DNA from: Alphaproteobacteria bacterium
GTDB taxonomy: Bacteria > Pseudomonadota > Alphaproteobacteria > Micavibrionales > Micavibrionaceae
Assembly: GCA_018000295.1 (NCBI GenBank)
Contig: JAGNKE010000015.1
Coordinates: 1-64,000 of the forward strand
Direction of reading: 5' to 3'
Length of the DNA: 64,000 bases
Positions 1-64,000 of the stretch are shown here, one piece after another (position 1 is the stretch's first letter; each line of letters opens with the position of its first letter). The position numbers and the translations under genes were made by a program. The notes beneath the pieces are model-generated. The model did no database searches, was not told where the DNA came from, and worked only from the letters and a program-made list of their open reading frames with translations.

Positions 1-82
1 CCGGAACACCGCCGACAAACTGCTTGATGATTTCTTGCTGAATACTTTCAGAAAGCCTGCTTTTTCGTCTGACCTTAACCAT
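1..82 (-). CDS. Partial IS1595-type transposase (N-terminus only)
   Basis: An open frame starts with ATG at position 82 on the minus strand and runs off the left edge, giving 27 residues. It begins MVKVRRKSRLSESIQQEI and continues into a KQFVGG motif. This basic start followed by a helix ending in a glycine-rich turn resembles the N-terminal part of IS1595-family transposases (R-K-S-R-L-S, then a short helix, then F-V-x-G). Terminal inverted repeats are not identifiable from the piece visible. It may equally be another small helix-turn-helix protein. The next gene ends 39 bases upstream on the same strand. Confidence 0.42.
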   Translation of the reverse strand, partial: MVKVRRKSRLSESIQQEIIKQFVGGVP

Positions 83-121
83 CTGACCAACTTAGATATT
101 TTTTCTTATCTATGTCAGCCC

Positions 122-955
122 CTAAATTTTTTGAGCTGGTTCTTGTATACCTTCAACCGAAGTAGCAGCTCTTCTAAAAATATCCTCTGAACCGGGAAAA
201 GACTTTTCATCAATACCAAAATAAGTTTTAAAAGTCTTAATTTCTACGACGTCCACGCGACCATCTGCTTTGCAGACTTTAGCGCCCAAAATAATTACAG
301 CCTGAAAAAATTCGCTTCTTCTTGGCTTTTTCTTCTCCTTAACAACCTCATCTTTCCAAGTTAACCCAAGATAGTTTTTCATAAAATAGAGAAAACAGTC
401 TCTATCAATCGAAATATCTATAGCTTCATGACCTTTCCAAAAATTAAAGAAAGACTCTTTCAAACTTTTTGATTTTTTGGAAACCTGAAACGAGAAAACA
501 TCTAAACTTTTTTTAACGTCTTTATCTCTCAAATTAAAAAGCAATTCGTAATTTTTAAAAAACTCTCCTTTTACAGCAAATTGATATTGCCCCCATGAAA
601 CAAAGCTTTTTGTTTTAAGTTGCTTTTCGTATCTTTCCATGCGGTTGGTAAACGTTACTTCATGAAAAATGGCAGAAGCACGCATCACGGCTTCAGCTTT
701 TTTTTTCTCGTTCATCCAAAAAAAAGAACGCTCCTGATCTATCTTTATTTGAAATCCATCCGACATATGTAAACAAAGGTATGTTTCATAGGTCGTACTC
801 GCAACGCTATTTTTTATAGCGGTGGCGGAATACTTAATACTAAAAATGTCCTCGTAGGAATAATCGCAATCTTCCCCGTAAACAAAACCTTCATCGTAAA
901 AAATTAAATCTTTTAAATACTCTAAGACTAGTCCTTCTTCGTCTTCATTTTTCAT
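122..955 (-). CDS. Hypothetical protein with C-terminal TerB-like domain
   Basis: The product is 277 aa, lysine-, phenylalanine- and glutamate-rich, with no signal peptide or membrane segment. Residues about 215-265 look like a TerB/DjlA-N helical domain: a hydrophobic helix is followed by K-A-D-G-R-V-D and a helix with E-I-K-T-F, the acidic D-G-x-V-D-x-x-E pattern typical of TerB. The N-terminal 200 residues are not recognised. AT content is clearly higher than in the genes that follow, and the gene lies beside a probable insertion sequence, so acquisition by transfer is plausible. TerB-like domains are known from tellurite resistance and stress proteins, but the role here is not known. The ATG at 955 is the only good start. 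Confidence 0.7.
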   Translation of the reverse strand: MKNEDEEGLVLEYLKDLIFYDEGFVYGEDCDYSYEDIFSIKYSATAIKNSVASTTYETYLCLHMSDGFQIKIDQERSFFWMNEKKKAEAVMRASAIFHEVTFTNRMERYEKQLKTKSFVSWGQYQFAVKGEFFKNYELLFNLRDKDVKKSLDVFSFQVSKKSKSLKESFFNFWKGHEAIDISIDRDCFLYFMKNYLGLTWKDEVVKEKKKPRRSEFFQAVIILGAKVCKADGRVDVVEIKTFKTYFGIDEKSFPGSEDIFRRAATSVEGIQEPAQKI

Positions 956-1019
956 TGCTAATTCACTTTTAAATAAAATCTCACAGTATAATCTTGATCA
1001 CCCATATTCTTCCTGTCAA

Positions 1020-1510
1020 ATCCCTTCGCGTCTTCGCGATTCAAATGCCCCCTTCACGCCTCTGGCCCTGAATCGCAAAGCCGCCAAGACGCAAAGCGTT
1101 CTGCTCCAATGTCATGCCCGTGCAGACGGGCATCGAGTAAAAAACACCAGGGACAAACAGAGGAAAACAGAGACCGGAAGCGCTATAATCTCTGTTTATC
1201 TCTGCGTTCTCTGTAGTTTTAAAAAAGTGGATTCCCGCTTATGCGGGAATGCCGTGATTGTTGCAGAGGTGGAACGGCAAACACGGCAAGCTTCGCGTCT
1301 TCGCGATTCAAATGCCCCCTTCACGCCTCTGGCCCTGAATCGCAAAGCCGCCAAGACGCAAAGCGTTCTGCGCCTACGGTCTCTGTTTTTCTCTGTCTGT
1401 CTCTGTAGTTTTTTCATAAATGGATTCCCGCCTTCGCGGGAATGACAAGCAGGCGCGGCCCTTGTCGTGATCGTCGTGCCCGTTGTGTTTAAAAAGCCTC
1501 TGCGGTAAAA
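1020..1510. repeat. Composite intergenic repeat block
   Basis: There is no credible gene here. The block holds two copies of a unit that includes CGCGTCTTCGCGATTCAA (near 1027 and 1294), followed by CGCAAAG..AAGACGCAAAGC. It also holds a CTCTGTTTATCTCTGCGTTC element (about 1190-1210), and palindromes ATTCCCGC-N4-GCGGGAAT at 1231-1250 and 1424-1443. The same parts recur at 9.99-10.29, 11.24-11.48 and 12.47-12.7 kb. Open frames crossing this block are low-complexity readings of the repeats. Confidence 0.85.
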
Positions 1511-1515
1511 ACCCC

Positions 1516-2409
1516 CTAAAACAACTCCATCAGCATACACCGCGCCGACCCGCCGCCATATTTCTCCAGCGTGGGAATGGGGCTGGAGACAAGCCGCGCA
1601 AAATGCCGCCCGATCACCTCTAATTGCCCTGCATCCAGCGCCGCCTGCGCCGTATCCGAAAGCGTCAGCATCCGCGCCCCACCCTCGCCGATCACCTCCA
1701 GCGCGTTCCCGCAATTCGCGCGCAACTGCGCCATCGACAGCTCAATCACTTTATGTGTGGATTGCAATTTTTTCAAAACCGCCGCCCGGTACTGCGGCAG
1801 CAGACAATCAACACACAGCGCCGCCAGTTCCGTGCCGATCCACATCAGGTAATCGGTATGATAGACGGGGATGCCCGCATGGCTCTCCGTCTCGAACATC
1901 AAGACCTCATACCCCATGAAATCCGCCCATTGTTTCACCAACTCCGGGTTCGTCCGCTTCGACAGAGCAGCATAGGCAATCTTGTTGACATGATCGGCAA
2001 CGATGCTCGCCGTGCTTTCCAGAAACTTCCCCTCTTTCTCATATCCGCTCCAATCCGTCACATCGGGATAGGATTTGCGAAGCATCGCGATAATATCCGC
2101 CCGCCGCTCCTTCTGGCGGTTCACGCTCAGCATCGGATAAAGGATCATCCGCCCGTCCGGGTAAACCGACGCCCAGTTGGGAAAGACCATATCCGGCGAC
2201 CCCCGGTGCCCCAGAACGGTCGTCACTTTAACGCCCGCCGCCACCAGCGCGTCTCGGTATTCGCGGAACTCGCGGATCGCCGCCCGCGAAATCTCCTCGC
2301 GTGAGCGGTCATCCCGCTCCGCCTGATAAGCATTGGTTTCCAGCGTCTCCGGATTGGTATAAAATTCTGCGGGTTCGATCATCAGCAGATGATCCGTGGA
2401 TTGTTTCAT
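1516..2409 (-). CDS. ctlX: CtlX-like arginine deiminase-fold hydrolase
   Basis: The 297-aa protein matches the citrulline-utilisation hydrolase / amidinotransferase-related family (pentein fold) over its full length. Visible family blocks are N-P-E-T near residue 17, F-P-N-W-A-S with the substrate-contacting Asn near residue 80, a Y-H-T-D-Y-L-M-W segment carrying the catalytic His near residue 190, a C-G-N-A-L-E block, and a C-terminal G-G-G-S-A-R-C-M with the expected nucleophilic Cys about six residues from the end. Such enzymes act on guanidino or ureido groups of arginine or citrulline derivatives in the cytoplasm; the substrate here is inferred from the family. The start at 2409 (MKQSTDH) is preferred, because an upstream extension would add an unrelated hydrophobic tail. 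The gene is divergent from rlmJ. Confidence 0.85.
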   Translation of the reverse strand: MKQSTDHLLMIEPAEFYTNPETLETNAYQAERDDRSREEISRAAIREFREYRDALVAAGVKVTTVLGHRGSPDMVFPNWASVYPDGRMILYPMLSVNRQKERRADIIAMLRKSYPDVTDWSGYEKEGKFLESTASIVADHVNKIAYAALSKRTNPELVKQWADFMGYEVLMFETESHAGIPVYHTDYLMWIGTELAALCVDCLLPQYRAAVLKKLQSTHKVIELSMAQLRANCGNALEVIGEGGARMLTLSDTAQAALDAGQLEVIGRHFARLVSSPIPTLEKYGGGSARCMLMELF

Positions 2410-2522
2410 GACTGGCCCTGTGAAAATGAGACTCTGCTGCAGACAGCATAGGAAAAGATCGTTAAAACTATGCCAAAAACAAGCCGCTAAGACCAGCAAA
2501 ACGCAAAGAGTTACGGAAAACA

Positions 2523-3332
2523 GTGTTATCCTACCAGCACATCTACCACGCCGGCTCACTGCCCGATATCCATAAACACATGGTACTGGCCGAAATCCTT
2601 GACCTTATGGTCAAAAAGGACAAGCCGTTGACCTACTTCGAGACTCACGCCGGACGCGGCTATTATGACCTTTCCGCCCCGGAAGCGCAAAAAACCGGCG
2701 AAGCCGCGGAAGGCATCCACAAAATGCTTAAAGAGACATGGTTCCCGCCGACCCGCCCCTTCATGCGCGTTCTGCAAGACACCCAACGCACGAAAGGCGC
2801 CAACATCTACCCCGGCTCCGCCGCGATTGCCGATTATTACCGCCGCCCCGGCGATAAAATGCACCTCATGGAGCTCCACCCCACAGAGTTTACCTTCCTC
2901 CAAGGCGCCATAAAAAGCTCCTCCGTCAACATTCATAGAAAAGAGGGGTTTCAGGCACTGCTCGCCCTCGCCCCACCCGAAACGCGCCGCGGCCTCGTCT
3001 TCATCGACCCGAGCTACGAGATCAAGACGGATTACGAGGACATCCCCGTCTATATCGCAAAACTGATGAAAAAATGGGCCGTAGCGACACTGGCCCTCTG
3101 GTACCCCCTGCTCCCCGCACGCCCGCACGAACCGATGGTTCAGGCGCTTCAGGATCTGCTCCTCCCGAAATCCGGTCTCTTCGAGGTCGAATTCTCCCCC
3201 CCGCCCGAACGCGGCGACGGCTGGAAAGCCCTCTACGGCAGCGGCCTGTTCATCGCCAACATCCCCTTTGGCTTCGAGCAGAGGATGGAGGGAATAACCA
3301 CCAAACTGAGCGGGATTAGGAAAGCTGATTAG
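2523..3332 (+). CDS. rlmJ: 23S rRNA (adenine(2030)-N6)-methyltransferase RlmJ
   Basis: The protein is 269 aa and starts at GTG. It begins L-S-Y-Q-H-I-Y-H-A-G and then has D-I-H-K-H, the characteristic RlmJ opening that includes the small helical insertion. The SAM-binding region (F-E-T-H-A-G-R-G-Y-Y-D) lies at about residues 39-49. Motif IV is D-P-S-Y near residue 161, where most RlmJ proteins have D-P-P-Y. RlmJ methylates N6 of A2030 in 23S rRNA before ribosome assembly and is a non-essential housekeeping enzyme. It overlaps the convergent downstream gene by four bases. The Pro-to-Ser change in the catalytic motif is unusual but leaves the Asp and Tyr in place. Confidence 0.9.
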   Translation: MLSYQHIYHAGSLPDIHKHMVLAEILDLMVKKDKPLTYFETHAGRGYYDLSAPEAQKTGEAAEGIHKMLKETWFPPTRPFMRVLQDTQRTKGANIYPGSAAIADYYRRPGDKMHLMELHPTEFTFLQGAIKSSSVNIHRKEGFQALLALAPPETRRGLVFIDPSYEIKTDYEDIPVYIAKLMKKWAVATLALWYPLLPARPHEPMVQALQDLLLPKSGLFEVEFSPPPERGDGWKALYGSGLFIANIPFGFEQRMEGITTKLSGIRKAD

Positions 3333-4267
3333 AGATGACGCTCATGACCCGGTGCGGAATTGCTGGTCAAAGCGCCAAGTACATCCGCAGGAAACAGCGA
3401 AGAATTTTGCTGACAAAACTCGCGCAGACTCATCACCTCAAAAGCATCGCCGTTGGTGAACGGATCTGCAAGACTCTCATCCGACACAGGAAAATAAGAC
3501 GCAAGGGAACCCCGTGCCCCATGCGACAAAAGCAGCCGGATATTTTTTTCCGTATCGGGCGCATGAGGCTTGAATTTTTCTACACCTCGGGCTGTGGGCA
3601 AATACTGAATGGCGTCAACCCCAAACCCGGCCTGCTGAAAGCGCTCGACGATCGGTTTAAGCGCCTGCCCCAGAGCCTCTCCTCTAATTTTCAGAGCATC
3701 AGAATTTTTTAAATCGGATTGCTTCTGCGCGACATAAAGCATCACCGCCAGATCAAGGGGCGTATGCTTTTGAGCGTCCCGATTTCTTAAACCGATAACA
3801 CTATAGGGTATGGCTTCACGAGCGTTAACGTCCATCTGGAGGCCATGCTCGCCATATGCTTTCTCAAGATTGGCAAGCGCTTCGGGATGATCCGACAAGA
3901 CGGCCCAGCAAACATCGTTCCCCTGATCAATAATCACAGGAGACCGCAAGCTTGACGATTTCTGCAGGACGACCAGATTTTGTGCCCCAGAGAGAGTAGA
4001 AACAGCCCTGTGATCGCACCCGGCACCAAGAAGAACGCCCAGAGATTCCCGCCCGTTGTGGTAGACGGAATGAAGATAAAGGTCAAGCGGATCGACGGCA
4101 TTCACGTTTTGCCCTTCCTGATCAGGAAGATTGATGCTTCTATGCGCCCTGTCAAAATCGAAATCCTCGACAAGAACGCCAAGCGTGACGGACGCATTAA
4201 CATCACTGGCCTCGACGGCCTGAAACATGGAATTGATTAACCCTTGATCGGCTTGCGGCTTACGCAT
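3329..4267 (-). CDS. Hypothetical protein with degenerate ankyrin-like repeats
   Basis: The product is about 312 aa and has no signal peptide. Several short stretches have ankyrin-repeat character: D-P-L-D-L-Y-L-H-S-V with G-V-L-L-G-A-G-C-D, T-P-L-D-L-A-V-M-L, and N-I-R-L-L-L-S-H-G-A-R near the C-terminus. The repeats are spaced irregularly and lack most consensus residues, so this is at best a decayed or divergent ankyrin protein that may bind other proteins. The start at ATG 4267 is chosen because AAGGGG lies eight bases upstream; a GTG at 4276 is also in frame. It is convergent with rlmJ. Function unknown. Confidence 0.6.
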   Translation of the reverse strand: MRKPQADQGLINSMFQAVEASDVNASVTLGVLVEDFDFDRAHRSINLPDQEGQNVNAVDPLDLYLHSVYHNGRESLGVLLGAGCDHRAVSTLSGAQNLVVLQKSSSLRSPVIIDQGNDVCWAVLSDHPEALANLEKAYGEHGLQMDVNAREAIPYSVIGLRNRDAQKHTPLDLAVMLYVAQKQSDLKNSDALKIRGEALGQALKPIVERFQQAGFGVDAIQYLPTARGVEKFKPHAPDTEKNIRLLLSHGARGSLASYFPVSDESLADPFTNGDAFEVMSLREFCQQNSSLFPADVLGALTSNSAPGHERHL

Positions 4268-4537
4268 AACGAACACCCCTTACTATTTTTCCATAGAGTA
4301 TTAATTTTAGTGACTTTTGTCCATAAAGACGATAAAAACTGGAAAAAGCAAGCAATAACAATAAGTTAAAAATCAAATGCATAACAATTTTTTCCTCCTT
4401 TACCCTTCCCATGGAAGGATGAACCACCGCTGATATTCTTTGCCCGCAGACCGCCGAATATGCTAGTTTTAAGGAAAGCGCGAAACTAAAGACCGCGCAA
4501 AAAGCCTACGGGCAAAAAGTTTTTTGGGTGTGACATC

Positions 4538-5530
4538 GTGGCTCTAAAGCAGAACTTCAACAATCAGAGCGTTTGGCATCAGTTCATGCTGTGGCTGAAC
4601 GGCCTTTTCAATTCTGAGCAGGAAGACACGCGCACCGCTGACGCATCCGAAGAAGGTGATGGTCCGGACGAGGAAGCATCGAACGAGGGCGACTCCTCCG
4701 AACCGGAGGAAAACGAAGACGGAACCATGCAGGCCGATGCCGCGCCCGCACAAAACGCAGGCAGCAACGACTGGACGAAGGGACTCATGACCACCTTTCT
4801 GGGCGCCCTCTTCCCCGCCGCCAGCGCCGCAACACCCGCCCCCCCCGTACCCGCGGCAGCGCCGCCCGCCCCTGTTATAACATCGACGCCGGAATCCTCC
4901 GACCACGCCGCCTTTCCGTTCGTCGCCAGCCCGCAAGCCCGCATGGTCACAGCCAACGGCGCAACAATTCAGGCGCCCCATTCCACAGCAATCTTCTGGG
5001 GCGACTCCATCGCCGATGGCATGGCCCGCAGCGTCAGACCGGGGACATTTGCCGGTGTTACAAATCTGGGAACACCCGGCGCGGGATTCCTGACTTCAAT
5101 AAAACCTCAGACCGTAAGCAACATCCCGCAAAACGCCGCCGCCTTCATTTATTTCGGCACCAACGATGTGGCCTCGCTGATGGGCCAGTCCGATGCCCAG
5201 ATCGCCGCCTACGCCAAACGCGTGATTGACGTAGCCCAGCAGATGAGGGCGCAAGGTGCCGAACCCGTCATTCTCGGCCTCAACGCCCCCAAAGGCGCCT
5301 ACACGGGCGGCAGCGCGGCCTGGAGACAGGAGGGCTTTGTCGATAACTGGACCCGCACGATGGAACGCCTGAACGAGCAATACCAGCTTCAAGCGCAGGC
5401 AGCAGGGATAAAATACGCCGCCACCGACGCGCAGATTACCGCCGCCCAGATCAGCACCGACAACCTGCATCTGACCGCGGACGGCAGCCGCGCCATGGTC
5501 AATATTGGGGTTCAGGCGATAAAGAGTTAA
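4538..5530 (+). CDS. SGNH/GDSL-type hydrolase with acidic N-terminal extension
   Basis: The 330-aa protein starts at GTG. Residues 1-75 are very acidic (runs of E, D, S), residues about 90-125 are rich in Ala and Pro, and the rest is an SGNH hydrolase. The catalytic Ser lies in F-W-G-D-S-I near residue 155, the block III Asn in Y-F-G-T-N-D-V near residue 208, and the Asp/His pair in D-N-L-H-L-T-A-D-G near residues 307-315. These enzymes cleave esters of lipids or acylated glycans. There is no signal peptide despite the extracellular look of the linker. A membrane protein follows 15 bases downstream, so they probably form an operon. The substrate cannot be inferred. Confidence 0.75.
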   Translation: MALKQNFNNQSVWHQFMLWLNGLFNSEQEDTRTADASEEGDGPDEEASNEGDSSEPEENEDGTMQADAAPAQNAGSNDWTKGLMTTFLGALFPAASAATPAPPVPAAAPPAPVITSTPESSDHAAFPFVASPQARMVTANGATIQAPHSTAIFWGDSIADGMARSVRPGTFAGVTNLGTPGAGFLTSIKPQTVSNIPQNAAAFIYFGTNDVASLMGQSDAQIAAYAKRVIDVAQQMRAQGAEPVILGLNAPKGAYTGGSAAWRQEGFVDNWTRTMERLNEQYQLQAQAAGIKYAATDAQITAAQISTDNLHLTADGSRAMVNIGVQAIKS

Positions 5531-5545
5531 CTAGAGTAAGAAATT

Positions 5546-6385
5546 ATGCTTCATCATCTTGTAGACATATTCAGGAAACACGCAGCTCCGACTCCGGACC
5601 TACTGCATCAAATGAACCACATTGCCAGCGGAGTACTGGTGGATGCCGGAAGGGCAGTGGGCGATTTCTGTTCCATCAACAAAACAAGGATCAGCGGCGC
5701 CCTCTCGGCGATCAGCAGCGTGGCCCTGGGCTATGAAGGTGTCCGCTCTCAGAATCCGGTTCTCATCACATCGGCCCTCGCCGCCCTGAGCGCCGACGCC
5801 ATCCTCATCCGCTATGGCGACCCCATCCGCGATGCTGACGACCACAACCCACAGGATAAGAAATTTGAGTGGAAAGACTCTGTCAACTTTAAAGACTATC
5901 CCCACGAAACCTCGACCATCGGTTACACCGCGCAGAGCGCGGTCATGGCCGCCGCCGATATCGGCAGCGGGAACCTGAACACCTCAATGGGTTACCTTGT
6001 CGCCGGAGCCACCGACCTGATGGGCAGCGCCATCACCTTCTTCGTCAGGGAAAAGGAAAACCCCACGGAAAAGTTCAAGAACGCCGTCCTTAATCTGCCC
6101 GGAATCAAGCAAATCGCCAATCTTGCCGAAACGCGCACCAATCTGGCCGCCGGACTGATCTCCATAACAGGTCTGGGATACCTGACCGTCACCGATCTGG
6201 CCAAAAACAACTGGAGCGTGGAGACCAGCGCCCCCATCCTGACTTTCAGTATCGCCACCCTCGGCTCGGAAGTCTTTTACTGGTTCGCCGAAAAACGTGG
6301 TCACGTGCGTGAGGAGCTAGAAGAAAAAGGAATCATCAACAACGATATCGATATCGAACAACCCGGCATGGCCAGAGACATTTAA
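5546..6385 (+). CDS. Hypothetical membrane-associated protein
   Basis: The product is 279 aa and not recognised. Moderately hydrophobic, alanine- and serine-rich helices occur at about residues 50-70, 75-92, 130-165, 195-215 and 225-245, separated by charged stretches (for example D-A-D-D-H-N-P-Q-D near residue 95). Alternating helices of this kind suggest a multi-helix membrane or membrane-associated protein. It follows the SGNH hydrolase by 15 bases and is probably co-transcribed with it. The ATG at 5546 has a weak purine-rich site upstream. Its end overlaps the convergent manC-like gene by four bases. Confidence 0.6.
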   Translation: MLHHLVDIFRKHAAPTPDLLHQMNHIASGVLVDAGRAVGDFCSINKTRISGALSAISSVALGYEGVRSQNPVLITSALAALSADAILIRYGDPIRDADDHNPQDKKFEWKDSVNFKDYPHETSTIGYTAQSAVMAAADIGSGNLNTSMGYLVAGATDLMGSAITFFVREKENPTEKFKNAVLNLPGIKQIANLAETRTNLAAGLISITGLGYLTVTDLAKNNWSVETSAPILTFSIATLGSEVFYWFAEKRGHVREELEEKGIINNDIDIEQPGMARDI

Positions 6386-7245
6386 TCCGGCCCCTGCTCC
6401 CTGTTAAAACGCCAGCGCCACAGTTTTTTCAACGTCCCCACATCGCTCCACGGCACGCCCAGATCGCGCGCCAGACAGGACGTCGCATTCTTGATCACCG
6501 CCCGATCGACGGAAACCGCCTCGATATTTGAAAAAGCACCGCGGTCGGGCTGAAAAAAAACGTGTTCTTCCTCCCCGCCCTCAAAAGATTTCTGGATCGC
6601 CGCATACAGGCGCGGCGCGGTTTTTTCCATCTGCTGGAGAAAAATCGTGGGCCGCGTCAGGAATATCCCCGTGTTCCAGAGACAGTCGGGCCGCATCATC
6701 AGCGCCTGTGCGTCCTCCAAACTCGGCTTCTCGATAAATTTCCGCACAGGCCGGCAGGGAGTCTTCCCTATCTCTGTAACGATATACCCGTACTCTGTTT
6801 CGGGTGCAGTCGGCTTCACGCCGAACAGAACCATATGGTCGATTGTATACGCGAGCGACTCGATCACTGCCTTCTCGAACGCCCGCACGTTTTTCAGGAT
6901 GTGATCGCTCGGCATGACAAGCATCAAAAGCCCCTGCCCCTTTAGATAATGCGCGGCCAACGCGACAGCCGCCGCCGTACCCTTCGATTCCGGCTCATGG
7001 ATAATAGCGCGGTATTCGCTTTTGATAGGCTTGAGCTGATCCTGCGCCAGCTCTTTGTGACGCTCATCACAGACGATCAGCGGCGGCGCAAACGCCCGCA
7101 CCCGCAAAACCGTGCGCTGGAAAAACGACAGCCCCGTACCGAGAGAGAGAAAGGCCTTCGCACGCTTTGAATGGGTCAGGGGCCAGAGCTGCGGATCGCG
7201 CCCGCCCGCAAGGATAACGGGCACGATCTCAGGCCGCGAGGTCAT
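6382..7245 (-). CDS. Mannose-1-phosphate guanylyltransferase-like protein, signature lost
   Basis: The 287-aa protein aligns along its length with the nucleotidyltransferase domain of ManC/CpsB, which makes GDP-mannose from mannose-1-phosphate and GTP. Conserved parts are P-V-I-L-A-G-G near residue 10, M-P-S-D-H near residue 110, E-Y-G-Y-I, F-I-E-K-P, W-N-T-G-I-F and P-W-S-D-V-G. The activation loop is abnormal: G-G-R-D-P-Q-L-W-P-L stands where G-G-x-G-T-R-L-W-P-L is expected, and A-K-A-F-L replaces P-K-Q-F-L, so the invariant Arg and Lys/Gln positions differ. The C-terminal isomerase (cupin) domain of bifunctional enzymes is absent. It is the last gene of the gmd-fcl operon, overlapping fcl by 17 bases. 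It may have reduced, altered or no activity. Confidence 0.75.
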   Translation of the reverse strand: MTSRPEIVPVILAGGRDPQLWPLTHSKRAKAFLSLGTGLSFFQRTVLRVRAFAPPLIVCDERHKELAQDQLKPIKSEYRAIIHEPESKGTAAAVALAAHYLKGQGLLMLVMPSDHILKNVRAFEKAVIESLAYTIDHMVLFGVKPTAPETEYGYIVTEIGKTPCRPVRKFIEKPSLEDAQALMMRPDCLWNTGIFLTRPTIFLQQMEKTAPRLYAAIQKSFEGGEEEHVFFQPDRGAFSNIEAVSVDRAVIKNATSCLARDLGVPWSDVGTLKKLWRWRFNREQGPD

Positions 7246-8221
7246 GCGCCCCCGTGGAGTGTCCCTGCGGTTGATAACGCGCCAGATAATCGGCGTAGGC
7301 CAGCCTCAACCCATCCTCCAGAGAAATCCGTGGCCGCCATCCGGCGGAAAAAATGCGTGAACAATCCATGACTTTACGAAATACACCCTCCGGCCTGCCG
7401 GAGTCAAATTCAACCCCGCCGGAACATCCCGCGTAATCGGCGATCTTTCCGGCCAGTTCGCCGATGGACACCTCGTCCCCGCTCCCCACATTGATCGGCC
7501 CCGCGCCATTATAATTCTTCAAGAGAAACACCAGCGCATCCGCCAGATCGTCCACATAAAGAAACTCGCGCAGCGCCCGCCCGCTGCCCCAGACCTTTAA
7601 CGGCCGCCCCGAAGACTTCGCTGCGTGCGCCTTCATGAGCAACGCCGGAATGACGTGCGAACGCGTCAGGTCGTAATGATCCCCCGGACCGTAAAGATTG
7701 CACGGCATGGCGGAAATGAAATCGCGCCCGTATTGCTTCCGGTAAAATTCGCACATCTTCACCCCGGCGATCTTCGCCAGCGCATACCCCTCGTTCGTCG
7801 GTTCCAACGCGGCGCTGAGCAACGCGTTCTCTTTGATCGGCACTTCGGCCTCCCGCGGATAAATGCAGGAAGAACCCAGAGATAAAAGCCGCTCCACCCC
7901 GCACAGATGCGCGGCATGGATGACGTTCATGGAAATGGAAAGATTGTCATAAAGAAAATCCGCCGGACGTTGCGAATTATCCAGAATACCGCCCACCAGA
8001 GCCGCCGCGAGAATAATAACTTCGGGCTTCTCCCACGCCATCCATTCATGAACCGCCGCCCCGTCGCGCAGATCAAGCACCGAACGCGGCGCTGAAATCA
8101 GATGAACGTTTTCGCAACCAAGCCGCCGCACCGCCGCAGCCCCGACCATGCCCGTCTCCCCGGCCACCCACACGCGCTTGCCGGAAAAAGCATACGGAAC
8201 GCTCAGCCAGTCATTTTCCAT
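7229..8221 (-). CDS. fcl: GDP-L-fucose synthase
   Basis: The product is 330 aa, an extended short-chain dehydrogenase/reductase. The NADP-binding site is G-E-T-G-M-V-G-A-A near residue 18. The catalytic set comprises L-G-S-S-C-I-Y-P (Ser near residue 112, Cys two residues on), Y-A-L-A-K (Tyr/Lys near residues 143-147), and the conserved N-L-Y-G-P-G-D and S-H-V-I-P-A-L. Fcl/WcaG epimerises and reduces GDP-4-keto-6-deoxymannose to GDP-L-fucose in the cytoplasm. It overlaps gmd upstream by 19 bases and the manC-like gene downstream by 17, so the three genes are translationally coupled. Fucosyltransferase genes are not seen nearby. Confidence 0.92.
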   Translation of the reverse strand: MENDWLSVPYAFSGKRVWVAGETGMVGAAAVRRLGCENVHLISAPRSVLDLRDGAAVHEWMAWEKPEVIILAAALVGGILDNSQRPADFLYDNLSISMNVIHAAHLCGVERLLSLGSSCIYPREAEVPIKENALLSAALEPTNEGYALAKIAGVKMCEFYRKQYGRDFISAMPCNLYGPGDHYDLTRSHVIPALLMKAHAAKSSGRPLKVWGSGRALREFLYVDDLADALVFLLKNYNGAGPINVGSGDEVSIGELAGKIADYAGCSGGVEFDSGRPEGVFRKVMDCSRIFSAGWRPRISLEDGLRLAYADYLARYQPQGHSTGAHDLAA

Positions 8222-9285
8222 ACCGAGTCTCCCCCGGCCTCGCGCCAGAGCAGCGCCCGGTCGGCATTCACCATATCGGCGACCAGATCGTCAAAATAAT
8301 ATTTCGGCAGCCAGTTAAGCTTATCCTGCGCCTTCCGCGCATTGCCGAGCAGATGATTGACATCCTTCGGCCGGAACAGCGAAGCATCCACAGAGACCAG
8401 CAGCCGCCCCGTGCGCTTTTCGCGCCCCGTCTCCTCGATCCCCGTCCCCTGCCAGACCACGCTGACCCCCGTCTGCGCGAAGGCGCGTTCGACGAACTCC
8501 CGCACGGAATAGGCCTGCCCCGTCGCCAGAACATAATCATCAGGCACAGGCTGCTGAAGCATCAGCCACATCCCCTCCACATAATCCCGCGCATGGCCCC
8601 AGTCGCGGATAGAATCCAGATTGCCGAGCTTCAAAACCTCCCGCGATCCGGCCTCGATGCAGGCCACCGCCTTGGTGATCTTGCGCGTGACGAAATCCTC
8701 CCCCCGCGCCGGACTTTCATGATTGAACAAAATGCCGTTGGAAACGTGCATCCCATAAGCCTCGCGGTACGTCCGCGCCAGCCAGAACGCCGCCAGCTTG
8801 GCCACGCCATAGGGGCTACAGGGCATGAAGGGCGTATTCTCGTCCTGCGGCGCGGGTGCGCTGCCGAACATCTCGGAGGACGACGCCTGATACATCCGCA
8901 CCGACTTTTCCATATCCAGCAACCGGATGGCTTCCAGCAGCGCCAGCGTCCCCTTGGTGTTGATATCCAGCGTCGCCGCCGGAGTCTTGAAACTCACGCC
9001 CACCTGCGACATGGCGGCAAGGTGATAGATTTCCTGCGGTCGAATCTCTTTCAACAACGCCGCGACGCTCTGCGCGTCCGTCACATCGCCCTGATGCAGC
9101 GTGAGCGCGGCATCGGTCAGGCCTAGAGCCTCCAGCCGCCGCAAACCGTCGGCGGGGTCCATATAGCTGTCCCACCGGACAAGCCCGTGAACTTTATAAC
9201 CTCTGCGGATCAGGAACTCAGCAAGATACCCCCCATCCTGCCCGGCGATACCGGTGATGAGGGCGGTCTTTTTGGAACCAAACAT
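8203..9285 (-). CDS. gmd: GDP-mannose 4,6-dehydratase
   Basis: The product is 360 aa from ATG 9285, which has GGGAG eight bases upstream; a longer reading adds a 24-residue unrelated tail. The NADP site is T-G-I-A-G-Q-D-G-G-Y-L near residue 11. The catalytic Tyr-Lys is in S-P-Y-G-V-A-K near residue 158, followed by N-H-E-S-P-A-R-G-E-D-F-V-T-R-K, the Gmd signature. Gmd converts GDP-D-mannose to GDP-4-keto-6-deoxy-D-mannose, the common precursor of GDP-fucose, GDP-rhamnose and GDP-perosamine. The fcl gene directly behind it points to fucose. It is the promoter-proximal gene of the operon. Confidence 0.95.
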   Translation of the reverse strand: MFGSKKTALITGIAGQDGGYLAEFLIRRGYKVHGLVRWDSYMDPADGLRRLEALGLTDAALTLHQGDVTDAQSVAALLKEIRPQEIYHLAAMSQVGVSFKTPAATLDINTKGTLALLEAIRLLDMEKSVRMYQASSSEMFGSAPAPQDENTPFMPCSPYGVAKLAAFWLARTYREAYGMHVSNGILFNHESPARGEDFVTRKITKAVACIEAGSREVLKLGNLDSIRDWGHARDYVEGMWLMLQQPVPDDYVLATGQAYSVREFVERAFAQTGVSVVWQGTGIEETGREKRTGRLLVSVDASLFRPKDVNHLLGNARKAQDKLNWLPKYYFDDLVADMVNADRALLWREAGGDSVWKMTG

Positions 9286-9396
9286 TGGCGTCTCCCACAC
9301 GAATATTTGCTGTGAAAACACAATGCATGATCCGTGCCAAAAGAGCAATGAAAACAAACAAGTTAGAAAAGAAAGTTGAGATGCTAAATTAGAAAT

Positions 9397-9903
9397 CTAT
9401 CTTTTAATTTTCTGCATAATCATATAACCGGCTGCCGCAGAGCCTAATCCAAACAACATCACAAAGAAAACACCCACGGCAACCTGATGACCATCCATAA
9501 CAATTTGAACACCGCCAGCGAGAAAAACCAGAAAGATCACCTCCGCCGCGACCAGAGTAGACAGATTATAAGACTGTATGACATTTCTACGAGCTTCGGC
9601 CACATTGAATATTTCATAAGACTGGCTCATTCCTTTTGTGGTTATGTGAACCCATATCACATACCAAGCAAAACTGATGGGACAGATAATCGCTAAAGGC
9701 ACCAAAGATCCTAAAAAAATGATATAGCTGGCTGCAATCGCGAACATAATGACCATGTTAGAAATCTTTATAACACGCCGCAGACGTTCATCTTCTGCGA
9801 CCGTTGGAACAACATAGCCCTTACCCATAGACCCCCAAGGGAAAAAAACCGTTTTTCCTTCGAAATCTTTTTTAAAAAGCCCGACATTATCAAATAGCCC
9901 CAT
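9397..9903 (-). CDS. Hypothetical membrane protein
   Basis: The product is 168 aa. After a soluble N-terminus of about 45 residues there are four probable membrane helices arranged as two hairpins (about residues 48-68, 70-88, 115-133 and 138-160), ending with a basic M-Q-K-I-K-R tail. The family is not recognised. Codon use is AT-richer than that of gmd next door. Directly upstream, on the same strand, lies what looks like the C-terminal remnant of a second copy (9904-9986). The AGGAGG about 16 bases before the ATG falls inside that remnant, so the ribosome binding site may derive from it. Confidence 0.6.
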   Translation of the reverse strand: MGLFDNVGLFKKDFEGKTVFFPWGSMGKGYVVPTVAEDERLRRVIKISNMVIMFAIAASYIIFLGSLVPLAIICPISFAWYVIWVHITTKGMSQSYEIFNVAEARRNVIQSYNLSTLVAAEVIFLVFLAGGVQIVMDGHQVAVGVFFVMLFGLGSAAAGYMIMQKIKR

Positions 9904-9986
9904 GGTGCGCTAGCCTGCCTCCTAATTTTTTGCACAATCATAATAGCAATCGCCGCCTTAAGGCTCAACAGCGCTATACCTCCCAC
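9904..9986 (-). pseudogene. C-terminal remnant of a paralogue of the 9397-9903 gene
   Basis: Read on the minus strand, this stretch encodes L-K-A-A-I-A-I-M-I-V-Q-K-I-R-R, which parallels the C-terminus of the downstream gene (A-A-A-G-Y-M-I-M-Q-K-I-K-R). The DNA is alike too, with ATTATGATTGTGCAAAAAATTA against ATATGATTATGCAGAAAATTA sharing most positions. The frame has no stop at the homologous point and reads into the next gene out of frame. Upstream it is cut off by the composite repeat that starts near 9990. It therefore looks like the tail of a tandem duplicate truncated by the repeat. The match is short, so chance similarity of two membrane helices remains possible. Confidence 0.45.
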
Positions 9987-10290
9987 TACTCACCCCGGCG
10001 AAGGCCGGGGTCCACGGTCAATCCTGAGCGCAATCGCAAACGAAACCGCCGCCCCCTTCGCGTCTTCGCGATTCAAATGCCGCGTTTCCATGGACCGCCT
10101 GTCATCGCCAAACCGCAAAGACGCAAAGCCTTCCGCGCTACCCTCTCTGGCATCCCCGCGCAAGTGGGGATCCACAAAATAACTACAGAGACAAACAGAG
10201 GAAGACAGAGACCATAAGCGCCATAATCTCTGTTTATCTCTGCGTTCTCTGTAGTTATAAAAAATGGATTCCCGCCTCCGCCGGAATGAC
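9987..10290. repeat. Composite repeat, copy A
   Basis: The block contains, in order, palindrome ACCCCGGC-GAAG-GCCGGGGT (9992-10011), TCCACGGTCAATCCTGAGCG, CGCGTCTTCGCGATTCAA (about 10059), a CGCAAAGACGCAAAGCCTTC stretch, palindrome ATCCCCGC-GCAA-GTGGGGAT (10152-10171), the CTCTGTTTATCTCTGCGTTC element, and ATTCCCGC-CTCC-GCCGGAAT (10268-10287). The same order, with losses, is found in copies at 11.24 and 12.47 kb. The block sits between a truncated gene remnant and the first of two paralogous membrane genes. Confidence 0.85.
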
Positions 10291-10323
10291 GAAGGCGTCA
10301 ACAGGCGCTATAATACGAGGGAA

Positions 10324-11208
10324 ATGAACCCGATAGAAAAAATCGACAGATCGCATCGCCAAAGCCTCGTGCTGCATGGCTTTTGCCTGATGCTGTTCTT
10401 CGTATTGTTTTACGTGAATTATAATTTGCCTGTGTTCGCACAAATTGTTGCACACTACACCTATGTTCCTGTAGAACTCGAAGACTCCAGCGCACCACTG
10501 CAATATGGAGAACTATCCTATTGTTGGAGCGAACCTTGGTATTGGCGCTGGTGGCAAAACACAGAATACTGTGGCCAAAAAATACCCACACACACCTATA
10601 AGGTTAGCGGTAGGGAATACACGTTAATATTCACGACCTACACGTTTGAGGCGCCTCACAGGCTCTCGAAGACTGCTTACTACTCTTTCATCAACCCAGC
10701 ATGGTCTGTGGCGGATAATCGGATACCGACAGGGAAAATCTGGACTGCCTTCGTTTATCAGACAATCGCCTTAATCGCATACGCTGCGATCCTCTTCATG
10801 GCTTCTTCTTTCGCTCTTGGCTGCAAATTTTCCGCCGTTGTTCAGAATATTTATCAATCAAGTAAAAAAATGAGCTTTGAAAATAGCGTCATACTCTCTG
10901 GATATAGCTCTGTTTGCGTATCAATGCTTTGTGTCTTGTCGTATCATTTAACCAAGACAAACTTTCCGGGCATCGAGGAAAGCTTTTTATTCAATATTCT
11001 GCCTTCTCTGGTTGGAATAATATTTTATGTAATTTACGCCCCCAAACCCTACCTGTTACTGGGACCGGCAATAGTCGCTTATCTTTTTTTCCTCACAGGT
11101 TACGCCCTATATCGGTGCCCCCTTGCACTAATAATACACTTAGCATTGGTCCTGATAGAGGAAGCAGTAAATAAAATCGGCAGATTGTTGAAAAAACCAA
11201 CCCTGTAA
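10324..11208 (+). CDS. Hypothetical membrane protein, paralogue 1
   Basis: The product is 294 aa from ATG 10324, which has GAGGG five bases upstream. It opens with a basic stretch and R-Q-S-L-V-L-H-G-F-C, then a membrane helix (about 20-42). An extracytoplasmic domain of about 110 residues follows, rich in Trp, Tyr and Cys (C-W-S-E-P-W-Y-W, four Cys), then N-P-A-W-S-V-A-D-N-R. At least four more helices make up the C-terminal half. It is clearly paralogous to the gene at 11508-12455, sharing the opening, S-E-P-W, and the V-A-D-N-R block. The family is not recognised. Both genes are bracketed by copies of the same repeat and are AT-richer than the surroundings. Confidence 0.65.
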   Translation: MNPIEKIDRSHRQSLVLHGFCLMLFFVLFYVNYNLPVFAQIVAHYTYVPVELEDSSAPLQYGELSYCWSEPWYWRWWQNTEYCGQKIPTHTYKVSGREYTLIFTTYTFEAPHRLSKTAYYSFINPAWSVADNRIPTGKIWTAFVYQTIALIAYAAILFMASSFALGCKFSAVVQNIYQSSKKMSFENSVILSGYSSVCVSMLCVLSYHLTKTNFPGIEESFLFNILPSLVGIIFYVIYAPKPYLLLGPAIVAYLFFLTGYALYRCPLALIIHLALVLIEEAVNKIGRLLKKPTL

Positions 11209-11234
11209 AATTCTCCAAGATCATAAGCCCTATG

Positions 11235-11480
11235 GTCGCCTCGCTCTCGTCACCCCGGCGTAGGCCGGGGTCCACGGACAATCCTGAGCGCCGCCGGAAA
11301 ACCCAAGCCCCGCCCCCTTCGCGTCTTCGCGATTCAAAGGCCATCCTCACAGGCCGCCCATCATCGCCAAGCCTCAAAGACACAAAGCCTTCCGCGCTAC
11401 CCTCTCTGGCATCCCCGCGCAAGCGGGGATCCAGTCAAAAAGCTTATGAGGATTCCGGCCTCCGCCGGAATGACAATGGC
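11235..11480. repeat. Composite repeat, copy B
   Basis: Same order of parts as copy A: ACCCCGGC-GTAG-GCCGGGGT (11252-11271), a TCCACGGACAATCCTGAGCG stretch, CGCGTCTTCGCGATTCAA (about 11320), CAAAGACACAAAGCCTTC, ATCCCCGC-GCAA-GCGGGGAT (11411-11430, perfect) and ATTCCGGC-CTCC-GCCGGAAT (11452-11471, perfect). It lacks the CTCTGTTTATCTCTG element present in copy A. It lies between the two paralogous membrane genes. Confidence 0.85.
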
Positions 11481-11507
11481 AAGGATTTTCGCTAGGATGG
11501 CAGCAAT

Positions 11508-12455
11508 ATGGGCATCATAAAAAAAATAGACAAAAACCATAGGCAAAGCCTCGTGCTGCATGGGTTTTGCTTGACGATATTTTTTCTTGCGGTTTTTATA
11601 AATAATAACCTTCCTATTTTCGCACAAATATTCGCACATTATACCTTCGTCCCCGTTGAATTGGAGAAATCCGATAAACCTTTGGAATGCACTTACAATC
11701 CAAATATTTTTTGCTTTAGCGAACCTTGGTGGTGGATGTATCAAAGAAATGTGGCGACAGAAGAATGCAAGCTGGAAATGCCCGAACACATATACAAAAG
11801 AGGCGACAAAAACTACATTTTGAAAATAAGTACCTTTACCTATGAATCTCCTTGCAAGCTGGAAAAGACAATATATGTATCGCCGATCTATTCCGAATGG
11901 GCGGTCGCTGACAACCGTCTGCCGGGCGAATTAACACTGCGGAAACTTCTCTATAATCTCGTGCTGCTAATGATCTGGGGCGGACTATATATAAGCTTGT
12001 CATGCCTTTTTTTATCCTGTCGGCCAAAGCAAATCTTAAGTATAATTCACACCGAAACTAAAAAAATGAACCTGATAAACAGCCTGATGCTGCCCTACTA
12101 TGCAATGTGTATACTGCAGATGTTCCAATATATGATTATGTATAGTTTCAACATTGAAAAATTTCCCTATTCCTATTATTTAGACTTAGGAGCCCCTGTC
12201 TTAGCGGCCATAGTAATTTATATGATTTACTCGCCTTTTAAATACATATTTTTAACCCCATTTATATATTTACTAATATATTTACTTATACATTTTGCAG
12301 TACCTCTTTTAGGTATTTACATTTTTGGAGACCTTTTCTTTTACGTCAACCACCCCCTTATTTCAGGATTTATATTTTTGATTTCACATTTTATAATTAT
12401 CTTAGCCCTCACAGCCTTTGCCCACTTAAAAAATCAAGAAAAACCTGCGCCATGA
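11508..12455 (+). CDS. Hypothetical membrane protein, paralogue 2
   Basis: The product is 315 aa from ATG 11508, with AGGATGG about eight bases upstream. Like paralogue 1 it begins I-D-K-N-H-R-Q-S-L-V-L-H-G-F-C, then has a membrane helix, an outside domain of about 110 residues with C-F-S-E-P-W-W-W and several Cys, then S-E-W-A-V-A-D-N-R, and several C-terminal helices (about 140-165, 185-205, 215-235, 235-265, 280-305). The C-terminal half is very AT-rich and strongly diverged from paralogue 1, while the first 45 residues are close. The conserved pair of aromatic/Cys domains suggests a sensing or binding function outside the membrane, but this is inference only. Confidence 0.65.
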   Translation: MGIIKKIDKNHRQSLVLHGFCLTIFFLAVFINNNLPIFAQIFAHYTFVPVELEKSDKPLECTYNPNIFCFSEPWWWMYQRNVATEECKLEMPEHIYKRGDKNYILKISTFTYESPCKLEKTIYVSPIYSEWAVADNRLPGELTLRKLLYNLVLLMIWGGLYISLSCLFLSCRPKQILSIIHTETKKMNLINSLMLPYYAMCILQMFQYMIMYSFNIEKFPYSYYLDLGAPVLAAIVIYMIYSPFKYIFLTPFIYLLIYLLIHFAVPLLGIYIFGDLFFYVNHPLISGFIFLISHFIIILALTAFAHLKNQEKPAP

Positions 12456-12469
12456 CCTTCTGCACCATC

Positions 12470-12735
12470 CTACGCTCGTCACCCCGGCGTAGGCCGGGGT
12501 CCACGGTCAATCCTGAGCGCCCTCCCAAACGAAACCACCGCCCCCTTCGCGTCTTCGCGATTCAAAGGCCATCTCACAGGCCGCCCATCATCGCCAAGCC
12601 TCCCGCCCCCCCTCTTCTAGCATCCCCGCTCAAGCGGGCATCCAGCCGGAATGACAAGAAAGCGCGGCCTTCGTCGTGATCGCCGTGATCGTTGTGTTTC
12701 AAAAAACTCTGCGCCCTCCGCGCCTCTGGGGTAAA
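12470..12735. repeat. Composite repeat, copy C (partly decayed)
   Basis: Parts present are ACCCCGGC-GTAG-GCCGGGGT (12481-12500), TCCACGGTCAATCCTGAGCG, CGCGTCTTCGCGATTCAA (about 12550), a decayed ATCCCCGC-like palindrome (about 12622-12643), CCGGAATGAC, and a GTGATCGTTGTGTTTCAAAA stretch that also occurs at the end of the block near 1.47-1.5 kb. The CGCAAAGACGCAAAG part is largely missing. No gene is supported here. Confidence 0.8.
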
Positions 12736-12736
12736 A

Positions 12737-13123
12737 TTAAAGCTTTTTCATATTCTCCCTGATCCATGCAGCGAACTCCTCCTCGCTCACGCTCCCGCCC
12801 GCCAGCCCCACGGTCATCAGAACACACGCCGCATCATCCACCGCCAGTTCAAACCCGTTGAGCAGCAGGAAGAGTTCCGTCACGACGAACGCCGTGCGCT
12901 TGTTCCCGTCCTGAAACGGATGGTTCCGCGCAATGCCGTATCCATACGAAGCCGCCAGCGCCGCGAGGTCAGGCGTGCCATAATTCAAAAGATTCTGCGG
13001 CCTTGCCAGAGCGGATTGAAGCAGTGAAAGGTCGCGCACCCCCGCCAGCCCGCCATGCTCGCCCACCTGCGCGTCATGCACGGCCAGCGCGACAGATTCC
13101 AGAATCCATGTAATCTCGCTCAT
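12737..13123 (-). CDS. doc: Doc-type (death-on-curing) Fic-fold toxin
   Basis: The product is 128 aa, the usual Doc length. The Fic/Doc motif H-P-F-Q-D-G-N-K-R-T-A-F lies near residues 66-77, preceded by R-D-L-S-L-L-Q-S-A-L-A-R-P, which is typical of Doc proteins. Doc toxins phosphorylate elongation factor Tu (using ATP in an inverted AMPylation-type reaction) and halt translation. The start overlaps the stop of the antitoxin gene by four bases, so expression is coupled. All motif residues are present, so the toxin appears intact. Confidence 0.9.
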   Translation of the reverse strand: MSEITWILESVALAVHDAQVGEHGGLAGVRDLSLLQSALARPQNLLNYGTPDLAALAASYGYGIARNHPFQDGNKRTAFVVTELFLLLNGFELAVDDAACVLMTVGLAGGSVSEEEFAAWIRENMKKL

Positions 13124-13341
13124 TTCGCCAGTTCGCGCAGCGCGTTCCGGCGCTTCTTCATGAGTTTACGCGCCGCGTCCATCTGCTCCGCAAAGGAGGG
13201 GTCATAGGGCGACAGGGTGACACCCTCGCTCGTTTCGCGCAGCCACAGCGCATCCCCCTTTTCGAGGTTGAGATGCGTCAGCACCTCCTTGGGCAAAACG
13301 ACGCCCAGCGAATTGCCGATCTTCGTGATTTTCAGTTCCAT
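13120..13341 (-). CDS. AbrB/MazE-type antitoxin
   Basis: The product is 73 aa. Residues 1-45 form an AbrB-like swapped-hairpin DNA-binding domain: K-I-T-K-I-G-N-S-L-G-V-V-L-P-K-E-V, then L-E-K-G-D. The C-terminal part is a basic helix (A-R-K-L-M-K-K-R-R) that would wrap the toxin. The gene lies directly upstream of doc. A perfect inverted repeat at 13364-13385, 22 bases before the start codon, is the likely autoregulatory site. Doc is classically paired with Phd; pairing with an AbrB-type antitoxin is a known variant. Confidence 0.88.
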   Translation of the reverse strand: MELKITKIGNSLGVVLPKEVLTHLNLEKGDALWLRETSEGVTLSPYDPSFAEQMDAARKLMKKRRNALRELAK

Positions 13342-13363
13342 GGCCGCGCCTTTCGGAAAAAGA

Positions 13364-13385
13364 TGTTATAACTCATGTTATAACA
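13364..13385. promoter_or_regulatory. Perfect inverted repeat, probable toxin-antitoxin operator
   Basis: TGTTATAAC-TCAT-GTTATAACA is a perfect palindrome with nine-base arms and a four-base spacer. It is placed 22 bases upstream of the antitoxin start codon, where an AbrB-type antitoxin or toxin-antitoxin complex would block the promoter. The AT-rich arms may also contain the -10 region. Confidence 0.7.
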
Positions 13386-13590
13386 AAAACGGCCTCCCGT
13401 CAAAACTGCCTCAAAATCTGCCATTTCCCGCTTTTTGCAAAACATCCCCAAACCCGCTATACTCAAACCATCAAGGGTGCGCTGCGCCTTTTTTCATTTG
13501 GGGAAAAACCCGAACCCGCGGAAAGCCGGAAACTTAGTCCGCTCCGCCCCGCGCTCAGAAAAATCAAACATTTAGCACTAAAAAACCGGA

Positions 13591-14577
13591 CTAACCGGAC
13601 TTAGTCTGAGTCGAACGCCCCATCCCCGCCGCCTTCGTGCGGAAATCCTTCCGCTTCTCCTTGTTCAGGAACGGCCACAGCAACTGGTGCGTGAATTTCG
13701 CGGGCATGAATTCGTTGATCCCGATATTCGCCGGCGGGCGGCGGTCCTTCGGGTTGATATAGGTGCCGAAAATCATATCCCACAGCACGATATTCTCCCC
13801 GTAATTGGTATTGCCCTCCGCCAGATCGCGGCTGTGATGCCAGCGGTGCAGCCCCGGCGTATTAAACACATACGAAAGCCAGCCAAACCGCATCTCAACG
13901 TTGCAATGCGTGAGCATCCCGATAAAGGCCGTCACGGCGGACATCCATTGTAGAACCTCCATCGGCGCGCCCAGCAGCGCGAGCGGGATCATCCCCATCA
14001 GCACACGGTAGAGACTATCCATGAAATGAAACCGCCCGGTATTGACGAACCACAGCCGCGTGACGCTGTGATGAACGGCATGGAACCGCCACAGGACGGG
14101 GATTTCATGCGCTGTTCGGTGCGACCAGTAGCACATGAATTCGGCAATCACGACCGCAAAGGCCACCTGAAAACCCATCGGCCAGCTCCGCGGCCACAAA
14201 TCCGGCCCGAAAATCCCGTACCCCTGCTCCGTGACGGGCCGGAACACCTCCGACAGACCGATCACCCCGGCAAAGACGAACAGCGTATGCACGGTCCCCT
14301 TGGTCGTCAGCGTATGCGCGATATCCGCCAGCGTCTGCCCGTCCGGCTCCAGCCATTCGCGCTCGTGCGGCATAAACCGCTCAAGGAAAAACAGGCTGAT
14401 AATCAGGAGGATGTAGGAAAAAATAAAACCCAGGATCGGAATCCCGAACGAAAAAGCGATGCCCGTCAAAGTCATACAAAGCGCGAACAGCCCCGGCCAC
14501 GCGATCCACGACAGCCAGTATTTCAGGGGGGATTCGATCTCAGTATCCGTAAGTACGGGTTGCGTTGTTTGCTCCAT
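13591..14577 (-). CDS. Fatty acid hydroxylase / sterol desaturase family protein
   Basis: The product is 328 aa with hydrophobic helices at about residues 20-65, 95-115 and 180-200. The di-iron histidine clusters of the family are present: H-R-T-A-H near residue 153, H-A-V-H-H near residue 166, and H-R-W-H-H near residue 245, with a further His in the G-R-F-H-F-M-D segment. These integral membrane oxygenases hydroxylate or desaturate lipids. The true substrate (sterol, hopanoid, fatty acid, carotenoid) cannot be told. It is followed, three bases downstream of the next start, by the sugar epimerase gene on the same strand, and may belong to a lipid or surface modification unit. Confidence 0.85.
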   Translation of the reverse strand: MEQTTQPVLTDTEIESPLKYWLSWIAWPGLFALCMTLTGIAFSFGIPILGFIFSYILLIISLFFLERFMPHEREWLEPDGQTLADIAHTLTTKGTVHTLFVFAGVIGLSEVFRPVTEQGYGIFGPDLWPRSWPMGFQVAFAVVIAEFMCYWSHRTAHEIPVLWRFHAVHHSVTRLWFVNTGRFHFMDSLYRVLMGMIPLALLGAPMEVLQWMSAVTAFIGMLTHCNVEMRFGWLSYVFNTPGLHRWHHSRDLAEGNTNYGENIVLWDMIFGTYINPKDRRPPANIGINEFMPAKFTHQLLWPFLNKEKRKDFRTKAAGMGRSTQTKSG

Positions 14578-14580
14578 CTC

Positions 14581-15633
14581 TCAAACCTTCGCGTTGATCT
14601 TCTTTTCTTCGGCAATTAAGCCGACCGTGTAATAATCCTTATACCATTCCATGAATGTTTTCATCCCCTCGCGCAGGGATGTCTTGGGCCGGAAGCCCAC
14701 AGCCGCCTCCAGCGAGTCCGTGTCGGCATACGTCGCGTAAACATCCCCCGGCTGCATGGGGAGAAAATTCTTTTTGGCTTTTATTCCAAGAGCATCCTCG
14801 ATGATCTGAAGCAAATCCATGAGATTTTCCGGCGAATGCGCGCCGATATTGTAGATACGATACGGATCGGCGCTCTGTGATGGATTGGGATTCATCGCGT
14901 CATATGAAGGATTTGCCTTGGGGATAAATTCCAGAACGCGCTCCATAGATTCAACGATGTCGTCGATATAGGTGAAGTCGCGCTTCATATCTCCGTTATT
15001 ATAAACGTCTATGGCCTTCCCCTCGACGATAGCCTTGGTGAATTTAAAATAAGCCATATCCGGCCGCCCCCACGGGCCGTAAACGGTAAAGAACCGCAGC
15101 CCCGTGCAAGGAATCCCGAACAGATGCGCGTAGCTGTGCGCCATCAGCTCCCCACCCTTCTTCGTCGCCGCATACAGGCTGACCGGATGATCGACACTAT
15201 CCGTCTCCGAAAACGGCAGCTTCCGGTTCGCGCCATAAACCGAGGATGACGACGCAAACACCAGATGCCGCACCCCGTGATGCCGGCAGCCCTCAAGAAC
15301 ATTCAGAAAGCCCGTCAGATTGCTGTCCAAGTAAGCTTTCGGATTGTCCAGAGAATACCGCACCCCCGCCTGCGCCGCGAGGTTCACAACGATCTCCGGC
15401 TTGAAATCAGCAAACAGCGCCGCCATGCCCTTCTCATCCGCAAGATCGAGTTTTTTGAAAGCAAAATTTTTGCAGCGCTCTAAAGCGCTTAGACGCCCTT
15501 GCTTAAGCGATACATCATAATAATCGTTCAGATTGTCGATCCCCAGAATCTCGGTCCCTCCGCTCGCGCACAAGCGCTTGACGAAATGATATCCGATGAA
15601 CCCCGCCGCGCCAGTAACAAGAATCCGCTTCAT
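14581..15633 (-). CDS. NAD-dependent epimerase, UDP-glucuronate 4-epimerase type
   Basis: The product is 350 aa. The Rossmann site is T-G-A-A-G-F-I-G near residue 7. D-N-L-N-D-Y-Y-D follows strand 2, the catalytic S-S-S-S-V-Y-G is near residue 125, and Y-A-A-T-K-K is near residue 150. F-F-T-V-Y-G-P-W-G-R-P-D-M-A and D-F-T-Y-I-D-D-I are characteristic of the CapI/LpsL group. This group interconverts UDP-glucuronate and UDP-galacturonate for lipopolysaccharide or capsule. It overlaps the upstream secreted-protein gene by four bases and precedes the fatty acid hydroxylase gene by three. Substrate is inferred from sequence type. Confidence 0.85.
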   Translation of the reverse strand: MKRILVTGAAGFIGYHFVKRLCASGGTEILGIDNLNDYYDVSLKQGRLSALERCKNFAFKKLDLADEKGMAALFADFKPEIVVNLAAQAGVRYSLDNPKAYLDSNLTGFLNVLEGCRHHGVRHLVFASSSSVYGANRKLPFSETDSVDHPVSLYAATKKGGELMAHSYAHLFGIPCTGLRFFTVYGPWGRPDMAYFKFTKAIVEGKAIDVYNNGDMKRDFTYIDDIVESMERVLEFIPKANPSYDAMNPNPSQSADPYRIYNIGAHSPENLMDLLQIIEDALGIKAKKNFLPMQPGDVYATYADTDSLEAAVGFRPKTSLREGMKTFMEWYKDYYTVGLIAEEKKINAKV

Positions 15634-16145
15634 GGCTTCGCCTCCTCTTTCGGCAGGGACGGAGGAATCGCCTTCTTATTCTGCTCCAGAATCTCCTTCG
15701 GCGGCGGCGGCAACGGCGACCCGTCCAGCTTCTGCTTGGCAGGATCGACCCGCAGAATCTCCGCGAACAGGATCTTCAACTGCTGCATGATCGAAAATTT
15801 TTCCATAAGAAAATCAGGCGAGTCGCAAGCATACTTCTTTTCGTCCAGCCGCATCTTGGCCGCCTTGAAGGATGTATCCTTCAGCGCCCCAAGCTCCTCG
15901 CGCCTTTTCGCCTCCGTCTCAGGGACAAAACGCTTAATCACCCCCTGCGAAAGCGCGCTGTCCTTTTGACAGAAAGCGTTATAGGCGTCGATCTGGGAGG
16001 AAAGCTTGACGGTCTCCTTCACGGTTTCGGCTTTTGGCGGATGAACGGGCTTGGCAGGTTTTTTCTCAGCACCGGAAGCCGCGCCGGAAACCCCGCAGAC
16101 GATAAAAGCTGAAAGAAGTAAAATGACGCGGAACCGGAAAACCAT
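15630..16145 (-). CDS. Hypothetical secreted protein
   Basis: The product is 171 aa. A classical signal peptide (residues 1-26, hydrophobic core I-L-L-L-S-A-F-I-V, cleavage after A-S-G-A) precedes a lysine/proline-rich linker (K-K-P-A-K-P-V-H-P-P-K) and a helical region with two Cys (about residues 60 and 105). The C-terminus is again rich in Pro and Lys. It overlaps the epimerase gene by four bases, indicating co-expression. The family is not recognised. A periplasmic location is likely. Confidence 0.65.
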   Translation of the reverse strand: MVFRFRVILLLSAFIVCGVSGAASGAEKKPAKPVHPPKAETVKETVKLSSQIDAYNAFCQKDSALSQGVIKRFVPETEAKRREELGALKDTSFKAAKMRLDEKKYACDSPDFLMEKFSIMQQLKILFAEILRVDPAKQKLDGSPLPPPPKEILEQNKKAIPPSLPKEEAKP

Positions 16146-16218
16146 TAAAAGCCTTTGTAATCTCTAGCTTACACCTGTTTTTATCACGAAACCCGCCCAT
16201 CGGAATAGCCGAAATCAT

Positions 16219-17205
16219 TCAGCCCTGCGTGGCGCGCCGCAGCCGGTCGTTGATCGCCACCCCGATCCCCGTATCGGGAATGGGCATGACGGCAATGGCT
16301 TTATGCGCGGGCTGATCCAGCTGCCGCATCATGGAAAAGAGGTTCGCCGCCGCCTGATGCAAGTCGCCCTCTTCGCTCAGATTCCTCAAACTGTCGTCGG
16401 ACAGATCCTTGGCCGCCCCGCCCCCCTTGATCCCCATGAACTTGATCGACCCGAACGCCAGCAGCGCCTCGCCGGGAAAGAGATCGACGGCGTTCATGCG
16501 GACGGGGATGGACGGCGCATAATGCTTCAGAAGCTGCCCCGGCGAACGCGGCGCATCGGGATCGCCCTTGTCATAAACAACAGGTCGCCCGAGAACCTCG
16601 GAAAGCGCCTCCGCCGTAATCGCACCGGGCCGCACAACGGCAGGCTCCCCGGACGAAAGATCGAGAACCGTGGATTCAACGCCGACCGCGCAGGCTCCGG
16701 CGGCAAGGATCAAATCAATCTCCCCTTTAAAAGACTCCGCCACATGAGCGGGCGTGGTGGCGCTCAAAGCGCCGGATTTATTCGCGCTCGGCGCTGCCAG
16801 CGGCAGATCGCAAGCCTTAAGGACCGCAAGCGCCACCTCATGCCGGGGAATCCGCACCGCCAGAGTCGGCAGGCCGGCCCCCGCCAGATCGCTGACCGGG
16901 CAATCCTTCGTACGTTTCAAGATCAATGTTAACGGCCCCGGCCAGAACGCCTCCGCCAAGGCCAGCGCCTCAGGAGTCATTTCAACCAAGGTTGCAGCCT
17001 GCTCGACACTATGACAATGAATAATGAGGGGATTGAAGGAGGGCCGCCCCTTCGCCGCGAAAATTCTGGCCACCGCGCCCCCGTCCAGCGCGTTGGCCGC
17101 CAGCCCGTAGACCGTTTCAGTGGGCAGGCCGACAAGCCCGCCCGCCCGCAGGATTTCGGCGGCGTTCGTGATGGCTTCAGGCGTAGGACTGACGATCCGG
17201 CTCAT
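16219..17205 (-). CDS. L-threonylcarbamoyladenylate synthase (TsaC/Sua5)
   Basis: The product is 328 aa from ATG 17205 (MSRIVSPT). The N-terminal YrdC domain (about residues 10-205) contains G-L-P-T-E-T-V-Y-G-L-A and A-A-K-G-R-P-S-F-N-P-L, which bind ATP, threonine and bicarbonate. The C-terminal Sua5 domain (about 215-328) begins S-P-G-Q-L-L-K-H-Y-A-P, the conserved linker signature. The enzyme makes threonylcarbamoyl-AMP, used by TsaD to form t6A37 in tRNAs reading ANN codons. It is an essential housekeeping function. A longer reading from TTG 17241 lacks support. Confidence 0.93.
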   Translation of the reverse strand: MSRIVSPTPEAITNAAEILRAGGLVGLPTETVYGLAANALDGGAVARIFAAKGRPSFNPLIIHCHSVEQAATLVEMTPEALALAEAFWPGPLTLILKRTKDCPVSDLAGAGLPTLAVRIPRHEVALAVLKACDLPLAAPSANKSGALSATTPAHVAESFKGEIDLILAAGACAVGVESTVLDLSSGEPAVVRPGAITAEALSEVLGRPVVYDKGDPDAPRSPGQLLKHYAPSIPVRMNAVDLFPGEALLAFGSIKFMGIKGGGAAKDLSDDSLRNLSEEGDLHQAAANLFSMMRQLDQPAHKAIAVMPIPDTGIGVAINDRLRRATQG

Positions 17206-17301
17206 GCCCCGAACAAAGCCATTAACAGCAGGAAAAGGCAAGGTTTATTGCACAGGACATAAAATTGCCTATTATAAAGAAACTGCCAATGGGATCGGCG
17301 C

Positions 17302-18573
17302 ATGATCTTAAAACGGTTATTTCTAATTTTTACAGTCCTGATGATCGGGAAAGTGGCATTTGAATCCATAAAGCCTTCAGAAACAGCTCTCCACAAAGCA
17401 ATTCGCACAAAAGATATTGAAACGATTAAAAAATTAATCTCAAAAAAAGACATAAATAGCCCTAACCAACACGGCTCAACGCTCCTCCACATGGCCGCAT
17501 CTATGGGCAGCAAAGATTTTGCAGAAATATTGATCGACCGTAAAGCCATGGTGAATATCCAAACACCCGTAGGTATGACGGCCCTGCATCTAGCAGTGCG
17601 AGGCCATAGCAAAAACTATGAGGGAACTGTTGAAACTCTACTAAAAAATGGCGCAGATCCCGAACTCAAAGATAAATATGGGAAAAAACCTCTGGATGAA
17701 GCCTTACATAATCCCAACTATAGAATTCTGGAAATGTTTGAGCGTTATGGGCAAAAGCTTGGAGATATACCCTTATACTTTGCGGTTTACCATGACCGAA
17801 GCAACACACCGGAAAAAATAAAGCAAGCACAGGACAAGATAGATTTCCTGATTAAACGTGGAGCAACACTCACAGACCGCGACGAAAAAGGGCGGACAGC
17901 CCTAGCCGTTGCCGCTCACGCAAGAGACACAGCCGCCCTGACCGTGCTTCTGAACATGGGCGCAAACCTCAACGGCCCTGGCAACCCACTTCATAATGCA
18001 GCGGAAGGAAATCATTTGGCGGCCATAGAGCTTTTGATAAAAAACAAGGCTGATATAAATCAGCGTGACGGAAACGGGCTTACGCCTTTTTTAACTGCGG
18101 TAAAATGGGACCGTGAAGCGATTGTCAGCTATTTTCTTGAGGGCGTTACCGATATTAACGACCCCGATAACCCTGACTTTAGTGCGCTGAGTATAGCTGC
18201 AAAAAATAGACATAGTAGTGTGTTAAAAACTTTACTGCTGCACATAAAAGACAAGCCCCGTCTAAACGAAGCCCTTATCGAAGCCGCCAAATCCAGAAAC
18301 GTAAAAAATGCTAAAATCCTTCTGGAGGCCGGAGCAAATATTAACGCACAGGATAAAAACGGCATGACTGCGCTACATTATGCCGCGCAATGGAAACCTT
18401 TCATCGTCGACTCATCAGGACTTGGGAATGATACTGAGCCATCCGTATTAATAGCGCTTCTGCCTCAAAAACCTGATAAAAGCATCAAAAATAACCAGAA
18501 CAAGACAGCCTTAGACTTGGCGAAAGAAGGCGGCGAAAAGCAAGTGATAAAGCTTTTGGAAAATCCAAACTAG
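17302..18573 (+). CDS. Secreted or membrane-anchored ankyrin repeat protein
   Basis: The product is 423 aa. Residues 1-20 form a hydrophobic N-terminal helix (signal peptide or anchor). Ankyrin repeats run from about residue 28 to the end, recognisable by G-S-T-L-L-H-M-A-A, G-M-T-A-L-H-L-A-V, L-L-K-N-G-A-D, G-R-T-A-L-A-V-A-A and G-M-T-A-L-H-Y-A-A, roughly ten repeats. The gene is AT-richer than both neighbours. Ankyrin arrays mediate protein binding. Export of such a protein could indicate a role in the periplasm or toward another cell, but this is inference. It is convergent with anmK, overlapping by four bases. Confidence 0.82.
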   Translation: MILKRLFLIFTVLMIGKVAFESIKPSETALHKAIRTKDIETIKKLISKKDINSPNQHGSTLLHMAASMGSKDFAEILIDRKAMVNIQTPVGMTALHLAVRGHSKNYEGTVETLLKNGADPELKDKYGKKPLDEALHNPNYRILEMFERYGQKLGDIPLYFAVYHDRSNTPEKIKQAQDKIDFLIKRGATLTDRDEKGRTALAVAAHARDTAALTVLLNMGANLNGPGNPLHNAAEGNHLAAIELLIKNKADINQRDGNGLTPFLTAVKWDREAIVSYFLEGVTDINDPDNPDFSALSIAAKNRHSSVLKTLLLHIKDKPRLNEALIEAAKSRNVKNAKILLEAGANINAQDKNGMTALHYAAQWKPFIVDSSGLGNDTEPSVLIALLPQKPDKSIKNNQNKTALDLAKEGGEKQVIKLLENPN

Positions 18574-19658
18574 GAATTTGGCCTATACAAAACCCCGCCC
18601 GTCAGGGGCTTTGGCACCCCCGTCGTCCCCGGCTCTGTGAGCGGCAATCCAAGCAAGGACCGCACGGCAAGATACGCAAACCCCTGCGCCTCGATCGCAT
18701 CGCCGTTCCAGCCCAGCGCCTCCACGGGCGCGACGGGAAATTGAAAAACCGCCTGCAACCGCTTCATGAGTTGCCCGTTCAGCCGCCCGCCCCCGGTCAC
18801 ATGAATAGAGCGCGGCGGCAAGGCGCAAAGCGTCAACCCCTTCTCAATGCTCCGCACGGTAAACTCCAGCAGGGTCGCGGCCCCGTCCGCATCGCTGAGG
18901 TCGCTGACATCCGCATGGCGCCACGCATCGCGGTCGAGAGATTTCGGGGGCTTAAGGAAAAAATATGGATGCGCGAGCCAGTCCTTCACCCGCGTCGCAT
19001 CCCCCTGTCCCTTGACCGCCAGCGCCCCATCTTTATCATAAGACTGTCCGATGCGCTTCAGGACAAAATCATCGAGCAACGCGTTGCCGGGACCGCAGTC
19101 GAACGCGAGAATAGCCCCCTCGCCGATCCAAGTGATGTTGGAAACACCGCCGATATTCAAAACGACCAAAGGCTTGTCCAATTCATAGGTAAGGGCGCGG
19201 TGGTAAAGGGGAAGCAGCGGCGCCCCCTGCCCGCCCGCCTGCACATCCGCCACGCGCATCTGTCCCACCACGGGAATCCCGCACGCATCGGCCAAAGCCT
19301 GTGAACCCCCGATCTGCCATGTAAATTTACGGGCCGGATCGTGAAAGACCGTCTGCCCGTGAAACCCGATCACGTCGATCTGCCCCGGCTGAAGGGTATT
19401 TTTTTCCATAAATTGCTGCAGACAGGCGATATGCCTCTCGGTAACTATCCGTTCGGCGGCCTCGGTCTCCGCCCCCTTCTCGCGCCGCCCCAGCGCAAGG
19501 CGGACCGTCTCCCGCTCCATATCCGAATAAGGAAAAGCCTCAAAAGCCAGAGGCCGCACGCAAGCCTCCCCGTCCGTCTCGATCCACGCGATATCTATAC
19601 CATCGAATGAAGTACCGGACATAAGCCCAATTGCGCTCTGGATTTTTTTCTGTATCAT
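18570..19658 (-). CDS. anmK: Anhydro-N-acetylmuramic acid kinase
   Basis: The product is 362 aa. The ATP-binding start is [12 protein letters not shown] near residue 12. Further family blocks are [33 protein letters not shown] and V-T-G-G-G-R-L-N. AnmK phosphorylates 1,6-anhydro-MurNAc released by lytic transglycosylases to MurNAc-6-phosphate during peptidoglycan recycling. The start at 19658 is chosen because the family begins just before G-L-M-S-G-T. It is divergent from tyrS, with the two starts 56 bases apart, an arrangement common in alphaproteobacteria. Confidence 0.95.
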
Positions 19659-19713
19659 GGCGGAGGCTTTCCATTTTTCAGGCATCCGCCAAGAAGGCGG
19701 AATTTTTTATATT

Positions 19714-20970
19714 ATGAACACATATAAATCCGATTTTCTAAACATTTTAACCGAACGCGGCTTTATCCACCAGTGCAGCGACTTCGAAGGGCTGGATACA
19801 AAGCTCAAGGAAGGCTCGCAAACCGCCTATATCGGCTTCGACGCCACGGCCGACAGCCTTCATGTCGGTTCGCTGGTCCAGATCATGATGCTCTACTGGT
19901 TCCAGAAAACCGGCCATAAGCCAATCACCCTCATGGGCGGCGGCACCACCAAGATCGGCGACCCTTCCGGCAAGGACGAGAGCCGCAAGATGATGAATGA
20001 CGCCACGATTGCGGCAAACATAAAGGGCATTACCTGGATTCTCTCCGTCTTCCTGAAATTCGGCTACGGACGCAACGACGCCAAGCTCCTGAACAACTCC
20101 GACTGGCTGGAAAACCTGAATTATATCGACTTCCTGCGCGAATACGGCCCGCATTTCACCATCAACCGGATGCTGTCCTTCGATTCAGTCAAAACCCGTC
20201 TGGAGCGCGAACAGCCCCTGACCTTCCTAGAATTCAATTACATGATCCTGCAGGCCTATGACTTTCTGGAACTGCATCGCCGTTACGGCGTCATTCTGCA
20301 GATGGGCGGCTCGGATCAATGGGGCAACATTATCAACGGCGTCGAATTGGCCCGCCGGAAGGACAGCGCGAACCTTTTCGCTCTGACGACCCCCCTGCTC
20401 ACAACGGCCTCTGGCGGCAAGATGGGCAAGACCGCCGAAGGCACGGTCTGGCTGGACGAGAAAAAACTCCCTGCCTACGAATATTACCAGTTCTGGCGCA
20501 ACACCGCCGACGCCGACGTGATCCGCTTCCTCAAGCTCTTCACCACCCTGCCGATGGAGGAAATCAGCCGTCTGGAGCAACTGCAGGGGGCGGATATCAA
20601 CGAGGCCAAGAAAATCCTCGCCTTCGAGGCCACCCGGATGTGCCGCGGCGAACACGCCGCCGTACAGGCGAAGAATACAGCCGTCGAAGTCTTTGAAAAA
20701 GGATCGGTCGGCCAGGATCTCCCCTCAGTGGTCATTGAGATCGACCGCCTCAAACGCGGCGCCAGCGTTGTAGACCTGTTAGTTGAAAGCGGCCTCAGCA
20801 CTTCCAAGGGTGAAGCGCGGCGCCTCATTCAGGGCGGCGGCGCCCGCGTCAATGATGTGCCCGTCGGCGCGGTTGAGCAAACCGTCGGAATATCCGACCT
20901 CTCCAAAGAAGGCGTCATTAAAATTTCCTCGGGGAAAAAACACCACGCCCTCATAAAAATCCCCGCCTGA
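19714..20970 (+). CDS. tyrS: Tyrosyl-tRNA synthetase
   Basis: The product is 418 aa, standard for bacterial class I TyrRS. The HIGH-equivalent is D-S-L-H-V-G-S near residue 46. The tyrosine-binding region includes Q-A-Y-D-F, and [10 protein letters not shown] is near residue 200. The second signature is K-M-G-K-T near residue 237, and the C-terminal S4 RNA-binding domain starts near residue 350 (S-K-G-E-A-R-R-L-I). It charges tRNA-Tyr. The start at 19714 follows an AAGGCGG site. Three membrane-protein genes follow closely (25, 16 and -1 bases apart), suggesting read-through into an envelope gene group. Confidence 0.97.
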
Positions 20971-20995
20971 GAATATTTAGGCGCTAAAATACCGC

Positions 20996-21958
20996 ATGAA
21001 TTTCAAGATTCTGTTCCGCTTATCTCTAAGCGGCCTTCTTTTTTTGCTGATCCTCTCGCAAATGGACCACCAGATTCTCATGAAATGGTGGCAATCCGAC
21101 CATGCGCCCGAGGCGCCGCTCTTTATCCTCTCGACACTTTTTGTCATGGGGCAGATCTATTTCCTCAATCTCCGCTGGCACGCCTACCTGAACTGCGGAA
21201 CCGTCAAAATACCTTTTAAAACCAGCGTCCTGACGAATATCGCCGGGTACTTCGCCAACATTCTCTTTATCAATACGATCGGCGGTATGATCGCCAAATC
21301 GGGACTGGCCGTGCGCCACGGCATTGATTTAACCCATGCGGTGATCGCCACCTGCTTGGACAGATTCATGACCCTTTTTGCCCTGATGACGCTGAGCGCC
21401 TTCGGCCTGCCTTTTCTTATCCACGCCGTAGATAGGAAAATATTGGGGGTTCTGAGCCTGATCCTTTTCGGCTTTGCAGCAACGGTGTTTGTCCTGCTCT
21501 GGTTTTATCGTTCCGGCCTCTGGGACAGGAATCAACAGGAGGGCCGCCATGCTCAGATGCTGACAACGCTCAAAAAGTTTTTCACCAACCGCAACATGAT
21601 GCTGTCCACCTCCGCCCACAGCCTGATCGCTCAGGCACTCTTTATCACAAGTGTCTATGCGCTTTCTCTGGGCATCCATGGCCCAGAGGGAAAAACATTG
21701 GAGTTTCTGGCCCTCCTGCCCATTCTGGCCCTGATCTCCAGCCTTCCGGTCGGCTTTGGCGGCTGGGGCATCCGCGAAAGCGCCTTCGTTTATGGTCTCG
21801 GCCTGATCGGCTACAGCATGGAGCAGTCCTTCCTGCTTTCCATTCAGGTCGGCCTCGTCGGCCTGATCGCGCCTTTTATCTACGGCCTCCCCTATCTCCT
21901 CCGCAACGATCTCAGGGATTTTCTGGGTGCGAATAAGCCCGCCGGGAAATATTCCTGA
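20996..21958 (+). CDS. Flippase-like / lysylphosphatidylglycerol synthase TM-region family protein
   Basis: The product is 320 aa with about seven to eight membrane helices. Family features are L-N-L-R-W-H-A-Y-L near residue 60, the G-G-M-I-A-K-S-G-L-A segment near residue 97, and P-V-G-F-G-G-W-G-I-R-E near residue 250, the signature of this UPF0104/LPG-synthase-TM family. Members move or modify lipid-linked molecules; many sit beside glycan genes. Its position in front of an O-antigen-ligase-like gene (16 bases) suits a role in surface glycan or lipid export. Substrate not known. Confidence 0.82.
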   Translation: MNFKILFRLSLSGLLFLLILSQMDHQILMKWWQSDHAPEAPLFILSTLFVMGQIYFLNLRWHAYLNCGTVKIPFKTSVLTNIAGYFANILFINTIGGMIAKSGLAVRHGIDLTHAVIATCLDRFMTLFALMTLSAFGLPFLIHAVDRKILGVLSLILFGFAATVFVLLWFYRSGLWDRNQQEGRHAQMLTTLKKFFTNRNMMLSTSAHSLIAQALFITSVYALSLGIHGPEGKTLEFLALLPILALISSLPVGFGGWGIRESAFVYGLGLIGYSMEQSFLLSIQVGLVGLIAPFIYGLPYLLRNDLRDFLGANKPAGKYS

Positions 21959-21974
21959 CCTCGCAAGGACGGAG

Positions 21975-23321
21975 ATGCCCCGTTTTCTCAAAATAATCAG
22001 CAACGTCAAACACCCCGCGCCCTTATGGATCGCCTCGTGTCTGGCCATCGCTCTGCAAATTCAGGTCACGCTCTTCCAGAGCAATTCATACGCGGGATTA
22101 AGGATCAATCTCGCCGATCTTCTTCTGCCTTTTCTTGTCCCCTTCATCCTCTTGAGTCTCTTCCGCAGACAATCCAGATGGCCGAGATTTGAAAGCCGGC
22201 TTCTCATACCCCTCCTCCTCTCAGCCGCAGCGATGACACTCTCCATGGCGCAATCCTATTCCGTGGGAGGAGACAATCTGACCTGGGCCTTGGTGAATAA
22301 GTACATCGGTTTTCTGATCCTGCTGACGTATCTGGCGGCTGGGGCTTGGTTAGCAGCAAACAGTGCGCCCGAACGCCTGCTCAGACTTTTTTCCCTCGCC
22401 TTCTGCGGATTTTTTGTCCTCACCCTGATCCTGAGCGGACTCGCGCTTTTAGGACAAAGCCTGACGGGAGTGAACTTAAGGCTTGGTAACTTTGCTTGGG
22501 AAGGCTTTATGGCCAACCGCAACGCCTTCGCCCTGCTGGCCATGGCCTGCTTGCTACTGATCGAAAGCTTAAGAAAAGAAGACGCCCCGCAAACCCATAA
22601 GGTTTTATTGTTCCTGTTCTGGCTTTTGGTCCCGGCATTTGCGGTCTACAACGCCTCCCGCACGGGCTGGATCGTGGGGGCCATCCTCATAGCAGGCATT
22701 CTCATAAAAAAACCAAAAGTTTTTTTACAAAAAATTCTGCCCGCACTCCTGCTGGGCGCTCTCATCGCTTACGGGGCAACTCTGATTTACGCAAGCCGGG
22801 ACATTGAAAAAAATATCCAGTTCAGGCGTTTGCTGGCCGTAACCGCGCTGGGAGAAAAGGTCAAGTACGATGGCGACCATAAACGGATGGTGGCTCTTGA
22901 AGACGGGCTGGAGCTTTATAGCAAGAGCAATCTGCTGATCGGCGCGGGACTGGGTCAGTATAAGGATTTCCAGATCGAAAAACGCGGTAAATTTGTTGAT
23001 ATCATCGACTGCACCCCGCTTTGGCTTCTGGTCGAAACCGGATTTCTCGGATTGTTGTCAGTTGCAGGATTTTTTACACTCTGCCTTCACGCAACATGGA
23101 AAAAAGGATTTTCAAAACAGGAAAAATATTTAGAAACCGCAGACTTCCACCGCGCCATTTTTTTCTTCCTTTTAGCCTTCGCCGCCTTCTCGCTGTTTCA
23201 TGAGGTGATGTATACGCGCTTTCTCTGGTTCGTTCTGGGGCTGGCGTTAGGCGCAAAAAAAATGCAAACCACGCAAAATGATATTGCCAAAACCAGCGAC
23301 TCGCTTCTTGGTAATAAATAA
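21975..23321 (+). CDS. O-antigen ligase/polymerase family (Wzy_C) membrane protein
   Basis: The product is 448 aa from ATG 21975 (GGACGGAG just upstream). It has about eleven hydrophobic helices, with a periplasmic loop of about 70 residues between helices near residues 275 and 345. That loop carries R-R-L-L-A-V-T-A-L-G-E and G-A-G-L-G-Q-Y-K-D-F, resembling the conserved Wzy_C segment with its Arg and G-x-G. W-E-G-F-M-A-N-R-N-A-F-A near residue 177 matches the helix segment with a conserved Arg-Asn in the ligase family. Such proteins ligate or polymerise undecaprenyl-linked glycans. The EamA gene overlaps by one base. Whether it is WaaL, Wzy or a protein glycosylation ligase cannot be decided. 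Confidence 0.8.
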   Translation: MPRFLKIISNVKHPAPLWIASCLAIALQIQVTLFQSNSYAGLRINLADLLLPFLVPFILLSLFRRQSRWPRFESRLLIPLLLSAAAMTLSMAQSYSVGGDNLTWALVNKYIGFLILLTYLAAGAWLAANSAPERLLRLFSLAFCGFFVLTLILSGLALLGQSLTGVNLRLGNFAWEGFMANRNAFALLAMACLLLIESLRKEDAPQTHKVLLFLFWLLVPAFAVYNASRTGWIVGAILIAGILIKKPKVFLQKILPALLLGALIAYGATLIYASRDIEKNIQFRRLLAVTALGEKVKYDGDHKRMVALEDGLELYSKSNLLIGAGLGQYKDFQIEKRGKFVDIIDCTPLWLLVETGFLGLLSVAGFFTLCLHATWKKGFSKQEKYLETADFHRAIFFFLLAFAAFSLFHEVMYTRFLWFVLGLALGAKKMQTTQNDIAKTSDSLLGNK

Positions 23322-24298
23322 TGCCCAACGCGCTTCTTTATGCCCTCACCGTCCTGATCTGGGGATCGACATGGTTCGCCGTCTCCTTCCAGATCGGCAC
23401 CGTCCACCCGCTGCTCTCGGTCTGCTACCGCTTCACGGCAGCGGCTCTGACCCTCTTTATCTTTCTGGCCATAACCGGAAGGCTTAAGAACGCCCGCTTC
23501 ACCGCAAAACAGCACGCCTTTATCGCGCTGCAGGGGCTGTTCCTCTTCTGCCTGAATTTCTGGCTGTTCTATCAGGGCACGGCCTACCTTACCACGGGAC
23601 TGGTCTCGGTGGTCTTTTCGTCCATGAGCCTCCTGAACACGCTCAATCAGGCGCTCTTCTTCGGCATCCCCTTCAACAGGAAGGTCATCGTGGGCAGCAC
23701 AATCGGACTGGCGGGGATCGCACTCGTCTTCTGGCCCGAAATCGACTCCCTGAGCCTGAAGGAGGGCAAGATCATCGGCATCGCCCTCTGCCTTGCCGGA
23801 TCGTACAGCGCCTCTTTAGGTAACATGGTCTCCCTGCGGAATACCCGCAACGGCATCCCCGTCATCGAGGGCAACGCCATGGGCATGGTCTACGGCGCCA
23901 CCTATTCCTTTATTCTGGCGATGCTCGCGGGCGCACCTCTGACCTTTGCGTTCACCCCGTCCTATATCATATCTCTGCTATACCTGTCGGTCTTCGGCTC
24001 GGCAGTCGCCTTTGGCTGCTATCTCACGCTGGTTCACAGGATCGGCGCGGACAAGGCCGCCTACGCCACGATCCTTTTCCCCGTCGTCGCCCTCACCATC
24101 TCGACCTTTTTCGAAGGGTACGTCTGGACCCCCGGCGCCCTTGCCGGAATTGCTCTCATATTATTTGGCAACGTCATCACTCTGGCTAACCGCGAGAACC
24201 TTCTGCAATGGCGCCCACGCCGCGCCCGCGAGATCATTCGAACAGGATCCGCCGCAGAATCCCCGGCGTCAGAACCGACAGCGGATTTGCAGAAATAA
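23321..24298 (+). CDS. EamA/DMT-family transporter
   Basis: The product is 325 aa with ten predicted membrane helices in two five-helix EamA repeats (about residues 5-140 and 152-290). The first begins A-L-T-V-L-I-W-G-S-T-W-F-A-V, typical of the drug/metabolite transporter superfamily. The C-terminal 35 residues are cytoplasmic and basic. The start overlaps the stop of the preceding gene by one base, so it is coupled to the glycan genes, although the substrate cannot be predicted. Its 3' end overlaps the convergent AsmA-like gene by 65 bases. Confidence 0.88.
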   Translation: MPNALLYALTVLIWGSTWFAVSFQIGTVHPLLSVCYRFTAAALTLFIFLAITGRLKNARFTAKQHAFIALQGLFLFCLNFWLFYQGTAYLTTGLVSVVFSSMSLLNTLNQALFFGIPFNRKVIVGSTIGLAGIALVFWPEIDSLSLKEGKIIGIALCLAGSYSASLGNMVSLRNTRNGIPVIEGNAMGMVYGATYSFILAMLAGAPLTFAFTPSYIISLLYLSVFGSAVAFGCYLTLVHRIGADKAAYATILFPVVALTISTFFEGYVWTPGALAGIALILFGNVITLANRENLLQWRPRRAREIIRTGSAAESPASEPTADLQK

Positions 24299-27200
24299 CC
24301 GGATCGGCCATCTTGCCCTTGATACTATAGGTCGCCGCGAACAGGCTGCCCGACCCGCCCGTAATGATATCCCCCACCAGCGGGATTTTCCCGATAATCT
24401 CGTTAATCCCCGAAAGCGGGATCAGCGTCCCGGACACATCGACGGTCAGTTCCGCATTGTCGAACTTGCCATCGAAGGTCAGCCCCAGCGTATTTCCGGA
24501 CGTGCGCCCCTCCCGCAGTTCCAGAAGACTGCCCTTTGTCCGGTAATACCAGTTGAACTCGGTCTCCAGGCGCGTGAACGCGAGCCCGTCATCCTTCAAA
24601 ACTTCCATCAGCCCCGGAAGCGAAAGGATGCTTAAAAGCTTGGTCATGGCCGGAGCCTTATCCACCACGAAATCCTTGATCTCGGCCGTTCCCTTGAAAT
24701 TGCGGTCGCGGACACTCTTGACCGGCTCCCCCGACACCGTCATGGTGCCGCCGCGCATCCCGTTATAGAGATTGAAGGCCTTGAGGAACGCCCCGGCATC
24801 GGTGATCTCCATGAAAAATTTGCGCCTGCCCGCCTTGTCGGGTTTGAAACGCAGGTAAATATCGCCCTTCCCGCTCTTGGCGTCCATTTCCAACTGGTTG
24901 AACCGCCCTTCGGCATCGATATCCATGTAGAGCTTCGTATCGCTGATGGTTTGCTTGTCCGCCGTTCGCATCTTCGTCGCCGTAGCAGAAATGATGGTCG
25001 GCGGATCGGTGTAGACCGCCTTGGCCTCCTCGGCATCCAGAAAGGGCCGCGCATCGAGGAAAGCCGCATCGAAGATCACCTTATAGAGTCCCTTGGAATC
25101 CACGGTGAAATCAAGCTTCGCGTCCGTCTCATCCAGCGTGAACCGCTTCACCGCCCCGCCACTCAGCGCCGTATTCTTGCCCTTGCCGCTGAAATCCAGC
25201 CGCGTATTCTCCAGCGTAAAGCGCGGCGCCTTCCCGCTCAAGCCTTTGATTTCCTGCAGATCGTCGTCCTTGAAGACCGCCTTAAATTCGGTTGAGCCTT
25301 TTTCCCCCGCTTCTTTCTCGTAATCGAACGGCTCGATAAAAAACCTTGCTTGCGTCAGATCGGCAGTGACATCGGCAACCCCGCTGCCGTCATTCTGCGT
25401 AACATAGGATAGATCGACGGGCACGGTCCCTTCGAGGAAAAAATCCAGCACAATGCCCAACTCCTTCCGCAAATTCGGATCGACGCCAAGTTTTGCCGTC
25501 GCCTTCGATTTATAGGGCTTCCCCTCGCTGGAGAGATATTCTTCCCACGTGAAGTCAATATCCCGGTTATAAAGCTCTGCTTTTCCGCCTGCGGAGACTT
25601 TCTTGTCCTCAAGCGTGAAATCCAGCGCAGGACCGGAGAGGTCAAGTTGCTTTACCACATCGGGCAGGACGTAATCCTTGAGCGTACCTTTCGCCGTAAT
25701 CACCATTTCATCCATCAACACGGGCTTGCTGGTATCGAAGCCCATAAACAGATCAATCGCGGCATCGCCCTTCACATTCTTGAGATCGATTTTTTTCTTT
25801 TTCTGCAGGTCGATCGGCTCGTTGGACATATAGGAGATCACCTCCTGCAACGGCCCCTCAATATGGGCGGAAATTTCGGCCGACCCCTTCCCTACCGCCA
25901 CGACTTCGCCCAGGAGAAGCTCACCCTTGCTGAGATCAAGAGAGCCGATCTTGCCTTCCTCGATAATCGCCGTGAGCGTATCGGCCTTCAGATCAAAACG
26001 GCCCGTTCCCTTGGATTGCTTAATGGGAAAAAGCGGAGCGCGGTAATCAACTGAAAGATTTTCATAGGAATATTCAGCCTCAACCTGATCCACGCCGATA
26101 TCCCATCCGCCCGCCGACGCTTCCTCCGGCCGCTCGGGCGGCGCCCCCAGAAACGGCCCGAACTGCTCATCCGAAAGCTTGAGTGCCCGGATTTGCCCTT
26201 TTGCCCGGAGATCGCGGAACGTCCCCTCCGACATCCGCTGCACGATCCATTTTTCGCTGTTATCCCCGCGCAGAAATTCCGGCCATAGCGGATCGATAGA
26301 GGAATGTTTGAGTTCGTCGATGGAAAGACGCACTTCGCCTGTCACGGATCGGAAGTTTTTGTTCACAAGGTCGGCCTCCGCCTTGAACGTCACATCCCGC
26401 AGCGTCACCTGCGTTTTGCGGACTTCGAATTTTCCGGTAGACTGCACATAAACCGCGCTCAGACTCAGATTTTTATAGGGAACGGGAGTCTTCGTGACCT
26501 CGGGATGATAAAGGCTCCCCTCCTTGGAAAAAATTTTGAAGATAAAATGCTTGGGCTGAAAATCGGTACCGAAAGAAGTATGCACCAGCGCATTCATCAC
26601 CGCATCCTGATCCCTTAAAATATCGAGCGATGGAATCTTCCCTGCCAATATCATGGAATCAAGATTGCGGATATCGGCCAGCAGATTGAACTTGGCTTGC
26701 CTTCGGTCGTAATTCAGGAGAAGACCGAAACTTGAAGGCTGGCCGCGGACGGGGGGCAGATCGATGGTCATATCGGCCTTGAGGCCATAATCGGCACGGG
26801 ACAGGGAAACGTCGAAATCCGGCAGAAACCACGACAGCCCGATAATGTGATCCTCGATCATCAGCCGCGCCTCTTGAACCTTGAGGCTCCGCAGCCGCGA
26901 AAGCGGATGCCCCGTCGGGGTCTTTTGATCCGGCTGCGAAAGCGCATCGAGAATCTGTGTAATCACTTCATTCTGATCCGTGCCGTCATCGGCGGAAACA
27001 TCGCCCAGCCCGATATCGATGCGCCCGTCCGCCGTCCGCGTGAGCCTGAGCTGCGGCTGCTTGATCAGGATGGTCTTGGGCATCACCCGCCCGTAAACAA
27101 GCCCCGTTTTGGAAACCGTCAGCGAGACCTCGTTGACTGAAAGGATAACCTTGTTGTCCTTGTTAAGGATTTTTCCGCCCTTCATCACCAGATTGACCGC

Positions 27201-27437
27201 ATCCTTGAAATCAGGCCAGTAAAGGAAAACCTGATCCATCGCCAGATGATTACCCGTGTCGGGATCGTAAAGCGCCTGCTCGATATAGGTCTTGGCGAAT
27301 CCGATTTCCAGCGGGCTGCTGGAAATCCGCATCATGAGCAGCGCAACAGCAACCACCGCAAAAAATAAAAACAGCAGCGTGAAGATAAACGCAAATCGGC
27401 CGATGCGGGAAACGGCTTTGACGCTTTTGCGGACCAC
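24234..27437 (-). CDS. AsmA-like / DUF3971 (YhdP-type) large membrane-anchored protein
   Basis: About 1,067 aa. One N-terminal membrane helix (about residues 15-38) is followed by a very long periplasmic region of beta-rich repeats containing D-L-S-G-P-A-L-D-F, F-S-G-K-G and similar segments, and a C-terminal AsmA-2-like domain (G-T-A-E-I-K-D-F-V, L-E-T-E-F-N-W-Y-Y, then a Gly-rich end). This matches the YhdP/TamB-like bridge family, which moves phospholipids between inner and outer membranes. A GTG at 27437 has CGGAG seven bases upstream and is taken as the start; a TTG at 27476 would add 13 residues. Position between EamA and bcp is typical for alphaproteobacteria. Confidence 0.85.
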   Translation of the reverse strand: MVRKSVKAVSRIGRFAFIFTLLFLFFAVVAVALLMMRISSSPLEIGFAKTYIEQALYDPDTGNHLAMDQVFLYWPDFKDAVNLVMKGGKILNKDNKVILSVNEVSLTVSKTGLVYGRVMPKTILIKQPQLRLTRTADGRIDIGLGDVSADDGTDQNEVITQILDALSQPDQKTPTGHPLSRLRSLKVQEARLMIEDHIIGLSWFLPDFDVSLSRADYGLKADMTIDLPPVRGQPSSFGLLLNYDRRQAKFNLLADIRNLDSMILAGKIPSLDILRDQDAVMNALVHTSFGTDFQPKHFIFKIFSKEGSLYHPEVTKTPVPYKNLSLSAVYVQSTGKFEVRKTQVTLRDVTFKAEADLVNKNFRSVTGEVRLSIDELKHSSIDPLWPEFLRGDNSEKWIVQRMSEGTFRDLRAKGQIRALKLSDEQFGPFLGAPPERPEEASAGGWDIGVDQVEAEYSYENLSVDYRAPLFPIKQSKGTGRFDLKADTLTAIIEEGKIGSLDLSKGELLLGEVVAVGKGSAEISAHIEGPLQEVISYMSNEPIDLQKKKKIDLKNVKGDAAIDLFMGFDTSKPVLMDEMVITAKGTLKDYVLPDVVKQLDLSGPALDFTLEDKKVSAGGKAELYNRDIDFTWEEYLSSEGKPYKSKATAKLGVDPNLRKELGIVLDFFLEGTVPVDLSYVTQNDGSGVADVTADLTQARFFIEPFDYEKEAGEKGSTEFKAVFKDDDLQEIKGLSGKAPRFTLENTRLDFSGKGKNTALSGGAVKRFTLDETDAKLDFTVDSKGLYKVIFDAAFLDARPFLDAEEAKAVYTDPPTIISATATKMRTADKQTISDTKLYMDIDAEGRFNQLEMDAKSGKGDIYLRFKPDKAGRRKFFMEITDAGAFLKAFNLYNGMRGGTMTVSGEPVKSVRDRNFKGTAEIKDFVVDKAPAMTKLLSILSLPGLMEVLKDDGLAFTRLETEFNWYYRTKGSLLELREGRTSGNTLGLTFDGKFDNAELTVDVSGTLIPLSGINEIIGKIPLVGDIITGGSGSLFAATYSIKGKMADPVISANPLSVLTPGILRRILFE

Positions 27438-27597
27438 GGGAAAGCTCCGGTCAGAGGGAATTGAATCAAAAAACAACTATTACAGGACAGGCTCCGCTTT
27501 GACCATGCTCAAGTCAATGCCAAAACGGATTCCGTTCTTGATCGCTGCACTGCAAAAATTGTATAAAGAAAGGGCCATATGAATACAGGAGAATGCC

Positions 27598-28077
27598 ATG
27601 ACAGAATTAATGCCGGGCACCTTTGCACCTGACTTCACCCTTCCCACGGACAGTGGCGGGGAAATCACCCTTTCAAGTCTGCGCGGCCGCAAGGTCGTGC
27701 TCTTTTTTTATCCCAAGGACGATACGCCGGGATGCGCCACCGAAGCCTGCGGCTTCCGTGACGCCCTTGCCCAGTTCGACTTCCTGAAGGTAAAAGTCAT
27801 CGGCCTTTCGAAATGCAGCCCCAGAAAACATGACCGCTTCAAGACGAAATACGGGCTGAATTTTCCCCTGGCCTCTGACGAAACCGGCCATGTCTGCGAA
27901 AAATACGACGTCATACAGGAGAAAGCCATGTTCGGCCGCAAATACATGGGCATCGAACGCTCGACCTTTTTGATTGATGAACAGGGCCGCATTGAGCAAA
28001 TCTGGCGCAACGTGTCAGTACCCGGACACGTCGAGGCCGTAAGGTCCGCCCTGACCGCCAACCGCATCGCCGCCTGA
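27598..28077 (+). CDS. bcp: Thioredoxin-dependent peroxiredoxin (BCP family)
   Basis: The product is 159 aa. The peroxidatic motif P-K-D-D-T-P-G-C-A-T-E-A-C lies near residues 42-54, with both the peroxidatic Cys and the resolving Cys five residues later, as in BCP/PrxQ. It reduces hydrogen peroxide and lipid hydroperoxides in the cytoplasm using thioredoxin. The ATG has CAGGAG nine bases upstream. A hairpin follows eight bases after the stop. An oddity is S-K-C-S-P-R in place of the usual V-S-x-D-S near residue 68, giving a third Cys. Confidence 0.95.
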   Translation: MTELMPGTFAPDFTLPTDSGGEITLSSLRGRKVVLFFYPKDDTPGCATEACGFRDALAQFDFLKVKVIGLSKCSPRKHDRFKTKYGLNFPLASDETGHVCEKYDVIQEKAMFGRKYMGIERSTFLIDEQGRIEQIWRNVSVPGHVEAVRSALTANRIAA

Positions 28078-28084
28078 ACGAAAA

Positions 28085-28102
28085 ACGGGCCATAAGGCCC
28101 GT
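28085..28102. terminator. Hairpin between convergent bcp and hydrolase genes
   Basis: ACGGGCC-ATAA-GGCCCGT is a perfect seven-base-arm hairpin just after the bcp stop, followed by a moderately T-rich stretch (TATTTCTTT). It also lies beyond the stop of the convergent hydrolase gene, so it could end transcription in both directions. Confidence 0.65.
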
Positions 28103-28132
28103 CACCGTATTTCTTTAAGATTTTTCGGAAAA

Positions 28133-28807
28133 TCAGGCCGCTTCCGAGACCTTGACCTGCACGGGCATCCCGCCATTCGCCTTGTTCATATGATCATGGA
28201 CATGGTCGATCAGCAGATCGGTGCAGTCATGGAAGAAATGATTGGCGCCGGGAATGACGCGGTAATCGATTTTAACGCCCTTTTGCTGCCGCAGACGGCC
28301 CACAAGATCCGCCACGGAGGTCTCGGGCACCACATCATCACGGGAACCCTGCAAAACCAGCCCCGAAGTCGGGCACGGCGCAAGGAAAGTGAAATCTTCC
28401 GTACTGGCGGGAGGAGCCACCGAAATAAAACCCTTGATCTCGGGCCGACGCATCAGGAGCTGCATGGAGATCCACGCGCCGAACGAAAACCCCGCGACCC
28501 ACACATAAGGCGCATTCGGATTGATTTCCTGCATCCAGTCCAGAGCCGATGCCGCATCGGAGAGTTCCCCCTCCCCGCGGTCGAACACGCCCTGCGAACG
28601 CCCGACGCCGCGGAAATTAAAGCGCAGCGTCGAAAACCCGCGGGCAACGCAGGCCTGAAAGATCGAATAAGTGATCTTGTTGTTCATGGTTCCGCCATGC
28701 TCGGGACTCGGGTGCAACACCAGAGCCAACGGCGCATTCTTGATCTTGGAGTGTGAATAACGGCCTTCAAGGCGGCCGGCTGGACCGTTCAGAATGACTT
28801 CAGGCAT
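28133..28807 (-). CDS. Alpha/beta hydrolase
   Basis: The product is 224 aa. A typical alpha/beta hydrolase core: H-P-S-P-E-H-G-G near residue 32, F-N-F-R-G-V-G-R-S-Q-G near residue 65, nucleophile elbow G-F-S-F-G-A-W near residue 106, Asp in G-S-R-D-D-V-V-P near residue 150, and His in G-A-N-H-F-F near residue 187. This belongs to the KANL3/Tex30-like group common in alphaproteobacteria. It is divergent from the cysteine desulfurase gene, a frequent alphaproteobacterial pairing. Substrate not known. Confidence 0.88.
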   Translation of the reverse strand: MPEVILNGPAGRLEGRYSHSKIKNAPLALVLHPSPEHGGTMNNKITYSIFQACVARGFSTLRFNFRGVGRSQGVFDRGEGELSDAASALDWMQEINPNAPYVWVAGFSFGAWISMQLLMRRPEIKGFISVAPPASTEDFTFLAPCPTSGLVLQGSRDDVVPETSVADLVGRLRQQKGVKIDYRVIPGANHFFHDCTDLLIDHVHDHMNKANGGMPVQVKVSEAA

Positions 28808-29010
28808 CAATAAACCTCTTTTATTTGCGGACCCGTTTTAGAACGCCTAGGTATTAAAAGCGCCGGACCCCGCGAAGTGGCTACGTTTCCAAAATACCGA
28901 TGGAAACCAGTTGATATTTCAACGGCATTGTATATTAAAGTGCAGGAATAAAGTCCACAAATTTATGACAAGTCATTGAAAAATAATGTGGATAAGGCGA
29001 TTGTGAATTG

Positions 29011-30135
29011 ATGAAAAAGCCCCGAATCTACCTCGATTACAACGCCAGTGCCCCCTTGCGCCCCTGTGCCAATACCGCAATGCAGCAGGTTTTAGGGCAT
29101 ACCGAGGGGGCTTTGAACGCCTCCGCCGTACACTTTTTCGGACGCGAGGGTCGCAGGATCATCGAAGAAGCGCGGCAGGCGGTCGCCGCGCTGGTCGGCG
29201 CACCGCCCGCGCAGGTCATATTCAATTCCGGGGCCACCGAAGGCAACAATACGGTTATTCAGCACTTTTCCCGCACTTATCCACAAAGGCGCATCCTGGT
29301 TTCGGCCATCGAACACCCCAGCGTTTTTCAGGCCGCGCCGAATCTTGAACGTATCCCGGTCAGGCTTGATGGCACAATCGACCCGCAAGCGCTTGAAAGG
29401 ATGATGACATCCGGCGGTGAAGTCGCGCTCGTCTCGGTGATGGCCGTCAACAACGAAACCGGAGCGATACAGGACGTTTCGCAGCTTTCGGCCATTGCAA
29501 GAAAACACGGCGCCTTCGTTCATTCCGATGCGGTGCAGGCCACCGGAAGAATCCCCCTGAATCTGACCGAAATGGGAATCGATTTCCTGACCCTCTCCGC
29601 GCACAAGATCGGCGGTCCGCAGGGTGTCGGCGCGCTCATCCTCGGCCTCTGCGGCGAAACACCCAAACTTCTCTTTGGCGGCGGACAGGAAAAAAGCGCC
29701 CGCGCCGGAACTGAAAATGTGTGTGGAATCGCAGGATTCGGTGCCGCAGCGAAGGAAACGCTTGAGCGGATGAATCACTATCAGGCGCTCGCCACTTGGC
29801 GCGACAATCTGGAAAAGGAAATCCTGAAAATAACGCCGGATGCCATCATCCACGCCAAAACCGTGAAACGCGTGGCCAACACCTCTTTCTTCAGCCTCCC
29901 CGGCCTCTCCTCGGAAACGCTGCTCATGGCACTCGACCTCGAAGGCGTGGCGGTCAGTAACGGCTCCGCCTGCTCCAGCGGCCGCGTCGAGCCCAGCCAC
30001 GTGCTGAAGGCGATGGGCATGGATGATAAAACCGCCGCCTCCGCCTTGCGTGTTTCGCTCGGCTGGGCTACGAAAGAGTCCGAGACCGCACACTTCACCG
30101 AAGCTTTAAAAGCGGTTCTCGCCCGCATCAAATAG
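29011..30135 (+). CDS. Cysteine desulfurase (NifS/IscS-like)
   Basis: The product is 374 aa, a PLP-dependent class V aminotransferase. It opens Y-L-D-Y-N-A-S-A-P-L. A-T-E-G-N-N is near residue 75, the PLP lysine is in S-A-H-K-I-G-G-P near residue 198, and the catalytic Cys loop is N-G-S-A-C-S-S-G-R near residue 322. It removes sulfur from cysteine as a persulfide for Fe-S clusters or thio-modified tRNA. Neighbouring ferredoxin and, further on, mnmA fit both uses. ATG 29011 is preferred over the TTG just before it. No IscU or SufB genes are seen in the window. Confidence 0.93.
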   Translation: MKKPRIYLDYNASAPLRPCANTAMQQVLGHTEGALNASAVHFFGREGRRIIEEARQAVAALVGAPPAQVIFNSGATEGNNTVIQHFSRTYPQRRILVSAIEHPSVFQAAPNLERIPVRLDGTIDPQALERMMTSGGEVALVSVMAVNNETGAIQDVSQLSAIARKHGAFVHSDAVQATGRIPLNLTEMGIDFLTLSAHKIGGPQGVGALILGLCGETPKLLFGGGQEKSARAGTENVCGIAGFGAAAKETLERMNHYQALATWRDNLEKEILKITPDAIIHAKTVKRVANTSFFSLPGLSSETLLMALDLEGVAVSNGSACSSGRVEPSHVLKAMGMDDKTAASALRVSLGWATKESETAHFTEALKAVLARIK

Positions 30136-30150
30136 AAAGACGCGTAAACC

Positions 30151-30489
30151 ATGCCCAAAATCACGGTCATCCAGAAAGACGGCACGCCCAAAAGCATCGA
30201 GGCGCAGGAGGGCTGGTCCCTCATGGAGATCACCCGCGACGCCGATGTGCCGGAGATCGAGGGTGTCTGCGGCGGCTCCATGGCCTGCGCGACCTGTCAC
30301 ATGATTGTCCACCCCCACTGGGCAGATAAGGTTGAGGCGCTGGACAACGAAAAAACCGCCGAGGAGAATGATATGCTCGACCTCGCGCACGATGTCTGCG
30401 AAACCTCCCGCCTCGGCTGCCAGATCAGGATGAGCAAGGAATTGGACGGCCTCATCGTCGCCGTCCCCGGCGCGAAACGGGACTGGTAA
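30151..30489 (+). CDS. 2Fe-2S ferredoxin, ISC/adrenodoxin type
   Basis: The product is 112 aa. Cluster ligands are C-G-G-S-M-A-C-A-T-C (C-x5-C-x2-C) near residues 40-49 and a fourth Cys in L-G-C-Q-I near residue 90, the vertebrate/adrenodoxin-type pattern. It supplies electrons to Fe-S assembly or to monooxygenases. It lies 15 bases behind the cysteine desulfurase in the same operon. All four ligands are present. Confidence 0.93.
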   Translation: MPKITVIQKDGTPKSIEAQEGWSLMEITRDADVPEIEGVCGGSMACATCHMIVHPHWADKVEALDNEKTAEENDMLDLAHDVCETSRLGCQIRMSKELDGLIVAVPGAKRDW

Positions 30490-30509
30490 AAAAGGGAAAG
30501 CAAGCCGCC

Positions 30510-30794
30510 ATGATCAAACACATCGTCTTCTTCACCGCCAAAGACCCGAAGGATATCGAAACAATCTTCACCGCGCTCAAGACTCTGGAAACCATCGAGG
30601 GCAACTGGACAATCAAGGTCAGCAAGAATATGAAAATCGACAAGATCGCCAACGAGGTCGATGTCGTGGTCTACGGCGAATTTCCCGACGAAGCCGCGCT
30701 TGACCGCTACAAGGACGACCCCGTCTACCATATGTCCACCAAGACCGTGAGGCCTCTCAGGGATAAGAGATACGCGGTGGATATTGCAACGTAA
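30510..30794 (+). CDS. Dabb-family (stress-responsive alpha/beta barrel) protein
   Basis: The product is 94 aa. It begins M-I-K-H-I-V-F-F and ends with Y-x-x-D-P-V-Y-H and V-R-P-L-R, the conserved pattern of the dimeric alpha/beta barrel (Dabb) fold. Twenty bases separate it from the ferredoxin gene. Members include plant stress proteins and small cyclases; the function of bacterial ones near Fe-S genes is not established. Confidence 0.85.
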   Translation: MIKHIVFFTAKDPKDIETIFTALKTLETIEGNWTIKVSKNMKIDKIANEVDVVVYGEFPDEAALDRYKDDPVYHMSTKTVRPLRDKRYAVDIAT

Positions 30795-30806
30795 AACTCA
30801 AAAATA

Positions 30807-31241
30807 ATGTCCAAAGTTTATGAAACCGCAGCCTGCGTCAGATTTTTCGGAGAAGACCTTGACCCCGAAGAAATCAAACGCATGCTCGGGAAGAATCCAA
30901 CAAAATCTGAACGCAAAGGCGATGTTATTGTAAACAGCAAAACAGGTAACAAACGCACAGCAAGGGTAGGAGTCTGGCTTTATGGTGTTGAGCGAAAGCA
31001 GCCCGGCGACCTCGACGCACAAATCTCTGAAATTTTCGGAGCCTTGTCTAATGATTTGAAAATCTGGGAAAAACTCAGCAAAAAATATAGAGCGGACGTT
31101 TTTGTTGGTATTTTCATGCACTATGAAAACGAAGGAGTGAGCCTAGCGCCGGAAACTCTTAAAATGCTGGCTGAACGCAATCTGCTGATTGATTTCGATA
31201 TTTATTATTACGGCGACTCAGAGGATGAATGCAGCCCCTAA
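30807..31241 (+). CDS. DUF4279 domain protein, copy 1
   Basis: The product is 144 aa. Matches the DUF4279 pattern: F-F-G-E-D-L-D-P-E-E-I near residue 13, then G-K-N-P-T-K-S-E-R-K-G-D, G-V-W-L-Y-G-V-E near residue 52, and L-A-E-R-N-L-L-I-D-F-D-I-Y near residue 123. It is 12 bases after the Dabb gene but is AT-richer. A paralogue follows. The family is widespread and uncharacterised; some members are linked to immunity-protein-like roles, which cannot be tested here. Confidence 0.8.
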   Translation: MSKVYETAACVRFFGEDLDPEEIKRMLGKNPTKSERKGDVIVNSKTGNKRTARVGVWLYGVERKQPGDLDAQISEIFGALSNDLKIWEKLSKKYRADVFVGIFMHYENEGVSLAPETLKMLAERNLLIDFDIYYYGDSEDECSP

Positions 31242-31299
31242 CGCGCCAGAACCAATGAATAAATGACACGCAGCGAATGTAAGGAATTAATCTTTAAAA

Positions 31300-31707
31300 A
31301 TGCCGCAAGTTAACAGTACAACCGTGTCCCTTAGATTCTCCGGCGGAGAAGACCACGATGAAATCGCGTCAATAATCGGCGTAACACCTACAAGGATAGA
31401 ACGTAAAGGTCAGCCGAGAGTCCACGGAAGAAAAATAAATGAAAGCGGATGCTGGATATACAGCTTGGAATTTATCTCACCCGGCAACCTGAACGCACAA
31501 ATAGCTAAAATCTTTGAGAAGACAACGAAAGACAACAAATCTTGGCTTTCATTAAGCAAAAAGTATGACGCCTATTTATTTATCGGTATTTTTCATGAGG
31601 AAATTAATGAAGAGATCGGACTTTCCGCTGAAACTCTAAAATGCTTAGCTGAAAGACACCTTCGGATCTATTTTGACATTTACTATCAAGGCGATTGTAA
31701 AGAGTAG
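31300..31707 (+). CDS. DUF4279 domain protein, copy 2
   Basis: The product is 135 aa, paralogous to the preceding gene: it shares L-R-F-S-G-G-E-D-H-D-E-I, G-V-T-P-T-R-I-E-R-K-G, the G-C-W-I-Y-S-L-E block and L-A-E-R-H-L-R-I-Y-F-D-I-Y-Y near the C-terminus. The pair is a local tandem duplication that has diverged to perhaps half identity. The 58-base gap holds no obvious promoter. It is convergent with the next gene. Function unknown. Confidence 0.8.
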   Translation: MPQVNSTTVSLRFSGGEDHDEIASIIGVTPTRIERKGQPRVHGRKINESGCWIYSLEFISPGNLNAQIAKIFEKTTKDNKSWLSLSKKYDAYLFIGIFHEEINEEIGLSAETLKCLAERHLRIYFDIYYQGDCKE

Positions 31708-31715
31708 TGCAAAAC

Positions 31716-32066
31716 CTACGTCAGCACCGGCACATAGGCCGAGACAAAATCGTTCAGCCGTTCACCGAACCGCGTTACCCTCAGGGCGCGGATTTCCTCC
31801 GGGTCGATCCCCGCCCCCAGCAGCACGGGCGAATGAAGGTCAAGCCCGCTGGCTTTAAGAATCCGGTCGATCTCCCGCGCCGTCTCAAGATCGTGCGCCC
31901 GCGTATCCACGCGGTGCGCCTCGGCCAGCAATTCGCGGATACGCCGCAGGCTACCCTCCCGATCCGCCGCCTCAGGTAAAGCTTCCCCCACGGACGGATC
32001 GGTAAAACGCTCGGCCAGACCCGAGGAACCCGTGCCATGAAGATGATAGTGTGGAAAATGCGTCAT
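31716..32066 (-). CDS. Hypothetical protein
   Basis: The product is 116 aa from ATG 32066, with a G-rich site (GGGGGCCGGGA) immediately upstream. It begins T-H-F-P-H-Y-H-L-H-G-T-G and contains a charged helical middle (about residues 30-75) with R-E-I-D-R-I-L-K-A-S-G. No recognised domain, no signal peptide. The His-rich start could bind metal, but this is a guess. It is convergent with the DUF4279 gene and divergent from mnmA. Confidence 0.6.
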   Translation of the reverse strand: MTHFPHYHLHGTGSSGLAERFTDPSVGEALPEAADREGSLRRIRELLAEAHRVDTRAHDLETAREIDRILKASGLDLHSPVLLGAGIDPEEIRALRVTRFGERLNDFVSAYVPVLT

Positions 32067-32268
32067 TCCCGGCCCCCACAGCCAAAAAACCCAGACAAAA
32101 ATCCCCAAGGGATAATTCTATTATATGTTAAATAAGAATTCTGTCAAATGATATTATTGAATGAAATGAGTATCTTAAGCCAATTTTAAGTCTTTTGTTG
32201 CGCGGAGCAAAAACCCGCCCTGCCGCCCAAACTTGCCTTCGGAAATCAAAGCCCGTACAGTCCGGCCC

Positions 32269-33414
32269 ATGAAAAACGCCCTCAACAGCTTAGGCATAGC
32301 CAAATCACCGCAGGACACGCGGGTCGTCGTCGCCATGTCCGGCGGCGTGGATTCGTCCGTCACCGCCGCTTTGCTTCACGAGGAAGGCTATGATGTCGTC
32401 GGTGTGACACTGCAGCTTTACGATCACGGCGCGGCCACGGCGGCGGGCGGCGTGGTCAAATCCAAGACCTGCTGCGCCGGACAGGATATCTATGACGCCA
32501 GCCAGGTCGCGGCCAAGCGCGGCTTCCCCCACTATGTGCTGAACTACGAGAGCAATTTCCGCGAATCCGTCATAGAGGACTTCGCGGACAGCTACCTGCG
32601 CGGCGAAACGCCCATTCCCTGCGTGCGCTGCAACCAGACCGTCAAATTCCGCGATCTGATGAAGGTCGCGCACGATCTGGGCGCCGATTGCCTCGCCACC
32701 GGCCATTACATCAAGCGCGAAATCAACCCTGAGGGCCGCGCTGAACTCCACCGCGCTCATGACACAGGGAAAGACCAGAGCTATTTCCTCTTTGCAACAA
32801 CGCAGGAGCAGCTCGAATTCCTGCGCTTCCCCATCGGCGGCTGGACCAAGGACGTCACCCGCGCCCACGCGCAGCGCCTCGGCCTCCTGACCGCCGACAA
32901 GCCGGACTCGCAGGATATCTGCTTTGTCCCGCACGGCGATTACGCCAAAGTCGTCAAGAAAATCCGCCCCGAAGCGGAAAAACACGGCGACATCGTCCAT
33001 CAGGACGGCCGCATCGTTGGGCGGCACGAGGGCATCATCCATTACACCATAGGCCAGCGCAAGGGGCTGGGCATCGGCGGCGGCGTCAGCGAAAACAACG
33101 ACCCGCTCTACGTTCTGGCGCTCGACCCGCAATCAAACCGCGTCATCGTCGGCCCGAAGGAGGCGCTGGCAAGGAATACGCTGGTGCTGAAGGACTGCAA
33201 CTGGCTGCTTGAAGACAGCGAAACGAAGGACAAAGAGATAACCGTGAAATTCCGCTCCGTGATGCCGCCGGTCCCGGCCAAGCTCTCAATCTCCGGCGAT
33301 ACAGCGGAAATCGCTCTGGAACAGCCGCACTTCGGCATCTCGCCGGGTCAAGCCGCTGTCTGCTATGAGGGCGACCGAGTTCTCGGCGGCGGCTGGATTA
33401 CGCAGACAGTCTAG
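32269..33414 (+). CDS. mnmA: tRNA-specific 2-thiouridylase MnmA
   Basis: The product is 381 aa from ATG 32269. The P-loop is A-M-S-G-G-V-D-S-S-V near residue 24. The catalytic Cys pair is in P-C-V-R-C-N near residue 120 and S-Q-D-I-C-F-V-P near residue 220, and Y-T-I-G-Q-R-K-G-L-G-I is near residue 260. MnmA thiolates U34 in tRNA-Lys, -Glu and -Gln. The sulfur can come from the cysteine desulfurase encoded about 2 kb upstream. A strong hairpin lies just beyond the stop. Confidence 0.96.
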   Translation: MKNALNSLGIAKSPQDTRVVVAMSGGVDSSVTAALLHEEGYDVVGVTLQLYDHGAATAAGGVVKSKTCCAGQDIYDASQVAAKRGFPHYVLNYESNFRESVIEDFADSYLRGETPIPCVRCNQTVKFRDLMKVAHDLGADCLATGHYIKREINPEGRAELHRAHDTGKDQSYFLFATTQEQLEFLRFPIGGWTKDVTRAHAQRLGLLTADKPDSQDICFVPHGDYAKVVKKIRPEAEKHGDIVHQDGRIVGRHEGIIHYTIGQRKGLGIGGGVSENNDPLYVLALDPQSNRVIVGPKEALARNTLVLKDCNWLLEDSETKDKEITVKFRSVMPPVPAKLSISGDTAEIALEQPHFGISPGQAAVCYEGDRVLGGGWITQTV

Positions 33415-33425
33415 GCCAAAAAACA

Positions 33426-33447
33426 ATGGCCCCAATCAAGGGGCCAT
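33426..33447. terminator. Bidirectional hairpin terminator after mnmA
   Basis: ATGGCCCC-AATCAA-GGGGCCAT is a perfect eight-base-arm hairpin, 12 bases after the mnmA stop and 22 bases beyond the stop of the convergent gene. An A-rich run (CCAAAAAACA) lies on its left side, which is a U-tract for the minus-strand gene; on the right the tract is weak. It is most convincing as a terminator for the minus-strand gene. Confidence 0.7.
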
Positions 33448-33469
33448 CAGATAAACATGCATTAAAAAA

Positions 33470-34006
33470 TCACGGCTTCCGTCCGCCGGGCGTAACACCC
33501 AGAGCCTGATTGACGGCATTTTCAATCTGCGCTTCGCGACCGGACAGCGCTGCTGCGGCCTGTCCGCTGTAACCAGAGTTGTTGGTCACCATCGTGGCTG
33601 TAGCATCGGCGCCAACTCTAGTACCATCACGGATAGTTTGATCGGCGCCGGTAACGGCCTGCTTGAAAGAGTCAAACATACGCACATACCAAGAAGGTCC
33701 GGCCTTATCCATCAACGCTGCGGTAGTCAGATCAGGCGAACGGTAGCCCTGATCCTGTGAAGCCTGCTCGGTGAAAAGCGCACGCCGGATCGTATCTGTA
33801 CTGATGTCGCCGGGCTTGGTCATCTTCGACTTGTCCGTGACATCCACGTTCATTTGCGCGGCCATCTGATCGCGCATCAGCCGCTCCTGAGCCTTGCCCA
33901 CCTCGGTATTCAGAAACCGGGTGATATTCTCCGGCTCCATAAAGTTGCCGCGTGTCTTCTGCGACACGTCTACAAAATCAAGCCTCTCAACATCAACTCT
34001 GGCCAT
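33470..34006 (-). CDS. Hypothetical protein
   Basis: The product is 178 aa from ATG 34006, which has GAGGGG eight bases upstream. Low in hydrophobic residues, rich in Ala, Thr, Gln and Asp; no signal peptide. The C-terminal 60 residues (V-G-A-D-A-T-A-T-M-V-T-N-N-S-G-Y-S-G-Q-A-A-A-A-L-S) resemble flexible secreted-protein sequence. No domain recognised. It faces mnmA across a terminator and runs away from the tRNA gene. Confidence 0.6.
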   Translation of the reverse strand: MARVDVERLDFVDVSQKTRGNFMEPENITRFLNTEVGKAQERLMRDQMAAQMNVDVTDKSKMTKPGDISTDTIRRALFTEQASQDQGYRSPDLTTAALMDKAGPSWYVRMFDSFKQAVTGADQTIRDGTRVGADATATMVTNNSGYSGQAAAALSGREAQIENAVNQALGVTPGGRKP

Positions 34007-34144
34007 AGGACACCCCTCATATAAAACTGTTGCTATAATTCTAACCCGAATGTCCGGTAAAGTGCAAGAAATCAAAGCCAAAGGCAACAACTCTTGACAA
34101 AACCACCCGAAAAGCACAATAAAATGCCTCGAACTTTTGGTTTT

Positions 34145-34219
34145 GGCGGTGTAGCTCAGGGGTAGAGCAGAGGAATCATAATCCTTTGGTCGGGTGTTCA
34201 AATCACCCCACCGCTACCA
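34145..34219 (+). tRNA. tRNA-Met (CAT), elongator
   Basis: A full cloverleaf can be drawn. Acceptor GGCGGTG pairs with CACCGCT (first pair G-U), D-arm GCTC/GAGC, anticodon stem GAGGA/TCCTT with loop ATCATAA (anticodon CAT), T-arm GGGTG-TTCAAAT-CACCC, discriminator A and an encoded CCA. The paired first position excludes the initiator type. Modified C34 (tRNA-Ile2) cannot be fully excluded but the body resembles elongator tRNA-Met. Confidence 0.93.
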
Positions 34220-34243
34220 AAACCCCCATCGCCATAGCCCCCG

Positions 34244-35728
34244 CTAAGCGATATACTTCTGCTTGATCCTTTGCCCCCGGTCGGCAAAAGGTCCGGTTTC
34301 AAAGAGATGAGTCTCCACAACAAGGCGGTCAGCCGGATAAACCTTCGAAAGTTCCCGGAATTCCTGATTGACAACCTTCAAAGCCTCAAAAATGAAAGGG
34401 CCGGCGTTAAACCTGTCTGCATCCTCTTGGGCCACTCCCTCCTTAAGCTCAAGACTTAAACGCAGATACGAGTTGGCCTTCTCGTCTTCGAAAACAGACA
34501 TCTGGAAGGAATGAAAAAGACTATAGAGTTCTTTATGGCCGTGAAGAACCGTGTCCATATCCGAAATCGTAATATTGACACCAAGAAAAAGCACAGTCTG
34601 ATCTCCCCGCCCATAGACATAGAGCAAAGGAAAATACCCCTGGGGCTCTTCGATCCGGTCCTCCAGCCCTAGACTCTTCAGCCGCTCAAAGACATCCTCG
34701 ACGGATAACACGCCTCCAACATCGCGCAAATTATATCTGATCTTGGGCGCCAGCGCACTCAGACGCGTAACGGTAAAGATAAGCTCCCCCTCGGAAGACC
34801 TTTCAATGTAATAATCAAGGGGATTGCACTGAAAGATCATCGGTACCGTCCGCTTTCCAAACAAAGACTCGCACAGGCCGGGTTGTTCGAAGCAAAGCCG
34901 CCGGAGTTTTTTGCTGAAAGCTGTCTCGACGGCCATATTGATATCCAGATCCGATGCGCCGTAGGACGAAATCATGGTTCTGAACGTCCCTGAAAGGTAA
35001 TCCTCCAGCCCTTTGGACAGAGACTCCCCTCCGGTGATTAACTGAAGATTGTAATCCTTCAGGTTGAGCGTTATCGTATCCACAAACAGCTTTATAAAGG
35101 GCGGATAACCGAGGATAAGATAATTGTAATGAGGTCCAAAAGTTTTGAGCGTATTCTCAAGCTTTTTTAAATCCGATCCCAACGATTTGAGCAGAGCCAC
35201 ATCGGAAAACGACATCGAAACATTCATGCCCGTCGCCCACGGCCCCATGACAAAACAGTTGATGATGAAAAGCTTCTGGCCAGGATAGGTTCGCTTCAGG
35301 CTCATTTGCAAAAGATGCCTGATCAGGCGCCGGTCGCTTGGCCCCCGCACCCAGTTCGTAGGCACACCGCCCGACCCCGAAGATTCGTCGATCACCACGC
35401 CGCGGACGGGCAATTGCCCGTAATGACAGCGCTGCTCGGCAGTATAGGCTTTAACGTAAACCTCTTTATCTGTTGCGGGGATCGTCGAAAAATCTGCGGC
35501 AGAATCCGCGCCGATAAAGTGTCTGTGCTCAAGAAAATCTTTGTAAGCCGGACAATGTTTTGAGGCTTTGAGATAAGCCAGATAGGCCAGCCGCTTCGCC
35601 AGCCGCCCATGATATCTTTGCGCCGCTTTCCGGCTGAGGAGCCAGAAAAACATCAGGTTAAAGACCCTGATCTCACGGGCACGGCAGAACACAAAAAACA
35701 AAGGATAATAGATAAAACGGTCAATCAT
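34244..35728 (-). CDS. PaaK/CapK-like adenylate-forming enzyme
   Basis: The product is 494 aa. It resembles the phenylacetate-CoA ligase / CapK branch of adenylate-forming enzymes: a P-loop-like S-S-G-S-G-G-V-P-T-N near residue 117, L-I-T-G-G-E-S-L near residue 232, S-Y-G-A-S-D-L near residue 252, and a Y-N-L-R-D-V-G motif near residue 335 that carries the Asp expected to bind ribose. The N-terminal 60 residues are hydrophobic/basic. The C-terminal lid (G-R-G-D-Q-T near residue 380) is present. It would activate a carboxylic acid with ATP. It overlaps the nitroreductase gene by eight bases. Substrate unknown; no carrier protein nearby. Confidence 0.75.
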   Translation of the reverse strand: MIDRFIYYPLFFVFCRAREIRVFNLMFFWLLSRKAAQRYHGRLAKRLAYLAYLKASKHCPAYKDFLEHRHFIGADSAADFSTIPATDKEVYVKAYTAEQRCHYGQLPVRGVVIDESSGSGGVPTNWVRGPSDRRLIRHLLQMSLKRTYPGQKLFIINCFVMGPWATGMNVSMSFSDVALLKSLGSDLKKLENTLKTFGPHYNYLILGYPPFIKLFVDTITLNLKDYNLQLITGGESLSKGLEDYLSGTFRTMISSYGASDLDINMAVETAFSKKLRRLCFEQPGLCESLFGKRTVPMIFQCNPLDYYIERSSEGELIFTVTRLSALAPKIRYNLRDVGGVLSVEDVFERLKSLGLEDRIEEPQGYFPLLYVYGRGDQTVLFLGVNITISDMDTVLHGHKELYSLFHSFQMSVFEDEKANSYLRLSLELKEGVAQEDADRFNAGPFIFEALKVVNQEFRELSKVYPADRLVVETHLFETGPFADRGQRIKQKYIA

Positions 35729-36704
35729 TGAGAATAACCTCGCGGATAGATAACCTCAGACTTTCAGGCGGAGGATCGCAGTACCCCAGCCTGAAGATGA
35801 TCCAGATATCCTGACTCCGTAGAAGGCCGCTCATCTTGGCGTTCGCTACAGGATTAGTGACAAGATTGCCGAACGGCAGGAGGTAAAGATCCTCCCGCGC
35901 CATCTCAAGCCAAAACCGCATGAAGGGCGCCCCGGCGGCTATCGCATCCCTTGCGTCCCAGAAAGGACCGGAAAGCCAGGCCATCATTTCGGTATGGCCC
36001 AATTTTTGCCGATAATAACGGGAAAGAACAGATTGGAAGACCGGAGCCCGCAGCAAAGCATGAAATTTGGTCAACCCTTTCAACTCGAAGCCGCTCATAT
36101 TCATGCAGCGGAAATCAAGCCCATCCCGCTTCTGTCGGGATTCATCCTCCGAAAAGCGAAGATACTCCAGAAGCTCTTGATAATACGCCTCGTCATTCAG
36201 ATCGGAGAAGAGCGCCTCGATGTTCGCGCACATAAGGCTTTCGATCGTCTCCCACTCCGTGGTAAATCCCAGAGATTGTCCAGCCCCGTCAAAAAAAGCC
36301 TTGAAACGCTCAATCGCCTCCGCAGGAACAGGCTTCCTCAACGATCCGGCCCGGGACGTTCGGCGCTTCAGGAACAACGAGTCCTCGTAAGCGCCCACAA
36401 CAGAGGGATCGCTGACAAGCCGGAGTTCTGCATAAGGAATAACAGCGGCGTCAGAAAAGCCAGAGAAGACAAGCGTAATATCCACCCGGTGCTGTCGGTT
36501 GGCCGCCAGCAGACAGATAGACTCCGTAAACATGGCCATCGACAGCAGAACGAAACTCCCCGTGTCGTCCACGATCGGCAAAGTTCGGCCTGTATCCAGA
36601 TAAACCGTAGACCGGTTTTCATCACGGATCACGACCTTCCAAGGCTGCACATTATGCGGCGAAGGCGTACGAGCGGCCAGAGAGAGGATGTCATCCCAAA
36701 GCAT
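35721..36704 (-). CDS. Nitroreductase-family protein, Acg-like
   Basis: About 327 aa. It begins with A-R-T-P-S-P-H-N-V-Q-P-W-K-V, the FMN-binding start of nitroreductases, and has the length and duplicated layout of Acg/Rv2032-type proteins, in which part of the fold is modified. The C-terminus has G-N-L-V-T-N-P-V-A-N and I-F-R-L-G-Y-C-D-P-P, also typical. ATG 36704 is used; GTG 36716 directly abuts a perfect palindrome and lacks a binding site. It is the first gene of a two-gene unit with the adenylating enzyme. Acg-type proteins sequester flavin or reduce unknown substrates. Confidence 0.8.
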   Translation of the reverse strand: MLWDDILSLAARTPSPHNVQPWKVVIRDENRSTVYLDTGRTLPIVDDTGSFVLLSMAMFTESICLLAANRQHRVDITLVFSGFSDAAVIPYAELRLVSDPSVVGAYEDSLFLKRRTSRAGSLRKPVPAEAIERFKAFFDGAGQSLGFTTEWETIESLMCANIEALFSDLNDEAYYQELLEYLRFSEDESRQKRDGLDFRCMNMSGFELKGLTKFHALLRAPVFQSVLSRYYRQKLGHTEMMAWLSGPFWDARDAIAAGAPFMRFWLEMAREDLYLLPFGNLVTNPVANAKMSGLLRSQDIWIIFRLGYCDPPPESLRLSIREVILND

Positions 36705-36716
36705 GATGGATCTCAC

Positions 36717-36741
36717 ATTAATTGAACGTTGTTCAATTAAT
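36717..36741. promoter_or_regulatory. Perfect 25-bp palindrome, probable TetR-type operator
   Basis: ATTAATTGAAC-GTT-GTTCAATTAAT has perfect 11-base arms and a three-base centre. It lies 12 bases upstream of the nitroreductase ATG. The TTGAAC...GTTCAA core is like operators of TetR-family repressors. No regulator gene is adjacent in the window, so the repressor must be encoded elsewhere. The AT-rich sequence beyond it (36742-36850) probably holds the promoter. Confidence 0.72.
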
Positions 36742-36954
36742 AATAGGCAAAAATACTGCTTTTTGCAAATTTTTTTAAGTCGTTGTTATTATGTAGTTAA
36801 TTAAGATATTTAAAAAAATGGCAGCTTTTGTTGTTCAAATTATTTTTTTACGACGTCTTCTTCGATCACCATCAGTTCATAAACGGGAAGGCCACACGGG
36901 TTGACGCCCCGCCCTTTTTCGCCTAAGAAGCAACCAGATCAAAAAAGTTAATGA

Positions 36955-37485
36955 ATGATGGAATCGGCTCCTTCGATAGAAGACTCGATAGAAAATATGC
37001 GTTTCTGGCAATACTCTTTGACTGTGTTCGCGTTTCTGCTTGTTCTGGCCGGCTGTTCCTCGACCTCCGAGAGCGCCGGCGCCTATGGAAAATATTACAA
37101 GGTCGCCAAACCCATCCAGTGCGTCCCCTACGCCCGCAAGGTCTCTGGAATCAAGATGCGCGGCAACGCCCACACCTGGTGGGATCAGGCGCCGAAATAC
37201 GATTACACGAGGGGTAAGCAACCCGAGCGCGGCGCGGTTCTCGTCCTCCGCAACACCGGAAAGCTGAAATACGGCCATCTGGCGGTCGTCAACCGCGTGG
37301 TGAATAGCCGGGAAATCGACATCACCCATAGCAACTGGGGCAGCGATAAAAGCTCCCGCAGCCGGATCTGGAAATCCATGCGCGTGAAGGACGTCTCGCC
37401 CAAGAACGATTGGTCGCTCCTGCGCTTCTGGAACGGCAAAAGCTTCGGCGCCCCCTACGCGGCGTATGGGTTTATTTATAAATAG
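36955..37485 (+). CDS. CHAP-domain lipoprotein (putative peptidoglycan amidase)
   Basis: The product is up to 176 aa. A lipoprotein signal (F-A-F-L-L-V-L-A-G-C-S) is followed by a CHAP domain: catalytic Cys in Q-C-V-P-Y-A-R, His in Y-G-H-L-A-V-V and Asn in H-S-N-W-G. NlpC/P60-like CHAP enzymes cleave peptide bonds in cell-wall peptides. An internal ATG at 36997 would start the signal peptide directly and may be the true start; the longer start is given because it is the first ATG of the frame. The lipoprotein probably sits in the periplasm or outer membrane. Confidence 0.82.
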   Translation: MMESAPSIEDSIENMRFWQYSLTVFAFLLVLAGCSSTSESAGAYGKYYKVAKPIQCVPYARKVSGIKMRGNAHTWWDQAPKYDYTRGKQPERGAVLVLRNTGKLKYGHLAVVNRVVNSREIDITHSNWGSDKSSRSRIWKSMRVKDVSPKNDWSLLRFWNGKSFGAPYAAYGFIYK

Positions 37486-37671
37486 CCGCCCGCGCCCGCT
37501 CTAAACATCCCTCGCCCCACGCAGAATTTCTCAGCCTCTTCAAGCTCAGCATGAAGAGCATTAGCGGCAAACCCTAACCCATGGAAGCTGCTCAGAAAAC
37601 GTTTGAAAAAAAGCAGCAAGATATTTGAAGGTAAAGGGCAGAGATTGAACTTCTGGCCTCTATATCCTTAA

Positions 37672-37848
37672 TTAACGACAGTCTGTCCAAATCCAAGAAC
37701 AGCCATGTTGAGTGCATATGCACTGAGGCTCTCCATAACACCCCAATGGTCTTAATGGCTTAAGCCCGCATCCAAGATTTGCTGAGGCCGACTCTGGCAG
37801 GGCGAAAATAAATAAGGCAAACAATGATAGAAACATGATTTTTTTCAT
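37672..37848 (-). CDS. Small secreted cysteine-rich protein (58 aa)
   Basis: A short gene on the minus strand. The ATG at 37848 has AAAGGA about eight bases upstream, and translation gives 58 residues. Residues 1-24 form a clean Sec signal peptide (M-K-K-I, hydrophobic core L-S-L-F-A-L-F-I-F-A-L, cleavage after S-A-S-A). The mature part of about 34 residues has six Cys, in C-G-L-K-P-L-R-P-L-G-C, then C-I-C, then C-S-W and a final D-C-R. Even Cys number and a signal peptide point to a disulfide-stabilised periplasmic or secreted peptide. The family resembles small C-G-x-K-P-x-x-P-x-G-C proteins seen in proteobacteria, from memory only. It lies between CHAP and DUF3800 genes. Confidence 0.72.
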   Translation of the reverse strand: MKKIMFLSLFALFIFALPESASANLGCGLKPLRPLGCYGEPQCICTQHGCSWIWTDCR

Positions 37849-37888
37849 AACTTATCCTTTCGGTAAAATCGTGGAGTGTAATAATCAC

Positions 37889-38665
37889 CTACAAAGTACT
37901 ATGCAGCATATGATCAAGGATAGATAAAAAATCTTGCTCTTTCGGATACATAACTAGACTCGGAATTTCCCTTTTTACTTTCCAAGGAAATCTAAGATTT
38001 TCCAATTCTTCATGGCCTTCATTCATCCATCTTCTTACCCAATACGCGTAAAGATCAGCAGCTTGCAGGGGTAAGACCAACTTGTCATTCTCGAATAACG
38101 GCCTGCCCCCCATTATTTCCCTTATGTAATTCGAATCGTCATTCATTAACAAGTCCCAAACTTTATTTATGGAAGAGCTTTCTGTTTTTTCGTCGAAAAT
38201 AAAATCAACAGGTTCAAAAATGGATAGTTCTTTTTTGTGATGATAAAAATAAGTGAGAAGCAACTTGAATGAGAAAATATATGGATTTTTTATGTCATTT
38301 ACATTCGAGAGACCGAAATAGCTTAAGGCAGCAGTAAAGTCGCTTTTCTTAAAACAAATAGAAATTGAGGCAGAAACATTACTTTCTATTCTTTGATAAA
38401 ACAAATAAGCCTTTTCTCTTCTTATCTGTGAGCACGCCATTTCTGACATTTTGAAGTACGGCATTGCAGGGCCGTATGCAGGTGACTTCATATCTAGCAG
38501 CGTCTTCCATTCTTGCGAAAAAGCCCTCCAATTAACAACAGGGGCCAAATAACCAGCTAAGCAAAACACCCCGCCACTATCATCGTCTTCACTCTCATCT
38601 ATATAAGCCTGTAGAACCAAAAAAAATTTTCCCCATTTTTTAAAGCCTGATACAAGGCCTATCAT
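37889..38665 (-). CDS. DUF3800 domain protein
   Basis: About 258 aa. It has the DUF3800 start A-Y-I-D-E-S-E-D-D near residue 20 and the end block L-Q-A-A-D-L-Y-A-Y-W-V-R-R-W near residue 210, with D-F-I-F-D-E-K near residue 165: three acidic clusters characteristic of this RNase H-like/nuclease-like family of unknown function. The start is uncertain, since the family usually begins a few residues before A-Y-I-D-E-S; ATG 38665 is used, and 26 more in-frame codons precede it. The gene is much AT-richer than its neighbours and probably acquired. DUF3800 proteins are common on mobile DNA. Confidence 0.75.
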   Translation of the reverse strand: MIGLVSGFKKWGKFFLVLQAYIDESEDDDSGGVFCLAGYLAPVVNWRAFSQEWKTLLDMKSPAYGPAMPYFKMSEMACSQIRREKAYLFYQRIESNVSASISICFKKSDFTAALSYFGLSNVNDIKNPYIFSFKLLLTYFYHHKKELSIFEPVDFIFDEKTESSSINKVWDLLMNDDSNYIREIMGGRPLFENDKLVLPLQAADLYAYWVRRWMNEGHEELENLRFPWKVKREIPSLVMYPKEQDFLSILDHMLHSTL

Positions 38666-38813
38666 CTCACTAACAACACTAACCCTCAGCAACCTTCCGG
38701 CAAACGATAAAGAACTGAGGGTGGTCACGTCAACACCGCGCAACCCATGACCTCCAATATAACCCTGACCGCCCGCAATCCCGCGTGACTTCCCCCGCCC
38801 CTTGTTCTAAAAG

Positions 38814-39797
38814 ATGGGAATGTCCGCCGCGCCGCCAAACACACCGCCCCCCAAAACCTGCTGGGTTCTCACCGAGGGCCACGCGGGCATGGAGGGGCAG
38901 TGTCTCGGCCTCGCCGAAAATCTCGGCCTCACCCCGCAAATCAAGCGTGTCAGCCCCAAAGCCCCCTGGATCTGGCTGCCCGCCCGTCTCTGGCCCAACC
39001 CGCTGGGCATGGCCGCGCCCGAAACGCCTCTGACGCCGCCCTGGCCGGACATCCTGATCTCTTGCGGCCGCCGCAGCGCCGCCGCAGCGGCAGCGATCAA
39101 ACGCCAGAGCGGCAAGAAAACAGTGGCCATCCATCTGCAGCGCCCTCCCCTCCCCCCGCAAAGCTTCGATGCCGTCATCGTCCCCGAACATGACAATTAC
39201 AGCGGCCCAAACGTGATGACCATGCGCGGCTCCCTGCACCGCCTGACCGATGAAAAGCTCGAACAGGCCCGCGCCGCCTTCGCCCCCCACTTCGCCGCTC
39301 TCGGAAACCCGAAAATCGGCGTTCTCGTCGGCGGCTCCAACAAGCGGCAGGATTTCACACCGGCCCTCGCCCGCGATTTCGCAGGCAAATTGCACACGGC
39401 GCAGCAAGCCCTCCCCGGCGCCAGCCTCCTCCTCACCCCCTCGCGCCGCACGGGTAAGGAAAACGAGGCCATCCTGCGCGAGGCTCTCTCCGGCACGCAC
39501 AATTTCATCTGGGACGGGACGGGCGAAAACCCCTATTTCGGCATCATGGCGCTGGCCGATCTTCTGGTCGTGACCGGCGATTCTGTAAACATGGCCTCCG
39601 AAGCCTGCTTCACCGGCAAACCCGTCTACATCTTTAACTTGCCGGGCGGCAGCAAACGCTTGCAAAGCTTTACATCAAAGCTGATCGCCGAGGGCTTCGC
39701 CCGCCCCTTCGAAGGCGCTCTGGAACCCTTCGCCCCGCCCCGCCTGGATGAGATGGCGGCGGTGGTAAAAATTCTCAAGACAGAATACGGCTTATAG
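38814..39797 (+). CDS. ELM1/GtrOC1 family protein
   Basis: The product is 327 aa. Matches the mitochondrial-fission ELM1 / DUF1022 family: W-V-L-T-E-G-H-A-G-M-E-G-Q near residue 18, V-P-E-H-D near residue 123, L-V-G-G-S-N-K near residue 170, T-P-S-R-R-T-G near residue 203 and V-T-G-D-S-V-N-M-A-S-E-A near residue 255. The two Rossmann-like halves resemble GT-B glycosyltransferases, and bacterial members are near lipopolysaccharide or heptosyltransferase genes. Here it stands alone with respect to glycan genes. Function unproven. Confidence 0.85.
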   Translation: MGMSAAPPNTPPPKTCWVLTEGHAGMEGQCLGLAENLGLTPQIKRVSPKAPWIWLPARLWPNPLGMAAPETPLTPPWPDILISCGRRSAAAAAAIKRQSGKKTVAIHLQRPPLPPQSFDAVIVPEHDNYSGPNVMTMRGSLHRLTDEKLEQARAAFAPHFAALGNPKIGVLVGGSNKRQDFTPALARDFAGKLHTAQQALPGASLLLTPSRRTGKENEAILREALSGTHNFIWDGTGENPYFGIMALADLLVVTGDSVNMASEACFTGKPVYIFNLPGGSKRLQSFTSKLIAEGFARPFEGALEPFAPPRLDEMAAVVKILKTEYGL

Positions 39798-39858
39798 AAT
39801 ATCCTTAAGCTCTCGGTTCCACGCTAGAGGTTAAGAATTTTTAAAAGCGAGGGTGTTG

Positions 39859-40434
39859 ATGTTTGACGCACAAAAAAATATGCGGACCTTGTTGATGATC
39901 AGCCTGCTTCTCTTGTGCGGTTGCGTCATTAAATCCAAGAATGAAATCATCAGCAACGAACAATCCGAAATTATGCTTGGTGGCGCCCGACATCTCCTAT
40001 GGATTACACACGACAATGAAAGAATTCTTCTGGAACGATTCCAAAAGGAATTGGAGCGGACATATTTCGCCAGTTCTTTGAGCGACCCCTCCGAAAACGC
40101 TATCGTCAGATTTTATAAATGGAGCGGAGCGGAACTCGTGCCAAATGAGGACACATTTATTGTTGCTGCAGTCACGACCAACAAGAAAAATAGGGAGTAC
40201 TACTACCAGTTACTGACCTTCGATCCCTCGAAAAGTGTTTGGACCACATGGAGCTACACTCCTCCAGACGACAAGGAAATCATAGTAAGCGATCTAAAGG
40301 AGCTTAAAAATGCATTTAAAACTATGGTTGAGAAAAAATATTTTCATAGGAAGGAACTGCTATCTTTCAGTATAGCCCATGACACCATTGCGGAGGGTAA
40401 GTCCTCCGAAATGCCAAGCGAAAGCGCACACTAG
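39859..40434 (+). CDS. Hypothetical lipoprotein
   Basis: The product is 191 aa from ATG 39859 (GAGGG eight bases before). A lipobox (L-L-L-L-C-G-C) ends at about residue 22. The mature part is charged with Trp/Tyr-containing beta-like stretches (W-S-Y-T-P-P-D-D-K) and a short Ser/Glu C-terminus. No family recognised. The stop overlaps the convergent lipid-kinase stop by four bases. AT-richer than average. Confidence 0.65.
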   Translation: MFDAQKNMRTLLMISLLLLCGCVIKSKNEIISNEQSEIMLGGARHLLWITHDNERILLERFQKELERTYFASSLSDPSENAIVRFYKWSGAELVPNEDTFIVAAVTTNKKNREYYYQLLTFDPSKSVWTTWSYTPPDDKEIIVSDLKELKNAFKTMVEKKYFHRKELLSFSIAHDTIAEGKSSEMPSESAH

Positions 40435-41339
40435 CAGACAAGAACCCGAAGCGAAAGTTCATGGAGAGAGATTTCCGCTGGCCCAAAGCAAGAAAAATCT
40501 CCGTCAATCTGGACTTCATGAGGAGTCAGAACCTCCAGACGCAGTATGGACCGCTTGACCACAGCCTGAGTATCTTTTTTCTTAGCGAGCAGATATCTCA
40601 GTACGGAAAAAAAAGACCTGCGGGGGAAAATAATAAGTTCAAACCGGCCATCGTCGAGCGTTGATTCAGGCGATGCTGAGAAGCCGCTGCCGTAGGTCGC
40701 GGCATTCTGAACGAATATATAATACCCTCTGAGCCTCTCACCCGTTTCCGTCACGACATCAATAGGCTTGAAACCATATCGAAAAAACTCCCTGAACAGG
40801 ACAATAAGATATGAAAAAGCTCCCCAGCGTCCTTTGAGCTTTCGGTCCACAAGCCGCACGACATGGGCATCGAACCCTATGCCGGCCATCATGGTAAAGT
40901 AACGGCCATCAATAACTCCAAGATCAATGGTTTTGGTCCGGCCAGCAGCGATCACGGCGCAGGCGGTAGCGATATCGGCAGGCAGATTGAGTTCGCCAGC
41001 CAGTAAGTTGGCGGTCCCTGCCAGAATGATCCCCAAAGCCGTATCGGTTCCTGCTAGACCGTTGACGACCTCGTTGACCGTTCCGTCGCCGCCGACTGCG
41101 ACAACAGCATTATACCCTTGCGCAGCGGCTTGCCTCGAAAGTTCAACAGCATGGCCAGGATAAAGTGTGTATTCGATCGTCGGCACAATATCTTGCGCCC
41201 GAAAGCCATCCTGAATCCGCTGCCTCAAAACACTAGCATCAAGAACTTCCTTTTTCTTAAGCCGAAGAAAGCGCCGCAAAAATCCCGGCAGACGGACCCC
41301 CTGCCCCGCACCCGGATTGATAATGACAAAAACGAGCAA
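40431..41339 (-). CDS. Diacylglycerol/lipid kinase family protein
   Basis: The product is 302 aa. The nucleotide-binding motif G-G-D-G-T-V-N-E-V-V-N-G lies near residue 83, with I-I-N-P-G-A-G near residue 6 and G-T-A-N-L-L-A near residue 107; this is the DAGK catalytic domain as in YegS/BmrU. The start is TTG 41339, since a stop codon lies three codons upstream and GGAG precedes it. The product would phosphorylate diacylglycerol or related lipids at the inner membrane face. The C-terminal YegS-like beta domain is present. Confidence 0.88.
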   Translation of the reverse strand: MLVFVIINPGAGQGVRLPGFLRRFLRLKKKEVLDASVLRQRIQDGFRAQDIVPTIEYTLYPGHAVELSRQAAAQGYNAVVAVGGDGTVNEVVNGLAGTDTALGIILAGTANLLAGELNLPADIATACAVIAAGRTKTIDLGVIDGRYFTMMAGIGFDAHVVRLVDRKLKGRWGAFSYLIVLFREFFRYGFKPIDVVTETGERLRGYYIFVQNAATYGSGFSASPESTLDDGRFELIIFPRRSFFSVLRYLLAKKKDTQAVVKRSILRLEVLTPHEVQIDGDFSCFGPAEISLHELSLRVLVC

Positions 41340-41489
41340 AGACCGTTACTCCAGCCGACAGGAAAAAATACAAAAAATCACCAATTAAACCCTATAGCAT
41401 AAAATTTATGGGTGATTTGGAGAATAAGACCCAAGCTTGTAGACGTTAATATCTTTTGCTAAACAGGAAGACAATTAAGGGGTTTATTG

Positions 41490-42047
41490 ATGCATATCAT
41501 TCTTGCCATTCTCGGCTCCATCATAACCATCCTGTTCTACCTGAGCATGATGAGCCGTTCGGGCATCAACTTCCGGTGGCTGACATGGCTCGACCCCCTT
41601 GCATGGAATCGACGGCGAAAATGGCGCGAAACCCTGAACACCGATCCAGCCTTTTCTTTAAAAAGCCCAATGGAATCAACCGCGTGCCTGATGTTTGTAG
41701 CAGCCAAATACTCTGGCGAAATTTCACGAGAGCAGAAGGAGACAATCCTCCGACTGTATCAGGACGAATTTCATCTGAACGATAGCAAGGCGCGAGAGCT
41801 TCTGACCTCCTGCAGCTTCCTGATTCCCGATGAGCAAAAAATCTATGACCGACTCGAGACCTTTCTTGCCCCCAGCCTTTCCCAATTCGATCAAAATCAA
41901 AAGGATTCGGCCATGCGACTTTTGGAAACAGTCATACAATGCGAAGGAAGGCCAACACAAAAACAGATGGAATTTCTCGAAAAAATTAAGATACAGTTAA
42001 TGGGAAAACCGCCATCCGAACAAAACAAATGGGCGCACAACACATAA
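41490..42047 (+). CDS. Hypothetical membrane-anchored TerB-like protein
   Basis: The product is 185 aa with ATG 41490, AAGGGG about ten bases upstream. One N-terminal membrane helix (residues 2-22) precedes a soluble helical domain. This has A-A-K-Y-S-G-E-I-S-R-E-Q-K-E near residue 73 and M-R-L-L-E-T-V-I-Q-C-E-G near residue 145, a pattern like the DjlA/TerB all-helical fold with its paired acidic positions. The function of such anchored TerB-like proteins is not known. It is convergent with the following gene. Confidence 0.65.
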   Translation: MHIILAILGSIITILFYLSMMSRSGINFRWLTWLDPLAWNRRRKWRETLNTDPAFSLKSPMESTACLMFVAAKYSGEISREQKETILRLYQDEFHLNDSKARELLTSCSFLIPDEQKIYDRLETFLAPSLSQFDQNQKDSAMRLLETVIQCEGRPTQKQMEFLEKIKIQLMGKPPSEQNKWAHNT

Positions 42048-42061
42048 AAAAATGAAGATGC

Positions 42062-42841
42062 CTAATCTTCTTTTTTTCCGTAATCTCTAATATTTTCTAT
42101 CTCATCAAGAAGCCTCTTCTCTTCCTCTTGGTATTTCTGGTTTTTAAACACCACCGCCCCAGCTTCAGGATCAACGGAATAAAGTTTGGAATGGACGAAA
42201 TAGAACTTCAGGAGCTTTTCGTGCGCCGCGATAAGCCGCTCCTCGTTCGCCAGAAAATCAATAACACCATTAAGCTGCTCCTTCTTCACCCCACCCCAGG
42301 CAGAGAGAAGCTTTTCTCTGACATCCTCGGGTTTATCCTTTAGCAAAGACACGATGGCGACATCTGATTTCTGAAAAAGATCAATAATCTTCTGCCCTTT
42401 TTGTCTCAATGTCGGCGCAATATCATCTTTGAAAGCTTTGTAGCTTTTTTCAGCATTCTCGGTTCCCTCCAGGTTGTATGGGCTAATGACTTCCTTAAGG
42501 ATTCTGCGATCTCTCTTGTAACTGACGGTCTCAGCACTCAAATCCTTCAAAAATTGATTCAAGACGACCTCAAATTCTTTGGCAAATTTCTCATCGGGAT
42601 TAAGAGCAACATCGGACGGTTTTGACGTATCGCTCTGAACGGAGCGTCGTGTTAACTCAATAGTGTCTGAAGAAACCGCCACGGGTGCAATCTGAGCGGC
42701 TTTCGGAGCTTCAAATTTCAAAAAAATATCCGGCCGATAAAGGGCCGTTAAGACACCAAGGGCAAAGCTGCCAATCAAAAGCAGGGCAAAGACAAAACCC
42801 AAAACAAAATAAAAGAAAAATGCGTTCGCTCTAATGGTCAT
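42062..42841 (-). CDS. Hypothetical membrane-anchored helical protein A
   Basis: The product is 259 aa. One membrane helix (about residues 8-33) is followed by a Ser/Thr/Pro linker (about 45-80) and a long helical region (about 85-255) with heptad-like charge patterns. The segment A-H-E-K-L-L-K-F-Y-F-V-H-S-K-L-Y resembles T-Y-Q-K-L-V-T-F-I-L-K-N-S-G-G-Y in the neighbouring gene, which points to distant paralogy. No family recognised. It lies 67 bases downstream of the neighbour's stop, on the same strand. Confidence 0.65.
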   Translation of the reverse strand: MTIRANAFFFYFVLGFVFALLLIGSFALGVLTALYRPDIFLKFEAPKAAQIAPVAVSSDTIELTRRSVQSDTSKPSDVALNPDEKFAKEFEVVLNQFLKDLSAETVSYKRDRRILKEVISPYNLEGTENAEKSYKAFKDDIAPTLRQKGQKIIDLFQKSDVAIVSLLKDKPEDVREKLLSAWGGVKKEQLNGVIDFLANEERLIAAHEKLLKFYFVHSKLYSVDPEAGAVVFKNQKYQEEEKRLLDEIENIRDYGKKED

Positions 42842-42908
42842 ATCGCTAAAATATACACGCGAACAGAGAGTTTTAAAAAGCCCCGGATAATAAAACGCAT
42901 AAAATTAA

Positions 42909-43640
42909 CTAGAGGGGAGGACCGGATTGCATATCTCGCACAAGCTGAACTTGATTAAAATTGATTTTCGTAAGAGTATCGAACAGTTTTGCATAAGATT
43001 CGGCAATCCCGGGATCGTAAAACGAGATAACCTTGGAACCCTCGGTATGATAATAACCGCCACTGTTCTTAAGAATAAAGGTCACCAATTTTTGATACGT
43101 CTTGATAAAACGCGCCTGCAAATCAAAATACTTGTTAGCTTGCACCAGATAACTTTTCAGAGCCTCCTCCGAGATCTGTTCTATAATCTTACGATCCTCA
43201 GGCTTAAAGTTCTCTAATTCTGCCTTAAGATTAACCCTGTACTGCTCTACATAATTGTTCAGAGAATCGTAACTCTCCTTCACTGTTTTTTTCGCGCTAG
43301 CTATATCCTTGCGGAATTCCTGACCTCTTCGCGTAACCTGAAACTTATAGGGCTGCAAAAGCTCAAAAAGACGTTCCTTATAAGTCGCATCGACTTCAAC
43401 AAAACCATTAAGGACAAGAGTAAGACTGTACAACGCCTGGTCAAGCTTCTCAGCCTTCTGAACGTCGGATACCTGCGACGAAAAAACCCGTGGCACCACG
43501 GGATCAAGAGTCTCCTCCTCAACCACTTTGGGTTGAGGATTATACTGCCCCTTCAACTGCTGCGAAAAAGCATCCTGACCCGCAATAAAGGGAAAACAGA
43601 AACAAGCCCCAGCCAAAACAAAACGAGAGAATATCTTCAT
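42909..43640 (-). CDS. Hypothetical secreted helical protein B
   Basis: The product is 243 aa from ATG 43640. A signal peptide (residues 1-25, cleavage near D-A-F-S) is followed by a Pro-rich linker and a region of about 175 residues of charged helices (V-D-A-T-Y-K-E-R, S-Y-D-S-L-N-N-Y-V-E-Q-Y). It is probably related to protein A next door by layout and by a shared aromatic/Ser block near the C-terminus. Longer in-frame starts extend into the region in front of the chemoreceptor stop and are unlikely. Function unknown; a periplasmic partner of protein A is possible. Confidence 0.6.
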   Translation of the reverse strand: MKIFSRFVLAGACFCFPFIAGQDAFSQQLKGQYNPQPKVVEEETLDPVVPRVFSSQVSDVQKAEKLDQALYSLTLVLNGFVEVDATYKERLFELLQPYKFQVTRRGQEFRKDIASAKKTVKESYDSLNNYVEQYRVNLKAELENFKPEDRKIIEQISEEALKSYLVQANKYFDLQARFIKTYQKLVTFILKNSGGYYHTEGSKVISFYDPGIAESYAKLFDTLTKINFNQVQLVRDMQSGPPL

Positions 43641-43728
43641 AAACCGAATAATCGCACGATCCTTCGAAATTATCAATATTTCAGTAAGCCCCAAGCCCAG
43701 AATTTTGAGACTTATCCGAAACTTACGC

Positions 43729-45438
43729 CTACTCCGCAGCCCGTTTGAAGCTCTGGGCATCCTGCTGGTCGTCACGGATACGGTCCAGGAACCCGCTCAC
43801 CGCCCGCTCCAGACCGTCCGCCAGCTGTGCGATATTGTCCGCAGAGGTGTTCAGCATCTGCGCCGCGCTCCCCGTCTCGCTCGCCGCCACCTGCACGTTG
43901 CCGATGATGCTGGACACCTGCGCCGAGGCCTGCGAAACCTCGCTGATATTCCGGGTAATCTCGGAAATCACAGCATTCTGCTCCTCCACCGCCCCCGCCG
44001 TCCCCGCCGAACTGGCATCGATATCCGAGATATTGCGGATAATCTCCTGCATCGCCCGCACAGCAGAGCCCGTCGCCCCCTGAATCTCGGAAATACGCTT
44101 CTCGATCTCCTCCGTCTTCTTCGCCGTCTCATTCGCCAGCTTCTTCACCTCGTCGGCAACCACGGCAAATCCCTTCCCGGCCTCCCCGGCCCGCGCCGCC
44201 TCGATCGTGGCATTCAGCGCCAGAAGGTTTGTCTGCTCCGCGATGTCCTTGATCGCCACCACGACTTCCCCGATATTCGTCACAAGCCTGTTGAGTTGAT
44301 CAACCTCCGCACTCGTGCGGGTGGCATTCGCCGATGCCTGGTTGGCCTTCGCCGCCACATCCGTAATCTGGTGCGAAATCTCCTGCGCGCTCGCCGTCAT
44401 CTCCTCCGTAGCCGACGCCACCGTCGCCGCATTGGCACTGGTCTCCTCAGAAGCCGAAGCCACCGATGAACTCGCCTCCTGTGCCTCCCGCGCCGTATTC
44501 TCCATCGTCCGCGCCGCATCCTGCAGCTTCTCCGCAGCCACAGCCAGATTCTGGATCGAACCGCCCACTTCCGCATCGAAACGGTCCGCAAGCTCCACCA
44601 TCATCCGCTTCTTCTCTACCTGCGCCCGCCGCTCGTTCTCCTCCTGCGCCCCCTTCAAACGCAGAGCCTCAAGACCGTTCTCCTTGAACACCTGAACCGA
44701 TGCCGCCATCGCCCCGATCTCATCCCCACGCTCACGGCCCGGAATCTCAACATCAAAGTTCCCCCGCGCCAAATCACCCATCGCAGTAGTCATCGAGGAA
44801 ATCGGCCGGACAACACGGTTTCTGGAAATAAACAAACTGAACAAAGCAACAAGAACACCAAGAATGACGGAAAAAGTGATGGTCGTTTTGATATCCTTTT
44901 CCTTTTGCTCCACATACCGATTAACCCCCTCGAATTCAGCTTCGATGACGCCGGAGAACTCCTCCATCGCGCCTTCCAGGTACTCGAAATCCTCCTCGAA
45001 TGCCGCATAACCCTTGTCAATACTTGAAGGATCGGTAAAAGCGGCAGATGTGAGCTTCTCGGCGCTGGCAATATAACGGGCCAGCGGCTCCTTGAGTTTT
45101 ACAAGCGTTTCGTTCACGGCAGGAGAAAGATTAATCTGCTCGACGGCAGAAATCACTTCTTTGAAACGCTCCGAATGTTCCTTGGTGCTGGCCTCAGCTT
45201 CAGGGCGCCCCTCCATGTTACCCTCACGCGCCAGCTTCACAGCGAACAAAACATCGGCCCGCAGACCGTCATGCATCATATCGCCCTCGACTTGGTTTTT
45301 AAGGGCGACCGCAACATTCTTTGACTGGTTGTAGATATGATCGAGCGAATAAATCTGAAAAACCGCAAGCCCGGAAAGAAGAGAAATAATCGCTATAAAA
45401 GCGATATTGACCAAAATCATCAAGGAACTAATTTTCAT
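43729..45438 (-). CDS. Methyl-accepting chemotaxis protein, 4-helix-bundle sensor
   Basis: The product is 569 aa. Membrane helix 1 (about residues 6-28), a periplasmic helical sensor of about 155 residues (30-185) of 4HB_MCP type, membrane helix 2 (about 188-208), HAMP (about 210-260) and the signalling domain to the end, with the hairpin tip [18 protein letters not shown] near residue 405. No C-terminal CheR-tethering pentapeptide is present. From about residue 217 the protein is almost identical to the neighbouring receptor. No che genes are in the window. Confidence 0.95.
43735..44790. repeat. Long direct repeat, signalling half of first chemoreceptor
   Basis: About 1.05 kb that recurs at 45478-46534 in the same orientation. 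By eye the two copies differ in a few percent of bases, and in the protein only about seven residues differ (for example R/K and A/T in D-Q-L-N-R/K and Q-A-S-A/T-N-A). The high identity over a limited window with unrelated N-terminal halves indicates a recent duplication or gene conversion. Confidence 0.9.
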
Positions 45439-45471
45439 TCACACACACTCTCTCTCTAAGATGACAAAACC

Positions 45472-47694
45472 CTACTCCGCAGCCCGTTTGAAGCTCTGGG
45501 CGTCCTGCTGGTCGTCGCGGATACGGTCCAGGAACCCGCTCACCGCCCGCTCCAGACCGTCCGCCAGTTTGGCGATATTGTCCGCCGAAGCGTTCAGCAT
45601 CTGCGCCGCGCTCCCCGTCTCGCTCGCCGCCACCTGAACGTTCCCGATGATGCTCGACACCTGCGCCGAAGCCTGCGAAACCTCGCTGATATTCCGGGTA
45701 ATCTCGGAAATCACAGCATTCTGCTCCTCCACAGCCCCCGCCGTCCCCGCCGAACTGGCATCGATATCCGAGATATTGCGGATAATCTCCTGCATCGCCC
45801 GGACAGCCGAGCCCGTCGCCCCCTGAATCTCCGTAATCCGCTTCTCGATCTCCTCCGTCTTCTTCGCCGTCTCGTTCGCCAGCTTCTTCACCTCGTCGGC
45901 AACAACCGCAAACCCCTTCCCGGCTTCCCCGGCCCGCGCCGCCTCGATCGTGGCATTGAGCGCCAGAAGGTTCGTCTGTTCGGCGATATCCTTGATCGCT
46001 ACCACAACCTCCCCGATATTCGTCACAAGCTTGTTAAGCTGATCAACCTCAGCGCTCGTCCGGCTGGCATTGGTGGAGGCCTGATTGGCCTTTGCCGCAA
46101 CATCCGTGATCTGGTGCGAAATCTCCTGCGCGCTCGCCGTCATCTCCTCCGTCGCCGAAGCCACCGTCGCCGCATTCGCACTCGTCTCCTCAGAAGCAGA
46201 CGCCACGGATGAACTCGCCTCCTGCGCCTCCCGCGCCGTATTCTCCATCGTCCGCGCCGCATCCTGCAGCTTCTCCGCCGCAACGGCAAGATTCTGGATC
46301 GAACCGCCCACCTCCGCATCAAAACGGTCCGCAAGCTCCACCATCATCCGCTTCTTCTCTACCTGCGCCCGCCGCTCGTTCTCCTCCTGCGCCCCCTTCA
46401 AACGCAGAGCCTCAAGACCGTTCTCCTTGAACACCTGAACAGACGCCGCCATAGCGCCAATCTCGTCCCCGCGCTCACGCCCCGGAATCTCCACATCAAA
46501 ATTCCCCCGCGCTAATTCCCCCATCGCTGAAGTCATCGCTGTAATCGGCCCGGCCAAACGCCGCGAGAAGAAAAACCCGACCAGCGAGGCAACGGCCAGA
46601 ATGAATACCGTGGTCATCAACGCCGAATTGCGCATATCGTTGATCGGCGCCATGACATCCGCCATCCCCTCCTCGGTCAGAACTGCCCAGCGCGTTCCCA
46701 GAAAATCCAGAGGCGCATAAGAGGAAACCACCTCCACCCCACGGTAATCCGGGGAGATGACGTACCCCTTCTGTCCCTGCAAGGCCGCATCGACATGAGC
46801 GCCCGCGACCTTCGTGGTCAAAATGGTCGACGTCCCTGCCGGAGCGTAGACGGAGTCATTCCGCATCAAGCCATCAGAGCCGATAATATACGACCCGATT
46901 TTGATAGCATCTTCGGAGTCAGACTTGTTACCGCTGTTCATAATCCCATTGATCCGGCTGATCGGCATCTGAAAGGCAATCGCCCCCTCAAACGAGCCGT
47001 CCGGCCCAAGAATAGGCTGCGCGATGAAGCTCGCCGGAACGTCGTTGCTGGGCTTGTAGGGTTTAAAATCGAAGAAAGCCTGAAAATCTGCTTTGGGATT
47101 CTGCTTCACGGATCGGAACGCATTGGCCAGATCGCTGTCTTTCCAAGGACCGGAGTTCATGTTCGTGGCGAAATCCAACTCCTTAAACACCGTGTAAACG
47201 ACGTTCCCGTTTTTGTCGAACAGAAAGATATCGTAATATTCCCGCGTCTGCTGAACCTTATGGAACCAGGGATGATAGGTGCGGTGGAATTGATCGTAAA
47301 CCGTCCCCTGTTCCGGCCCGTCATACTTGTCCTTCTGTCCGGCGGGATGCGGATTGCGGTCGGCCAGATTGTCAGGATTAATGTAAAGGGATTGCAGCCG
47401 CTCAGTCTGGTTGATCGCCAGATCCCCCCAGCCCACCTGAAAATCACGCAACGCCTGCCGCACGTAATCGCTGTGCGCCATGACGGACAGATCCTCGCCG
47501 ATAGAGCTGAGATAATTCTTAAGGGTCTCCGTCCGCGCCTCGCCGAGGGAAAGGAGGCTCTCCTGACTCGCCTTTAACGCGTCCGCTGAAGCCTGCTGAA
47601 CGACGAAGTACCCGGTCACCCCCGCAGATAAAGCGGCAAGGGCTGTAATAAGCAAGGGCAGCTTATGGGAAATTTTAAGATTAGACAGACTCAT
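45472..47694 (-). CDS. Methyl-accepting chemotaxis protein, Cache-type sensor
   Basis: The product is 740 aa. Membrane helix 1 (about residues 12-32), a periplasmic double-Cache-like sensor (about 35-355) with [15 protein letters not shown] and [16 protein letters not shown], membrane helix 2 (about 356-378), HAMP, then the signalling domain. Residues from about 387 to the end are nearly identical to the downstream receptor. The 33-base gap suggests an operon. The ligand is unknown. ATG 47694 follows GAGGAA at nine bases. Confidence 0.95.
45478..46534. repeat. Long direct repeat, signalling half of second chemoreceptor
   Basis: Second copy of the 1.05-kb block described at 43735-44790. It is the C-terminal half of the 740-aa receptor. 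Such a direct repeat is a target for recombination that would delete one receptor or exchange sensor halves. Confidence 0.9.
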
Positions 47695-47733
47695 ATTGAA
47701 TTCCTCATCCTTAAGAAACGCTGATTGGTCACT

Positions 47734-48462
47734 CTAAAATGTACGGGAAACTCCGAAAATCACGCGATCCTCACAACCGTCCGCGCATTCCTCCGTCTCG
47801 TCCAGATCGGTATCGACATACTGCAAGGAGGCATCGAACCCGTACAGGCTGTAACCCAACCCCACCGACCAGTCGTTGTAATCGTCAACCCCGAAATCCT
47901 CTTCTTCATCAATCTCCTGATGCCCGACATGAGCCGTCAGGGACAATTCCTTATAGATCGGCACATCCGCGGAAAGAGCATAATATTCAGCATGACCGCT
48001 ATCGGCAAAATTGTTGGGCGAATAGTTAAAGGAGGCCGTCAGGGCTGCGACCTCGAAATCATACCCCATGGACGCCGCAAACTCCCAGTAATCGTAATCC
48101 AGCGAGTCATCCGCCCCCGGATAGGCGTAATAAATCAACCCAAGATCATAGCTCAATCCCTTGAATTCCCCGGCATATCCGACGAAAGCGTCAATTTCGA
48201 CCGTCGCTTCATCCCCATCGTTGAAATCGACGTTCGAGCCCCACACCCCAGCGTAAAGCCCCGAGGTATGATTAACGTCAAACCCGCCCTGTATGGCCGG
48301 TTTCTCGTTCGACTGAGCAATGCCGCGGAAGGAATATTCCGTCACAAACCCCAGATTTCCTGAGAAACTTATGCCTGATGAAGCCAAGGGATTTTCGGCC
48401 GAAGCCGCACCCGAAATCAACGCAGTACCAGCACATACTGATAGTAAAAGCCTTTTGTTCAT
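47734..48462 (-). CDS. TorF-family putative porin (Gcw_chp)
   Basis: The product is 242 aa. A signal peptide (residues 1-22, cleavage after A-A-S-A) is followed by many alternating amphipathic strands ending in R-V-I-F-G-V-S-R-T-F, a C-terminal Phe as required for outer-membrane insertion. G-F-V-T-E-Y-S-F-R-G-I near residue 38 and G-L-Y-A-G-V-W-G-S-N-V-D-F near residue 67 are signatures of the Gcw_chp/TorF family found in alphaproteobacteria and gammaproteobacteria. It is likely an outer-membrane channel. It directly follows the divergent promoter region at 48463-48840 and lies upstream of the two chemoreceptors. Confidence 0.88.
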   Translation of the reverse strand: MNKRLLLSVCAGTALISGAASAENPLASSGISFSGNLGFVTEYSFRGIAQSNEKPAIQGGFDVNHTSGLYAGVWGSNVDFNDGDEATVEIDAFVGYAGEFKGLSYDLGLIYYAYPGADDSLDYDYWEFAASMGYDFEVAALTASFNYSPNNFADSGHAEYYALSADVPIYKELSLTAHVGHQEIDEEEDFGVDDYNDWSVGLGYSLYGFDASLQYVDTDLDETEECADGCEDRVIFGVSRTF

Positions 48463-48840
48463 AACGAGATATCCAAATCATAGGGATGAAGAAACAGCGC
48501 CGCACCGAAAAAACGCATTTTTCAAGTGAACAGCACCACCAAAATAATAGTCCAAAACGCAGGGAAATAGAGGGAGGGATTTCAACGAACCCCATTTTAC
48601 TCCACAAGAACATAAAGTACCTGAATTAACAAGGGCTGAGTACATAAGAATTCCGCCCTTGTCCAAATTCACATAAAAATATTGTAATTTATCTTTAGCG
48701 GAGCTATAAAGAGCTACTTACAAAAAAACGAAGTGATTTTTTTAAAGCGTGATAATGATCTTATCTTTTTAACGTACATACTGCTCTAGTTATTATTGTT
48801 TGATCATTACTTTCACGACATAATTTTGTTTTATATAACC
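48463..48840. other. Intergenic region between divergent porin and 493-aa protein genes
   Basis: A stretch of 378 bases with no convincing gene, tRNA or repeat. The right part (48660-48840) is AT-rich and probably carries promoters for both divergent neighbours. No palindrome or terminator stands out. Confidence 0.5.
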
Positions 48841-50322
48841 ATGGCTTCAGAGACAGATCAGGAAGAAACTTTCACCCAAGAGGCAGAACGTCTGGCTCAG
48901 GAAAGGATTGCCACCCTGACTGCTGAGGATGAAGACGCAGAACTGAAACTCGCGCTCGCCACTCTGATGAAAGTCGCAGAGAGACCGCCAAGAGCCCCTC
49001 GTGGCATCAACGATGTATGGGGTTGGTCGGTAGGAAATGAACACGCCCTGCAACCCGGAACAGAGTCAAGACAGCAGGTCATAGAAAGAATAAGACGCTC
49101 TTACACAGCGGAACCAAAAACAGGGGGAAGCAGAAACGAAAACGAAAAGGGAGCCCTTGAGACAATAGCTAGCGCACTCGAAAATATTAAGGGTAACCCA
49201 GGATTCGCAAGCCATGACTTAAAGAGAATTGTTAAAGCTCTCGATACGATCATTTCGGATCGAATGGGACCAGGCGACGACCCGTCAGGAAAACCTTCAA
49301 AATATTTGCTTTTACCCGGAAGCAAAACTGCGGCGCAGATCGCCATGGAGACAGCTGCGCCGGTTCCAGAACCTACAGCTGGTTCAAAAGATTACGTTCA
49401 TGCCCGCTCCAATGTCGACCCAAACTTTATCGAACTGGAGCAACGCCATGGCAAAACCCAAGTTTATATAGAATTGCAGCGCATCAAGCTTGGAATGATG
49501 CCCCTCAACGAAGACATTGCTAAGGCGATAGCGGAAATAGCCGAAAAAGTGGATAGCGAGGCAAAACAAGCCCTACAGGATACCAAAGCGGAAAGACAGT
49601 ATTCTCCTGAACCCCACTCTGGGGGTACAACCCAACTTCATGGAGACAATTCAGACACAGATTTTAGCCATCACACAGCCAACGACGAACAAACAGGCGC
49701 GAAAACAGAACTAACTGACGAGGCACAGGCCGGTATAGCGGAATTGGGCACACCAGAGATAAGAACTACAACAAGCCCCTCAAAAGCCTTTATTCCTAAG
49801 AGGTCGAATGATTTCACGAGAGATAACGAGTTCGAAGATACTTCCCTCGGACTAAGAATCAAATGCAGAATGAAGGGTCTTGCGTCTATAAAAACGAAAA
49901 ATTTCTCCTTTGATTATTCCTTCAAGGAACTTGTTTATGCTTATGGCTTTCTCGAACGCCCGAAAGGAATAATCGAAATCGCCGAGGCAGAGAACAGCCG
50001 TTACTACCCCTTCACGATTGATTACATTAAGTTTATTTCTGAAGCCAACAGGCTTTATGACGAAAAAAAAGCTTTATCAAGCGTTCGCGTAGAGGCTGAC
50101 AAGCAAGGCTCTCTGTCCCGTATGCGCCTTAGATGGAAAGATCATGCGGAAGGTGCGCCATACAGAATGGCCGGTTGGGAGTTTCACAGGTGGTCCAAGC
50201 AAATGACACGCGAAATACACAGAATGCAAGGAAAGCCGGATTGGGATAGACTCGAAGAGCTTAAAAATTGGAATGATTGGGGTAAGGAGCCCGCAGATGT
50301 CGAACCCCACGGCCCAGCTTGA
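48841..50322 (+). CDS. Hypothetical 493-aa protein
   Basis: The protein starts at ATG 48841 (MASETDQEE), with no clear ribosome-binding site. Strongly charged and hydrophilic, no signal peptide or membrane segment. The N-terminal about 290 residues are largely helical and disordered-looking (T-E-A/E-D-E runs). A more ordered region begins near residue 325 (D-T-S-L-G-L-R-I-K-C-R-M-K-G) and runs to near the end, with W-E-F-H-R-W-S-K-Q-M-T-R and K-N-W-N-D-W-G. No family recognised. AT-richer than the operon that follows 100 bases later. Could be a secreted effector or orphan; nothing in the sequence decides. Confidence 0.6.
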   Translation: MASETDQEETFTQEAERLAQERIATLTAEDEDAELKLALATLMKVAERPPRAPRGINDVWGWSVGNEHALQPGTESRQQVIERIRRSYTAEPKTGGSRNENEKGALETIASALENIKGNPGFASHDLKRIVKALDTIISDRMGPGDDPSGKPSKYLLLPGSKTAAQIAMETAAPVPEPTAGSKDYVHARSNVDPNFIELEQRHGKTQVYIELQRIKLGMMPLNEDIAKAIAEIAEKVDSEAKQALQDTKAERQYSPEPHSGGTTQLHGDNSDTDFSHHTANDEQTGAKTELTDEAQAGIAELGTPEIRTTTSPSKAFIPKRSNDFTRDNEFEDTSLGLRIKCRMKGLASIKTKNFSFDYSFKELVYAYGFLERPKGIIEIAEAENSRYYPFTIDYIKFISEANRLYDEKKALSSVRVEADKQGSLSRMRLRWKDHAEGAPYRMAGWEFHRWSKQMTREIHRMQGKPDWDRLEELKNWNDWGKEPADVEPHGPA

Positions 50323-50422
50323 TTTTTTAAATATTTGTCGTTTGAAGACAAAATGGCTATAATATTACAAATATCTATAATACTACGAATATTAATACAG
50401 AATAATATGTTAGGGGCAGCAC

Positions 50423-51661
50423 ATGACAAAGGGGAATAAGCTACAAACATTAACAATCGGAATCCCCGTATACAACGAGGAACAGTCTCTCCCCTGCTCA
50501 TTCACGTCCTTGGCTGAAGCTATCAACCAACTGCCGCGGAATGTCAATGTTGAGGTGATTTACTGCCTGAACGGCTGCACCGACGACAGCGGGAAAATCC
50601 TGAGGGACTTGGCTGAGAACGGCCCGCGCATCGAGCGTCTGGAAATCATGACCTCGGAACCGGGAAAAATGAACGCCCAGTTGGCGATACTTGGGAAAAG
50701 AACCTTCAATGATGGCATGATCTGTTTCGCTGACGCCGATATTGTCATGGAACCTCAGACGCTCGTCGCGCTGATGGGCAAGCTTCAGCAGGATCAAAAT
50801 TGTCAGGCGGCCTACGCGCACGTAGAGCCTCACGTTCCCAACCACCCCTCCCTTTTTCAAGATTTGCTCTTGGCCCACTATATCTCCCGGGTAAAGCAGC
50901 CCCCTCGCAACTATATCCACGGGCGCACCTTCATGATGCGCGACGGCTCCCTGCTGGAAACCATGAGAGACGATCTGCCTCAGAGAGTGGAGCGGGTACG
51001 CAATGAGGAAAATCCCTGGTTTATGGGCCATCTTGGCCTCGAAGAGGGACCGAAGGTGGATGATATCTATCTATCGAGAGTCATCGCGCACAAATATGGA
51101 CCCAATGCCATCTCTCAGGTTCAGGGCGCGACAATCCACTTCCATCCACCGGAGAGCCTTGAGGACTATATCGGCGTCATGGACAGAACCCTCACCGAAA
51201 TCAGGCGCCTGGACCTGCTTTACCCTGAGCATAGATACCTACAGGAGACAGTTTTTCGCAGGGATTTTGACAACGCCAACAACCCCACTCTTCCCGCAGA
51301 CACGCGAAGACAACTAGGTTTATTGATCGAAATTGAAAGAGTACACTGCAATCTGATCAAGGATTCCTTGACCCCACCAGACATGAGGGTGAACGAACTG
51401 GGAAGCAAACCCTGGGTTAGCGCCCCCACGACCAAGAAATCTTTCGGCGATCCCTCCGACCCGAACTTCCTGACAAGCATCACGAACGGCGCACTTCCGG
51501 GAAAAGACGCCAAGCCTGCCCAGATTGTCGTGGGCTCAGGGCCAACCGGAATTAAGGCCGATGAAATCATGGATGGAGACACGGATCCCCTTCAGGAGGA
51601 TCATATCCACTTGGCACAAAAACCGCCAGAACCGCCCCGCGAACCCGGCGGTATGCACTAG
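50423..51661 (+). CDS. Glycosyltransferase family 2 protein
   Basis: The product is 412 aa. GT-A fold start G-I-P-V-Y-N-E-E-Q-S near residue 14, D-x-D equivalent C-F-A-D-A-D-I-V near residue 100, V-D-D-I-Y-L-S near residue 213, and H-F-H-P near residue 236 where inverting GT2 enzymes often carry an acceptor-binding segment. The C-terminal 60 residues (Pro- and Asp-rich) are disordered. It starts with AGGGG about six bases upstream of ATG 50423, after an AT-rich leader. It is the first gene of a tight operon with a methyltransferase, a NUDIX hydrolase and a phosphatase. Donor and acceptor unknown. Confidence 0.85.
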   Translation: MTKGNKLQTLTIGIPVYNEEQSLPCSFTSLAEAINQLPRNVNVEVIYCLNGCTDDSGKILRDLAENGPRIERLEIMTSEPGKMNAQLAILGKRTFNDGMICFADADIVMEPQTLVALMGKLQQDQNCQAAYAHVEPHVPNHPSLFQDLLLAHYISRVKQPPRNYIHGRTFMMRDGSLLETMRDDLPQRVERVRNEENPWFMGHLGLEEGPKVDDIYLSRVIAHKYGPNAISQVQGATIHFHPPESLEDYIGVMDRTLTEIRRLDLLYPEHRYLQETVFRRDFDNANNPTLPADTRRQLGLLIEIERVHCNLIKDSLTPPDMRVNELGSKPWVSAPTTKKSFGDPSDPNFLTSITNGALPGKDAKPAQIVVGSGPTGIKADEIMDGDTDPLQEDHIHLAQKPPEPPREPGGMH

Positions 51662-51673
51662 GAGTCACAGGAC

Positions 51674-52396
51674 ATGAGCGAACAAAACAATTCAACCGGT
51701 AAGAACCCGTCCTGGGAAGTCGTCGAAGGTGGCCTCCTCGTAAACGGGAAGGTCTACACGAAGCTCAACCTCGCCTGCGGCGTCCCGCTGGAAAAACATT
51801 TCCCCGAGCCGTGGCTAAACATCGACGCCGAACCCGGCGCCGCCGACCTCGTCATGAGTATCCATAAGCTGCCGGAGAAATGGGAGGGCTTGTTCGAGGA
51901 AGTCCGTGCCTCTCACGTTCTGGAGCATTTTACACTGAACGAAGCCCCCGCCGTAATGAAGGAATGGTCCCGCGTCACTGCCCCCGGCGGCAAGCTCCGC
52001 GTTTGTGTGCCTGATTTGGCTCTCTTCGTGGAAGCATACGTTAACGGCAACAAGGACCGCAAGGGCCGTGAGGCCGTATCGGTCGAACACACGACGCATA
52101 TGCTGACCCAGATTTTTGGCCGCGGCTACGAAGACAGAGAAATGAACCCCTTCATGCGCCACCATATGGTGTATGACGAGGCTCTTCTGCGCAGGATGTT
52201 CGAACTGACCGGAGAAGCTGGAGACATTCAAGTCTACCCGGTTGCAGAAGATCCCTCCCAGCAATTTGAAAAACCTATAAAAAATGACGCCAGCAATTCT
52301 GCTTACACGCTGAATATGTTTATGGTAAAAAGAAATCCAAACGATCCTGCCCCGGAGCGTGAATCAAGAATGGAAATGGGAACAGGCTTGGGATAA
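51674..52396 (+). CDS. Class I SAM-dependent methyltransferase
   Basis: The product is 240 aa. Family motif I K-L-N-L-A-C-G-V-P near residue 33, then W-L-N-I-D-A near residue 50 and S-H-V-L-E-H-F near residue 83, with A-P-G-G-K-L-R-V near residue 107: a pattern of the COG4627-type predicted methyltransferases common near glycosyltransferases. Twelve bases after the GT2 stop, with AGGAG. The NUDIX gene begins on its last base. It probably O-methylates a sugar or related product, by context. Confidence 0.85.
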   Translation: MSEQNNSTGKNPSWEVVEGGLLVNGKVYTKLNLACGVPLEKHFPEPWLNIDAEPGAADLVMSIHKLPEKWEGLFEEVRASHVLEHFTLNEAPAVMKEWSRVTAPGGKLRVCVPDLALFVEAYVNGNKDRKGREAVSVEHTTHMLTQIFGRGYEDREMNPFMRHHMVYDEALLRRMFELTGEAGDIQVYPVAEDPSQQFEKPIKNDASNSAYTLNMFMVKRNPNDPAPERESRMEMGTGLG

Positions 52397-52995
52397 TGGG
52401 AACCCCCGAACGCGAAACTGCAGGAATAGACGCGGAGTTTCACCAGGCGGGAGTCCCGGTAACGGCGGCCAACGAACCTATGAGAGCAACACCTTCGCGT
52501 TTCCGCTTCCACCCCTTCACGAATGATATTCCCCAACAACGGATATCCGCCGTCCTGCTCGTCCCTTTCTTGCCCGATGGAAAGATTGTGGTCGTTCAAC
52601 ATGTAAACAGGGGCTTAGACATACCCGGAGGACACCGGGAAATCGGCGACCGATCGGACTACGAAACCGCCCGCCGGGAATTCAAGGAGGAAACAGGCTT
52701 GGACGTGGGGCAGATGATCCCCTTTCTCCTGATGGAGTCTGACGATTACCGCGATGAGGACGGACCGAAATATATGGTCGTCATGGCCGGCATTATTCTC
52801 AACATTGACAAACCCTTTCCGGTATCCAACGAAGTCACGGCACGGCACTTTCTTTCACCGGAAACGTTTTTGGAAGTCTACAGCGGCAATATTCAGGATA
52901 TGCGTTACATTTTAAGCGAAGCCGAAAAGATAGAAGGCATACACAACGGCAATACGCCCAAAGACCCGGACCTGGGCCTGGCCAGCAACCTTTAG
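52396..52995 (+). CDS. NUDIX hydrolase
   Basis: The product is 199 aa. The NUDIX box lies near residues 79-102: G-G-H-R-E-I-G-D, then R-E-F-K-E-E-T-G-L. Spacing is one residue longer than the consensus and the first catalytic Glu position is Asp, while the metal-binding R-E-x-x-E-E part is intact. About 40 extra N-terminal residues precede the fold. It shares one base with the methyltransferase stop (TAATG). Hydrolyses a nucleoside-diphosphate-linked substrate, possibly a nucleotide sugar or a by-product of the operon's reaction. Confidence 0.85.
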   Translation: MGTPERETAGIDAEFHQAGVPVTAANEPMRATPSRFRFHPFTNDIPQQRISAVLLVPFLPDGKIVVVQHVNRGLDIPGGHREIGDRSDYETARREFKEETGLDVGQMIPFLLMESDDYRDEDGPKYMVVMAGIILNIDKPFPVSNEVTARHFLSPETFLEVYSGNIQDMRYILSEAEKIEGIHNGNTPKDPDLGLASNL

Positions 52996-53005
52996 GTTTC
53001 GAGCA

Positions 53006-53638
53006 ATGCCCCCCAAAGAACTGCAAGTACTGATAGAATTCTACTTCATGCGCCATGCGGAATCCGTGGCGAACCTCAACCGCATCGCCAACGGCAGCGG
53101 CTCAGACAGCAAATTAACGCAAACAGGCGAAAATCAGACCCGTCAAACCGCCGCTTATCTCAATCAGGTTGATCCCGAAGTGTCCGAAATCTACCACAGC
53201 GAAATGTACCGCGCCGTGCAATCAGGCGCCGGAATCGCTGACATCCTGACCCTTCCGCAAACAGAGAAGGCAGCCTTTAACGAACAGATGCTCGGCGAAT
53301 GGGAGGGCTTGCCCTGGGAGGAAGCCGCCGAACACTTCCTGTCCGGCGAAGACCCTCCGAAGGGCGAGAACTACGCGTCCTTCCACCACCGCATCATGGA
53401 AGGGTTAAAGGATATCGCCGCCAAAAAACAGCCGGAGGGTAAAATCCCCCTGATCGTCTCGCACGGCGGCGTCTGGCTGGCCCTGAATGAAATCTGCGGG
53501 AAGAGGACAGACAAATGGCCGGAGAATTGCGACATCTTCAGAGTCCGCCTGACCGGGGATTGGCAAAAACCCGTGATGAAGGCGGAGCAAGTTTTTAAAC
53601 TACCCCCTCAGGAAAATCATTTAACATTCGACGCCTAA
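53006..53638 (+). CDS. Histidine phosphatase family protein (phosphoglycerate mutase-like)
   Basis: The product is 210 aa. Catalytic R-H-A near residues 15-17 (F-Y-F-M-R-H-A-E-S), Y-H-S-E-M-Y-R-A near residue 71, the second phosphate His in V-S-H-G-G-V near residue 151, and Glu in L-G-E-W-E-G near residue 97. It is ten bases after the NUDIX gene. The substrate is unknown, but with a GT2 and methyltransferase a phosphorylated glycoside is plausible. The stop overlaps the convergent oxidase gene by 18 bases. Confidence 0.88.
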   Translation: MPPKELQVLIEFYFMRHAESVANLNRIANGSGSDSKLTQTGENQTRQTAAYLNQVDPEVSEIYHSEMYRAVQSGAGIADILTLPQTEKAAFNEQMLGEWEGLPWEEAAEHFLSGEDPPKGENYASFHHRIMEGLKDIAAKKQPEGKIPLIVSHGGVWLALNEICGKRTDKWPENCDIFRVRLTGDWQKPVMKAEQVFKLPPQENHLTFDA

Positions 53639-55033
53639 ACGAATATTTCCCAATATTTCCGCCGGATCGAAAATCATTTTGAACTGCGCGGCAAGAACCT
53701 GAACCTCCTGCGGCACATAGCGGTGATAATAGGCCTGATTGGCCGGACCGATCCCATGCTCCGCGCTGAAACTGCCGCCGTAAGAGCGCACCAGCAGCTC
53801 ATAGACCGCCTCCCGCGCCGCTTGCGCCTTCACCGCATCATATGGCCCCGCCTCTTTTGGCCACACCAGATTGAAATGGTCGCTCCCATCCCCGCAATGC
53901 CCGAAATCACAAAGCTTAAAATACGGAAAGTTGTTTTTTAGCAGCATCTTGGCCTCTTCTTTAAAGGCACAAAGCGAAGAACGGGACGCAGAGATATCCA
54001 GTCCAATGACTTTTCCCTCCTGGCGCAACCCTTCGGAAATATGGTGCCGCAGCGCCCACAGCCCTTCCGCCTTGCCCGTCACGGCATGAACGATTGGTTT
54101 GTCCCCGCCTTCATCGTACCGCGCCATGACGAAGGAAATCAGGCGGTCCTCAAGAAGCGGCTCGGCTTCTTGAGTCGAAAGCTCGATCAGCAGCGCATAA
54201 TCAGGGATATTCCCCCCGAACGGATCAGGCGTGTTCGCAACGTGTCGAATCGCGCAATCCATGGCATTGCGCGACATCCCCTCAAAGGAGGTCAGCAGAC
54301 TGCCGAACGCCCTCTCCAGATCGAGCAGGATGGCGTTAATATCCTCGAACGAGCGCGGGACCGCCAGAACCGTCGCCGTCTGCGCCGGAATCGGCGCCAG
54401 CGCCACAACAGCCGCCGTGACCACCCCGAACGCCCCACCCGTACCGATAAAAACCTGCTTGAGATCCAATCCCGTATTATCCTTCCGCAAACCTTTGAGC
54501 AGATTGATAATATTCCCCTGCCCGTCCACCACCTCCAGCCCCAGCACATTACGGCGTACATCCCCGTAGCGGATCAGACGGCTGCCCCCCGTATTTGTGG
54601 CCACCATGCCCCCTATGGTCGGATCAGCCCCCAGATCGACCGGGAAAAACAAACCGCGTTCGGCTGCCTTGGCATTGAGAGCGGATAAGGTCACCCCGGC
54701 TCCGACAAGAGCGGTTTTGTTGACAGGGTCGATATCAAGAACCGCGTTAAGCCGTTGCAGAGATAAAACAATCTGGACTCCGCTCTGATCGGGAACCGAT
54801 GCCCCGACCAGCCCCGTCGCCGCCCCCTGCGGGACAAGCCGGACTCGGCGTTCCGCGCAAACCTTGATGACCGCGCTGACCTGCACTGCATCCTTAGGCC
54901 GCACAACGCAGAGCGCCCGTCCGTTGTCATAGCGCCAGTCTTCCTCGTAGCGGCCCTTGTCCGCATCGTCCGTCAACACGTTTCCCGCGCCGACAATCCG
55001 CTCAAGTATCTGAAAGAAATCGCTCATCCTCAT
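53621..55033 (-). CDS. FAD-binding oxidase (GlcD / D-2-hydroxyacid dehydrogenase type)
   Basis: The product is about 470 aa. FAD-binding PCMH domain (about residues 35-220) with V-P-Q-G-A-A-T-G-L-V near residue 67 and G-A-D-P-T-I-G-G-M-V-A-T-N near residue 120. The C-terminal cap has C-D-F-G-H-C-G-D-G near residue 375 and E-H-G-I-G near residue 430, the metal/substrate-binding part of the GlcD/D-lactate/D-2-hydroxyglutarate dehydrogenase family. It oxidises a D-2-hydroxyacid to the keto acid. ATG 55033 is used; an ATG at 55027 is equally good. Confidence 0.9.
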   Translation of the reverse strand: MRMSDFFQILERIVGAGNVLTDDADKGRYEEDWRYDNGRALCVVRPKDAVQVSAVIKVCAERRVRLVPQGAATGLVGASVPDQSGVQIVLSLQRLNAVLDIDPVNKTALVGAGVTLSALNAKAAERGLFFPVDLGADPTIGGMVATNTGGSRLIRYGDVRRNVLGLEVVDGQGNIINLLKGLRKDNTGLDLKQVFIGTGGAFGVVTAAVVALAPIPAQTATVLAVPRSFEDINAILLDLERAFGSLLTSFEGMSRNAMDCAIRHVANTPDPFGGNIPDYALLIELSTQEAEPLLEDRLISFVMARYDEGGDKPIVHAVTGKAEGLWALRHHISEGLRQEGKVIGLDISASRSSLCAFKEEAKMLLKNNFPYFKLCDFGHCGDGSDHFNLVWPKEAGPYDAVKAQAAREAVYELLVRSYGGSFSAEHGIGPANQAYYHRYVPQEVQVLAAQFKMIFDPAEILGNIRLGVEC

Positions 55034-55228
55034 CAATGTGGCATGAATTGTCGGCTCTGCGAAGCAGCAAAAATACGAGAATGTGGCCTTTTTACATCAC
55101 AGGCAAAAAAAGACCGTGGCCATGATGAAGAAAACCCGCCGATAATTTATAATCAAGGGAACAAAGCTTGGAATCGGCGAGTCGATTTTTCAGACAGGCA
55201 TGAGCAGCAAGAACATTCGGTAAAGACT

Positions 55229-56125
55229 ATGGAATTCGATATCTTTTACTGGGACAGCGAATATAACCTCCGCCTGCTGGTCAATCTCGGCGTTGTCATC
55301 GCTCTCTTCACCTCCCTGCGTTTCTTTTCCGGTGCCATCGCGCATATTAACGCATCCGAAGAACTTCTCAAAAAGGACAACCCGGCCTTCGGCCTCTCTC
55401 TGGCCGGAACGACTCTGGCTGTAACCTGGATGCTCAGTGGCACGATTTACGGCGACCCGGAATTGACGGTGCTGGACGGAGCTCTTCTGATTGCCTTTCA
55501 AGGCCTCCTCGGCCTCCTCTTAATGGCTTTGACCCGCATAATTTTCGATAAAATCGCCTTGCCGAAAATCTCCCTGCGCGATGAAATCGTCAACGGAAAC
55601 ATGGCCGTAGCCATCGCCGACACCGGCAACGTCCTCGCCGCCGCGATTATCATACGCGCCGTGATGGTCTGGTTTCCATACGACGAACTCTCCGCCTCAA
55701 CCGTCATGACGCTGGCCGGGTGTTACGCCCTCTCACAGGTCATGCTGACCTGCGCGACGATTGCAAGGATACAAATTTTCAAGTTCAAGCACGAGGGCCG
55801 CAGTTCTGAGGAAGAACTGCGGAGCGGGAATATCGCCTACGCTCTGACCTTCGCGGGCCGGATCATCGGCACCGCTCTGGCCATCGCCATGGCCACGCAC
55901 CTGGTCCCCTCCGAAGATACCGATTTCAACGCCATGCTGATCGGATGGGCAGTGGCCTCGTTCGTGGTGACCGTAATCCTGAAAATTCTCTCGACGGTGA
56001 CAGAGAAAATCATCATGTACAATGTTGATTTTTCTCATGAATTACTGACTCAGAGAAACATCGCCGCCGGCGCCGTCCGCGGCGTGATTTACGTCAGCCT
56101 CGGCCTCCTCCTCGCTGAAATCTGA
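55229..56125 (+). CDS. DUF350 membrane protein, two copies of the domain
   Basis: The product is 298 aa with eight membrane helices in two four-helix units (about residues 15-145 and 150-298). Repeated features are N-P-A-F-G-L-S-L-A-G-T near residue 49, N-M-A-V-A-I-A-D-T-G-N near residue 126, N-I-A-Y-A-L-T-F-A-G-R near residue 206 and N-I-A-A-G-A-V near residue 281. These N-x-A-x-G/A-x-x-x-A-G motifs are the DUF350 signature. ATG 55229 is used; a 62-codon upstream extension is not conserved. Function unknown. Confidence 0.85.
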   Translation: MEFDIFYWDSEYNLRLLVNLGVVIALFTSLRFFSGAIAHINASEELLKKDNPAFGLSLAGTTLAVTWMLSGTIYGDPELTVLDGALLIAFQGLLGLLLMALTRIIFDKIALPKISLRDEIVNGNMAVAIADTGNVLAAAIIIRAVMVWFPYDELSASTVMTLAGCYALSQVMLTCATIARIQIFKFKHEGRSSEEELRSGNIAYALTFAGRIIGTALAIAMATHLVPSEDTDFNAMLIGWAVASFVVTVILKILSTVTEKIIMYNVDFSHELLTQRNIAAGAVRGVIYVSLGLLLAEI

Positions 56126-56305
56126 GAAACCGCCCGAAGGATAAAACCCCCTCAGGCCGTAATAGTGAACAACGGGCATCAGAAAAAGGCAGACCCCGAG
56201 CCAAAAAACTGTTTCCTTGGATCGCTATAAAGGATAAAACCTTGGGGAAATCAGAAATAGGCGTTATGCCGCCGCTCTCGTGAGCCGCCAAGGAAACTGG
56301 ACCAG

Positions 56306-57412
56306 ATGAAACAGTCTTATCTGATAGCCTTCGCTGTCTCCGCGCTTTTGGTACTTTGGATGCTTCCGGGCCTGCTGGGTTTTGGCAAAAAATCAGCCGA
56401 GACGAAAAGCCCTCAACAGAACGCCCTGATGGCAGTGGAAATCGAAGAGCAGGACAGCAAGCCTGTTATTAGCTTCATTGTAGCCCAAGGCAACGTCACT
56501 CCGAACCGCGAAGTCACCCTACGCGCCGAGACAACAGGAAAAGTGAAGGAAATTCTGAGCGAGGAAGGGCAGGACGTCAAGGAAAGCGACATCATCCTGC
56601 GCCTCGATATGGAGGATAGGCAAATCCGCCTCGAACGCGCCCGCGCCCGCCTGACGGAAATGAAACGGAAATTTGACGCCGCAAAAAGCCTGGCACAAAA
56701 AGGGTACGCCGCCCAAAGCCGCACCGACGAAGCCCTTGCCCAACTCAAAGAGGCGCAGACAGAAGAACAGCAGATCATGCTGGAAATCGGGGATACGGAA
56801 ATCCGCGCCCCCTTTGACGGTATCCTTGACAAAAGAAACGTAGAGATTGGCGACTTTGTAAATATAGGAGACAACATCGTAACCATCGTCGATAACACGC
56901 CGCTGGTCGTCAATGTTCCCGTCCCGCAGAAGGAAATCGGGGAAATCGCGCTGGGCGGCAATGCCCTCATCAAGATTGCCGGAGGCAAGGAGACCGGGGG
57001 AATGATCCGCTTCATCGCCCCCAAGGCGGACGAAAGCACCCGCACCTTCCGCGTGGAAGTGGAAATACAAAACACCGCCAGCCTCTCCTCGGGAACCAGC
57101 GCCGAAGTCTACATCCCCAAGAAAAGCGTCAAGGCCCATGCGGTTTCTCCGGGCATCCTGACCCTCGACGACACAGGACGCACGGGCATCAAAACCGTGG
57201 ATGACACGGACATCGTGCATTTTAATCCGGTAACGATCGTCAGCGCGGAGACAGACAGGCTGTTCGTTTCCGGTCTTCCTGAAAGCGCCCGGATTATCGT
57301 CAACGGTCAAGGCTTTGTTAGAGAGGGCGAAAAGGTCAAAGCCGTTCCGGCCGTTCAGGAAAACGACGCATCGGCCAAGACCGGAGATCAGCCTCATGAA
57401 CGCACTGATTGA
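56306..57412 (+). CDS. RND efflux periplasmic adaptor (HlyD/MFP family)
   Basis: The product is 368 aa. N-terminal membrane helix or signal (about residues 5-22), barrel-sandwich half with G-N-V-T-P-N-R-E-V-T-L-R near residue 56, a long hairpin of coiled coil (about 105-155, R-A-R-A-R-L-T-E-M-K-R-K), and D-T-E-I-R-A-P-F-D-G-I near residue 163 closing the sandwich. A beta-barrel and membrane-proximal domain follow. It bridges the RND pump to the outer membrane channel. It overlaps the pump gene by 17 bases. Confidence 0.93.
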   Translation: MKQSYLIAFAVSALLVLWMLPGLLGFGKKSAETKSPQQNALMAVEIEEQDSKPVISFIVAQGNVTPNREVTLRAETTGKVKEILSEEGQDVKESDIILRLDMEDRQIRLERARARLTEMKRKFDAAKSLAQKGYAAQSRTDEALAQLKEAQTEEQQIMLEIGDTEIRAPFDGILDKRNVEIGDFVNIGDNIVTIVDNTPLVVNVPVPQKEIGEIALGGNALIKIAGGKETGGMIRFIAPKADESTRTFRVEVEIQNTASLSSGTSAEVYIPKKSVKAHAVSPGILTLDDTGRTGIKTVDDTDIVHFNPVTIVSAETDRLFVSGLPESARIIVNGQGFVREGEKVKAVPAVQENDASAKTGDQPHERTD

Positions 57413-60400
57413 CGCCGCATTGAGCCGTTCGCGGCTGATGATCCTGTGCCTTCTCTTCATATTCATGGCGGGGATACAATCTTTTGGCAGCATCCCCAAA
57501 GAAGCCGAGCCGGACATCCCCATCCCGATTATCTACGTGTCTATGTTCCATGAGGGTATTTCGCCCGAGGACGCCGAGCGCCTGCTGGTCCGCCCGATGG
57601 AAAAGGAATTGAAGGGGTTGGAGGGCTTGAAGGAAATCAGCGCGGTAGCGACCGAAAACTTCGCCTCCGTGACGATGGAGTTCACCGCCGGTTTCGACCC
57701 GGATCAGGCCATGCTCGACGTCCGCGAAAAGGTGGACATTGCCAAGGCTGAACTGCCCCCCGATACCGAGGAGCCGCGGGTCATGGAGGTCAACATCGCC
57801 CTCTTTCCGGTTCTCTCCGTCGCCCTCTCCGGCCCCCTGCCCGAAAGGGCTCTGGTCAGGATCGCCCGCGACCTGCAGGACAAGATCGAAGCCCTGCCCG
57901 GTGTCCTTGAAGCTGAAATCGGCGGCGACCGGGAAGAAATGCTCGAAGTCGTGGTCGATCCCACCGCGATGGAAAGCTACGACATCACCTTTCAGGATAT
58001 CTACACCCTGCTTCAGAACAACAACCGCCTCGTCGCTGCCGGAGCCATGGACACAGGCGCGGGCCGCCTCGTCATCAAGGTTCCCGGCGTCATCGAGAAT
58101 GCGAAGGACATTCTCTCCCTCCCGATTAAAGTCAGCGGGGGCACCGTCGTCACCTTTAAGGACGTCACCTCCCTGCGCCGTGTCTATAAGGATCCCGAAA
58201 GCTTCGCCCGCCTGAACGGTCAGCCCGCCCTCGTCCTCGAAGTCTCCAAGCGCGTCGGCACGAACATCATAGAAACAATCGAAAGCGTAAGAAAAGTCGT
58301 CACGGAGGAGCAAAAAAACTGGCCGGAATCTCTCAAAGTGACCTATATGCAGGACAAATCCGTCCAGATCCGCGATATGCTGAGCGATCTCAACAACAAC
58401 GTCATGAGCGCGATCATCCTCGTGATGATTGTGATGATCGCCTCCATGGGCGTCCGCCCCTCGCTGCTGGTCGGCATCGCCATTCCCGGCTCCTTTCTGG
58501 CGGGAATACTCACCCTCTACCTGCTGGGATATACCCTCAACATCGTGGTGCTGTTCAGCCTGATCCTCGTTTCGGGAATGTTGGTGGACGGCGCGGTCGT
58601 AGCCATAGAATACGCCGACCGCAAAATCGCCGACGGCATGGAAAGAAACGAAGCCTATGCTTACGCCGCCAAACGCATGGCCTGGCCGATCATCGCCTCG
58701 ACTCTGACCACCCAGATCGTCTTTCTCCCCCTGCTCTTCTGGCCGGGGATCGTCGGCGAATTCATGGTTTATATGCCTATTACAGTCATCATCACCCTCT
58801 TCTTCTCCATCCTGATGGCCCTGATCTTTATCCCCGTTCTGGGCCGCATTTTCGGCAACCGCGCCATCGCCGACCCCGAAAGCATGAAGGCGATGATCGC
58901 CGCCGAAAGCGGAGATTTAAACAGCATCAAGGGTCTCGCTGGCGGTTATATCCGCGTCCTCGGCACGCTTTTGGACCACCCCGCCAAAACGCTCGGATTT
59001 GCAATCTTCATGCTGGTCTTTTCCTACGCAGCCTATGCAACCGTCGGAAAGGGCGTGGAGTTCTTCCCCGACATCGAGCCAGATTTCGTGCAGGTGCAGG
59101 TGCAAGCCCGCGGCGACCTCTCGATCCATGAGAAGGACGAACTGGTCCGCCGCGTGGAAAAGAAAATTCTGGGCATGGAGTCGGTCAAGTATGTCTATGC
59201 CCGCACCTTCGCCAGCAGCAGCGGCGAACGCGAAATGCCCGAAGACGCGATTGGCATCATCCAGTTGGAGTTCGTGAATTGGCGCGAACGCCGCCCCGCC
59301 TCGGAGATTATCGATGAGATCAGGACCGCCGTCAGCGATATCCCCGGCATCAAGGCGCAAATCCGCAAGGAGGAGCACGGTCCCGGTGGCGGCAGGCCCG
59401 TCCACGTCGAGGTGCGCTCGGATTTTGCTGAAAAACTTCCCCCCGCCGTGCAAAAGGTCGTGGACATCATGAACGGCATCGGCGGCTTCGTGGATATCGA
59501 GGACTCCCGCCCCCTCCCCGGTCTCGAATGGCGCGTAGACATTAACCGCGAGGAAGCCGCCCGCTATGGCGCGGACGTGGCCACGCTGGGTGCCGCCGTC
59601 CAGATGCTGACCACCGGCCTTCTGGTCGCGGAATACACGCCCGACGACGCCGACGAGGAAATCGACATTCGGATGCGCTTCCCCGCCGAGGAGCGCAACC
59701 TCGACCAGCTTCTGCAAATCCGCGTCCCCACTGCGCTCGGCCATATCCCGGTGAAAAACTTCGTCCAGTTCAACACCGCCCAGAAAACCGGAACCATCTC
59801 CCGTGTGGACGGCCATATGGCCTTCACCGTGCAATCCGACGTCGCCGAAGGGATGCTGGTGGATGATCAGGTCGATAAGCTCAAGGACGCCATCGCCAAA
59901 GCTAAAAACGAATTCGACCCCGCCGTTCAGATCGTCTTCAAGGGTGAAGATGAAGATCAGAAGGAAGCTGCGGACTTCCTGAGCAACGCCTTCAATATCT
60001 CGGTCTTCATGATGACGGCCATCATCATCACCCAGTTCAACAGCTTCTATCAGACGATACTCGTTCTGAGCGCGATTATCTTCTCCACCGCCGGAGTCAT
60101 GCTGGGGCTGCTCATCACCGACAACCCCTTCGGTATCGTCATGTGCGGCATCGGGGTCATCGCGCTGGCCGGAATCGTGGTCAACAACAACATCATCCTG
60201 ATCGACACCTACAACGAGTTGCGCCAGAAATTCGCAACACCCAAGGAGGCACTGCTCCGCACCGGCGCGCAACGCCTTCGGCCTGTTCTTCTGACCTCTG
60301 TGACCACCGTTCTTGGCCTGATGCCGATGGTCTTCTCGGTCAACATCGACTTCATGAATCAGGATATCTCCTTCGGCGCCCCCTCGACCCAATGGTGGGT

Positions 60401-60539
60401 CCAGCTTTCAACGGCCATCGCGGGCGGCCTGACCTTCGCGACGATGCTCACGCTGCTGCTCACCCCCTGTATGCTGATGCTGGGCACGAAAATGTCCGGC
60501 TGGGTTGCCGCCCGCAAGCAAAGGAGGGCCAAGGGATGA
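57396..60539 (+). CDS. RND efflux pump permease (AcrB family)
   Basis: The product is 1,047 aa, ATG 57396 inside the adaptor gene. Twelve helices in two repeats with two large periplasmic loops, as in AcrB-type pumps. In helix 4 the usual adjacent acidic pair is D398-G399 (L-V-D-G-A-V-V), leaving only one Asp, and in helix 10 the lysine position is in N930-N932 (V-V-N-N-N-I-I). The E-A-E-P-D-I start near residue 31 fits heavy-metal/multi-drug subfamilies. It exports a substrate using the proton motive force; substrate unknown. The channel gene starts inside the stop of this gene. Confidence 0.93.
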   Translation: MNALIDAALSRSRLMILCLLFIFMAGIQSFGSIPKEAEPDIPIPIIYVSMFHEGISPEDAERLLVRPMEKELKGLEGLKEISAVATENFASVTMEFTAGFDPDQAMLDVREKVDIAKAELPPDTEEPRVMEVNIALFPVLSVALSGPLPERALVRIARDLQDKIEALPGVLEAEIGGDREEMLEVVVDPTAMESYDITFQDIYTLLQNNNRLVAAGAMDTGAGRLVIKVPGVIENAKDILSLPIKVSGGTVVTFKDVTSLRRVYKDPESFARLNGQPALVLEVSKRVGTNIIETIESVRKVVTEEQKNWPESLKVTYMQDKSVQIRDMLSDLNNNVMSAIILVMIVMIASMGVRPSLLVGIAIPGSFLAGILTLYLLGYTLNIVVLFSLILVSGMLVDGAVVAIEYADRKIADGMERNEAYAYAAKRMAWPIIASTLTTQIVFLPLLFWPGIVGEFMVYMPITVIITLFFSILMALIFIPVLGRIFGNRAIADPESMKAMIAAESGDLNSIKGLAGGYIRVLGTLLDHPAKTLGFAIFMLVFSYAAYATVGKGVEFFPDIEPDFVQVQVQARGDLSIHEKDELVRRVEKKILGMESVKYVYARTFASSSGEREMPEDAIGIIQLEFVNWRERRPASEIIDEIRTAVSDIPGIKAQIRKEEHGPGGGRPVHVEVRSDFAEKLPPAVQKVVDIMNGIGGFVDIEDSRPLPGLEWRVDINREEAARYGADVATLGAAVQMLTTGLLVAEYTPDDADEEIDIRMRFPAEERNLDQLLQIRVPTALGHIPVKNFVQFNTAQKTGTISRVDGHMAFTVQSDVAEGMLVDDQVDKLKDAIAKAKNEFDPAVQIVFKGEDEDQKEAADFLSNAFNISVFMMTAIIITQFNSFYQTILVLSAIIFSTAGVMLGLLITDNPFGIVMCGIGVIALAGIVVNNNIILIDTYNELRQKFATPKEALLRTGAQRLRPVLLTSVTTVLGLMPMVFSVNIDFMNQDISFGAPSTQWWVQLSTAIAGGLTFATMLTLLLTPCMLMLGTKMSGWVAARKQRRAKG

Positions 60540-62014
60540 AGAGTAAGTTGAATTATCATTTCTCCCTGATGTTGCTCCCGCTTTTTCTATCCGGTTGCGG
60601 CGTGGCGACGATCAACTTCGATGTTCCGCCCAACTGGACGTCCGAAAAACCCCGCGCACCGGAAGCCGAGGTTGAGTCCTACCCCGACTCCGGCTGGGTC
60701 GCGGATTTCAGCGATCCGCTGCTCACGCAATACGTCACCGACGCGCTGGCTCATAATCACGACCTCGTGCAAGCCGCCGCCAGCCGCGATATCGCCCGCG
60801 CACAGCTCAAAAAGGCAGGCTCCGGCCTCTGGCCTGTTCTCGATCTCCGCAGCCTCGTCCGCCGCAGTGGTTCGCTCGACAGCAGCGATTCCGGCGGGGG
60901 GTTCAACTTTGGTAACAGCGGCTTCTCCAACAGCAATTTCAGCAGCGGCTCCGGCGGATCGACGACCTACGACGTTTCCCTCGATGTCAGCTGGGAGATC
61001 GACGTCTGGGGCCGTGTCCGTGCCGGAAAAAAAGCGGCGCTCTATGAGTATTACGCCGCCGAGAATGACTACGCCGCCGCCCGGCAGTCCCTCGCCGCGC
61101 AAACGGCAAAGGCCTATCTCCAGACAATAGAAGCTTCTAAACAACTCGAACTCGCCCGCGAGTTTGAAAAGAACCTGAAAAATACGCTCGACGTCACGCA
61201 GGCCTTCTATGACGAAGGACTGATTTCCATGCAGGACGTTCATCTGGTCAAATCCGATCTCGCCCGCGCAAGAGAGTCCATCCGCAACGCAGAAAGCGCG
61301 GCCTTTCTCGCCCGCCGCAGCCTCGAAATCCTGCTGGGCAAATATCCGGCGGCCATGGTGGAGCATGAAACGGATTATCCAGCCCTGCCCGCCCCCGTTC
61401 CCGCCGGTATCCCCGCCGAATTGCTGGAACGCCGCCCCGACCTGATCGCCGCCGAACGCCGGGTCCACGCCGCCTTCGAGCGCACGGAACAGGCCAAGGC
61501 CGCACGGCTGCCCCAAATCTCCCTGACCGGCTCCTTCGGCGGAACCAGCGATCAGCTCAGGGACTTGACCGATCCGGCCAACGTCATCTGGTCCGCCGCC
61601 GGAAACCTGCTCTTCCCCATCTTCAACGCCGGAAACCTGAAAGCCGATGTGGACATCCGCACCTCTGAACAGCAAGCCTCCCTCGCCCAATACCGCCAGA
61701 CCGCTCTGAACGCCTTCGGGGAGGTTGAAACGGCCATCAGCAACGAGCAGCTCTTCCGCCAGCGTTCGCAGGATCTCTACGAAGCCCACGAGAACGCCAA
61801 ACAGGCGGAGAACATCGCCGACGCCAATTTCAAGGCTGGGGAGATCGAACTGCTCGACCTGCTCCAGATCAAGCGCAACACCATCGCCATACGGATCGAC
61901 CGCGCCAGAGCGCAGCGCGAACTGTTGGATCAGCGCGTAAACTTGCATTTAAGCCTCGGCGGAAGGATACTCTCCCAAGAGACTCAACCAACCGAAAACG
62001 GAAAACGCAAATGA
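60536..62014 (+). CDS. Outer-membrane efflux lipoprotein, NodT family
   Basis: The product is 492 aa from ATG 60536 overlapping the pump stop (ATGA). Lipoprotein signal with lipobox F-L-S-G-C near residue 20, then two OEP repeats; the second begins near residue 265, with [14 protein letters not shown] near residue 300 as the family signature. A Ser/Gly-rich insertion (about residues 115-145, [11 protein letters not shown]) is longer than usual. TolC-like trimeric channel of the efflux system. Confidence 0.93.
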
Positions 62015-63195
62015 CCGCATCATTGGCTTTCGACTGGCAGGATCCGTTGCGGCTGGAAGACAGCCTGTCCGAAGAAGAACGGGCCATCCGCGACACCGCC
62101 CGTGCCTACGCACAAGACCGCCTGATGCCGCGCATCGTCAAGGCTTACCGCGAAGCCGCTTTCGACCCTGCAATCCTCCAAGAAATGGGCGAACTCGGCC
62201 TGCTCGGTGCCACACTGCCCGAAGAATACGGCGGCGCAGGCACCAATTATGTTTCCTACGGCCTCATCGCCCGCGAAATCGAGCGCGTCGACTCCGGCTA
62301 CCGCTCGGCTATGTCGGTGCAATCCTCGCTGGTGATGTTCCCGATCTGGAAATGGGGCTCGGAGGAGCAGCGGCAAAAATACCTCCCCGGCCTCGCCGCA
62401 GGAACGAAAATCGGCTGCTTCGGCCTGACCGAACCGGATGCCGGCTCCGACCCCGGAGGAATGACTACAAAGGCCATCCGCACCGGAAAGGGCTATACCC
62501 TCAACGGCACGAAAACATGGATCAGCAATTCGCCCGTCGCGGACATCTTTATCGTCTGGGCCAAATCCGAGGAGCATGACGGCGCGATTAAGGGCTTTAT
62601 CCTCGAAAAGGGCATGAAGGGTCTCTCCGCCCCTCCGATAGAGGGCAAGCTTTCCCTCCGCGCCTCCGTGACAGGGGAAATCGTGATGCAGGATATTGAC
62701 GTCCCTGAAGAAAATCTCCTGCCCACAGCCTCCGGCCTCAAAGGTCCATTCGAATGTCTGAACCGTGCCCGCTACGGCATCGCCTGGGGCGTCATGGGCG
62801 CGGCGGAGTTCTGCTGGCACGCCGCAAGGCAATACACGCTCGACCGCAGGCAGTTCGGCCGCCCGCTGGCTCACACGCAGCTCGTCCAGAAAAAGATGGC
62901 GGACATGCAGACCGAAATCGCGTTGGGCCTGCAGGCCGCCTTGCAGGTCGGCCGCCTGATGGACCAAAGCGCCTTCGCCCCGGAAATGATCTCGCTGATC
63001 AAGCGCAACAACGCCGGCAAGGCGCTGGACATCGCCCGCGCCGCCCGCGATATGCACGGCGGCAACGGCATTTCCGAGGAATTCCACGTCATGCGGCATC
63101 TCTGCAATCTGGAGGCCGTGAACACCTACGAGGGCACCCACGACATCCACGCCCTCATCCTTGGCCGCGCCCAGACGGGACTCGCGGCCTTCTGA
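62011..63195 (+). CDS. gcdH: Glutaryl-CoA dehydrogenase-type acyl-CoA dehydrogenase
   Basis: The product is 394 aa. FAD-binding [11 protein letters not shown] near residue 135, catalytic Glu in [16 protein letters not shown] near residue 371, and the R-I/V-x-x-A-R motif R-Y-G-I-A-W-G near residue 253 are as in GcdH, which oxidatively decarboxylates glutaryl-CoA to crotonyl-CoA in lysine and tryptophan breakdown. The start overlaps the NodT stop by four bases, so it is translationally coupled to the efflux operon, which is unusual. Confidence 0.92.
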
Positions 63196-63280
63196 GACAC
63201 TGCCCACGGCAGGAAAATCCCTTCCCAAACAGCGCCGGATTTTCTAAGCTGTTCCTCTGCAAACAGGAAAGGATTTTCGC

Positions 63281-63796
63281 ATGGACTCCGCTGCATGGAA
63301 GGAAACGCTCGAAGTCATGAGCTATGTGGTGCAGATCGTCGGTCTGCCCGGCGCAATCTACCTGTTCCTGATGGAGCAGGCCAAGGAGCGCCTGACCGAA
63401 CAGCAGGAAATCGACGGCCAGCTCAAGGAGCAATATAACCACATCCTCGACATCCTCATCGACCACCCCGAACTCGATAACCATCAGGAGCCCCTCTCGG
63501 GCGATCAGGCCAAACAGCAGGATAGGATTTACCAGCAACTCATCAGCTGCTTTGAAACCGCTTTCATCCGCCTGTACGGGCGGAATAACAATAATCTGCA
63601 GAGAATGTGGAACTCCTGGCAGGACGGCATCGACGAATGGCTCCGCCAGCCGAATTTCTCCAAATCCCTGCCCCGCCTCCTGATCGGCGAGGACGAAAAT
63701 TACGCGCAATATATGACAGAACGGGCGAAAGAGTTGCCGAAAATACCCTTCCCCCCGGCCTACAGCGAACCCGCAGATCCGCCGCAGCCCTTGTAA
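63281..63796 (+). CDS. Hypothetical protein
   Basis: The product is 171 aa. An N-terminal stretch of moderate hydrophobicity (V-V-Q-I-V-G-L-P-G-A-I-Y-L-F-L) near residues 15-30 may be a membrane-associated helix, followed by charged helices with many Gln and Asn and W-N-S-W-Q-D-G near residue 112, then a Pro-rich tail. AAAGGA lies 11 bases upstream of the ATG. No domain recognised. It lies downstream of gcdH by 85 bases on the same strand. Confidence 0.65.
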   Translation: MDSAAWKETLEVMSYVVQIVGLPGAIYLFLMEQAKERLTEQQEIDGQLKEQYNHILDILIDHPELDNHQEPLSGDQAKQQDRIYQQLISCFETAFIRLYGRNNNNLQRMWNSWQDGIDEWLRQPNFSKSLPRLLIGEDENYAQYMTERAKELPKIPFPPAYSEPADPPQPL

Positions 63797-63895
63797 AAAC
63801 AGCTAAAACCCCCCCAGAGGCCTTGCAAAAAGTATATTTTTTTCCATATATTCAAACAAGACTGCAACGGCATATTTTGTAACTTCAATCTAATC

Positions 63896-64000
63896 GTGGA
63901 TAAAAGTGATCCGGCGCTATCAATGGAAGTAATTGAGCCAAAAGGTTTTTTAGAAACATTCAATCATTTAAGCCCTTCGATGGGTTTGAACGCCTCGGTA
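63896..64000 (+). CDS. Partial open frame at right edge
   Basis: From GTG 63896 the frame is open to the end of the window (35 residues, V-D-K-S-D-P-A-L-S-M-E-V-I-E-P-K-G-F). An ATG at 63923 is also in frame. No ribosome-binding site is clear. AT-rich, unlike gcdH. It may be the start of a gene continuing to the right, or chance. Confidence 0.35.
   Translation, partial: MDKSDPALSMEVIEPKGFLETFNHLSPSMGLNASV

Follow-up and report, generated by a model that had tools for sequence, protein, structure and literature searches.

A six-cysteine family of small, predicted exported proteins with phage neighbourhoods, and its chromosomal copy in a Micavibrio-related alphaproteobacterium

Background

The functional parallels for an exclusion role of the protein family described here are T4 Spackle, Llp and Rtp45, all small phage proteins that act in the periplasm to prevent further infection. 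Spackle is a phage-encoded, exported, disulfide-bearing periplasmic protein of superinfection exclusion that inhibits the gp5 tail lysozyme, and consists of a 75-residue alpha-helical bundle with one disulfide (PMC7677548). Llp of phage T5 and Rtp45 of phage Rtp are superinfection-exclusion lipoproteins that bind outer-membrane receptors from the inside; Rtp45 (~6 kDa) contains a disulfide, and its beta-stranded hairpin reaches into LptD (PMC12685063).

The proteins analysed here are a new, previously undescribed family of a known broad kind, the phage-borne small envelope proteins. Like Llp and Rtp45, they are small, phage-encoded and predicted to be periplasmic; unlike those lipoproteins, they have no lipobox, contain six cysteines and bear no detectable sequence relation to them. 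The contrast with Spackle lies in their length of ~35 residues, in models that show a hairpin rather than a helical bundle, and again in the six cysteines. Membership in the Spackle or Llp/Rtp45 groups was ruled out on these grounds (no lipobox, no helical bundle, no sequence match). Gene finders overlook small secreted proteins, and so do family libraries. If the present one serves as an exclusion protein or an inhibitor in the periplasm, it provides a new six-cysteine scaffold for a class with few known examples, and its small size would permit direct synthesis and binding tests.

Results and discussion

A 58-codon gene for a predicted exported protein

The window, by which we mean the whole 64,000-nucleotide stretch of DNA that was analysed, carries a complete open reading frame of 58 codons at 37672..37848, for which an earlier note had given no strand. 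ORF translation places it on the minus strand, with ATG at 37848 and stop codon at 37674-37672, the plus strand being full of stops across the same interval, and homologues support it. The encoded protein reads MKKIMFLSLFALFIFALPESASA-NLGCGLKPLRPLGCYGEPQCICTQHGCSWIWTDCR. Its first part (37780..37848, minus strand) is a putative Sec signal peptide, clear by eye as the earlier note had said, with a predicted signal peptidase I cleavage site after ASA; its second part (37675..37779, minus strand), delimited by alignments and an AlphaFold2 model, is a mature domain of ~35 residues, N24-R58, with six cysteines (C27, C37, C43, C45, C50 and C57) and a proline loop from C27 to C37. There is no lipobox at C27, which is preceded by N-L-G. 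The ribosome-binding site AAAGGA that had been pointed out is present (37855..37860, minus strand), although it stands 6 nt ahead of the ATG rather than 8. We consider it almost certain that this is a real gene encoding a secreted, disulfide-held protein.

Members and sequence pattern of the family

The family comprises 22 distinct members, the window protein among them; 17 come from viral contigs and the other 5 from cellular assemblies. They were gathered by several routes. A first look at 143 related genomes yielded two true relatives, each with all six cysteines: L004, on a contig of Micavibrio sp. UBA1672, and L005, in an Alphaproteobacteria MAG, which belong to one other genus of the same family as the window. 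The other, weak matches of that first look (L006-L022, L026-L028, L030 and L047) were spurious where inspected. The motif CG#xP#PP#GC, sought as DNA, gave further members on IMG/VR viral contigs, and looser patterns brought the total to 22 distinct sequences; pattern matches that on translation proved to be without the full cysteine pattern (e.g., L032, L040, L049-L051, L054-L056 and L066-L074) were discarded. The same motif was used to scan a cellular collection of 257 billion bases, yet most members are viral: the true members in that genome collection are only L004, L005, one that lies near a primase gene on a Geobacteraceae MAG contig, and one on a Rickettsiales MAG contig (L057) beside an integrase. 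A profile of 19 members found the family in 3 of 142 genomes of the order and in no other among 385 genomes across the class. Searches by tblastn of GenBank phages and plasmids returned no relative of the six-cysteine protein, and thus no phage of known host was found to carry the gene.

All members share six cysteines in the arrangement C-G-x-x-P-x-x-P-x-G-C ... C-x-C ... C-x-(W/Y/F) ... C, and the window protein conforms to it, with its cysteines in order and its loop bearing G2, P5, P8 and G10. In the 19-member alignment, the invariant residues (window numbering) are C27, G28, P31, P34, G36, C37, C43, C45, C50 and C57, and an aromatic residue lies between C50 and C57 throughout. The viral-contig member L082 has the same cysteine spacing as the window protein and is 53% identical to it in the mature part. 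An N-terminal signal peptide can be recognized by eye in the window protein and most others, the start codons of some phage members being uncertain; no aligned member has a lipobox before the first cysteine. The earlier note had named the lack of any homologue with conserved cysteine spacing as what would speak against the gene; 21 further distinct sequences with all six cysteines answer that point. Its suggestion of a metal-binding peptide is unlikely, as the conserved residues include proline, glycine and tryptophan besides cysteine, and export of the protein is predicted. The protein and its region are unmatched in Pfam, NCBIfam, PHROGs, PADLOC, PDB and Rfam; the first four hold no entry for a family that nevertheless combines clear conservation, a compact testable structure and phage association.

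Purifying selection

A Ka/Ks ratio below one had been proposed as a check, and was found in the closest chromosomal pair. Over 38 mature codons, L004 and L005 differ by 8 changes at first, 2 at second and 12 at third codon positions, giving dN 0.11, dS 1.01 and dN/dS ~0.11 (NG86); purifying selection is measured here on related pairs, the window copy having no close orthologue. Pairs of phage members have the same excess of third-position changes, with dS saturated in several. The dominance of third-position changes and the low dN/dS indicate a protein-coding family under purifying selection.

Predicted structure

AlphaFold2, run on the mature alignment, confidently predicts a two-stranded hairpin (mature residues 19-23 and 26-30) with a mean pLDDT of 88.9; when a phage member was placed first in the alignment, the same layout was obtained at a mean pLDDT of 88.0. 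A pTM of ~0.5 is normal for a protein of this size. Foldseek searches of PDB and BFVD, together with VIA-align, gave no match with E<=0.001, a miss that at 35 residues is weak evidence, and known disulfide-rich inhibitor or toxin folds gave no sequence-profile or fold match.

One viral contig encodes a four-cysteine variant, CGIKPIVPIGC...CIDGQWRC (L114:861-1064), between a NinG-like gene and terminase-type genes. This small exported or membrane-anchored protein, encoded upstream of the terminase-type genes, shares the loop CGIKPIVPIGC, but ends in C-IDGQWR-C and apparently lacks C4 and C5 together, whereas the family has six cysteines. That one variant and the position of the two residues in the predicted hairpin suggest that C4 pairs with C5 across the hairpin turn.

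Phage neighbourhoods

What the earlier note missed is the mainly phage-borne nature of the family. Scanning of the genes that flank members with PHROGs identified as neighbours a terminase large subunit (L033, L042 and L082), a terminase small subunit (L037 and L082), an endolysin (L031), a tail fibre (L034), replication or primosomal proteins (L063), a protein of an RNA-binding/DNA metabolism family together with a PAPS reductase (L076), and a repressor-type regulator (L082). In no fewer than ten viral members (L031, L033, L034, L039, L042, L045, L065, L112, L115 and L119), the gene is by itself on its strand and is flanked by late genes that run on the other; such a lone position between phage genes of unrelated function is moron-like. 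The gene is not always an isolated moron, as in L075/076, L082, L043 and L035 it shares its strand with its neighbours, some of which are early or replication genes. The deviant base composition by which morons are recognized was not found either: in most cases, the GC content of the phage copy equals that of its phage, so that the association with phages is not obviously recent. The six-cysteine gene is probably a phage-linked accessory gene.

In six phage contigs, a gene for a membrane protein of ~300 residues adjoins the six-cysteine gene in convergent orientation, near a terminase or terminase-like gene (L033:6274-7203, L062:8183-9199, L042:1439-2356, L045:4323-5369, L119:2816-3724 and L112:62-949). 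The likeness among these membrane proteins was judged by eye, and the two that were compared with PHROGs had no match; they are possible functional partners of the six-cysteine protein. Another secreted neighbour of the gene (L041:9715-10179, also in L035) matches LptE weakly and below threshold (Pfam E=0.009); since LptDE serves as a phage receptor, this match is of interest.

An insertion in the window against an empty site

The window gene lies in an AT-rich insertion (37486..38813; GC 0.41 versus 0.53 for the window), which thus differs in composition from its host, unlike most of the phage copies. The insertion is flanked on the left by a gene for a CHAP-domain lipoprotein (36955..37485, plus strand; lipobox LAGC; CHAP E=9e-15) and on the right by an ELM1-domain (PF06258) gene (38814..39797, plus strand), which are respectively 74% and 75% identical in the same-genus genome G001. 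The two flanking genes are ~1.33 kb apart in the window and ~80 bp apart in G001, which has the empty site. Directly upstream of the six-cysteine gene, on the same strand and across a 40-nt gap, is a DUF3800 gene (PF12686, E=3.9e-12; 37889..38743, minus strand; start codon uncertain), and both genes are absent from both same-genus genomes, G001 and G002. The neighbours are those that the earlier note had described, and its view of the DUF3800 gene as acquired holds; however, the same insertion also carries the small gene. DUF3800 was rejected as a conserved partner: it adjoins no other member tested, and the pairing in the window looks incidental. Elsewhere in the window, a 494-residue minus-strand ORF without a Pfam match (34247-35728) is adjoined by a nitroreductase-like gene (35724-36716, weak match only).

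Proposed role and alternatives

The window gene may be a chromosomal copy of a phage-borne, moron-like accessory gene, delivered into a Micavibrio-related alphaproteobacterium, together with the DUF3800 gene, on the ~1.3 kb AT-rich insertion. By what is generally known of Sec export and periplasmic oxidation, its product would be exported by Sec, lose its signal peptide, and fold in the periplasm into a mini-domain of ~35 residues with three disulfides. The rigid proline loop (C-G-#-x-P-#-x-P-#-G-C) and the two-stranded hairpin would form a binding surface, and an envelope component or incoming phage protein bound there would be blocked, much as small periplasmic superinfection-exclusion proteins block theirs. 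We assign a probability of roughly 0.4 to the reading that this accessory gene came from a phage and encodes a disulfide-locked mini-protein with a binding role in the periplasm, with superinfection exclusion or envelope protection as the most likely function; that the predicted exported protein has an envelope-binding or exclusion role is, taken by itself, an equally tentative proposal. The general proposition that phage-encoded, disulfide-locked mini-proteins guard the periplasm against competing phages by means of a rigid proline loop, and that bacteria have captured them on small chromosomal insertions, is more doubtful.

The binding surface could instead serve to inhibit an envelope enzyme, either a protease or a peptidoglycan hydrolase, protecting the infected cell or timing lysis. 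This is unlikely, as is the specific version in which C-G-#-x-P-#-x-P-#-G-C is an inserting loop of the Bowman-Birk kind that arose independently. Inhibitors of the Bowman-Birk type have a short, disulfide-closed, proline-rich loop, as does the six-cysteine family, in which the loop is the most conserved part and has one exposed variable position (K/R/A/P/M) ahead of an invariant proline; however, loop length and cysteine pattern differ, proline would be an uncommon residue for the presumed P1' site, and Pfam, PDB and fold searches linked the protein to no inhibitor family. An endolysin adjoins the L031 member and the CHAP gene flanks the insertion in the window, but the latter is a native flank, present in G001 without the small gene.

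The direction of transfer could also have been the reverse, the protein being a cellular envelope protein, house-keeping or predation-related in Micavibrio-like bacteria, that phages acquired from their hosts. In L004 and L005 the gene occupies the same place in the chromosome, with a MerR-type gene on one side, TsaE on the other and no phage gene adjoining, and these ordinary chromosomal neighbours, in two species of another genus and with the purifying selection noted above, make a cellular role possible. It is nevertheless improbable, given the restriction to 3 of 142 genomes of the order, the absence from G001 and G002, and the 17 of 22 members on viral contigs; moreover, two other species of the L004/L005 genus gave no family match, and in them the neighbours of the site beyond MerR were not found within 1.5 kb.

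Still less can be said for a secreted toxin or bacteriocin with DUF3800 as its partner gene. The protein is small, secreted and rich in cysteine, and DUF3800 lies directly upstream on the same strand; however, DUF3800 is near no other tested member, other DUF3800 homologues lack the small gene in their vicinity, there is no immunity or export gene, the Sec signal is a standard one, and one paper ties DUF3800 to nucleic-acid processing (PMC10910872). Nothing found here supports the toxin that the earlier note had suggested, and we regard this reading as very unlikely. An outer-membrane spanin (Rz1-like) or other lysis protein would likewise be short, proline-containing and secreted, and the gene is often near terminase or lysis-side genes, but the lack of a lipobox in every aligned member, the lack of any overlapping Rz-like gene, and the usual placement on the strand opposite to the late operon make this highly improbable. 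A chance ORF, as might be proposed for 58 codons whose family is in no library, is already refuted by conservation, with 21 homologues of invariant cysteines and a dN/dS of ~0.11 in a related pair.
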